This document shows positions 1 through 33,478 of a stretch of DNA of 33,478 nt, piece by piece. A program made the translations under genes and the position numbers. Source of the DNA: Saprospiraceae bacterium (lineage in GTDB: Bacteria > Bacteroidota > Bacteroidia > Chitinophagales > Saprospiraceae); the NCBI GenBank assembly GCA_020630475.1, contig JAHDBI010000001.1, forward strand, positions 142,378 through 175,855, read 5' to 3'. Numbering within the stretch: position 1 is the first letter of the stretch; the number at the start of each line of letters is the position of its first letter. Below the pieces are notes generated by a model. That model saw only the letters and a list, made by a program, of their open reading frames with translations. It was not told the origin of the DNA and did not search any database.

Positions 1-1073
1 ATCAACCGGGATACAAAACGGTAGTCCAATCCAGTTCTTCAGGAACGATTACGAGGGAATATATTTTACATATACCTGCAAATTATAATAGCGACGAGGC
101 CACACCCTTGGTGATTAATATGCATGGTTTTGGTGATTGCGCATCGGATTATTTTGAAAGTGTCGGCCAATTCTATGGCTTTAATGATTTAGCAGACCAA
201 GAAACTTTTTTAGTAGCTTATCCACAAGGAGCATACAGGCCTGAGAAAGAAGATAACTATTGGGAACCTGGGGATAACGGAGTAGAAGATATTTATGAAA
301 ACGATGTTTACTTCATGGACCAACTAATTGCATCATTGGAGGACGAATTTAATATTGACGAGAGTAGGGTTTATGCATGTGGATATTCTAATGGAGGGAT
401 GATGACTTACAGTCTGGCTTGTAATCGAAGTACAACATATGCGGGAATTGGGATTATGTCCGGAACGATGTTGGAAGAAGACTGTACCCTTGAACAACCA
501 GTTCCGGTAATTGTGTTTCATGGTATTGGTGATGAGGTATTGCCTTATGACGGAAGCTTTTGGTATCAATCCGTTGCCGAAGTAGTAGATTTTTTGTTAA
601 ATAAAAATGATATCCCATCAAATAGTCTTGTTTCAAGCCAATTGAGTCAAGGTAAAGCCCAAAAGGATGAATATTTTGGTAACGACGAAAACAGTTGTTT
701 AACCTTGTATACGATCAATGAAGAATTTGATAAACCTGGAAACCATGTATGGTTTAGTGAAGACATTGATCAAAATAGTCCTAATAAAATCATGTGGGAC
801 TTTTTTAATTCAAGCTGTAGCTCCACGAGCAGCCAAGAATCAACTAACTATTTAAGCTTTGAAATAAACCCTAACCCTTTTAACGAATCGTTTATTATTG
901 AATCCGAAAAACTAATTGGGAAAACATATGAATTGTACAATGTTCAAGGTAAAATCGAATTAGCTGGAAAGATTATTTCTAATTCATTTAGAATTGATAT
1001 GAGCGATTTAGCACCAAATGTTTATCTCATCAATATTGAGGGAAACATCAAAAGGCTGATTAAAACGAAATAG
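1..1073 (+). CDS. Secreted esterase of the PHB depolymerase / feruloyl esterase (LpqC, COG3509) type, T9SS cargo; 5' end missing
   Basis: The reading frame is open from base 3, so the gene starts left of the window; the TTG at 108 lies inside the conserved core and is not the start. 356 residues are visible. The fold is alpha/beta hydrolase: the oxyanion stretch INMHGFGD, the nucleophile elbow CGYSNGGMM (Ser codon at 387), an acid in HGIGDEVLPYDG and a probable catalytic His in GNHVWF. This family cleaves esters of polyhydroxyalkanoates or of hydroxycinnamates on plant polysaccharides; the substrate cannot be told here. The last ~70 residues (from INPNPFNESF to the terminal basic KRLIKTK) form a T9SS type A sorting domain, so the enzyme should be exported across the outer membrane. 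The TrpF-like gene follows 4 bases after the stop, suggesting co-transcription. Confidence 0.85.
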   Translation, partial: QPGYKTVVQSSSSGTITREYILHIPANYNSDEATPLVINMHGFGDCASDYFESVGQFYGFNDLADQETFLVAYPQGAYRPEKEDNYWEPGDNGVEDIYENDVYFMDQLIASLEDEFNIDESRVYACGYSNGGMMTYSLACNRSTTYAGIGIMSGTMLEEDCTLEQPVPVIVFHGIGDEVLPYDGSFWYQSVAEVVDFLLNKNDIPSNSLVSSQLSQGKAQKDEYFGNDENSCLTLYTINEEFDKPGNHVWFSEDIDQNSPNKIMWDFFNSSCSSTSSQESTNYLSFEINPNPFNESFIIESEKLIGKTYELYNVQGKIELAGKIISNSFRIDMSDLAPNVYLINIEGNIKRLIKTK

Positions 1074-1077
1074 AGAA

Positions 1078-1623
1078 ATGCTTAAAACAAAAGTGAAAAT
1101 AAGTGATGTTTCCAATCTTACTGATGCAAGATATTTTGCGGCATGGGGTGTAGACTGGATGGGATTCAATGCGGATTATTTATATGATAATGATTTGATC
1201 ATTGAAGGAATTAAAGAAATCATGAATTGGGTAGAAGGCCCAAAGTTTGTCGTGGAATTTAATCAAGTACATGAACTTAGTTATATCGAAGAAATCCTGA
1301 ATAAACTCAAAACACCATTTGTCCAGTTTAAAGAACTGGAAGAGTATAGCAACATCTCCTTACAGGGTATTGATTTAATTCGAGATTTCTCTAACAATGA
1401 CCTTCCTCAAGAAAAGGGAATTTTCATTTCCAAACAACTCACCATTGAAAACAAACACAACAATCAGATTATCCTTTACGATGGTCAGATTGATTCGTCC
1501 AACATCGCTTCAATCCTTGATGGCAATATAGACGGTATCGTTCTTCGAGGAGGATCTGAAGAAAAGGTAGGGTTTAAATCCTATGAAGAATTGGATGAAA
1601 TTTTAGAAGCCCTAGAAGACTAG
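1078..1623 (+). CDS. Phosphoribosylanthranilate isomerase (TrpF)-like protein lacking the catalytic Cys
   Basis: The N-terminus KVKISDVSNLTDARYFAAWG aligns by eye with the TrpF signature KICGITNLEDA..A...GAD.(L/V)GF, and the C-terminal GIVLRGGSEEKVGFKSYEEL resembles the TrpF phosphate-binding end (SGVE...G.KD). However, the signature Cys-Gly, which holds the general-base Cys of the isomerase, is Ser9-Asp10 here, and the second active-site region (LLDT in TrpF) reads ILYDG. At 181 residues it is a little shorter than typical TrpF (~200). No other tryptophan gene is nearby; it follows a secreted esterase by 4 bases. It is probably a TIM-barrel paralogue with another or no isomerase role. Its stop overlaps the stop of the opposite-strand YqeY-like gene through a shared CTAG. 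Confidence 0.7.
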   Translation: MLKTKVKISDVSNLTDARYFAAWGVDWMGFNADYLYDNDLIIEGIKEIMNWVEGPKFVVEFNQVHELSYIEEILNKLKTPFVQFKELEEYSNISLQGIDLIRDFSNNDLPQEKGIFISKQLTIENKHNNQIILYDGQIDSSNIASILDGNIDGIVLRGGSEEKVGFKSYEELDEILEALED

Positions 1624-2066
1624 GCTAAAAGCTCTTTTACAATACTAGCGATCGTTTTACCATCCGCTTTCCCTGCGAGCTTTTGATTAGCCATTCCCAT
1701 GACTTTACCCATGTCTTTCATTCCGGACGCACCTGTAGTGGAAACAATTTCCGAAATGACTTCCTTTAGAGCCGCTTCATCCAGTTGCTCAGGTAAGTAT
1801 TTTTTGAGAACAGCGATTTCTTCTCTTTCAATAACAGCAAGATCTTCACGATTTTGCTTCTCAAAAATATCTAATGAATCTTGTCTTTGTTTTACAAGTT
1901 TTTGAACCAATTTGATTTCACCTGCTTCGTCTAATTCTTTACCAGAACCATCTGTTTTGGTTAAAACGATGGCAGCTTTAATGGCCCTAATGCCCCTTAA
2001 TGCAACAGAATCTTTAGCCTTCATGGCTTCCTTCATGTCACTCATGATCTTCGCTTCTAAACTCAT
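1620..2066 (-). CDS. GatB/YqeY domain protein
   Basis: The 148-residue protein has the full YqeY pattern: N-terminal helix SLEAKIMSDMKEAMKAKD, then LRGIRAIKAA, the coiled EIKLVQKLVKQRQDS...F segment, the EREEIAVLKKYLPEQL signature, and a C-terminal MKDMGKVMGMANQKLAGKADG segment like the tRNA-contacting domain of GatB. Free-standing YqeY proteins are widespread and share the amidotransferase GatB tail domain; their role is not firmly settled, with tRNA or aminoacyl-tRNA metabolism usually suggested. It lies one base downstream of rsmA on the same strand, so the two are very likely co-transcribed. The stop overlaps the TrpF-like stop on the other strand. Confidence 0.93.
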   Translation of the reverse strand: MSLEAKIMSDMKEAMKAKDSVALRGIRAIKAAIVLTKTDGSGKELDEAGEIKLVQKLVKQRQDSLDIFEKQNREDLAVIEREEIAVLKKYLPEQLDEAALKEVISEIVSTTGASGMKDMGKVMGMANQKLAGKADGKTIASIVKELLA

Positions 2067-2067
2067 A

Positions 2068-2841
2068 TTATTGTTTTTGTGCTTCTACTAGTTTTGTAAT
2101 TGAAATAAAATCTTCAAGACTTAACTGTTCTGGTCTTTTTGAAAATTGTTCGTTTTTTAAAACATCAGCATCCTTGATTAAGGATTTCATTGTATTACGA
2201 ATCATCTTTCTTCTTTGCCCAAAACATATTTTCACAACAGTTTTAAACAACTTTTCGTTGCAATCCAAGGAGAAATTATCTTTTCTTCTAAGCCTTATCA
2301 CCGCAGACATCACCTTTGGGGGTGGGTTAAAAGAACCCGGGTTTACTTTAAAAAGATAATCTCCTTCGTAATAGGCTTGAATTAAAACACTAATTACTCC
2401 ATAAACCTTAGACCCAGGTTTAGACACCACCCTTTCCGCCACTTCTTTTTGAAACATCCCCACCATTTCAGGAATGAGGTGCCGATGCTCGACCATTTTA
2501 AAAAGAATTTGAGAGGATATGTTATAAGGATAATTTCCAATGAGTAAAAAAGGTTTACCTCCAAAAACGGCATTCAAATCAAGACGTAAAAAGTCCTCAG
2601 ATATAATGTTGTCGATCAGTTCAGGGTAAGCAATTTGAAGATAATTGACCATATCCTTATCCAATTCCACCACCTTTAATTGATGGTTCATGACCATAAG
2701 GTGTTTGGTAAGCATGCCTTTTCCCGGACCCACTTCAAGCACCCGATTCAACCTCTTTTCGTTAATGAACGAATGGGCGATCCTGTGTGAAATGAGATCA
2801 TTATTTAAGAAATGTTGGCCGTAGGATTTTTTCGCTCTCAA
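2068..2841 (-). CDS. rsmA: 16S rRNA (adenine(1518)-N(6)/adenine(1519)-N(6))-dimethyltransferase RsmA (KsgA)
   Basis: This enzyme dimethylates two adjacent adenines in the 3' terminal hairpin of 16S rRNA during late small-subunit assembly. Visible motifs are the N-terminal RAKKSYGQHFLNN, the SAM-binding VLEVGPGKGMLTKHL (motif I), the acidic VELDKDM after strand 2, and the catalytic motif IV GNYPYNISSQI (N-x-P-Y). Length, 257 residues, is normal. No in-frame ATG exists between the upstream stop and the conserved RAKK..GQHFL block, so TTG at 2841 is the most likely start. YqeY follows one base after the stop. The gene is divergent from pdxA across a 106-base gap containing an imperfect inverted repeat. 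Confidence 0.97.
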   Translation of the reverse strand: MRAKKSYGQHFLNNDLISHRIAHSFINEKRLNRVLEVGPGKGMLTKHLMVMNHQLKVVELDKDMVNYLQIAYPELIDNIISEDFLRLDLNAVFGGKPFLLIGNYPYNISSQILFKMVEHRHLIPEMVGMFQKEVAERVVSKPGSKVYGVISVLIQAYYEGDYLFKVNPGSFNPPPKVMSAVIRLRRKDNFSLDCNEKLFKTVVKICFGQRRKMIRNTMKSLIKDADVLKNEQFSKRPEQLSLEDFISITKLVEAQKQ

Positions 2842-2884
2842 AAGAAAACAATTGCTGATTCCCGAAATTAGGGGAATATCATAA

Positions 2885-2912
2885 CTAATTACACTTTATA
2901 GTGATAATTTAG
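2885..2912. promoter_or_regulatory. Imperfect inverted repeat between rsmA and pdxA, operator-like
   Basis: The arms CTAATTACACT and AGTGATAATTTAG flank a TTAT centre. The inner CACT/AGTG pairs perfectly and the outer parts pair with one-base bulges. It lies 44-71 bases upstream of the rsmA start and 35-63 bases upstream of the pdxA start, so it could control both divergent genes, or be the AT-rich core of one promoter. No exact TAnnTTTG element was found beside it. Confidence 0.3.
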
Positions 2913-2947
2913 CGCATTGTTAATTTGACTTAAACATTAGAGATAGT

Positions 2948-4006
2948 ATGAAGAAGCCAAGAATAGGAATCACATTGGGAGACGTTAATGGGGTAGGTCC
3001 AGAAGTAGTGATCAAAGCATTGAATAATGAAAAGATCCTCAACTATTGTGTACCAGTGATTTTTGGATCATCAAAAATCTTATCATATCACAAGAATATT
3101 GTTAAAGCAGACAATTTCAGTTATTCGGTAGTTAACGACTTAAGTAGACTATCAAATCACAAAGTCAATGTTGTGAATTGCTTTCAAGATGATATTAATA
3201 TTACCCTTGGACAAGCCACCGAAGAAGCCGGTAAGTTTGCATATACTTGTCTCGATAGGGCAATGAATGAAATAAAATCGGGCCATATCGATGCTTTGGT
3301 AACTGCACCGATTAATAAGAAGGCAATGCAAATGGCTAACTTTCCTTATACGGGTCATACTGAATTCTTAACAGATAAAAGTGGAAAGTCAGAAAGTTTA
3401 ATGATGATGGTTTCTGACAACATGCGTGTTGCTGTGGCAACGAATCATATTCCACTTAGTGACGTGGCAGAAAAATTAACTAAAGATAAACTTCGAAAGA
3501 AGCTCCAGATTTTTCAAAAATCCTTAAAAGAGGATTTTGGTATTGAAAAACCAACGATTGCTGTACTTGGTTTAAATCCACATGCTGGTGATGGAGGGAC
3601 TATAGGCACAGAAGAGGAAGAAATGATCCGTCCACTTATCATTGAGGCGAAGAAAAAGGGAGCAATGATTATGGGACCTTTTTCTGCTGATGGATTTTTT
3701 GGGTCGTCCCAATTTAAAAAGGTAGATGGAATTATGGCCATGTACCACGATCAGGGATTGGTACCGTTTAAAGCGCTAAGTTTTGGAAACGGGACAAATT
3801 TCACTGCAGGATTGTCTATCGTAAGAACATCACCAGATCACGGGACGGCATTTGATATTGCAGGTAAAAACATGGCAGACGTTTCTTCTTTTAGAAATGC
3901 TTTGTTTCAAGCCATTGATATTGTGAAGACAAGAAAGGAGATGAAAGAAATGAAGGAGAATGCAATGAAGAAAAATCCAAAGCTATCAGAAAAGGTCGAA
4001 GAGTAG
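2948..4006 (+). CDS. pdxA: 4-hydroxythreonine-4-phosphate dehydrogenase PdxA
   Basis: PdxA oxidises 4-phosphohydroxy-L-threonine with NAD+ in DXP-dependent pyridoxal 5'-phosphate synthesis; the decarboxylated product feeds PdxJ. The sequence shows the N-terminal RIGITLGDVNGVGPEVVIKA, the substrate segment TAPINKKAM..ANFPYTGHTEFL with a metal-ligand His in TGHTE, the loop GLNPHAGDGGTIGTEE, the second metal segment MAMYHDQGLVPFKAL and the last one RTSPDHGTAFDIAG. These are the hallmark blocks of the family. At 352 residues it is slightly long because of a charged Lys/Glu/Met-rich C-terminal tail (about the last 30 residues), as is common in this phylum. It is divergent from rsmA; the next gene is convergent. 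Confidence 0.96.
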   Translation: MKKPRIGITLGDVNGVGPEVVIKALNNEKILNYCVPVIFGSSKILSYHKNIVKADNFSYSVVNDLSRLSNHKVNVVNCFQDDINITLGQATEEAGKFAYTCLDRAMNEIKSGHIDALVTAPINKKAMQMANFPYTGHTEFLTDKSGKSESLMMMVSDNMRVAVATNHIPLSDVAEKLTKDKLRKKLQIFQKSLKEDFGIEKPTIAVLGLNPHAGDGGTIGTEEEEMIRPLIIEAKKKGAMIMGPFSADGFFGSSQFKKVDGIMAMYHDQGLVPFKALSFGNGTNFTAGLSIVRTSPDHGTAFDIAGKNMADVSSFRNALFQAIDIVKTRKEMKEMKENAMKKNPKLSEKVEE

Positions 4007-4133
4007 GTTAAGTACAGTTGAAAGATTCCGTCATCATCTATACTCAGATTGGTTTATTATACAACCGATTCTGACAGCCCCGGAAAAACGCAATTGCTTG
4101 CAGAGGTAAATATAATATTTAAATGGATTCTCC

Positions 4134-4149
4134 TTTGGTGTAAACCAAA
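4134..4149. terminator. Small hairpin between convergent pdxA and the glucosaminidase gene, possible terminator
   Basis: TTTGGT and ACCAAA form a perfect 6-bp stem around GTAA, 6 bases past the stop of the leftward glucosaminidase gene and 128 bases past pdxA. The stem is AU-rich. A T run lies before, not after, the hairpin in the leftward transcript, so it is not a canonical intrinsic terminator. The rest of the 149-base gap shows nothing I can identify. Confidence 0.25.
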
Positions 4150-4155
4150 AAAGTT

Positions 4156-4710
4156 TTAATCCACCTTAGTTCTTAATGGATATGGCCAAAAATCGTATTG
4201 ATACAATTTGTATTCTTCGATTTTTGCAATCAATTTATAGGCATATCGCTTGTCTGTAGCGTAACCCTTCCTTTTCAAACCATGAGCCCAACTAACATAA
4301 TCAGTAGATGGATATTCGAATAACTCACTATAGCGACTTGTCTGCGTCAAAAAGTTTGAATGATCAACATAAGAATCTATTGGACTGTCATATGACCTAA
4401 AACAAGACTCAATGAGTTTTCCTTGTTTATTACGATCATCATCCTTGTGGTAATATTTACCACCAACCCAATATGATTTACATTTAATACCAAAATGGTT
4501 ATTCGCATTTAAGGCTAATGAACTTTGTCCATTTTGAGATTCATGTAAGGCTTGCGCCAATGTTATACTTGCAGGAATCCCAGTGCGGTGCATTTCCACA
4601 ACAGCTAGTTCCTTGTATTTATCAATGTAATCTGATTCTACACTGTCAGGGGCAAGAGTGAATCCGTAGGAAAGGAGTGTCAATAATAAAAGTAATCTTA
4701 AGCTCAACAT
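4156..4710 (-). CDS. Secreted peptidoglycan hydrolase, glucosaminidase domain (FlgJ/LytG type, Pfam Glucosaminidase)
   Basis: It has a hydrophobic N-terminal signal sequence (about residues 1-20), then the glucosaminidase fold: YIDKYKELAVVEMHRTGIPASITLAQALHES with the presumed catalytic Glu57 in ALHES, the NNHFGIKCK block, the FRSYDSPIDSYVDHSNFL segment, and the GLKRKGYATDKRYAYKL block that ends the domain. The domain cleaves beta-1,4 bonds next to GlcNAc in peptidoglycan, so it probably works in the periplasm in wall remodelling. At 184 residues it is a bare catalytic domain; many Bacteroidota homologues carry a C-terminal LysM repeat, absent here. It stands 49 bases downstream of the T9SS cargo gene on the same strand and convergent to pdxA. 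Confidence 0.9.
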   Translation of the reverse strand: MLSLRLLLLLTLLSYGFTLAPDSVESDYIDKYKELAVVEMHRTGIPASITLAQALHESQNGQSSLALNANNHFGIKCKSYWVGGKYYHKDDDRNKQGKLIESCFRSYDSPIDSYVDHSNFLTQTSRYSELFEYPSTDYVSWAHGLKRKGYATDKRYAYKLIAKIEEYKLYQYDFWPYPLRTKVD

Positions 4711-4759
4711 GAATACATGTTTTATGTACTCTTAGAAAAGCCAAAGATTATGCCAAGCT

Positions 4760-6481
4760 TTAAATTTTACTGACCTGTTTTACCAGAAGTAAACCGTTTG
4801 CATCAGAAACTTTGATAAAGTAAGTACCACTTGGCACACTACCTCGAAACATAAAAGTGAAATCCTTTTTCGTATCTACGGTATTATAATTGAAAACGTC
4901 TTCCTGTATAAGTCTACCCGTTAAGTCAAATACCGAGACATTGTAAGATTTACCATAAGAGGATAAAAACGATAAGTTAAATTCTTCTCCAACAACAGGA
5001 TTAGGATATACATTGACATATTCGTCACCTTGGATATTAACAGTACGTACACCGGAGTAATCAAAATTACCATCATAATCAATTTGCTTGATGCGGTAAT
5101 AAATTCTTCCAGGCTGTAAATCAACATCTAGATAAGTATATTCATTGAGTTCTTCGGTTGTTCCACCTCCTTTAATATCAGCAAGGTATTCGTAGTCCAT
5201 TCCATTATAACTCTTTTGGATTTCAAAGAAGTCATTGTTCTCTTCAGAAATGGTGCTGAACGTTAATTGTACTTTTTTATCGTTTATATTTCTTGCTTCA
5301 AATTTATTCCAGTTCACTGGAGCAGGAACACCAACAATAAACGTATGAAGACCATATTCCATATCAGAAGCCAATAAACAGCCTGAACTTAAGTACGGGT
5401 ATACGCCCCAGTTTCCTTCATAGGCGCCACCACCAGTAGGATATGGGGAACCATTATTATCAGGATAAGTATCCCAATAAGCAAAAATGACAGGGTTAGT
5501 AGGATTAGTGATATCAAAAACCTTGACTCCATCAGTATAATTAGATACATACAACTTACCATTAAGCACAAATGGGTTGTGTGGTGTACTGGTTCCACCA
5601 GCGGTTTCAAGAGAGTGACTAAAAGTAGAGGCAATGGACAACCCACCTGTTCCCGAACCATCATTTAAATTCGTTAAATCAACAATTCCCATGGCTAAAC
5701 CATCTGGCACTTCTTCAGCATAGTAAGAATATAGACCATCATCACTTAACCAACTACTATGTTGATAATTTCCAGTGACAATTCGTTTTATTAAAGTAGG
5801 TGCAGTAGGCGAATCAAAATCCCAAACAATAAGCTCTTGTAACGAGTTGTGACCGTGAGAAGCATACAAGGTATCATCTCTAACATACCCATCATGAATG
5901 TAGAAATTATCCGTAGTTGTACCTTCTATCATATCAAGTCTTACATTTCCAAGTAGACTCGGACTAGAGGGGGTACTAAGGTCAAAAACTGCTGCAGATT
6001 CACCACCTTGAGAATTTGATCCAAAAGCATAAAGCTTTGCATTAAGTTCGTCTATAAAAATATTGTGTGCACTAGTAAAAGGGGTAGTTGTTGTTGACAC
6101 TAAAGACAATCCACTCGTGGCAATATTAGACATATCGAAAGTTAGTAACCCATCAGAGCATTCACATACCGCATACATATATGTGGAATATGTTTTCATG
6201 TCTCTCCAAACCGTAGTGTTTCCGCTTAGATGTGCATCAACATAGGTTGGGTTTGCACAGTTTGTTACATCAATGACAATGATAGAATCAACTGACCCAA
6301 GAATGGCGTATTCATTACCAGCTCCATCTTCGTAACCCCAAACATCGTTATATTTAACACCACTGTGATAATTTGTAATTCCATCCCAGACACCCTGAAG
6401 ATTCATATTTGACCCTTGACAAAAAGCATTTTGCCCAAACAAAACGAAAAAGCATAAAGAAAACGCAGTAATAACTTTCAT
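4760..6481 (-). CDS. Choice-of-anchor B / LVIVD-repeat protein with T9SS sorting domain
   Basis: The protein starts with a signal peptide (MKVITAFSLCFFVLFGQNAFCQ). Residues ~25-380 form a beta-propeller-like array of LVIVD-type repeats (for example YAILGSVDSIIVIDVTN, AAVFDLSTPSSPSLLGNV, GVKVFDITNPTNPVIFAYWD), rich in Asp and in aromatic-His pairs. Residues ~390-480 are a fibronectin-like module (VNWNKFEARN...YYRIKQIDYDG) usual just before T9SS sorting domains. The final ~85 residues (VNVYPNPVVGEEFNL ... SGTYFIKVSDANG, ending VKQVSKI) are a type A sorting domain. It is therefore a secreted or cell-surface protein exported by T9SS; the ligand is unknown. The start is only 34 bases from the divergent AlkA-like gene, so the promoters must overlap. 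Confidence 0.9.
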   Translation of the reverse strand: MKVITAFSLCFFVLFGQNAFCQGSNMNLQGVWDGITNYHSGVKYNDVWGYEDGAGNEYAILGSVDSIIVIDVTNCANPTYVDAHLSGNTTVWRDMKTYSTYMYAVCECSDGLLTFDMSNIATSGLSLVSTTTTPFTSAHNIFIDELNAKLYAFGSNSQGGESAAVFDLSTPSSPSLLGNVRLDMIEGTTTDNFYIHDGYVRDDTLYASHGHNSLQELIVWDFDSPTAPTLIKRIVTGNYQHSSWLSDDGLYSYYAEEVPDGLAMGIVDLTNLNDGSGTGGLSIASTFSHSLETAGGTSTPHNPFVLNGKLYVSNYTDGVKVFDITNPTNPVIFAYWDTYPDNNGSPYPTGGGAYEGNWGVYPYLSSGCLLASDMEYGLHTFIVGVPAPVNWNKFEARNINDKKVQLTFSTISEENNDFFEIQKSYNGMDYEYLADIKGGGTTEELNEYTYLDVDLQPGRIYYRIKQIDYDGNFDYSGVRTVNIQGDEYVNVYPNPVVGEEFNLSFLSSYGKSYNVSVFDLTGRLIQEDVFNYNTVDTKKDFTFMFRGSVPSGTYFIKVSDANGLLLVKQVSKI

Positions 6482-6515
6482 ATCTTACTATTAATGATCA
6501 ATAAACTATGAGGGG

Positions 6516-7139
6516 ATGACTACAATGATTAAAGCGACAGAACAATTAAGTCTAGATAAAAGTTTTAAAATAATTCTGAGCACTACTAACTTACCAAAGA
6601 TAAATCAAAGTAAATGCATTTTCAAAAATTTAGTGCGGACATTAGTGTATCAACAATTATCTACTAAAGCCGCAGATACGATATATCAACGATTTTTACA
6701 TTTGGTTGATTCCCAAGAGTATACACCAAAACAGGTTTTAAAACATTCGGCGGAAGCCATGAGATCTGTAGGTTTATCTAGACAAAAAGCTCATTATATA
6801 TTGAATACAGCACACTATTTTGTTGACAAACCCACTAAGCTAGAAGCTTGGAAAAAACTCAGCTTGGATGAGCTTCATGAAAAATTGATTGTGATAAAAG
6901 GTGTTGGTCCCTGGACAGTAAACATGATATCGATTTTTAGCCTAGAACATCAAGATACTTTCCCCATAAATGATTTGACAATAAAAAACACCATCATCGA
7001 ACTCTATGGACTGGATAAATCCGATAAGAACGTGAATAAAAAGATATTGGAGATTGCAGAAAAGTGGAGACCTTTTCGTAGTGTTGCGTCAAGATATTTA
7101 TGGGCTTGGAAGGATCAACAAAAACAGATAGAATCATAG
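6516..7139 (+). CDS. DNA-3-methyladenine glycosylase 2 family protein (AlkA-like, HhH-GPD)
   Basis: It is a base-excision repair glycosylase for alkylated purines. The helix-hairpin-helix LIVIKGVGPWTVNM (residues ~124-137) is followed by the HhH-GPD aspartate in TFPINDLTIK (Asp153), and the C-terminal WRPFRSVASRYLWAWKD is typical of the AlkA/MPG2 branch. The FKNLVRTLVYQQLS block before it is the usual first helix of the catalytic domain. At 207 residues it lacks the N-terminal beta domain of E. coli AlkA, like many short bacterial and yeast Mag1-like forms. There is an in-frame ATG at 6525, and the AGGGG at 6511-6515 sits better for that one, so the true start may be 6525. The next gene overlaps by 40 bases. 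Confidence 0.93.
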   Translation: MTTMIKATEQLSLDKSFKIILSTTNLPKINQSKCIFKNLVRTLVYQQLSTKAADTIYQRFLHLVDSQEYTPKQVLKHSAEAMRSVGLSRQKAHYILNTAHYFVDKPTKLEAWKKLSLDELHEKLIVIKGVGPWTVNMISIFSLEHQDTFPINDLTIKNTIIELYGLDKSDKNVNKKILEIAEKWRPFRSVASRYLWAWKDQQKQIES

Positions 7140-8059
7140 GTAAATTTAGTGGCGAGGAAAAAGGTCCACTGTTGATTTGTTTTGGTGGAATGCACGGAAA
7201 TGAACCGGCAGGAGTTAAGGCCATTGAAATGATGTTTAAAATGCTAGAGGTTGAACCCGTGACCAACCTAGAATTTAAATTTAAAGGTTCATTGCTTGGC
7301 TTAATTGGAAATTATAAAGCCTATCAACAGTCCAAACGATTTATTGATCGAGATTTAAATCGAATGTGGGAGTTAGATAGAATATCGAGAATAAAGGATT
7401 CCGCGAAAGCGAAATTAGAGAATGAAGAAAAAGAAATTGTAGAACTTTTAGAGATTATTGAGGCAACGATTGAAGAAGAAAATCCTACAGAAATAGTTGT
7501 TTTGGACCTTCATACAACATCTTCTGATGGAGGAATTTTCTCTATACCAACTGATGATGAAAATAGTTTAAAAATCGCCTTGGAACTACATGCACCTGTC
7601 ATACTTGGTATGCTAGAAGGAATAAAAGGAACAACATTGCACTATTTTCAACAGTCCAATTTTCAAAGAAAAATAACAGCAGTCACTTTTGAATCAGGTC
7701 AACATAACGACCCGCTTTCAATCAATCGAGCTATTGCTGGTATAACGAATTGTATGAGGACCATAGGGTGCGTAGATCCGTTGCATATTGAAAACCAACA
7801 CGATTCGATACTTATCCAATATTCAGAATCATTACCAAAGGTGGTGAGGTTGATCGATCGTCATGATATTAAACCATCTGATAATTTTGAAATGTTACCT
7901 TCCTTTAAGAACTTTCAAAAAGTGGATAAAGGTCAAATCCTTGCTACGGATAGAAATGGTGTTATTGTGGCAGATGATGATGCACTTATTTTGATGCCAC
8001 TATATCAAAAACAAGGGGATGACGGGTTCTTCTTAGTTCAAGAACAAGAAGGTTATTAA
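7100..8059 (+). CDS. Succinylglutamate desuccinylase / aspartoacylase family metallohydrolase
   Basis: A zinc carboxypeptidase-like (M14-related) deacylase. Zinc ligands are seen as His32 and Glu35 in GGMHGNEPAG and His138 in LDLHTTSSDGG. The substrate-binding RDLNR lies at 84-88, and the catalytic Glu is probably E198 in VTFESGQH. The C-terminal ~90 residues form the beta-rich cap that ends with a GDDGFFLV motif. The family removes acyl groups from N-acyl amino acids (N-acetylaspartate, N-succinylglutamate); the substrate is not readable from sequence, and no arginine-succinyltransferase genes are nearby. The ATG at 7100 overlaps the glycosylase gene by 40 bases; no later in-frame ATG precedes the zinc motif except the Met within it. 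The next gene starts on the last base of its stop. Confidence 0.9.
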   Translation: MGLEGSTKTDRIIGKFSGEEKGPLLICFGGMHGNEPAGVKAIEMMFKMLEVEPVTNLEFKFKGSLLGLIGNYKAYQQSKRFIDRDLNRMWELDRISRIKDSAKAKLENEEKEIVELLEIIEATIEEENPTEIVVLDLHTTSSDGGIFSIPTDDENSLKIALELHAPVILGMLEGIKGTTLHYFQQSNFQRKITAVTFESGQHNDPLSINRAIAGITNCMRTIGCVDPLHIENQHDSILIQYSESLPKVVRLIDRHDIKPSDNFEMLPSFKNFQKVDKGQILATDRNGVIVADDDALILMPLYQKQGDDGFFLVQEQEGY

Positions 8060-8520
8060 TGATTGAGGAAAAGAAAATATATCAGCACATTGAGGATTTA
8101 GAAAACGATTCTGAATCTTTTGAACAACACTTGAATGATTTACTCCAATCACAAAAGCCGATAGCAGCATTTATTCTATCTGAAGGATTTCTCATGTTGA
8201 CAGAAGAGGAATATGATTTGTTGTGGTATCTGGTCTTAATTATCTCTTTTTCCTTTGACTACTTTGAAAAAGATGTTCTTAGTATAGAAGATATTGAAAC
8301 CCTGGAAGAAAAGAATTGGGATGTTTTTAATCAAATGGGATCTAAACCGTTTAAGGAAAAACTTGATGTGATGTTTAAGGATTATCCACAAGAAGATCTG
8401 CTGGCCTTGGTAGAAGACACATTACAAAATGACGAAGAAAGCAGTATTACGGCTGTTGGACGTGAAATCATTTTTATTGCATCTAAGACAATTATAGATG
8501 CATATCACAACTTAGCTTAG
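8059..8520 (+). CDS. Conserved-looking protein of unknown function, acidic and helical
   Basis: I do not recognise a family. The 153 residues are strongly acidic (e.g. HIEDLENDSESFEQHLNDLL, LSIEDIETLEEKN, DTLQNDEESS) and predicted mostly helical, with one hydrophobic stretch around residues 50-70 (EEYDLLWYLVLIISFSFDYF) that is too broken by charge to be a clear membrane span. No signal peptide. Its ATG overlaps the TAA of the aspartoacylase-like gene by one base (TAATG), so the two are translationally coupled and it may work with that enzyme. Its stop overlaps the dapD stop on the other strand (TTAG). Confidence 0.85.
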   Translation: MIEEKKIYQHIEDLENDSESFEQHLNDLLQSQKPIAAFILSEGFLMLTEEEYDLLWYLVLIISFSFDYFEKDVLSIEDIETLEEKNWDVFNQMGSKPFKEKLDVMFKDYPQEDLLALVEDTLQNDEESSITAVGREIIFIASKTIIDAYHNLA

Positions 8521-9332
8521 ACACTAACATTGTAGTCTCTCAAAGACTCGTTCAAAGAAACTTTTTTGTCTGTACTTTCTTTTCTTTTACCGATGATTAA
8601 GGCGCAGTTAACATTAAAGTCGCCGGCTGGAAATTTTTTAGGATAGCTGCCTGGAATCACAACAGAACGCTCCGGTACTTCACCCTTAAAGGTTACTGGT
8701 TCTGACCCAGTGACATCGATGATGTGTGTGCTTTTAGTCAGGACGACATTTGCTCCAAGAACTGCTTCCTTTCTTACTCTGACGCCCTCAACAACGATAC
8801 AACGAGAACCGATAAAACAATCATCTTCTATAATCGTAGGGGTTGCCTGCAACGGTTCTAATACACCACCGATTCCTACACCTCCAGAAAGATGAACATT
8901 TCGTCCGATTTGACCACAAGAACCAACAGTTGCCCAAGTATCCACCATTGTTCCAGATCCAACCCACGCCCCAATATTAACATAGGAAGGCATCATGATA
9001 ACACCCTTTTCAAGAAAGGCACCATGTCTGGCAATAGCATGAGGTACAACTCTAACCCCTTGTTCAGCATAGTTCTTTTTTAATGGAATTTTATCATGAA
9101 ACTCGAAAGGACCAAGCTCTATTGTGGACATTTTTTGAATGGGAAAATACATGACAACAGCCTTTTTCACCCAGTCATTGACTTGCCACTGATCACCATC
9201 AGGTTGAGCAACTCTCAATTCTCCACGATCAAGGAGAGAAACCACTGAACGAATAGCCTCCTGTGTATTTTCTTCCTTCAATAATTCTCTATTATCCCAA
9301 GCGGATTCGATAGTAGATTTAAGTTCTTTCAT
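8517..9332 (-). CDS. dapD: 2,3,4,5-tetrahydropyridine-2,6-dicarboxylate N-succinyltransferase DapD
   Basis: DapD transfers succinyl from succinyl-CoA to tetrahydrodipicolinate in the succinylase branch of diaminopimelate and lysine synthesis, which supplies the peptidoglycan cross-link residue. An N-terminal helical domain (~1-100) is followed by a left-handed beta-helix of hexapeptide repeats: RHGAFLEKGVIMMPSYVNIG, VGSGTMVDTWATVGSCGQIG, RNVHLSGGVGIGGVLEP, EDDCFIGSRCIVVEGVRV, KEAVLGANVVLT. The SGGVGIGGVLEPLQ and EDDCFIGSR segments are signature DapD. 271 residues is the standard length. It lies 2 bases after the stop of the PAP2-like gene and is convergent with the acidic unknown protein. Confidence 0.96.
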   Translation of the reverse strand: MKELKSTIESAWDNRELLKEENTQEAIRSVVSLLDRGELRVAQPDGDQWQVNDWVKKAVVMYFPIQKMSTIELGPFEFHDKIPLKKNYAEQGVRVVPHAIARHGAFLEKGVIMMPSYVNIGAWVGSGTMVDTWATVGSCGQIGRNVHLSGGVGIGGVLEPLQATPTIIEDDCFIGSRCIVVEGVRVRKEAVLGANVVLTKSTHIIDVTGSEPVTFKGEVPERSVVIPGSYPKKFPAGDFNVNCALIIGKRKESTDKKVSLNESLRDYNVSV

Positions 9333-9334
9333 AT

Positions 9335-9997
9335 TTATAGAATGATGTTAAATGCAATAATTTGTGCTATTACGCCTACAATAAATCCTCCATAAAGGTC
9401 TTGTTGATTGTGCGCCTTTAATATTAGCCTTGCCGTTCCAACTAAGCCTGCTATTAGAATACCAAGCATAATGACGAGATCTACATGTATTAGATATTGT
9501 CCCAGCCCTCCTAAACGAAGAATAAAGGAGTCATAACTAAATAAAACACGTATCATGAGTATAGCCGCTAAGAATCCTCCGGCACCAACAGCATGCAAGC
9601 TTATTTTCGAAAAATTGTTAATAAAAAAGGAGACAAATACAGCAATAGTAGCCCCGAGAGAAAAGGCAATAAATGCCTCTGGTATTCCAGGATTACTTTT
9701 AATGTTTACAAACAACCATAAGTAGAATATACCTGTTATGATTAATGGTGCGATACGTTCTTCGCGCTTACTCATCATAACCGATTGATTCAAACCCACA
9801 AGCCGAAGCATCAAAATTCCGAAAAGAGGAAAAAACACGCTCAGCAGAAAAACAGAGATTAAGATGAGGCCTTTTGACTTAGAATCTTGTATGCTAAATA
9901 AGTATGGATTAATCAAAAGCAGAATGCCCAAAACATATGGAACCATAAATAATGGGTGGAAAATCACAGAAATGAAATGGGCAACTCCTCTTAACAT
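9335..9997 (-). CDS. Multi-pass membrane protein with cryptic PAP2 (phosphatidic acid phosphatase) motifs
   Basis: About six hydrophobic segments span the 220 residues. The C-terminal half keeps the last PAP2 signature exactly: R190-x5-H196-x3-D200 in ARLILKAHNQQDLYGGF, the motif that carries the nucleophile His in lipid phosphatases. A basic KREERIAPL at 77-85 sits where motif 1 (Kx6RP) would be, and SLHAVGAGG at 133-141 replaces the PSGH of motif 2 but keeps its His. It is therefore a divergent PAP2-superfamily protein, perhaps acting on undecaprenyl or lipid A phosphates; this is inference. It lies 2 bases upstream of dapD in the same direction. Confidence 0.7.
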   Translation of the reverse strand: MLRGVAHFISVIFHPLFMVPYVLGILLLINPYLFSIQDSKSKGLILISVFLLSVFFPLFGILMLRLVGLNQSVMMSKREERIAPLIITGIFYLWLFVNIKSNPGIPEAFIAFSLGATIAVFVSFFINNFSKISLHAVGAGGFLAAILMIRVLFSYDSFILRLGGLGQYLIHVDLVIMLGILIAGLVGTARLILKAHNQQDLYGGFIVGVIAQIIAFNIIL

Positions 9998-10053
9998 GCC
10001 GTAAAATTATAAAAATCCACATGAGCACGTACATAAATCGGATATACGAAATG

Positions 10054-10061
10054 TATCTTTG
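10054..10061 (+). promoter_or_regulatory. Candidate Bacteroidota -7 promoter element upstream of the DUF4294/mvaD operon
   Basis: TATCTTTG matches the TAnnTTTG consensus exactly, 82 bases before the ATG at 10144. A clear TTG or TTTG -33 element at the expected spacing is not seen, so support is partial. Confidence 0.35.
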
Positions 10062-10070
10062 TTACAGATT

Positions 10071-10085
10071 TTAAGTAATACTTAA
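10071..10085. promoter_or_regulatory. Perfect 15-base palindrome at the predicted transcription start of the DUF4294/mvaD operon
   Basis: TTAAGTA-A-TACTTAA is a perfect 7+1+7 inverted repeat starting 10 bases after the TATCTTTG element. A repressor bound here would cover the start site. It is AT-rich, and this gap is AT-rich too, so chance cannot be excluded. Confidence 0.35.
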
Positions 10086-10143
10086 GGTTTATATAGTAAC
10101 ATGCTAATCAAATAATGCGTTTTCGGTTTAAGAAAACTAGTAT

Positions 10144-10869
10144 ATGAGACACTTAGTCATTATTTTATTTGTTTTTGTATCCGGTCTATTGACCGCGCAA
10201 GACACGACCAAAGTCCTAAAGAAGGGAATGGTTAAGATGGAATCCTTGGATACAACACCAATGGTAAATGATACCGTATTGTATCAGGAGCCTTCAATTG
10301 AAAAAGTACAACTTAAAGGAAAAGTATACTCAGCGATTATTTCTCATGGAGATACGATGATCATGGCAGATTTGGAGGACATTAGTATTACTTCCATGAG
10401 AAAGTTTGAATCGGATGCCGATTATCGAAAGTATATGAAGTTTCGCCGATATGCCAACAAGGTATTCCCTTACGCCAAGGAAGCCATTAGAATTTATCGA
10501 GAGTTAGAATATGCATCCGAACACTTGTCTAAGAAGGAACGCAAGAAAGAAATTAAAAGACTTAACGAAGAACTGAAGGCTGAGTTTGAGCAACCGCTTC
10601 GAAAGTTGACCAAGCTCCAAGGCAAGATTATGATAAAGATGATAGAAAGGGAAGTAGATGATAAAATGTATAATTTAATCAAAGGTCTCAAGGGACGATT
10701 TACGGCTTTCTATTGGCATAACTTTAGCAAACTCTATAGTTATGATTTAAAGGAGGGTTACAATGAAGGTAAGTATCCAATACTAGATGCTGTTCTTCAT
10801 GACTTTGATCTATCTTTTAAAATTAGAAACCCTGGTGAATTGAGGTACGTCAAGAAAATTGAAAAATAA
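10144..10869 (+). CDS. DUF4294-type exported protein
   Basis: A signal peptide (MRHLVIILFVFVSGLLTAQ, about 1-19) precedes a Thr/Pro-poor linker, then a highly charged helical domain. The run KYMKFRRYANKVFPYAKEAIRIYREL (residues ~98-124), followed by a Lys/Glu-rich segment and KLQGKIMIKMIEREVDDKMYNLIKGLKGRFTAFYWHNFSKLYSYDLKEGYNEG, matches my memory of the Bacteroidota-only DUF4294 family. Function is unknown; it is predicted periplasmic. mvaD starts 3 bases after its stop, so it heads a three-gene operon with mvaD and a secreted rhodanese. Confidence 0.8.
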   Translation: MRHLVIILFVFVSGLLTAQDTTKVLKKGMVKMESLDTTPMVNDTVLYQEPSIEKVQLKGKVYSAIISHGDTMIMADLEDISITSMRKFESDADYRKYMKFRRYANKVFPYAKEAIRIYRELEYASEHLSKKERKKEIKRLNEELKAEFEQPLRKLTKLQGKIMIKMIEREVDDKMYNLIKGLKGRFTAFYWHNFSKLYSYDLKEGYNEGKYPILDAVLHDFDLSFKIRNPGELRYVKKIEK

Positions 10870-10872
10870 ACT

Positions 10873-11922
10873 ATGAATTTTGGTCAGAGCGGAAGAGTAA
10901 CTTGGAACAGCCCATCAAATATTGCTATCATCAAATATTGGGGCAAATACGGTGAGCAATTACCTAGAAATGCGTCCATCAGCTTTACTTTAAAGAATGC
11001 CGCTACTCAAACGAGCATGGATTATAAGTTTGTTGAGCAACCAGAAAAAACAGTCAAGAGCTTTTTGTTTGAGGGTAAAGAAGAACCGGCTTTCGCCAAA
11101 AGGGTTTCAATATTTCTAGATAAATTGAAGCCTAGATTACATTTCTTGAATCACATCGAATTAGATATTCAAAGTGAGAATTCATTTCCGCACTCTTCAG
11201 GGATTGCTTCATCAGCTTCTGGAATGTCAGCATTAGCACTTTGCTTATGTTCTATTGAGAAGGATTTGTACGGTCAGCTTGATAGGAAAGAAGATTTTTT
11301 TACGAGAGCAAGTTTTATTGCTAGACTAGGAAGTGGTTCGGCGAGTCGATCTGTCTTTCCCTATGTATCTGCTTGGGGTAAGCACGATTTGATTCCAGGA
11401 AGTGATAATGAGTTTGCAGTGGCCTATGAAGACATTCACGATATCTATAAATCACTACATAACGATATTTTAATTGTAAGTGAGAAGAAGAAATCCGTTT
11501 CTTCTTCGGCTGGACACGATCTAATGAATAACAATATTTATGCTTCGTCTAGATATCAGCAAGCTAAAGAAAGGATGGAAATTGTTTTAAATAGCTTAAA
11601 AAACGGGGATATTAAAAGTTTTGGCGATGTCTTGGAAAACGAGGCACTTACCTTGCATGCATTGATGATGTGTTCCGAGCCGTCTTATATACTTTTTGAA
11701 CCAGACACATTGAACATCATTAACGAGATTCGGGGATTTAGAAAAGAGACCAACATTCCGGTATATTTTAGTTTAGATGCCGGTCCAAATATACACTTGA
11801 TGTATCCAGACGAATATGCAGAAACCATTAAATCGTGGATAAAAAACAAATTAGCCAAGTATTGCGTTAACGGAAAAGTAATTGAAGATCAAGTAGGACC
11901 TGGTCCATTTAAGCTAGACTAA
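10873..11922 (+). CDS. mvaD: Diphosphomevalonate decarboxylase
   Basis: The enzyme performs ATP-dependent decarboxylation of mevalonate 5-diphosphate to isopentenyl diphosphate, the last step of the mevalonate pathway for isoprenoids. It is a GHMP-kinase fold protein: N-terminal WNSPSNIAIIKYWGKYGEQL with the substrate-binding K21 and the following YWGK, the ATP loop PHSSGIASSASG (106-117), the GSGSASRS segment (153-160) that contacts the diphosphate, and the catalytic Asp302 in YFSLDAGPNIHLMYP. Length (349) fits. The bacteroidotal use of the mevalonate rather than DXP route is known for many Flavobacteriia, Cytophagia and Saprospiria. The rhodanese start overlaps its stop (TAATG). Confidence 0.94.
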   Translation: MNFGQSGRVTWNSPSNIAIIKYWGKYGEQLPRNASISFTLKNAATQTSMDYKFVEQPEKTVKSFLFEGKEEPAFAKRVSIFLDKLKPRLHFLNHIELDIQSENSFPHSSGIASSASGMSALALCLCSIEKDLYGQLDRKEDFFTRASFIARLGSGSASRSVFPYVSAWGKHDLIPGSDNEFAVAYEDIHDIYKSLHNDILIVSEKKKSVSSSAGHDLMNNNIYASSRYQQAKERMEIVLNSLKNGDIKSFGDVLENEALTLHALMMCSEPSYILFEPDTLNIINEIRGFRKETNIPVYFSLDAGPNIHLMYPDEYAETIKSWIKNKLAKYCVNGKVIEDQVGPGPFKLD

Positions 11923-12434
11923 TGAGAAAGATCATAACCATAATTTTTTGTTGCATATCTCTAGTTGCGTTTTGTCAAAGAACTGCCTATACAACAAATG
12001 ATGATTTTGAAAAAGAGATAGAGCATCAAATTAAATTTAGTGTTCCCTTGATTAGTGTGTCCGACCTAAAAGAGAATCAAGACCAGTATATACTTTTAGA
12101 TATTCGTGAAAAAGAAGAGTTTATGGTAAGTCATATACCAGGTGCTCAACACGTAGGATATGATAGGGTTAACTTTAATTTATTAGATAGTTTGAACAAA
12201 GAAGTTCCGATAGTCGTATACTGTTCGATAGGGTATCGAAGTGAAAAGGTGGGCGAACTATTACAAGAACGCGGTTTTAAAAAAGTATATAATCTATTTG
12301 GAAGTATTTTTGAATGGTCCAATCAAAACCAACCACTTCACAATAGTCAAAACGAATTGACTAATGAACTGCATACATATGATAAAAATTGGTCAAAATG
12401 GGTAACGAATAAGAACATAAAGAAAACCTGGTAA
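11922..12434 (+). CDS. Secreted single-domain rhodanese-like protein
   Basis: A signal peptide (MRKIITIIFCCISLVAFCQ) is followed by one rhodanese domain: the N-terminal LLDIREKEEFMVSHIPGAQHVG, then the active-site loop VVYCSIGYRSEKVGELL with Cys101, and GFKKVYNLFGSIFEWSNQ near the end. The 6-residue loop CSIGYRS is the single-domain sulfurtransferase type and binds persulfide on the Cys. It is predicted periplasmic. The substrate is unknown. Its start overlaps the mvaD stop by one base, so it is coupled with mvaD; a functional link to isoprenoids is not obvious. Its stop directly abuts the stop of the convergent unknown gene. Confidence 0.92.
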   Translation: MRKIITIIFCCISLVAFCQRTAYTTNDDFEKEIEHQIKFSVPLISVSDLKENQDQYILLDIREKEEFMVSHIPGAQHVGYDRVNFNLLDSLNKEVPIVVYCSIGYRSEKVGELLQERGFKKVYNLFGSIFEWSNQNQPLHNSQNELTNELHTYDKNWSKWVTNKNIKKTW

Positions 12435-12947
12435 TTAGTCTTCAATCATTACTGCAGGCTCAGGCTCAGGAATTTTTAATTGATCATTCCATTCTGGAAA
12501 AAATATTTTAATACTATTATCATTATACGCCTCTAAGTTTAAATAATACCAATTTTCTCCTTTGTCAGGTGAACTCGCAAGAATGTATCTTTTGGAATTG
12601 AATTTCGCCTCCCCTAATTGTATAATGGTTAATTGCGGAACAAGACAGTGCATATTCTTTTCTGTACTCACTATTTCCAAAGGAAGGAGTGTAGTGGTTT
12701 CTATTATTGTAAAGCCCTGAACGTCGAACATCTCTTGTTCGGATTTTATGATTTTTACCATACTTTCTTTACCACCACCTTTTTCAACAAGATCTGGGTG
12801 CATCATATCCACGGCTAAATTATAGCGACCTATTTTTTTTGCCTTAGTGAATCGTTCTGCTCCTTCAACGATAGTCGAAGAGTAATCTTGGGCTAACAAA
12901 AAACAAGGAATAAAAAATAGAACTAAATAACTAATAGACTTTTTCAT
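12435..12947 (-). CDS. Exported protein of unknown function
   Basis: A clean signal peptide (MKKSISYLVLFFIPCFLLAQ) starts a 170-residue protein. The mature part begins with helical ERFTKAKKIGRYNLAVDMMHPDLVEKGGG and continues with alternating strands (TIIETTTLLPLEIVS, KRYILASSPDKGENWYYLNLEAYNDNSIKIFFPEW). The layout of helix plus curved sheet and the 'LDAVDMMHP.LVE..GG' look suggests an NTF2-like or DUF4440-like fold, but this is a guess. It ends with an acidic Pro-Glu tail. It lies 9 bases downstream of murI and is the last gene of the ompH-ompH-murI run. Confidence 0.8.
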   Translation of the reverse strand: MKKSISYLVLFFIPCFLLAQDYSSTIVEGAERFTKAKKIGRYNLAVDMMHPDLVEKGGGKESMVKIIKSEQEMFDVQGFTIIETTTLLPLEIVSTEKNMHCLVPQLTIIQLGEAKFNSKRYILASSPDKGENWYYLNLEAYNDNSIKIFFPEWNDQLKIPEPEPAVMIED

Positions 12948-12956
12948 AATAATGTA

Positions 12957-13757
12957 TTACCAGATAGAAACTTCTTCTAAAGAAACGTTTTCGTTATAAA
13001 AAATACGGGTTGTTTCGTCAAAGGACTTCGTATAATCAGATACAAAAAACCGTTGCTCACCAACTCCGACGATATTCAATAAGTTGTTCTCTTTAAGTTT
13101 TGTTTGAACCGCACGAGCCACAGGACTTGCCGAATCAATGACATCAACTTTATCTTCGTAGTACGATTCAATGTGTTTTTTAATCAAAGGATAATGGGTG
13201 CATGCGAGCAACAAGGCATCAAGGTTTTTTAAAGCCGGTTTTGACAAGTATTTTGTAATGATTTGTTGACTAATATCATCCTTGTGAAATCCTTCTTCAA
13301 TCATAGGAACCAATAAAGGTGTGGCCAGCTGTACAACATTTATCTGAGGTGCGGCTTTCGCCAATTTGTTTTTGTATGCATTAGAAGATACAGTCGCTTT
13401 GGTGGCAATAACACCCACTTTTTTATAATCGGAGCTCGCCACTAAATCGACCAAAGGATCTACAACGCTTACAAATAAACTTCTTTCTTTAAAGAAATCT
13501 AGTAGAATATCATAGGCTGCTGACGACGCAGAGTTGCAAGCAATTACAATCATTTTGCACTGATGTTCTAATAGAAACTTACTAATACGAATGCAATAAT
13601 ATCGAATAGCATCTGCTGACTTTTCGCCGTAAGGCAAATGGGCTGTATCACCAAAATAAACGATGTTCTCTTTAGGTAAGAGTTCTCGTATAGCATTGGC
13701 AACGGTTAAACCACCAATGCCTGAGTCAAAAACACCAATGGGTCTATTTGAGTCCAA
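12957..13757 (-). CDS. murI: Glutamate racemase MurI
   Basis: MurI converts L- to D-glutamate for peptidoglycan stem peptides. Sequence shows PIGVFDSGIGGLTVANAI with Asp11, IVYFGDTAHLPYGEKS, the first catalytic Cys74 in VIACNSASSAA, VVDPLVDL, and the second catalytic Cys186 and His188 in LLACTHYPLIK. Length (266) is normal. No ATG occurs in frame before the conserved start, so TTG at 13757 is the start (protein beginning MDSNRPIGVF), just 4 bases after the ompH stop. The ompH-ompH-murI order is widespread in Bacteroidota, and the adjacency suggests coordinated envelope growth. Confidence 0.96.
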   Translation of the reverse strand: MDSNRPIGVFDSGIGGLTVANAIRELLPKENIVYFGDTAHLPYGEKSADAIRYYCIRISKFLLEHQCKMIVIACNSASSAAYDILLDFFKERSLFVSVVDPLVDLVASSDYKKVGVIATKATVSSNAYKNKLAKAAPQINVVQLATPLLVPMIEEGFHKDDISQQIITKYLSKPALKNLDALLLACTHYPLIKKHIESYYEDKVDVIDSASPVARAVQTKLKENNLLNIVGVGEQRFFVSDYTKSFDETTRIFYNENVSLEEVSIW

Positions 13758-13761
13758 GGTA

Positions 13762-14271
13762 TTATAAACCTAGTTTTGCTTTTACTAAAGCACTAACGTC
13801 AGCAGAAGGATCTGCGTACAACAATACACCAAAGCTAGAATCGATGATATAAGCAAAGCCGTTCTCTGAAGCAACCTCATCAATCGCAGCTTGAATCTTA
13901 TCACGAAGAGGCTTTAATAACGTCTCACTTTTCTTAATGATCATTTCTTGGCTTGATTGTTCAAATTCACCAAGAGCAGCTTCTTCTTCTTTTAACTTAC
14001 TAGCTTCAACCTCAAGTTGTTTTGGAGAAATGTCTCCTTGAGCTTGACGTCTCTCTAAATCTTGATATTTGGTTTGTAAAGCTTTAATCTTTTCTTGACC
14101 CTTTTTCTGAAGTTGAGCCTTATATGTCTCGATGTTAGAGTTAGCTTCTTTTACTTCAGGGATAGATTGTATTAAAGACTGGGTATCTACGTATCCTACC
14201 TTTTGTGCTTGTATCGAACTAGTGCAAAATACTCCTAAAAGGAATGTACATGCGATAATAAATTTTTTCAT
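13762..14271 (-). CDS. OmpH/Skp family periplasmic chaperone (second copy)
   Basis: A signal peptide (about residues 1-22, ending SIQAQ) is followed by KVGYVDTQSLIQSIPE, a long charged coiled coil (residues ~40-115: IETYKAQLQKKGQEKIKALQ, KYQDLERRQAQGDISPKQLE), and the C-terminal VASENGFAYIIDSSFGVLLY that packs in the trimer body. Skp-type chaperones form a three-tentacled trimer that holds unfolded outer-membrane proteins on the way to BamA. 169 residues is usual. It follows the first ompH copy by 19 bases and precedes murI by 4. Confidence 0.93.
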   Translation of the reverse strand: MKKFIIACTFLLGVFCTSSIQAQKVGYVDTQSLIQSIPEVKEANSNIETYKAQLQKKGQEKIKALQTKYQDLERRQAQGDISPKQLEVEASKLKEEEAALGEFEQSSQEMIIKKSETLLKPLRDKIQAAIDEVASENGFAYIIDSSFGVLLYADPSADVSALVKAKLGL

Positions 14272-14290
14272 TATTATATGGATTTATAAA

Positions 14291-14797
14291 TTATAGTCTT
14301 TTTTTAATAGCATCAGTTTTATCGAACTCTTCTGAAGTGAAGAGTATACCTGCTTGACCACTCTTGTCAAAAATGATATCGTACCCATTGTCGGACGCAA
14401 ATCCTTCAATAGCTGAAAACACTTTGTCTTGAACCGGAGAAACAAGTTCTTGCCTTTTTCTAAACAAGTCACCTTCTGGTCCAAACCGTCTTTTTTGCAT
14501 GTCTCTAACAGACTCTTCTTTTTTGATAATTTCTTCTTCTCTTTGACCACGAACTTCATCGCTCAATAGCACTTGTTCCGCTTGATACTTATTGTACATG
14601 CTTTTAATCTTATCGTATTCTTGTGCAATCTCTTGCCTCCATTCAGATGAAATACGATCTAATTCTTTTTGAGCATTGTTGTATTCTGGCATTCCTTCTA
14701 ATACAGCATTAATATCAACAACAGCAACTCTTTGAGCTTCTGAAGATAACGTAAGGAAACCAACCGCGACCAATGTAAAAATGAGCTTTCTAAACAT
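14291..14797 (-). CDS. OmpH/Skp family periplasmic chaperone (first copy)
   Basis: A signal peptide (MFRKLIFTLVAVGFLTLSSEAQ) is followed by RVAVVDINAVLEGMPEYNNAQKEL, a coiled-coil arm over residues ~40-115 (QEIAQEYDKIKSMYNKYQAE, RGQREEEIIKKEESVRDMQK), and the conserved GFASDNGYDIIFDKSGQAGILF. It differs clearly from the neighbouring copy, so the pair arose by an old duplication. In Bacteroidota such pairs normally sit directly behind bamA; here the gene upstream is the divergent hutH, so bamA has been separated from the set. The region just before the start has a hairpin overlapping a possible -7 promoter element. Confidence 0.93.
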   Translation of the reverse strand: MFRKLIFTLVAVGFLTLSSEAQRVAVVDINAVLEGMPEYNNAQKELDRISSEWRQEIAQEYDKIKSMYNKYQAEQVLLSDEVRGQREEEIIKKEESVRDMQKRRFGPEGDLFRKRQELVSPVQDKVFSAIEGFASDNGYDIIFDKSGQAGILFTSEEFDKTDAIKKRL

Positions 14798-14821
14798 GAT
14801 TTAAATTTTAATTTTAAATAC

Positions 14822-14850
14822 GACCTGCAAAATTACAATTTTATCAGGTC
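14822..14850 (-). promoter_or_regulatory. Hairpin overlapping a TAnnTTTG promoter element before the ompH operon
   Basis: GACCTG (14822-14827) pairs with CAGGTC (14845-14850), and inside it AAAAT pairs with ATTTT around a TACA loop. Between the arms the minus strand reads TAATTTTG (14828-14835), an exact TAnnTTTG match 30-38 bases before the ompH ATG. The arms would form an operator around the -7 element or an RNA hairpin 24 bases before the start codon. No -33 element was recognised. Confidence 0.4.
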
Positions 14851-14878
14851 CTTTATAATATAAGACTAGAACCGAGCC

Positions 14879-14922
14879 AAAAAAGTTTCTTGTGTTAATT
14901 GGAGATAAAACGAAACTTTTTT
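14879..14922. promoter_or_regulatory. Perfect 11-bp inverted repeat in the ompH-hutH divergent region
   Basis: AAAAAAGTTTC (14879-14889) and GAAACTTTTTT (14912-14922) are perfect reverse complements separated by 22 bases. Each direction would give a hairpin with a run of Us at its 3' arm, but genes diverge from here, so a terminator has no obvious job; a transcription-factor pair of sites or an upstream transcript end is possible. Confidence 0.35.
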
Positions 14923-14980
14923 CTAAGCTTACTACTAATCAACGACTTATACATAGATTAGCTCTAATTGAGGCAGGTCT

Positions 14981-14999
14981 TTTAACGATAGTTTAACGA
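14981..14999 (+). repeat. Phased direct repeat TTTAACGA x2 upstream of hutH
   Basis: TTTAACGA occurs at 14981-14988 and 14992-14999, 11 bases apart start to start (about one helical turn). A third related copy, AACGACTTA at 14941-14949, repeats exactly at 14995-15003. They lie 65-125 bases upstream of the hutH ATG, where an activator or repressor would bind. No HutC-like operator is recognisable. Confidence 0.4.
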
Positions 15000-15063
15000 C
15001 TTAAGCCTTAGATTTAATTGCTTCGCAAGATTATTTTAATTTCGTAAGCAAGAAAGACTGAAT

Positions 15064-16554
15064 ATGAAATCTGCACATAAAATAGATTCAAGGCCAATAA
15101 ATATCTCTTTGGTTGAAAAAATAATTGGTGATAAACTTAAGATCAGCTTGAGTTCTTCAACTAAGGAGGGCATTAAAACTTGTAGAAGCTATTTAAATAA
15201 AAAACTATCAGAATCAGATAAGTCTTTTTACGGTATCAATACAGGTTTTGGTTCGCTTTGCAATACTAGAATATCGAATGATGATTTAGGGCAATTACAA
15301 AAGAACCTTGTTTTGTCACATGCTTGTGGAATGGGTGACGAAATATCAGAAGAACTGGCAAGGCTCATTCTGTACTTAAAAATTAGAAACTTAAGTTATG
15401 GGTTTTCTGGAGTCCGTTTAGAATTGGTACAACAGCTCATAGAACTATATAATAAAGGAATAACCCCAATTATTTATGAACTGGGGTCATTAGGAGCATC
15501 AGGAGATCTAGCGCCGTTGGCACATTTAAGCCTTGCGTTACTAGGAGAAGGGTCAGTACGACTAAATGGTAAAAAAATTAGTGCAAAAGCTGGTTTAAAA
15601 AAAGTGGGGTTAAACCCAATGGCATTGAAAGCAAAGGAAGGACTAGCGCTATTAAATGGCACCCAATTTTCCTTAGCGTTTGGTTTGTGGACGATTCATC
15701 ATGCTACAAGATTATATCACTTAAGTAATATCATCACCTCCATTTCTATGGATGCTTATCTGTGTGATTACTCACCTATGGATGGCAACATTCATAAAAT
15801 AAGAGGACAAAAGGGTCAAATAGAAACGGCTAGAATAATTCGACAACACCTTAAAGGAAGTGGTTTTTCTAAACTTAAAAAGACGACTGTTCAAGATCCT
15901 TACTCTTTCAGATGTGTTCCACAAGTTCATGGTGCAACTAAGGATACATTGGATTATGTGACTACTATTTTTGAAAGAGAAATGAATGCTGTGACGGACA
16001 ACCCAAATGTTTTTCCTGACAAGGATAAAATATTAACGGGAGGTAATTTTCATGCACAGCCACTTGCATTAGCATTGGACTTTCTTTCCATTTCAGTTTC
16101 TGAATTAGGGAGTATTTCAGAACGAAGAACCTATAAACTGATTAATGGTGATCGAGGACTTCCTGATTTTCTTGTGGCTAACCCTGGTTTGAATTCAGGA
16201 TATATGATAACACAATACACAGCGGCCTCTATAGTAAGTCAAAACAAACAACTTTGTTCACCAAGTAGTGTTGACTCCATAGTTTCAAGTAAGGGTCAAG
16301 AAGATCATGTGAGTATGGCGGCTAACGCTGGGACAAAGTGTAAAAGAGTTGTTCAAAATGTTTATCGGTTATTGGCCATAGAATTGTGTGCGGCTTCTCA
16401 GGCCATAGAATTTAGAAGACCCCTTAAAAGTTCTCCCCAATTGGAAGCCTTCCTTCGAAAGTTTAAAAAAGAGGTTAAGTTTTTAAAAGAGGATAGGCTT
16501 ATGCATGATGATATGATAAAAGCAGAGAACTTTCTAAAGGAGGTAAATGTATAA
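15064..16554 (+). CDS. hutH: Histidine ammonia-lyase HutH
   Basis: HutH deaminates L-histidine non-oxidatively to trans-urocanate, the first step of histidine degradation. The MIO cofactor forms from A145-S146-G147 in GSLGASGDLAPLAHLSLALLGEG. Tyr56 lies in the YGINTGFG loop. NLVLSHACG (81-89) has the Ser-His selectivity pair usual for HAL rather than the residues of tyrosine or phenylalanine lyases. QDPYSFRCVPQVHGATKD and TDNPNVF..GGNFHAQPLA are family blocks. Length (496) is normal. No hutU, hutI or hutG genes are nearby, so either the rest of the pathway is elsewhere or the enzyme serves another purpose. The PagL-like gene overlaps its 3' end by 8 bases. Confidence 0.93.
   Translation: MKSAHKIDSRPINISLVEKIIGDKLKISLSSSTKEGIKTCRSYLNKKLSESDKSFYGINTGFGSLCNTRISNDDLGQLQKNLVLSHACGMGDEISEELARLILYLKIRNLSYGFSGVRLELVQQLIELYNKGITPIIYELGSLGASGDLAPLAHLSLALLGEGSVRLNGKKISAKAGLKKVGLNPMALKAKEGLALLNGTQFSLAFGLWTIHHATRLYHLSNIITSISMDAYLCDYSPMDGNIHKIRGQKGQIETARIIRQHLKGSGFSKLKKTTVQDPYSFRCVPQVHGATKDTLDYVTTIFEREMNAVTDNPNVFPDKDKILTGGNFHAQPLALALDFLSISVSELGSISERRTYKLINGDRGLPDFLVANPGLNSGYMITQYTAASIVSQNKQLCSPSSVDSIVSSKGQEDHVSMAANAGTKCKRVVQNVYRLLAIELCAASQAIEFRRPLKSSPQLEAFLRKFKKEVKFLKEDRLMHDDMIKAENFLKEVNV
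16536..16543 (+). promoter_or_regulatory. Strong Shine-Dalgarno sequence inside the end of hutH, for the PagL-like gene
   Basis: AAAGGAGG precedes the ATG at 16547 by 3 bases. Full-strength Shine-Dalgarno sites are uncommon in this phylum, and here it lies within the hutH coding region. It fixes the start and supports independent or coupled translation of the second gene. Confidence 0.5.
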
Positions 16555-17659
16555 GTGGTTATTTATACCATTCTTTTTTTATTTGATATTTGGTCTATGC
16601 ATTTCGGTAAGTGGTCAGGAATATCAAATGGAGGCATTGTATCTGCATGGTAAAGTTGTTAAACATAAAGATGGTTTACTTTATCCAGACCCAACGGCGA
16701 CAACAGGATTTGAAATTAATGTTGTAAAAAAGAGTTTTGGTTATCAGCCTTGGGAGAGATATTGGGGTAATCCAAGTTTAGAGGGGACATTTTTATATAT
16801 GGACATGGGTGACAATCAGATACTTGGAAAAGCCATTGCCATTATTCCGGGTATAAGGTTTTCAATTTTTAAAAAAGCCAGACTTGATTTGAAGTTTCAT
16901 ATTGGAGCGGGTATAGCATATTTAACCAAGAAATATGACTTTGTACAAAACCCAAGAAATAATGCCATTGGATCTAATATAAATAATGGAACAAGAGTTA
17001 AACTGGTTGCTCATTACCAACTAAATAATCGAATCAATGGCTTTGTAGCTTACGGATTAAATCACTTTTCTAATGGATTGTCTGTTAGTCCCAACAGCGG
17101 AATTAATACGTTCAGCTATCAATTTGGTTTAAGGTGGAGTTTGCAAAAAACTCCATTTGATGAGCAAAGAATAGTCCATTTGGAAGAAAAGAAGAACAAA
17201 TGGGGCTTGTTAGCACAATACACTCAAGGATTTTCAAACAGTGATACTCCTGATGGTCCAACTTACCCAGTATATTCAACAACGTTAGCTGCAACTTATG
17301 GATTTAGTCCGTTCCAAAACTTGGTGTTTGGAATGGAATATGAATTCCATACGGGGATTTATAACTTTCAAAAGTTCATTTTTACAGAAGAGGATATTGC
17401 ACGCAATAAAGCTACGAGGTACAGTTTAATTCTGGCCGATGAATTATTTTTTGGTGCTTTTGGATTTAGAATTCAACTAGGATATTATCTAGATATTCCT
17501 GAAAAGAAAATGGGTGACCCGGTATATTTTAAATTGACCAGTAATTACCATTTCCCTTATTTCGAAAAGTACAAAGTTACCCCTTATGTAGGCGTTGTTT
17601 TAAAATCCCATTTTGCTGTCGCCGAATATTTGGGGTTCGCGGTTGGCTTTAGGATTTAA
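16547..17659 (+). CDS. Acyloxyacyl hydrolase, PagL-like lipid A 3-O-deacylase with an added C-terminal barrel
   Basis: A signal peptide (about 1-23, ending SVSGQ) precedes an outer-membrane beta-barrel rich in alternating aromatic strands. The stretch NHFSNGLSVSPNSGINTFSYQFGLRW (172-197) holds the PagL signature His173-x-Ser175-Asn176, which in PagL removes the 3-O acyl chain from lipid A. The third PagL catalytic residue, a Glu about 12 residues after the Ser, is not seen; Gly-Ile-Asn stands there. At 370 residues it is about twice PagL length: residues ~205-370 (from WGLLAQYTQGFSN to the C-terminal Phe-x-Ile) look like further barrel strands. It overlaps hutH by 8 bases and has a strong Shine-Dalgarno site. 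Its 3' end overlaps the convergent mscS-type gene by 11 bases. Confidence 0.75.
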   Translation: MYKWLFIPFFFYLIFGLCISVSGQEYQMEALYLHGKVVKHKDGLLYPDPTATTGFEINVVKKSFGYQPWERYWGNPSLEGTFLYMDMGDNQILGKAIAIIPGIRFSIFKKARLDLKFHIGAGIAYLTKKYDFVQNPRNNAIGSNINNGTRVKLVAHYQLNNRINGFVAYGLNHFSNGLSVSPNSGINTFSYQFGLRWSLQKTPFDEQRIVHLEEKKNKWGLLAQYTQGFSNSDTPDGPTYPVYSTTLAATYGFSPFQNLVFGMEYEFHTGIYNFQKFIFTEEDIARNKATRYSLILADELFFGAFGFRIQLGYYLDIPEKKMGDPVYFKLTSNYHFPYFEKYKVTPYVGVVLKSHFAVAEYLGFAVGFRI

Positions 17660-19001
17660 GATCTTTCAAATTAGTAATCTGAATATCCCTTTGAGGAAAT
17701 GGAATCGTAACGCCATTATTTTGAAAGGCCTTAGTAATTTCGAATCTCAAATCACTATTTACATCTTCGATCATTAAATAGCTCCTTGAGAAGAAGTATA
17801 AAGAAAAGTCTAATGAGTTGTCTCCAAAATTCAGTAGTCGGACAAACGGAGCAGGAAACTTTAGAATATAAGGGGATGAATCTGCGGCATCAAGCAAGAT
17901 CTTTTTTACGAGATCAACATCGCTATTATATGCAACACCAACATTAATATTGAATCTAACTTTATCATCAAAATGTGTCCAATTAAAAACACTATTGCTC
18001 ACCAATTTTGAATTAGGAACAACCAAGGAAATATTGCCTCTCGTTTCTATAATTGAAGAACGCAAGCCAATTTTTTTAACCGTTCCAACTTGACCTTCAA
18101 CCTCTAGTATATCTCCTACTGAAATGGACTGTTCAAATAAGAGAACGATTCCCGAAAAGAAATCATTGAATGTTTGTTGAAGTCCCAAACCAACACCAAC
18201 TAAAAGTGCTGCCGCACCTCCTAGAATAAGTGTCATATCCAAGCCTAATTTTTGTAAGGCTAAGACTACGGCAACTACATATATAACATATTTTAATAGT
18301 TGATTAATTGCGTATTGTGCGCCCAGGTCAATGGCCTTTCTTCTATAAAGTCCGTAAAGAATAAGTTGGGTAAGTAGCCAAATGATCAACCTGGCAAAAA
18401 GAATAATGAGAACAGCACTTATGATATTGGTTAGATGAAATGATATAATTTTATCATCATCGTATTGGATATCGTAAATCTTATAATCAAGGTTAAAGCT
18501 CTTTAGTATTAAAATAATGGCAAGGGCGTATACGATGTATTGAACTATTTTAGCAGCGTTTGACTCAGAGTCTGTAATTGCTTTATTGTCCTGTTTTTTG
18601 TATAGTTCGTCTCTCTTGGTGTAATAATTATGAATAAAAATATTTGAAATAAACCAATCAAAAATACGAGCAAACTGAACAATAATAAAAGCTTCTATGA
18701 TCAAGCTTAGTGTAATGTCTATTCCACCTCGAGATACAAAGGTTTTATTAAGGCCCAAGCTAAAAACTGCTAGTAGTAGAACAATAAGGATACATAAATA
18801 AGAGAATGCTCGTTGGATTTTGTCGGATGACTTTTGAGTGATGTCATATTTATTCGTAAGGTGTTTAAGCCAGAATCGGGAGAAGAATCGATAAATAAAA
18901 AAAACAAATACAAGCCCTAGGATAAAACGAAAAGCTTGTCCTACGTTTAGTACGTAGGAGGTCGACTGAAATAGAACATATGAGAAGAAGTCTTTGAACA
19001 T
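17649..19001 (-). CDS. MscS-family mechanosensitive ion channel
   Basis: About five to six transmembrane spans (around residues 20-40, 65-85, 95-115, 150-170, 190-215, 235-255) lead into the pore helix GGAAALLVGVGLGLQQTFND (261-280), which carries the Ala/Gly packing of MscS TM3. The beta domain begins at SGIVLLFEQSISVGDILEVEGQVGTVKKIGLRSS, followed by NSKLVSNSVFNWTH and the alpha/beta domain. Such channels open when membrane tension rises and release solutes on osmotic downshift. Its ATG overlaps the rsmG stop (TAATG). The end overlaps the PagL-like gene by 11 bases in the convergent direction. Confidence 0.93.
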   Translation of the reverse strand: MFKDFFSYVLFQSTSYVLNVGQAFRFILGLVFVFFIYRFFSRFWLKHLTNKYDITQKSSDKIQRAFSYLCILIVLLLAVFSLGLNKTFVSRGGIDITLSLIIEAFIIVQFARIFDWFISNIFIHNYYTKRDELYKKQDNKAITDSESNAAKIVQYIVYALAIILILKSFNLDYKIYDIQYDDDKIISFHLTNIISAVLIILFARLIIWLLTQLILYGLYRRKAIDLGAQYAINQLLKYVIYVVAVVLALQKLGLDMTLILGGAAALLVGVGLGLQQTFNDFFSGIVLLFEQSISVGDILEVEGQVGTVKKIGLRSSIIETRGNISLVVPNSKLVSNSVFNWTHFDDKVRFNINVGVAYNSDVDLVKKILLDAADSSPYILKFPAPFVRLLNFGDNSLDFSLYFFSRSYLMIEDVNSDLRFEITKAFQNNGVTIPFPQRDIQITNLKDLKS

Positions 19002-19633
19002 TATGTCTGAATATAAATAATTTGTTTTTCTTCAAAAAAGTCTTCCTCGAAGAAGTCCGAAATGTTTTGCTCTTCATAAAAGATACCTTTTGGAAGAGCC
19101 TTAAGTTCTGTCCTTAAATCCCCACCCTTCAAGGCGATAATACCATTGGGCAAAGCATGCTGTTGTTGTTTGCTTATTAGTTTTTTTGACCAATAAAATA
19201 GTTTTTCACATGGTGCTACTGCTCGGGTTATAACAAAATCAAAAGTCATTTTAAGATCCTCTGCTCGAACATGTTTTGTTTTGATGTTTTCAATTCGAAG
19301 TGATTCACAAACACTATCTACTACAGTTAATTTTTTCTTTGTTCCATCTATTAGAGTAAAGTTCACCTCAGGGAACATGATGGCCATCGGGACTCCAGGA
19401 AAGCCCCCACCCGTGCCTAAATCCAAAATGTCAGCGCCATTTTGAAATTCGGTAAACATGGCAATTGATAATGAATGTAGGACATGTTTGATGTATAGGT
19501 TATCGATATCTTTACGCGATATCACGTTAATTTTATCATTCCAATCTTTATATAAAGCACCAAGTGCTTCAAACTGTTTAGATTGTAATTCATCAAGATT
19601 AAAATATTTATCAATCAAATCTGCTCCTACCAT
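19001..19633 (-). CDS. rsmG: 16S rRNA (guanine(527)-N(7))-methyltransferase RsmG
   Basis: RsmG methylates N7 of G527 in 16S rRNA using SAM; its loss can give low-level streptomycin resistance in some bacteria. The SAM site DLGTGGGFPGVPMAIMFP (71-88) is the RsmG signature. Other blocks are KWND-like WNDKINVISRKD, IKHVLHSLSIA, the acidic strand LIDGTKKKLTVVDSV, VRAEDL and the FDFVITRAVAP catalytic region. 210 residues is normal. Its ATG overlaps the glycosyltransferase stop in an ATGGTAG (7 bases), and its TAA overlaps the MscS ATG, so the three genes are tightly coupled. No mnmG partner (gidA) is seen here. Confidence 0.96.
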   Translation of the reverse strand: MVGADLIDKYFNLDELQSKQFEALGALYKDWNDKINVISRKDIDNLYIKHVLHSLSIAMFTEFQNGADILDLGTGGGFPGVPMAIMFPEVNFTLIDGTKKKLTVVDSVCESLRIENIKTKHVRAEDLKMTFDFVITRAVAPCEKLFYWSKKLISKQQQHALPNGIIALKGGDLRTELKALPKGIFYEEQNISDFFEEDFFEEKQIIYIQT

Positions 19634-20697
19634 TTGTCATTCTTTTTCAACAAGATAATCCAAGAAAAACTAAAAAGATAAATTGTATAACATACATCTA
19701 GAATAGGAAAGAAAAACTTCAGATCGGATGAATCTAGTTTTCCGCTTGATGGTAAAAAAGCAATGAAAAAAAGGAACCATCTAAAGAGCAATAAGAAAAC
19801 AACCATATCCAAGACTCCAAGGAGGGAAAGGCCTATTATAAGTGCATGAAAAACAAGTTGAAAAAAAGGATTAACACTTAAGGCTACTTTATGAAATAAG
19901 CTGTAATGAAAAGAGGTGCTTAAATGTCTAGTTTTTTGTCTTATGAATCCAGAAAAGGAATCGGCTGAATGAGAATACATAAAAGTTCTTGGATCTAAGT
20001 TTACACTAAAAGAAGTTTGATTGGCGACAGCCTGAACAAAAAGATCGTCATCTCCAGATATGATGTGTTTGTGCTTTTCAATTCCTTCATGAAGGAACAA
20101 ACTTTTAGGATATAACATGTTTCTACCGACTCCCATATAAGCTTTTCCAAGTATGGCATATGAAAGATATTGAAGTCCTGTAAGGAAAGTTTCGTATCGA
20201 GAAAAGAGATTTAGAAATGAGATTTTCTTATAAATTGGGCCGAACCCAAGAACAACATTTTTATTATTATACGATTCCTGCATTTTGGATATCCAAAGAT
20301 GGCTTGAAGGGGAACAATCATCATCAGTCACCAATATGGCTTCATGATTAGCTGCTTTAATTCCATCAAATAGAGCTTGTTTCTTACCCAGAATATCTTT
20401 TTCCGGTCTAACGCACCTAATGTTGCTGTCATTTTTCAAAAAGGAAGATACTTCGCTGTTTGAGTAATCGTCTACAATAATGACTTCATAATCTTTATGC
20501 TTCTGGCTTTTCCATTTTGGAAGGTTTTGTTTGAGATTATATAGTGCATTCTTTGAACAAACAACAAGGCTTACCGGGTGTAAAAAGGAATTAGTTTTTG
20601 GGCGATGAAAAAAGATGGCCAAACTTAAAACCAACCAATATATAGCCTGAACTACTGTTAAGGTAAAAGCGAAAATTATGACCAGATTTATAAGCAT
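19627..20697 (-). CDS. Membrane-anchored GT2-family glycosyltransferase
   Basis: One N-terminal transmembrane span (about 4-30) is followed by a GT-A domain: PVSLVVCSKNALYNLKQNLP, EVIIVDDYSN, a KKQALFDGI loop and the metal-binding VTDDDCSP with Asp125-127. A later SGDDDLFVQAVAN carries the acceptor-site acidic residues, and RQKTRHLSTS stands in the position of the Q/RxxRW motif. Three hydrophobic segments near the C-terminus (about 250-350) give a membrane-bound processive-like layout. The sugar donor and acceptor are unknown. The gene starts the GT2-rsmG-mscS operon and is divergent from the sortase gene. Confidence 0.9.
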   Translation of the reverse strand: MLINLVIIFAFTLTVVQAIYWLVLSLAIFFHRPKTNSFLHPVSLVVCSKNALYNLKQNLPKWKSQKHKDYEVIIVDDYSNSEVSSFLKNDSNIRCVRPEKDILGKKQALFDGIKAANHEAILVTDDDCSPSSHLWISKMQESYNNKNVVLGFGPIYKKISFLNLFSRYETFLTGLQYLSYAILGKAYMGVGRNMLYPKSLFLHEGIEKHKHIISGDDDLFVQAVANQTSFSVNLDPRTFMYSHSADSFSGFIRQKTRHLSTSFHYSLFHKVALSVNPFFQLVFHALIIGLSLLGVLDMVVFLLLFRWFLFFIAFLPSSGKLDSSDLKFFFPILDVCYTIYLFSFSWIILLKKNDKW

Positions 20698-20889
20698 TTT
20701 ACTAGTAATCAGGTAATTATAAAATGTTAAAAAAGCAAAATAACAAGGACTAGAAAGATAAAGTGTGTCTCACTAATGAATATTTATGCTAAATGTCCAA
20801 ATAAAAACGTTAAGCTGGTGGTAAATTCTGTAAATTTAGGTGTTAAAAGAACGAAAACACCAACCCAAAGAACTTATTATTAGTAAAAA

Positions 20890-20915
20890 ACACATTATAA
20901 ATTATTATAATGTGT
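20890..20915. promoter_or_regulatory. Perfect 11-bp palindrome (4-base spacer) upstream of the sortase gene
   Basis: ACACATTATAA-ATTA-TTATAATGTGT is a flawless 26-base inverted repeat. The region upstream has divergent genes, so a terminator role is unlikely, and the right arm touches the TAATTTTG element that starts at 20915. This position covers the -33 zone, as an operator or activator site would. Confidence 0.6.
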
Positions 20916-20922
20916 AATTTTG
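20915..20922 (+). promoter_or_regulatory. Candidate -7 promoter element of the sortase gene
   Basis: TAATTTTG fits TAnnTTTG exactly and lies 18 bases before the ATG at 20941, giving a very short predicted leader. It shares its first base with the palindrome. The TTG at 20920, a possible earlier start, lies inside this element, which argues for the ATG. Confidence 0.4.
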
Positions 20923-20940
20923 ATAAAATTGCTTTTTTGT

Positions 20941-23900
20941 ATGAAACGGTGTCATTATTTAATACTACTCTGTCTATTTTCTTTTCAAATAGCGAATACT
21001 CAAATGGTCCAACCCAATGGCCAAGTCTTGTATGGTCCAGAGTGGATTGATTTCGAGAAGGAATATGTTAAGTTCAAGCTCGCAGAGGACGGAATTTATC
21101 GTGTTAATTTTAATGAACTACAAGCAGCAGGATTTCCAATAGAAACCGTCAGCGGCTCATCCTTGCAGTTGTTTTATATGGGTAGAGAAATTCCAATTTA
21201 TACAAGCACTAGTGGTGATTGGAGCAATAGTGATTACCTTGATTTTTATGGTCAAAAGAATAGAACTGAATTAGATAAGCACATTTATCAGGATTGGGAA
21301 TCTCAAATGCTAAATCCGGAATATAGTTTATACACGGACACTTCAGCATATTATCTAACGTGGACAGAAGGGGGAAGTAATTTAAGGATTTCCAATGAAG
21401 ACAATAATTTATCAGGAAACCTACCTAACGCAGAGAGTTATTACATTCACCACGAGGAAAATGTTTATACCAGTAAACACTACAAGCCAACACACGGAGG
21501 AGGTGATAATGTGAGGTATTCTAGCTTTGATTTTTCAGAGGGCTTTGGATCGAGCTTATCAAAGAAGCATACCATTAATATAGCGGCATCCAATATTGTC
21601 AATACTGGTCCAAATCCAAACTTAGAACTAAGGACTGGATCAAATGCCGGTTTACACATTAGCATATTGTACATTAATGACAATCTTGTTGAAACTAGGG
21701 AATATGCCGAACATGGTGTTAATGATTTTGATTTGGCATTTGACATCAACGACCTTTCATCAAATACCAAGCTTGTCATAGAGGGCACACATGATAATTT
21801 TGACAGGACAGTTGTTTCTTATACAAGATTGAATTATCCAAGAGCGTTTAAGTTTAATAATGAATCAAGCTTTAGATTCGACATTGAAGGAGGCTTTTCT
21901 AATAAGTATTTTGAAATAGAAGAATTCAATACGACAGGAGGGAATGTCCTATTTTATGACATTACTGGTTCAAAAAGATATGTTGGACAGTTACAATCTG
22001 ATGTTGTAAGATTGTTTGTGAATAGTAGCAACCAAGAAAGAAGTATTTATATCGTCAACGAGGACTCAGGAGTAAAGCAAGTTAGCTCTATTACTCCTGT
22101 TGATTTTGTTGACCTGTCTAATGTTGACCCAAATTATGTTATACTGACATCGAAACGACTAGGTAATCAAAACGCAGGGACGGAAATACAAGAATATATA
22201 GATTATCGATCATCGGATGTTGGAGGATTGTTTACTCCTCATATAGTATTCGTTGAGGATTTATATGAATTGTACAGTTATGGTGTGGAAAGGCACAGTA
22301 TTGCGGTTCGTAATTTTGGTCAACATATGTTTAGTTTTTGGACTGATCCACAGTATATTTTTATACTAGGAAAAGGAAGAGAATATAGAGAAATGAGAAC
22401 TCCAGAAGATTTGGAAGAAGCAGTAAATGCGGGATATTTTGTCCCTACATTTGGTTCTCCTGGAAGTGATAATTTGTTGTTTTCCCACATTAGCACAGCT
22501 GTTCCAAATCTTCCGGTTGGTAGACTAGCTTGTAAGACAGGTACAAATATTTCAGACTATTTAGATAAGGTTCGGCTCCATGAGTCACCAGAAGGAACAA
22601 ACTTTGATGAAGATAAATTATGGATGAAGAGAATCATTCATTTAAGTGGAGGTGATGCTGACCTACAATCAATTATCAGAAATTGGCTTGGAAATATGGA
22701 GCAAATTATTGAAAACAATCAATTTGCTGCTGATGTAATTACGTTTGAGAAAACCAGTTCAGATCCTCTTCAAACCGCTACGTCTGAACAAATCCTTACT
22801 TTGATTAATGAGGGAACAAGTATGTTAACATTTTTTGGTCACTCAGCGGTTGGAACGTTTGACTTTAGTTTAGAGGATCCTACTAAATATGAAAACTATG
22901 GAAGATATCCTGTAATATCATCGTTGGGTTGCTACTCAGGAAATATACACTCAAGTAACGATTTTGGCTTAAGTGAAAACTTTGTATTAATCAAGGACAA
23001 AGCAGCTATTGCTTTTCTAGCCGCATCTGGAACAGCTTATGCAACCACTCAATACAATTTAGGACTTACTATATATGATTTAATAGGTGGAGAAATGTAT
23101 GGAGAGTCATTGGGCAGAATTCTTAGAGAAACATTGAATCAAAACTATGCTCCGAATAATATTGCCAAGGTTACTTTAACAGAGCAATTTACTTTTCATG
23201 GTGATCCCGCGATTAAACTACACCCACAGTCTGGAGTTGATTATACTTTTGATCGATCTAAAACAGAAATAAACCCGAGCATTATTAGTAGTTCTACCGA
23301 CAGTATAGATTTTACTTTTGAAGTCATTAATATTGGATATTATATTTCCGATAGTTTAGAAATTGATGCAGAACTCACCCTGCCAAATGGGACAGTTGAA
23401 AACATAGGTCAACTTAAAATTGCGGCTCCTTCAGTTCGTGAAAGTGTCACGATTAAGGTTCCTATTTATGAGGAAAATTCTGTAGGGTTTAACACATTAA
23501 ACGTTACACTTGATCCACAAAATCTAATTGAAGAGGCGCCTAATCCTGACGCCGAATTGAATAACAAATTACTAACGGTTGATGGGACAGAAGGAATAAG
23601 ATTTTATGTATCATCAAATGATTTAAGACCTTTAGCTCCAAAGGACTTTAGCATTGTTAACGAATCTGAGATAAAGCTTATAGCAGGAACATCTAATCCA
23701 TTTTTTGATTTACAGAATTATATCATAGAAATTGATACTACTGAAAGGTTTGATAGCCCTCTTAAATTAAGAAAAGAGGGAGAGCAACAAGGAGGTTTGA
23801 TTGAATGGATTCCTGAAATCAATTTTATAAATAATACAGTATATTATTGGAGAATAACACCTGTCATTCCAAACATTGATTTAAGGTGGAGAAGTAGTTC

Positions 23901-25941
23901 ATTTTTGTACTTACAAAATGGTGAAGGGGGATGGAATCAATCACATTTTTATCAAATTAAAAAAGATATTTTTGAAAACATTGTTCTCCCTGAAGAGAGT
24001 AGGGTTTTAGAATATGCTGGTAACCTAAAAGAGGTCAGAATTAAAACAGGAGTACATCCTACAGTATGGCCTGAAATCACCATCAACAATGAGCCCTATA
24101 TTTATTTACAGTGGGGTGGAGAAGTTCAAGCAGGTGTTCAAATGACCGTAATAGATCCAATTTCAGGAGAGCCTTGGTACAATCACCCTCCAGGGGAATT
24201 AGGTAGTACTGTTTCTTCAAGTTGGGCAGATCCGTGGGCTGTTTATCCATTTAGTACAAATAATGAAACGAATAGAGAAAAGGCAATAAGCTTTCTAGAA
24301 AATGTGCCGGATGGCTTCATTGTAATTTTTATGACTATTCAGAAAACAACAACTGATTATAAACCAGAAGAGTGGGCTAACGATGAAGGGACACTTGGTA
24401 GATCTATTTATTCAATTCTAGAATCTCAAGGGGCAGAAAACATTAGAGACCTTGAACAGTTAGGATCAACGCCATATGTTTTTATTTATAAGAAAAATGA
24501 TAGTACATATCCGTCTCAAGAAATATTTGGTGATCCTTTAGAAGAAACTACAAAGACCATCAATGTTCAAGGAAAATGGGATAGAGGAGATTTAAGTTCG
24601 GTGTTGATTGGTCCATCTACGGAATGGGATAAGGTTATTTGGAATTTAGATAATCAAGATTTAATTCAAGATGAAGTTACCTTGAACATCTATGGTGTGA
24701 AAAATGATTTTTCAGAAGATTTAATATTTCCGGAAATTTCGCAAACAGAAATCCCGATTGATAATATCAACGCATCAGTATATTCTAGACTAAGATTGGA
24801 ATTGGTTACAAGAGACACGGTATCACGTACACCACCAAACCTTGATTATTGGAGAGTGTTGTATAAGTGTCTTCCAGAAGGAGCGCTCAATCCAAAAACC
24901 TCATTTAGCTTTGTAGGAGATACGCTTCAGCAGGGAGAAACATTACAATTGGATATTGCCTTTGACAATATCAGTCCACATGATATGGATAGCATCTATG
25001 TAAAATATAATATTCAAAAGAGTGATAACTCTGAGGAAAATATTTTCAAACGTTTTGCTGCCCTTCCAAAGGATGGTACAGTTAGTTTAGAATTGGACTA
25101 CGATACTCGAAATTTAGAAGGTGACAATATACTGACGATAGAGGCAAACCCCTTTAACGATCAACCAGAATTGTTTCATTTTAATAATATCGGCCAATTA
25201 CCCTTTTATATAGAAAAGGATAAACGTAATCCGTTGCTTGATGTTACTTTTGATGGAATTCACATTTTAGATGGAGACATTGTCAGTCCTAAACCAACAA
25301 TTAGGATTGAACTGAGAGATGAAAACCAGTTTTTTATTTTAGACGATATAACCTTATTTGAAGTAGCCCTTGAATCACCCAACGGAGACTACACAAACAT
25401 CCCTTTAAGTTCACCTGATCTAGATTTTATTCCTGCTCAAGAAGCCGATAACAATGTTGCGGTTTTAATTTATTCTCCAGAATTGTTAGATGAAGGGGTT
25501 TATAAGTTATATGTACAAGCAAAAGATGCATCAAATAACTTTTCAGGAGAGAACGAATATGAAGTTAATTTTGAAGTAATTCTTGAGGAGACAGTGTCAA
25601 ATGTATTTAACTATCCTAACCCATTTTCTACATCAACACAATTCATATTTACGTTAACAGGAGATCAGATTCCCGAACAGTTTAGAATTGATATATACAC
25701 GGTATCTGGAAAGGTGGTTAAACAAATTACAAGGAATGAATTAGGCCCTCTACACGTTGGAGTGAATAGAACGAATTATAAGTGGGATGGAAAAGATGAT
25801 TATGGACAAGAACTAGCTAATGGTGTTTATTTTTATCGTGTTATTACTAAAAAGGCCGATGGTTCTGATTACAAAAAATTTGAAACTAATACAGATCAAT
25901 TTTTTAAAGATGGATTTGGTAAAATGGTTATAATGCGCTAA
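20941..25941 (+). CDS. T9SS sortase-like C25 (gingipain-fold) cysteine peptidase, PorU2 type
   Basis: ATG at 20941 gives the clean signal peptide MKRCHYLILLCLFSFQIANT; the in-frame TTG at 20920 lies in a promoter motif and is less likely. N-terminal AEDGIYRVNFNELQAAGFPIETV is the usual PorU-family prodomain. The C25 domain has the catalytic His634 in TFFGHSAVG and Cys664 in SLGCYSGN. Beta-sandwich modules follow for about 850 residues. The C-terminal ~100 residues (FNYPNPFSTST ... WDGKDDYGQELANGVYFYRV) are a T9SS-type or FlgD-like sorting module. PorU cleaves the sorting domain from T9SS cargo and attaches cargo to anionic LPS at the surface. At 1666 residues it is far longer than P. gingivalis PorU (about 1160), so it fits the long PorU2-like group whose exact role is less clear. 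porV is not beside it. Confidence 0.85.
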   Translation: MKRCHYLILLCLFSFQIANTQMVQPNGQVLYGPEWIDFEKEYVKFKLAEDGIYRVNFNELQAAGFPIETVSGSSLQLFYMGREIPIYTSTSGDWSNSDYLDFYGQKNRTELDKHIYQDWESQMLNPEYSLYTDTSAYYLTWTEGGSNLRISNEDNNLSGNLPNAESYYIHHEENVYTSKHYKPTHGGGDNVRYSSFDFSEGFGSSLSKKHTINIAASNIVNTGPNPNLELRTGSNAGLHISILYINDNLVETREYAEHGVNDFDLAFDINDLSSNTKLVIEGTHDNFDRTVVSYTRLNYPRAFKFNNESSFRFDIEGGFSNKYFEIEEFNTTGGNVLFYDITGSKRYVGQLQSDVVRLFVNSSNQERSIYIVNEDSGVKQVSSITPVDFVDLSNVDPNYVILTSKRLGNQNAGTEIQEYIDYRSSDVGGLFTPHIVFVEDLYELYSYGVERHSIAVRNFGQHMFSFWTDPQYIFILGKGREYREMRTPEDLEEAVNAGYFVPTFGSPGSDNLLFSHISTAVPNLPVGRLACKTGTNISDYLDKVRLHESPEGTNFDEDKLWMKRIIHLSGGDADLQSIIRNWLGNMEQIIENNQFAADVITFEKTSSDPLQTATSEQILTLINEGTSMLTFFGHSAVGTFDFSLEDPTKYENYGRYPVISSLGCYSGNIHSSNDFGLSENFVLIKDKAAIAFLAASGTAYATTQYNLGLTIYDLIGGEMYGESLGRILRETLNQNYAPNNIAKVTLTEQFTFHGDPAIKLHPQSGVDYTFDRSKTEINPSIISSSTDSIDFTFEVINIGYYISDSLEIDAELTLPNGTVENIGQLKIAAPSVRESVTIKVPIYEENSVGFNTLNVTLDPQNLIEEAPNPDAELNNKLLTVDGTEGIRFYVSSNDLRPLAPKDFSIVNESEIKLIAGTSNPFFDLQNYIIEIDTTERFDSPLKLRKEGEQQGGLIEWIPEINFINNTVYYWRITPVIPNIDLRWRSSSFLYLQNGEGGWNQSHFYQIKKDIFENIVLPEESRVLEYAGNLKEVRIKTGVHPTVWPEITINNEPYIYLQWGGEVQAGVQMTVIDPISGEPWYNHPPGELGSTVSSSWADPWAVYPFSTNNETNREKAISFLENVPDGFIVIFMTIQKTTTDYKPEEWANDEGTLGRSIYSILESQGAENIRDLEQLGSTPYVFIYKKNDSTYPSQEIFGDPLEETTKTINVQGKWDRGDLSSVLIGPSTEWDKVIWNLDNQDLIQDEVTLNIYGVKNDFSEDLIFPEISQTEIPIDNINASVYSRLRLELVTRDTVSRTPPNLDYWRVLYKCLPEGALNPKTSFSFVGDTLQQGETLQLDIAFDNISPHDMDSIYVKYNIQKSDNSEENIFKRFAALPKDGTVSLELDYDTRNLEGDNILTIEANPFNDQPELFHFNNIGQLPFYIEKDKRNPLLDVTFDGIHILDGDIVSPKPTIRIELRDENQFFILDDITLFEVALESPNGDYTNIPLSSPDLDFIPAQEADNNVAVLIYSPELLDEGVYKLYVQAKDASNNFSGENEYEVNFEVILEETVSNVFNYPNPFSTSTQFIFTLTGDQIPEQFRIDIYTVSGKVVKQITRNELGPLHVGVNRTNYKWDGKDDYGQELANGVYFYRVITKKADGSDYKKFETNTDQFFKDGFGKMVIMR

Positions 25942-25944
25942 CGA

Positions 25945-26115
25945 ATGGTTGATTTAATGCTTTTATATATTGATCCTGGTACAGGAAGTATGATCGTTCA
26001 AATGCTGATAGCGGCATTTTTAGGCATAGCTTATTTTTTTAGATCGATCATAACGTTTCTCAAATCCTTAGTTGGAATCAAATCGCCTGAAAACGAAGAT
26101 GAAACAAATCTTTAA
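25945..26115 (+). CDS. Small membrane protein with a YIDPGTGS motif
   Basis: A 56-residue protein missed by length filters. It begins MVDLMLLYIDPGTGSMIVQM, then one membrane helix (about 16-37) and a basic/amphipathic end (FFRSIITFLKSLVGIK) with an acidic tail. The alternative ATG at 25957 gives MLLYIDPGTGS, closer to the shape I know for this family. The YIDPGTGS N-terminus is a recurring small-protein signature that I recall next to the same methyltransferase and sulfatase-like genes in Bacteroidota and other phyla. It starts 3 bases after the sortase stop and its end overlaps the methyltransferase ATG by 17 bases, so it is translated in one cassette. Function unknown; an adaptor of the following enzymes is plausible. 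Confidence 0.8.
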   Translation: MVDLMLLYIDPGTGSMIVQMLIAAFLGIAYFFRSIITFLKSLVGIKSPENEDETNL

Positions 26116-27478
26116 AAGGTCAATTTCTTCTTTTCGTGATCGAGACGGATTTGTTTTTTTTGATGAAGATGGATTAGTATTTCGGGCTGTCGCCCAAAGT
26201 TATGAAGAAACATTTGATGCAGTCACATCATCTGAACTTTACGCCAAACTTCATAAGCAAAAGCTACTAGTAAATCATACGGATCAAACTACTTCGTATG
26301 AATTAGAGGGCCATTACAAAATATTAGGTGTTCAAAAAATACCTTTTATATCTTATCCTTATGAATGGTCTTTCACTCAATTAAAAGAAGCGGCACTTCT
26401 CACACTGAAAGTCCAAAAGGAATCTTTGAATAAGGGATTTTCTTTAAAAGATGCCAATGCCTATAATGTTCAGTTTTTAAATCAACGTGCAATATTTATT
26501 GACACGCTTTCTTTTGAAAAGTTAAATCCAAATGAACCCTGGATAGCCTATCATCAGTTCTGTACCTTTTTTCTAGGTCCTTTATTGTTAATGAAATATT
26601 GTAGGATTGATGCCAATGAGTTGCTTAAAATATATTTAGAGGGAATTCCTCTCGATTTAGTAAGTCAAATGCTTCCAAGACGTACTAAGGTGATCCCATC
26701 AATCTATATGCACATTCATTTACATGCTAGATTTAGTCAATCACACGAAAGGAATGCGAATGCCACTAAAAAGCTGACCTTTTCTAAGGAAAAGCATTTA
26801 AGACTTATTGAAAACCTAACTGAAACAGTAAAGAAGATTGAGTTAAATCAAAAGGAAAGTACTTGGAATACTTACTACGAAAATGGGCTATTATCCGATG
26901 AGTATTTTAATCATAAAGTAGAAGCCATAAAATTACTAATTAACGAAATTGAATATTCTTCCGCGTGGGACATTGGATGCAACAATGGTTTTTTTAGTAA
27001 GTTATTACATCAATCAGCACAGGTGATTTCTACTGACTTAGATCATTTAACCATTGATCGACTATCTCGAGAATTGAAAAAACAAAGTAAGTATGCAAAC
27101 ATTTTACCGTTAGTAGTAAATCTATCTAATCCAAATTCTGGAACGGGATGGTTGAATAAAGAACGAGCCTCTTTTCTTGATCGGATAAATGTTGATTTGA
27201 TTTTAGCACTTGCACTCTTACATCATTTAGTGGTCTCTAATAACTTAAGTTTTGGAATGATAGCAGAGTTGTTCGCATCAAAAACAAGGAATCTAATCAT
27301 TGAATATGTTCCTAAAGATGACCCTAACGTATCTCGAATTATGGGACTAAAAAAGGATGTATTTGACGATTATTCTCACGTTGAATTTATTAATGCTTTT
27401 CAAAAGCATTTTGATATTAAAAAAGAAATAGCTTTGGAGGGTACAAAGCGAATCCTTTATCTAATGTCCAAGAAGTGA
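26099..27478 (+). CDS. Class I SAM-dependent methyltransferase with a conserved N-terminal region
   Basis: ATG at 26099 gives 459 residues; a TTG at 26072 in frame is inside the microprotein gene and is less likely. Residues ~1-210 (FRDRDGFVFFDEDG, FISYPYEWSFTQLKEAALLTL, FSLKDANAYNVQF, FIDTLSFEKL, PWIAYHQFCTFFLGPLLL) form a conserved block with kinase-like rather than methyltransferase-like motifs. The SAM domain follows: AWDIGCNNGFFSKLL (about 286-300), ISTDLDHL, the LALALLHHLV motif IV/post region and FVPKDDPNV-like ends. The target is unknown. It lies between the microprotein (17-base overlap) and the sulfatase-like gene (4-base GTGA overlap), so the three are one unit. Confidence 0.9.
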   Translation: MKQIFKRSISSFRDRDGFVFFDEDGLVFRAVAQSYEETFDAVTSSELYAKLHKQKLLVNHTDQTTSYELEGHYKILGVQKIPFISYPYEWSFTQLKEAALLTLKVQKESLNKGFSLKDANAYNVQFLNQRAIFIDTLSFEKLNPNEPWIAYHQFCTFFLGPLLLMKYCRIDANELLKIYLEGIPLDLVSQMLPRRTKVIPSIYMHIHLHARFSQSHERNANATKKLTFSKEKHLRLIENLTETVKKIELNQKESTWNTYYENGLLSDEYFNHKVEAIKLLINEIEYSSAWDIGCNNGFFSKLLHQSAQVISTDLDHLTIDRLSRELKKQSKYANILPLVVNLSNPNSGTGWLNKERASFLDRINVDLILALALLHHLVVSNNLSFGMIAELFASKTRNLIIEYVPKDDPNVSRIMGLKKDVFDDYSHVEFINAFQKHFDIKKEIALEGTKRILYLMSKK

Positions 27479-28887
27479 GAAAGCTATCATTTTTAAACAA
27501 AGCTTATTTTTTATTACTCTCTCTTACCACTTATTTTGTTTTGTTCTGTTACGAGGAGAGCTGGGCTTTTGTTTCTATATGGGAAATCTTTCTAGGCATA
27601 TTTGTTCTTGGATTTTTAGTTTGCGCAAGCTACGTTGCGTGTAAGTCAATTATAAAAGATGAAACTAAAACAGCTCTTTTTGTAATGAGCGGGTGGTTTT
27701 ATCTTATGTTTTCAGCAAAATATGCATTTTCAATTTTGCATGTTGTTGGTTGGTCTAGTTTCAACTATAAATTAATCTTAAGTCTTTTTCTCATTTTGCT
27801 TTTGCTTTTTTGGACACGACTATTTAGAGGAAAAAGTATGATAAAGTTTATGCGGTTTTCATGTTTGGTGTTTTCTGTTTTGAGTTTGTTTTTATTTTTT
27901 AAAGTAAGTACAGTAGAATTTGTAAATAGGGGTGGTTTAGAAGAGTACAGAAAGAAAGACAACAATTTTAGATTGCTTCCGCTAGAACCAAAAGAAAAGA
28001 AAATCATTCATGTACTATTCGACGGTTTTACTGGTTTTAGTGGAATGGAGAAATATTGGGATTATTCAAATGAACCATTGGCGAAAGCCCTAGAAGAAAA
28101 AAACTTTATTGTATTTAGAGACGCCAGAAGTGAGTTTGATAACACACTTTCTTCGATGACTTCTGTATTTAATATGAAACCGGATAAGCCCTTTCCAAAA
28201 TTTTTAAACAGCGTGACACACGAAAGGGTGTTAAGAAAAGAGAATTTAAATAAGGCGTTCATACCGACATATTTTAAGGAAAATGGATATACAATCGAGA
28301 ATCTTTCATTTTTTCAAATTAAAGAAGAAAAGGAGTTTTACAAATATCATCTACTACAAGAGAAAGTCCATTTTATTCGTTTCCTTTTCGATATTAGTTT
28401 GCCAGGGAATATTTTTAAAACCGTGAAAACGGACGGAACACATTTAGTGAATAATGATATACTGGATATTTTGAATAAAAAGAATTTTTCAAACAACTCA
28501 TGGACTTATGCACACTTAATGCTTCCGCACGAACCATATAACTTTTTAAGAGATGGAACGCTGAAACCTAATCGGACTGATAGACCGAAGGAAGAACTAT
28601 ATCTAGATCAATATATTTATACCTCAACCATGATCCAGGATTTAGCGGATAAGATGATCGAGAATAATCCTAATGCTATCATTGTTTTTCAAAGTGATCA
28701 CGGTTCAAGGCTATTTCAAAAAGACCCGAGTAAGGACAACGAAAAATTTCATACGCTGTTAGCCATACGATTTGGTAACGAAATAATTGACCAAAACTCC
28801 CTGGATCGATTTAATGCGACGAACACATATCGATTCATTTTAAATAAAGCATTTGGACAAAAATTAGAAATACTACCTACTGACTAG
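27475..28887 (+). CDS. Membrane-anchored sulfatase / alkaline-phosphatase superfamily enzyme
   Basis: GTG at 27475 overlaps the methyltransferase stop as GTGA; no ATG fits better. About four or five transmembrane spans fill residues 10-145, followed by a periplasmic alkaline-phosphatase-fold domain from ~175: IIHVLFDGFTG with the metal-ligand Asp183, FDNTLSSMTSVF, THLMLPHEPYNF-like AHLMLPHEPYNF and FQSDHGSR with the ligand pair Asp-His near 408. This architecture resembles LtaS and EptA, which move phosphoglycerol or phosphoethanolamine onto glycans or lipids; sulfohydrolase activity would need a formylglycine site, and I see no clear C/S-x-P-x-R. A lipid or glycan modifier is therefore more likely. 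Its stop overlaps the GT39 gene by 15 bases. Confidence 0.85.
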   Translation: MRKLSFLNKAYFLLLSLTTYFVLFCYEESWAFVSIWEIFLGIFVLGFLVCASYVACKSIIKDETKTALFVMSGWFYLMFSAKYAFSILHVVGWSSFNYKLILSLFLILLLLFWTRLFRGKSMIKFMRFSCLVFSVLSLFLFFKVSTVEFVNRGGLEEYRKKDNNFRLLPLEPKEKKIIHVLFDGFTGFSGMEKYWDYSNEPLAKALEEKNFIVFRDARSEFDNTLSSMTSVFNMKPDKPFPKFLNSVTHERVLRKENLNKAFIPTYFKENGYTIENLSFFQIKEEKEFYKYHLLQEKVHFIRFLFDISLPGNIFKTVKTDGTHLVNNDILDILNKKNFSNNSWTYAHLMLPHEPYNFLRDGTLKPNRTDRPKEELYLDQYIYTSTMIQDLADKMIENNPNAIIVFQSDHGSRLFQKDPSKDNEKFHTLLAIRFGNEIIDQNSLDRFNATNTYRFILNKAFGQKLEILPTD

Positions 28888-30153
28888 TCTATTCTTTAGC
28901 TCGACAATAGCATAACTCGCATACACTATAAAAAAGGCGTCTAAGGATATAGATCTAAACCTATTCTGAGCCATAAAGAAAAAGTAGAAACAGAAAATGG
29001 TGAATATTAGAAAAACTATCCAAAGATGTTTAAATCGATTTTCTTTGAATCCAAGATAAATTCCATAGTAGCCTAAGAGGTATATAGGGAGACTACAAAC
29101 AATGCCCATCAACCACATTCCAAAAGAGTATCGACCATAACTAAGACCTGGTCTTAGGAAACTTAAAACGTTGTGCCATTGTATTTTTAAATTCTTCGAT
29201 GGATTTTCTTTAATCCATTCTAAGGCCAATTGAAAATGAATAGGCCCTTTTTCTTTATGAGGAAGACTATTGATCTTTCCATAACCGTCAAATTCAAAAT
29301 CAGGATTAAAAATATAATTCAAATACTCATTAGGATTTTCTGTTGGTTCTCCAAAGAGATAATCGTAATAATATTGACTATGGCCGTTATGAAAAAAAGT
29401 TGTCAGCCCAAGGCTAGAGAACGTATAGATCCCGTGTATTTTTTTATTTACCAAACCATGGGGAATAGTCAATAATAAACAGATGGAAGTGAACAGTATT
29501 ACATGGGACAGTCTTTTATTAAAGCTTAGTTTCCCATTCGCGAAAAGCAAAATGAAAGCTAAAAATGGCGCATATAAAAGTATGTGTGATTTTGTTAAAA
29601 AACTTAAGCTAAAAAAAAGTGAACTTAATGTAAGTGCCTTAATATTTAGTTGTTCCTTATATAGAACAAAGAAATACATGGCAATGACAAAGTATGCCTG
29701 AAAACAGGTTTCTTGAGTAAAAGTAAAGTTGTAATAAAAGGTGAAAGGGTAGACTAAATAGATAAAGGTCGCTAACCAAGAAACACTTTTTGTTTTAAAA
29801 AGGAGTCGAGTTAATTTAAATAAAGCAACACCAGAAAGGGCTATTATAAAGAACTGATATCCTTCTAGAAAAGACATCCAAAAATCACCAAAAATGAACT
29901 TAAATGCAGCCATAGTATATGGATACAATGGAGCGATAATGAAGGCGATGAAATCTAAATCATAATTTCCCGAAAGTATTCTATCCGATAAAATGTCGTA
30001 GCGGTAAGAATCAGCAAATAACTCGAAATTGTCAGCAGGGTGAACCAACCTAAAGATATAGCGAACGCAAATAAAAGAAAAGAATACAATCAAGGATTGT
30101 TGAAAAGTACTTTGAGCGTTGAGCCAAGAATAAACTTTTCTAATCATTTTCAT
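28873..30153 (-). CDS. Polytopic GT39/ArnT-type lipid-linked glycosyltransferase
   Basis: About ten hydrophobic spans fill the protein. An acidic loop early on (HPADNFELFADSYRYDILSD, around residues 44-60 of the longer reading) has Asp residues like the catalytic DxD/ED of GT39 enzymes. Further segments such as FLTKSHILLYAPFL follow the family's conserved K/R-containing pattern. Such proteins transfer sugars from polyprenyl phosphate donors in the periplasmic leaflet. The start is uncertain: ATG at 30153 or 30147 both overlap the upstream gene's stop (14 or 8 bases), while a longer start at 30171 overlaps more. It is the last gene of the leftward polysaccharide operon. Confidence 0.8.
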   Translation of the reverse strand: MKMIRKVYSWLNAQSTFQQSLIVFFSFICVRYIFRLVHPADNFELFADSYRYDILSDRILSGNYDLDFIAFIIAPLYPYTMAAFKFIFGDFWMSFLEGYQFFIIALSGVALFKLTRLLFKTKSVSWLATFIYLVYPFTFYYNFTFTQETCFQAYFVIAMYFFVLYKEQLNIKALTLSSLFFSLSFLTKSHILLYAPFLAFILLFANGKLSFNKRLSHVILFTSICLLLTIPHGLVNKKIHGIYTFSSLGLTTFFHNGHSQYYYDYLFGEPTENPNEYLNYIFNPDFEFDGYGKINSLPHKEKGPIHFQLALEWIKENPSKNLKIQWHNVLSFLRPGLSYGRYSFGMWLMGIVCSLPIYLLGYYGIYLGFKENRFKHLWIVFLIFTIFCFYFFFMAQNRFRSISLDAFFIVYASYAIVELKNRLVSR

Positions 30154-31204
30154 GCTGTGAAAGTAAGGCATCTAAATAAAACTTCATCGTCCAATTGGTT
30201 ACTTTAAATCTTTGATATTGACCATAAAAAGGAATGGAAGAGAACAAACCTCCTTTAATGGAGCTAAAGCCTCTATTAAATTGTTTTTTCTTAATGCCAT
30301 CGATTAGTTTACGGCTAGCTTTGTTCCAGGTATCATCAGTACGCCTAGATAAACGATTAAAAACTATCGCTAGTTGTAAAGAACCCGTCACGCACTCATA
30401 GTTAACATCCCCATTCCAGTTTTTATCAAATGATCCAGGCATTTTCTTTTCTTGAGTGTAAATTTTTAAAATGGCTTTCGCCGAATTTGTAACAATCTCG
30501 AGAAGATCATCATTTTGTTCTATTTGAGCTATTTCTAAAAGTGCCCTTAAGTTGTAGGCAATGTTATGCGTCAAAGCAAAAGTTTCTTTTGGGCTAAATG
30601 CGCAAGGATAGAAATAATGATTGTCCTGTTTTAACTGAAGAAAGTAACGAAGACTATCTTCTATTTTTTGAATACGCTCATCTGAGAATTCAACAATATT
30701 CTTGGCTTCGTAAAGTGCCCAAAGTGTACGAGACAAGTATGCTGGACAATAATTATGCACATAAGTTGTCTTGCTGAATCGACCATCATCATCCATTTGA
30801 TGGAGTAACCAAACAGATAATTTTTCAATACGTGCTTTATCAATGAGCTTCGGATTAAACGTATAAAGAGCACAATACCCTAACAGAACTTGCCCATTAT
30901 CAAACACGTAGGATGAGTTGGGGTCTTCAGGGCTTCCCACAATATTGCCTTCTTTAGACTCAATGGACAGCAACCATTGATTAATGTTTTTTACTAAATC
31001 TAAAGCTGTTGAATTAGGAAAAAGTTTGTGGTAAGCAATTAAACTTGGTATTAAATACCCACTGGTCTCTGGGTATGCTGGTCCCCAACCTTTCAAGAGG
31101 TGATAATAAGAAGCAGACCCCTTACCATTTTTAATTTTAATACTTTTCTCTATCCAGCGAAATGCCAAATAAATAGATTCGTTCGATGTGGTATAGGCAC
31201 CCAT
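30140..31204 (-). CDS. Unknown alpha/alpha-toroid protein in the polysaccharide locus
   Basis: 354 residues without signal peptide or membrane span. The sequence alternates helices with Trp/Tyr-rich turns (LKGWGPAYPETSGYLIPSLI, YVFDNGQVLLGYCALY, PAYLSRTLWALYEAKN, LTHNIAYNLRALLEIA, NYECVTGSLQLAIVFNRLS), the pattern of six-hairpin toroids found in prenyltransferase-like, lanthionine-cyclase-like and glycoside or epimerase domains. A His-Asn and Asp-Asn-Gly set (for example FDNGQ, THNIAYN) could be catalytic, but no family-specific motif is recognisable. Possible roles are glycan modification or uronate epimerisation in the surface polysaccharide. Starts on the last base of the FemAB-like gene's stop (TAATG) and overlaps the GT39 start. 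Confidence 0.75.
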   Translation of the reverse strand: MGAYTTSNESIYLAFRWIEKSIKIKNGKGSASYYHLLKGWGPAYPETSGYLIPSLIAYHKLFPNSTALDLVKNINQWLLSIESKEGNIVGSPEDPNSSYVFDNGQVLLGYCALYTFNPKLIDKARIEKLSVWLLHQMDDDGRFSKTTYVHNYCPAYLSRTLWALYEAKNIVEFSDERIQKIEDSLRYFLQLKQDNHYFYPCAFSPKETFALTHNIAYNLRALLEIAQIEQNDDLLEIVTNSAKAILKIYTQEKKMPGSFDKNWNGDVNYECVTGSLQLAIVFNRLSRRTDDTWNKASRKLIDGIKKKQFNRGFSSIKGGLFSSIPFYGQYQRFKVTNWTMKFYLDALLSQHEND

Positions 31205-32166
31205 TAGAAATAAAAATCATCACTTTTAAACCAAGATATAATTCTAAGCAGCTTGTTTTTGCTTCTAAGAATTCGAAACTGTGGGACCAATTCACCACCG
31301 AAATTACGCACGAAATGTTCTATTCCTGGAATAACACTTCCTTCAAAGTCATAAGTTTGACAACCAAGTTTTTGACATTCTTTTATACTGTTCCAAACCA
31401 AATAACTTAAAGCGGCAGATTTCTTTGCATCTGGATGGAAGCAACTAGAAAAATAATAAGCGCAGCTATCATCAACAATGATGTAAACCGCAGCGAGCTT
31501 TTCTGAATTTTTGTTTTCAGCAACATAAATTTTTGACATAGATGAACTTGTAAGCAGCTTATCTATTTTCTTGAAGCTTTCCCGATCATAAGGATTCGCT
31601 TTGCCTTGAGCATCAAAACAAGTTTGTTGAAAGGACATAAATGCTTTACCTGAATTCAAAGATTTAATTTGAACCTCTTTCTCTGCTTTTTTAATATCTG
31701 TTCTTACACTTCCTTTAAAGTTTTTATATACTAGATCAAGGTCAGAAATATCCTTGATTTGATAGGTGTAACTTGTCGTTTGAGAGTAGCCTAACCATTT
31801 AAGCGGCAACCAGTTTTCTAATTGTGGATGAAACTGTTGAAATAAAAAGGCATGCTTGGGCAAATTGTTGTGTAGATCACCTAACACTTTTTTTTCAAAT
31901 GCTCCTTTAGAGGGTAAGCTAATATTCTTAGGATAATTTAGCCAAACACCACTAAAGGGGGTAAGTCGAGGCATACTTAAGTAATTCATACCAAGCATTG
32001 ACTTTATATAGAACACCCAAGACCCTTGAATTTTTCCATCTGGGTCATAAGAAATTACGACATCCCATTGTCCATTTGTAACCGCATTCATCCAAACCGG
32101 ATGAAAGTAAATTGGAAGTTTTTCCTTTCTACAAAATTCTTGATATGTCGACTTCGCACTAGACAT
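31204..32166 (-). CDS. FemAB/GNAT-like acyl- or aminoacyltransferase
   Basis: Two GNAT-like halves are visible: an N-terminal domain (PIYFHPVWMNAV, GSWVFYIKSMLGMNYLSMPRLTPFSGVWL) and a C-terminal one (FKGSVRTDIKKAEKE, AVYIIVDDSCAYYFSSCFHPDAKKSAALSYLVWNSIKECQKLGCQTYDFEGS). SALSYLVW..I..C...G...YDFEGS is the typical pattern of the FemAB-related family (BioF2-like acetyltransferases) that modify glycans or peptides. No signal peptide, so it acts in the cytoplasm, likely on a nucleotide sugar or lipid-linked intermediate. It overlaps FkbM-family gene by 8 bases (ATGTCTAG) and the toroid gene by one base. Confidence 0.85.
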   Translation of the reverse strand: MSSAKSTYQEFCRKEKLPIYFHPVWMNAVTNGQWDVVISYDPDGKIQGSWVFYIKSMLGMNYLSMPRLTPFSGVWLNYPKNISLPSKGAFEKKVLGDLHNNLPKHAFLFQQFHPQLENWLPLKWLGYSQTTSYTYQIKDISDLDLVYKNFKGSVRTDIKKAEKEVQIKSLNSGKAFMSFQQTCFDAQGKANPYDRESFKKIDKLLTSSSMSKIYVAENKNSEKLAAVYIIVDDSCAYYFSSCFHPDAKKSAALSYLVWNSIKECQKLGCQTYDFEGSVIPGIEHFVRNFGGELVPQFRILRSKNKLLRIISWFKSDDFYF

Positions 32167-33022
32167 GTTTACTTATGACATTCAATAGTTTTTTATCCTC
32201 TTTAGCCATCAAAAGAAAATCACTTTGATCGATAGAATGATCGTTTTCTAGAAGAGCTAAAACGGTAAATGATCTTAAGCGCATTTCTTTTTTTTCAATT
32301 CTAAAAAGCGAATAATTGTTGATAGAAATCAGTTGATTTATTTTATTGATTCTTTCTTTATCTATTTCACTATTCATGGGCAAAATCTCTACCAAAATTG
32401 GATTCCGTTTATTTAAACGAAAGATTCCCTCAAGAATTTTAAATTCGTGTCTTTCAACATCGACCTTTACTAAGTTGGTTTGATTAATAAAACCTAATGA
32501 TTCAACCGTACTTTTTATATCTACTGAACTAGATTTGACGATTTCTTTTTCTTTCAAATGATTAGAATCGAGGCTTGCTGCTCTATCCGTAGATTCATTC
32601 ATAAAAAAGTGAAGTTCAGCACTTCCATTGTTATTGGACAAAGCATATGGATGGAATGAAACTTGAGCAAAGTTGTTTTTTTTACTTAAAGACTCTAAGT
32701 AGCTAATGCAAGTTTTATTTGGCTCAAAGGCCCAATAGGGTAGTTTCGGATAAACAGCTTTAAATTTTAGTAAACTCTGACCTACATTGGCACCTACGTC
32801 GGTAAAACCGGAAATTTCTCCTTTAAATAAGTGCAGGATATCCACCATCCACCATTCATCCATAAAGAAATTATGTAGACCAACCCCCTTATGAATGGGT
32901 ATAGAAAAGTGGCTTTGATCTACTTGAATAGGTAGACTAAAGTGTAAAAATTTGAGTAATCCTACTTTGTTGAGGGCTTTTAGTAAAAACCTAATCACAG
33001 TTTTGCTAAGTTTGACTGACAA
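32159..33022 (-). CDS. FkbM-family SAM-dependent methyltransferase
   Basis: The SAM motif FTDVGANVGQSLLKF (73-87) and AFEPNKTC with acidic Glu100 are the FkbM pattern. The C-terminal VKVDVERHEFKILEG and RNPILVEILP are the family's VKIDVEG.E..VL.G motif. The family O-methylates sugars or other hydroxyl groups, here probably in the surface polysaccharide. No ATG is in frame before the conserved part; TTG at 33022 (stop 7 bases upstream in frame) or GTG at 32998 must be the start. It is the first gene of the leftward operon and divergent from the flippase with only 14-38 bases between starts. Confidence 0.88.
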   Translation of the reverse strand: MSVKLSKTVIRFLLKALNKVGLLKFLHFSLPIQVDQSHFSIPIHKGVGLHNFFMDEWWMVDILHLFKGEISGFTDVGANVGQSLLKFKAVYPKLPYWAFEPNKTCISYLESLSKKNNFAQVSFHPYALSNNNGSAELHFFMNESTDRAASLDSNHLKEKEIVKSSSVDIKSTVESLGFINQTNLVKVDVERHEFKILEGIFRLNKRNPILVEILPMNSEIDKERINKINQLISINNYSLFRIEKKEMRLRSFTVLALLENDHSIDQSDFLLMAKEDKKLLNVISKHV

Positions 33023-33036
33023 ATTAGCTTATTGTT

Positions 33037-33478
33037 TTGGAGAAATCCCTGTTTTCCCAATATGTTTTCAATTCAAAATGGAGTATTACCACTACCATTT
33101 TAAATGCTATTCTACAAATAGTATTCTGGCTGTTTGTTGCCCAATACATCTCACAGGAAGGAATCGGTAAAGTAACCATCGTTGTAGCGGCAACATATTT
33201 TTTCGTATTCTTAATCAATTGGCCTTTTAACGCGAGTTTAGTACAGAAAGAGGAACTGACTATTGCCGATAAAAGTGGTGTTTTTTGGTTAAATACGATA
33301 GGAGGAATAATTGTGTTCATTTTGATTTTATTTGGATCGTTTGTGCTTGAATGGATTTATTATGATGGCCTTTTAAGAAAACTAATGATCACGATATCGG
33401 TCATCGCGATACTAGATATTGTAAATAGTTTTTCGGAAGCAATACTAAAACGTCGATTAGAATTTCAAAAAATAGGCT
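33037..33478 (+). CDS. Wzx-type oligosaccharide flippase, N-terminal part; runs off the window
   Basis: The frame from TTG at 33037 is open to the last base (147 codons). It reads LEKSLFSQYVFNSKWSITTT and continues with membrane helices (ILNAILQIVFWLFVAQYI; IVVAATYFFVFLINWPFNASLV; FWLNTIGGIIVFILILFGSF; LMITISVIAILDIVNSFSEA). The pattern of a first amphipathic helix, a short loop SQEGIGKVTIV and LVQKEELT is that of PST/MATE-like flippases (MviN superfamily). These carry lipid-linked glycan units across the inner membrane. An upstream in-frame stop at 33025 leaves no ATG, so a TTG or ATT start is required. It probably begins the rightward half of the glycan locus. Confidence 0.75.
   Translation, partial: MEKSLFSQYVFNSKWSITTTILNAILQIVFWLFVAQYISQEGIGKVTIVVAATYFFVFLINWPFNASLVQKEELTIADKSGVFWLNTIGGIIVFILILFGSFVLEWIYYDGLLRKLMITISVIAILDIVNSFSEAILKRRLEFQKIG

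What the first reader, a model, noticed from the sequence alone, without database searches (positions are those of the whole stretch)
25945..28887. YIDPGTGS microprotein, methyltransferase and sulfatase-like enzyme form a translationally coupled cassette behind the T9SS sortase
Seen: a 56-residue membrane protein begins 3 bases after the PorU2-like stop, overlaps a SAM methyltransferase gene by 17 bases, which overlaps an LtaS/EptA-like membrane enzyme by GTGA. Known: alkaline-phosphatase-fold membrane enzymes decorate lipids or glycans, and PorU anchors cargo to anionic LPS. Inferred: the trio modifies the surface glycan or its carrier, maybe the acceptor of the sortase. I recall this trio co-occurring elsewhere but know no function for it.
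Basis: partly seen in the sequence, partly recalled or inferred. Interest (0 to 1): 0.65.

Follow-up and report, generated by a model that had tools for sequence, protein, structure and literature searches.

The report
Microprotein–NoeA–NoeB surface phosphate-decorating cassette
Three overlapping genes encode a tiny membrane protein, a predicted kinase-methyltransferase and a membrane phosphotransferase-like enzyme that travel together across many bacterial phyla, including in the nodulation genes noeA and noeB of legume symbionts whose chemistry is unknown, which makes that chemistry directly testable.

Summary
In detail: micro 25945-26115, MT 26099-27478 (17-base overlap), sulfatase-like 27475-28887 (GTGA overlap), 3 bases after a PorU2 gene. 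The trio is a recurrent cassette: in the same 395 phylum genomes 12 carry the microprotein and 14 the MT's N-terminal domain, and all 12 lie within the 14. The 'methyltransferase' is a kinase-like domain followed by a WbdD-like methyltransferase domain. The third protein is EptA/LtaS-like with intact metal ligands. The cassette is the NoeA-NoeB pair of the Sinorhizobium host-range operon, where the microprotein sits as a 'hypothetical' gene between nodL and noeA. The NoeA kinase-methyltransferase family and its NoeB-type neighbour were already published (PMC9758233); I found no account of the microprotein. In 22 of 80 loci its motif is the N-terminus of a PF04464-type transferase, in 18 of them near a YidC/sulfatase-like protein, in 5 near PEP mutase; none of the 22 has the kinase-MT. 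So the microprotein joins two alternative phosphate-group makers to a sulfatase-fold partner. The sortase link is not supported beyond the genus. Best mechanism (about 0.45): the cytosolic enzyme makes a (methyl)phosphate group, the EptA/LtaS-like enzyme places it on a surface glycan, the microprotein couples them.

The parts
25945..26115 (+). YIDPGTGS microprotein, 56 aa: short N-terminus, Y-I-D-P-G-T-G-S-x3-Q motif, one hydrophobic helix-length stretch, charged C-terminal tail; inferred topology N-out, C-in
   Evidence: no Pfam family; homologues; motif counts
26099..27478 (+). NoeA-type protein, 459 aa: N-terminal kinase-like domain (about residues 14-246; D118, N123, D135 as catalytic-loop and DFG-like residues, R29 in the place of the ATP lysine) followed by a class I methyltransferase domain (about 251-459; H375, H376, Y259, R451)
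   Evidence: model pLDDT 92.9; WbdD best PDB match by sequence profile and by Foldseek; 31% identity to NoeA over 464 columns; R29 role from PMC9758233
27475..28887 (+). NoeB-like / EptA- and LtaS-like membrane enzyme, 470 aa: five predicted N-terminal helices of membrane length and an alkaline-phosphatase-fold domain with D183, T224, H347, H352, D408, H409
   Evidence: PF00884; model pLDDT 91.5
20920..25941 (+). PorU2-type C25 family protein upstream; a genus-level neighbour, not part of the conserved cassette

Best explanation
The trio is a NoeA/NoeB-type cassette that puts a phosphate-containing group, most likely methyl phosphate, on a surface glycan or its lipid carrier. SHOWN by sequence or structure prediction: a two-domain enzyme (kinase-like + WbdD-like methyltransferase), an EptA/LtaS-type membrane enzyme with conserved metal-ligand positions, and a single-helix microprotein that is conserved with them and is fused to, or placed beside, a different phosphate-group transferase in other bacteria. 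INFERRED: the kinase domain phosphorylates a membrane-bound acceptor and the methyltransferase domain methylates that phosphate; the EptA/LtaS-type enzyme then transfers that head group to a glycan on the outer side, in the way LtaS, EptA, GacH and BcsG use phospholipid head groups (recalled). The microprotein, N-out and C-in, holds the cytosolic enzyme at the membrane through its tail and meets the outer enzyme through its YIDPGTGS end. In other bacteria the kinase-methyltransferase is replaced by a CDP-glycerol- or CMP-phosphonate-type transferase while the microprotein and a sulfatase-fold partner stay.
For: Linkage from the microprotein side: 11 of 11 non-own hits among 395 genomes lie with an MT homologue (10 next to it, one with the sulfatase between) and 10 of 11 have the sulfatase, L023 by my profile only. 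From the MT side: 13 of 14 in the phylum have the microprotein (12, G135 at 26.7 bits) and 12 of 14 the sulfatase; in a second phylum all 7 of 299 (one is the search centre) have the microprotein, L182 only at 9 bits, and 6 of 7 the sulfatase. Swap: 22 of 80 loci have the motif fused to a PF04464-type transferase, none with MT, 18 of 22 with a YidC/sulfatase-like protein near. Of 16 genomes searched, the 8 whose locus has a GT-B partner lack the NoeA family and the 8 others have it. MT domain: WbdD is the best PDB match by profile and Foldseek. Residues needed by WbdD's methyltransferase (H132, H133, Y16, R203; PMC3482155) correspond to H375/H376 by printed alignment, and to Y259 and R451 by end offset only; all four are invariant in 48 rows, 11 further members and NoeA. 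Kinase-like domain: D-x4-N-x11-D invariant in the same 60; assigned independently as a kinase in PMC9758233. A divergent member (L128) sits behind ABC2_membrane and Wzt_C genes and before GT2 genes, the place of a WbdD-like terminator. Sulfatase: nearest solved folds are YejM/PbgA, EptC, EptA, MCR-1, then LtaP, LtaS, GacH, BcsG, with sulfatases mixed in.
Against: The kinase-like domain has no PDB sequence match and no credible Pfam match (best E 0.12); hhalign to APH kinases gives only 6.5% probability, although the catalytic loop is in register; no fold search of this domain alone was run. In VIA-align the methyltransferase domain is closest to NodS, MePCE and ChlM (Z 17.9-18.1; N-, phosphate- and carboxyl-methylating by recall), with WbdD 1.5 lower at rank 42, and HH is common in class I methyltransferases (recalled), so a phosphate acceptor is not proven. 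Donor and acceptor are unknown. Sulfatase relatives occur without the other two genes in G005 (two copies) and G045, and some loci with micro and MT lack the sulfatase (L026, L060). Several YidC/sulfatase-like proteins miss Pfam's sulfatase cut-off (5 of 7 scanned). The microprotein could simply be a membrane anchor. No complex was predicted.
Confidence: 0.45

Rival explanations
1. WbdD-like capping: the kinase-methyltransferase acts directly on the growing end of a polyprenol-linked glycan at the inner face of the membrane (methyl-phosphate cap), and the EptA/LtaS-like enzyme adds a second, separate substituent (phosphoethanolamine or phosphoglycerol from ordinary phospholipids) outside.
For: WbdD and Klebsiella O7 ORF6 do this chemistry on glycans (PMC3482155 passages; PMC11231755 section 11 part 1); a divergent family member sits next to Wzm/Wzt-type genes (L128); one trio (L181) lies near a GDP-mannose dehydratase and a cytidylyltransferase.
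Against: The chain ends with the methyltransferase fold, so no coiled-coil ruler follows it (model; no coiled-coil program was run); no ABC transporter family is among the 25 of 28 families shown for 41 upstream genes (downstream genes were not scanned); it does not explain why the microprotein and a sulfatase-fold partner stay when the kinase-methyltransferase is replaced.
Confidence: 0.3
2. The cassette makes or edits a small secreted signal or a lipid rather than a bulk surface glycan; in rhizobia it decorates Nod factors, and the window copy modifies an unknown lipid or oligosaccharide.
For: noeA and noeB are host-range nodulation genes in one operon with nodL and are hypothesised to modify Nod factors (PMC9048898 passages); a truncated noeA coincides with a nodulation-deficient strain (PMC4053727 passages).
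Against: The NoeB-type active site and the microprotein motif are inferred to lie outside the cytoplasm, while Nod factor decoration is said to be cytoplasmic (PMC9758233); the carriers found are mostly not rhizobia.
Confidence: 0.15
3. One reading: the trio modifies the LPS acceptor of the T9SS sortase PorU2.
For: PorU2 lies 3 bases upstream in the window and directly upstream in congener G001.
Against: No C25 hit in loci L001-L112 (no positive control in the set); upstream genes differ by lineage, M42 peptidase in 18 of 41 scanned; the cassette occurs in phyla where T9SS is not expected (recalled).
Confidence: 0.04

Closest known systems
nodL-noeA-noeB operon of Sinorhizobium/Ensifer (host-range nodulation genes)
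   Same: Same gene order microprotein - NoeA - NoeB with an overlapping microprotein/noeA junction; NoeA 31% identical over 464 columns; NoeB has all seven checked ligand/catalytic positions; microprotein YLDPGTGS.
   Different: nodL is upstream there, PorU2 here; NoeB and P0003 are hardly alignable by BLASTP (E 0.012) and are joined only by the profile (69 bits).
Lani_1194 kinase-methyltransferase family (PMC9758233, Legionella pan-kinome)
   Same: Kinase domain first, methyltransferase second; Arg in the place of the ATP lysine; D, N, D catalytic residues; alkaline-phosphatase-fold neighbour (passages).
   Different: The passages read do not describe a YIDPGTGS microprotein ('microprotein' and 'small protein' occur 0 times) or a PF04464/phosphonate alternative; they do not say what the neighbour Lani_1193 is.
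WbdD of E. coli O9a and ORF6 of Klebsiella O7 (methyl-phosphate chain terminators)
   Same: Kinase plus methyltransferase in one chain; WbdD's methyltransferase domain is the closest PDB match by profile and by Foldseek.
   Different: Domain order reversed (WbdD: methyltransferase, kinase, coiled coil); no sequence match of our kinase-like domain to the PDB; microprotein and phosphotransferase-like partner here.
EptA / LtaS / GacH / BcsG head-group transferases
   Same: Same fold (Z 17.5-20, rmsd 3.4-4.8, about 248-271 residues), Asp/Thr/Asp/His positions, five membrane-length helices.
   Different: Sequence identity 8-14%; substrate unknown; true sulfatases reach similar Z.
DltX microprotein of teichoic-acid D-alanylation
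   Same: Membrane microprotein in the operon of a transfer machine, with an invariant Tyr on the outer side, found free or as a motif in partner enzymes (PMC12148441 passages).
   Different: No sequence relation claimed; the DltX motif is C-terminal and carries acyl groups; nothing shows that the Tyr here carries anything.

Membership tests
NoeA/NoeB cassette | NoeA homology over the full length | tested here: met
   31% identity over 464 columns, E 4e-63; family profile 411 bits for NoeA
NoeA/NoeB cassette | NoeB-type alkaline-phosphatase-fold membrane protein next to it | tested here: met
   PF00884 in P0003; the SULF profile finds NoeB at 69 bits; pairwise BLASTP only E 0.012
NoeA/NoeB cassette | YxDPGTGS microprotein directly upstream of noeA | tested here: met
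   P0005 between nodL and noeA; 61 plasmid records carry it
WbdD-type methyl-phosphate chain terminator | methyltransferase domain related to WbdD | tested here: met
   profile E 1.2e-5; Foldseek ranks 1-3; VIA-align rank 42, Z 16.6, rmsd 2.8, 181 residues
WbdD-type methyl-phosphate chain terminator | domain order methyltransferase then kinase | tested here: not met
   kinase-like domain is N-terminal
WbdD-type methyl-phosphate chain terminator | kinase domain related to that of WbdD | tested here: inconclusive
   no PDB sequence match at E<=10; no fold search of the isolated domain
WbdD-type methyl-phosphate chain terminator | C-terminal coiled-coil ruler | tested here: not met
   the chain ends with the methyltransferase fold at residue 459; no coiled-coil program was run
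Protein-kinase-like fold | catalytic Asp, Asn and DFG-type Asp | tested here: met
   D118, N123, D135 in 48 of 48 aligned rows, 11 of 11 further members and NoeA
Protein-kinase-like fold | structural match of the isolated N-terminal domain to a kinase | not tested
EptA/LtaS-type phosphotransferase | alkaline-phosphatase fold with membrane helices | tested here: met
EptA/LtaS-type phosphotransferase | metal ligands and Thr nucleophile present | tested here: met
   D183 49/49, T224 48/49, D408 49/49, H409 45/49; roles assigned from recalled EptA/LtaS chemistry
EptA/LtaS-type phosphotransferase | transfer of a lipid head group to a glycan or lipid A | not testable with these tools
   needs an assay
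DltX-like shuttle | covalent loading of the invariant Tyr | not testable with these tools
   invariant Tyr seen (largely by construction of the search pattern); loading needs mass spectrometry
T9SS sortase accessory | regular linkage to a C25 sortase | tested here: not met

The most novel reading that the evidence does not exclude
The YIDPGTGS microprotein is the shared coupling part of a whole class of trans-membrane phosphate-decorating machines: it links interchangeable inner enzymes (NoeA-type kinase-methyltransferase, or PF04464-type glycerophosphate/phosphonate transferase) to an outer EptA/LtaS-like transferase, and its invariant outer tyrosine (N-terminal after signal-peptide cleavage in several lineages) carries or positions the phosphate group, a phosphoryl counterpart of DltX. 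The nod box n5 operon of Sinorhizobium would then be nodL-[microprotein]-noeA-noeB and the unsolved noeA/noeB chemistry would be methyl-phosphate transfer.
Probability: 0.15. Interest if true: 0.88.

Novelty: new variant of a known kind. Interest (0 to 1): 0.62.

Why it matters
noeA and noeB have been known as host-range nodulation genes since 1995 (Ardourel et al., seen only as a cited reference; not held), they are still described as hypothesised to modify Nod factors, and a 2022 paper calls the Legionella relative functionally uncharacterised. The present evidence gives each protein a testable chemical role, adds an overlooked gene, and ties the set to phosphonate and teichoic-acid-like decoration in other phyla through a shared microprotein domain. 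If correct, it defines a general module for putting phosphate-containing groups on cell surfaces.

Tried and rejected
Sortase link: tested and dropped. 'Plain methyltransferase': dropped, since the first 246 residues are a separate conserved domain. 'Sulfatase': I prefer a phosphotransferase because of the membrane-length helices, the Thr at the nucleophile position and the top folds; true sulfatases are mixed into the same list (rank 5) and top the sequence-profile list (Endo-4-O-sulfatase E 1.5e-8, LtaP only E 3e-5), so a sulfatase is not excluded. hhalign of the N-terminal domain against APH kinases: best score of five comparisons, but probability 6.5%. PDB sequence search with that domain: nothing at E<=10; Pfam: best E 0.12, unrelated families. 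No protein kinase is among the 50 rows; that list was filled by the methyltransferase domain. The weak MT hit in L067 (25 bits, short opposite-strand ORF; its genome has no match) was dropped: the script gave 52 of 58, I use 51. L022 and L049 are the same locus, so the 71 free copies are 70 distinct. Mantel correlation of MT and sulfatase distances over 32 loci, r 0.82, 0 of 2000 permutations: may reflect shared phylogeny only. Two weak matches with internal stops (G337, G429) were ignored. Paper searches for the motif, phosphonate + sulfatase + glycerophosphotransferase, phosphonate + PntC + sulfatase, CDP-glycerol + phosphonate + YidC, methylphosphate + phosphoethanolamine transferase, phosphatidylmethanol and noeA + noeB gave listings in which I saw no description of the microprotein or of this combination; they cover only open-licence PMC papers and I read passages of eight of them.
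Full report
What is there. The window carries, on the + strand, a 56-codon microprotein gene (25945-26115), a 459-codon gene (26099-27478) and a 470-codon gene starting with GTG (27475-28887), overlapping by 17 and 4 bases, 3 bases behind a PorU2-type gene. The gene downstream on the other strand (28873-30171, PMT_2 family) overlaps the end of the third gene by 15 bases; a similar gene lies at the same place in the congener.

Is the trio a unit? I searched 395 genomes of the phylum with the microprotein: 12 have it, including the window's own. The 11 others all have an MT homologue, in ten beside the microprotein and in one (L024) with the sulfatase between; 10 of 11 have the sulfatase, of which L023 only by my own profile (174.7 bits; Pfam finds no family there). 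I then searched the same 395 genomes with a profile of the MT's N-terminal domain only: 14 hits, containing all 12 (chance of that overlap 3.6e-21). Of the two extra genomes, G135 has a divergent microprotein (YNDPGSMS, 26.7 bits), MT and sulfatase; G278 has a divergent MT homologue (200.9 bits) with neither, standing directly behind ABC2_membrane and Wzt_C genes and followed by GT2 glycosyltransferase genes. In a second phylum, reached through the betaproteobacterial locus L112, 7 of 299 genomes have the domain (one is the centre of the search); all 7 have a microprotein nearby, although L182's scores only 9 bits and rests on its motif, and 6 of 7 have the sulfatase. Gene order varies (micro-MT-sulfatase, micro-sulfatase-MT, sulfatase-MT-micro in L198), so linkage is not merely an inherited order. 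Against this, sulfatase relatives exist without the other two genes in G005 (two copies) and G045.

Wider survey. The loci come from Bacteroidota, Clostridia, Chloroflexi, Acidobacteria, Omnitrophota, a PVC bacterium, Pseudomonadota, a Treponema and others. In 58 the microprotein is free-standing; in 22 (24 ORFs) it is the N-terminus of a protein of mostly 410-480 residues. Of the 58, 51 have the MT within 2.5 kb (I dropped one spurious 25-bit hit from 52) and 48 have the sulfatase within 5 kb. The seven without MT are L056 (contig ends), L061 and L104 (sulfatase next to it; their genomes hold a NoeA-type gene elsewhere), and L062, L067, L091, L107 (a GT-B gene nearby).

The alternative partner. 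The fused proteins carry a domain like the CDP-glycerol:poly(glycerophosphate) glycerophosphotransferases: PF04464 over its cut-off in 3 of 3 scanned (L077, L095, L102), and 422-590 bits with a profile built from L077 in all 24 ORFs. Of the four separate GT-B genes, L091 passes PF04464; L062 and L067, both cut by contig ends, have no Pfam match and rest on the profile (168 and 321 bits), L107 was not scanned. In 18 of 22 fused loci one ORF within 6 kb matches both a YidC-like and a sulfatase-like profile, in 15 within 300 bases. By Pfam, seven of these were scanned: 60KD_IMP is over its cut-off in 7, Sulfatase in 2 (L077, L102), below cut-off in 4 and absent in 1. PEP mutase, the first enzyme of phosphonate synthesis, is in 5 of the 22 loci and in 2 of the 4 with a separate GT-B; L091 has the run GT-B, iron alcohol dehydrogenase, TPP enzyme, PEP mutase with a cytidylyltransferase domain. 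None of the 22 fused loci has the NoeA-type gene, and of 16 genomes searched whole the 8 whose locus has a GT-B partner lack it while the other 8 have it (I did not search those other 8 for GT-B). PMC6697681 (passages) says that most phosphonate capacity is directed to cell surfaces, with CMP activation, and names LicD-like phosphotransferases; 'sulfatase' and 'glycerophospho' do not occur in its main text.

The microprotein. All 71 free-standing (70 distinct) and 24 fused copies tallied read YxDP; this is largely guaranteed by the search pattern. Not guaranteed by it: a Gln at motif position 12 in 71 of 71 free copies and 0 of 24 fused ones. In nine of the 71 the residues before the Tyr end in A-x-A behind a hydrophobic stretch, like a signal-peptidase site, as in the rhizobial one. 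Together with the basic tail and the expected cytosolic place of the GT-B domain in fusions, this points to an N-out, C-in single helix with the motif on the outer face. This is inference; topology was not tested.

The MT is a kinase-like/methyltransferase fusion. The full-length model is confident (pLDDT 92.9). Its C-terminal domain matches WbdD best by profile against PDB sequences (E 1.2e-5) and by Foldseek (ranks 1-3). VIA-align orders differently: NodS (Z 18.1, rmsd 2.6, 177 residues), the methylphosphate capping enzyme 6dcc (Z 18.0, rmsd 3.3, 188) and ChlM lead, and WbdD is rank 42 (Z 16.6, rmsd 2.8, 181). PMC3482155 (passages) reports that WbdD variants H132A, H133A, R203A and Y16F still phosphorylate but do not methylate. 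H132/H133 fall on our H375/H376 in the printed alignment (numbering by my count); R451 and Y259 correspond by the end offset only. All are invariant in 48 aligned members, 11 later ones and NoeA. HH is frequent in class I methyltransferases (recalled), so this is suggestive, not diagnostic. The N-terminal half has D118, N123, D135 invariant in the same 60 proteins with kinase spacing, while K117 varies; the predicted secondary structure follows the kinase order from the second strand on (my reading). Sequence searches with this half find nothing credible, and hhalign to APH kinases aligns exactly that loop but at 6.5% probability. PMC9758233 (passages) independently assigns the homologous Lani_1194/NoeA domain as a kinase with Arg in place of the ATP lysine (our R29, by my reading).

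The third protein. Model pLDDT 91.5, five membrane-length helices then an alkaline-phosphatase fold. Closest solved structures are YejM/PbgA, EptC, EptA, MCR-1, with LtaP, LtaS, GacH and BcsG within three Z units (Z 17.5-20.3); true sulfatases are mixed among them and lead in the sequence-profile search. Ligand positions are conserved: D183 49/49, T224 48/49, H352 49/49, D408 49/49, H409 45/49.

Identity: NoeA and NoeB. A translated search of plasmids with the MT found 65 records, of which 57 Sinorhizobium, 3 Rhizobium and 1 Ensifer. In Ensifer canadensis pT173b the order is nodL, a 'hypothetical protein' of 71 aa, noeA, noeB 'sulfatase-like hydrolase/transferase'. That hypothetical protein reads VPAHAYLDPGTGSMLVQ in its first half, overlaps noeA by 23 bases and is found in 61 records with the same organism counts; in the 60 rows listed it is 'hypothetical protein' or carries no annotation of its own (PLSDB's gene table is incomplete). 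NoeA is 31% identical to the window protein over 464 columns and keeps every position checked except K117; NoeB keeps all seven, though BLASTP of NoeB against P0003 is only E 0.012. A Singulisphaera plasmid and a Deltaproteobacterium plasmid have the same three genes, NCBI calling the Singulisphaera sulfatase an LTA synthase family protein. [quoted passage not shown] a truncated noeA coincides with a nodulation-deficient strain (PMC4053727, passages). The original 1995 paper is not held.

How it most likely works. Three facts need one account: an inner enzyme that should make a phosphate or methyl phosphate, an outer enzyme of the head-group-transferase fold, and a microprotein that stays when the inner enzyme is exchanged for a CDP-glycerol/CMP-phosphonate-type transferase. 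The simplest account is a donor made inside and used outside, with the microprotein as the coupling part. The exchange is shown; donor, acceptor and direction are inferred. The main rival is direct WbdD-like capping of a glycan end inside the cell, with the outer enzyme acting separately; G278's homologue behind Wzm/Wzt-type genes speaks for glycan as the acceptor at least in that branch. DltX gives a precedent for a membrane microprotein with an invariant outer Tyr that is free in one system and a fused motif in others (PMC12148441, passages); here nothing shows that the Tyr is loaded.

Novelty. The kinase-methyltransferase family, its NoeA kinship and its alkaline-phosphatase-fold neighbour are in print (PMC9758233), so the window trio is not a new kind. 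I found no account of the microprotein family, its place in the nod operon, its fusion to PF04464 transferases, or the swap between the two partners (searches; open-licence PMC only). PMC9758233 reports an undescribed neighbour, Lani_1193, in 65% and the NoeB-type Lani_1195 in 38% of 816 neighbourhoods; Lani_1193 may be this microprotein, and the 38% is a lower sulfatase linkage than in my samples.

Noticed in passing
L195:4757-4972 (Ensifer canadensis pT173b); 61 plasmid records: An overlooked YLDPGTGS microprotein gene between nodL and noeA, overlapping noeA by 23 bases; the nod box n5 operon appears to have four genes.
   Followed up: yes
L077:9236-11884 and 17 other fused loci: Proteins with a YidC-like (60KD_IMP) domain and a sulfatase-like domain beside microprotein-PF04464 fusions; the purpose of an insertase-like domain on such an enzyme is unexplained.
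   Followed up: partly
L128:2260-5864 (G278): A divergent NoeA-type protein directly behind ABC2_membrane and Wzt_C genes, without microprotein or sulfatase found in the 10.5 kb fetched: a possible glycan chain terminator of this family.
   Followed up: partly
L177:3776-10085 (G713): A complete trio directly behind an AMP-ligase and a PEP_mutase-family protein, so the two kinds of module may meet.
   Followed up: no
window 28873-33022, - strand: A run of genes for a PMT_2 mannosyltransferase-like protein, an unassigned protein, a FemAB-like protein and an FkbM methyltransferase, convergent with the trio; may be part of a surface-glycan locus.
   Followed up: no
L196 (Sinorhizobium medicae ml29): noeB is not listed in the gene table and its open frame begins later (6557) than in L195 (6381), so this copy may be damaged or mis-called.
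   Followed up: no
G005 (L008, L009) and G045 (L010): Relatives of the sulfatase-like protein with no microprotein or MT found in the fetched 14-15 kb: the outer enzyme also works in other settings.
   Followed up: partly
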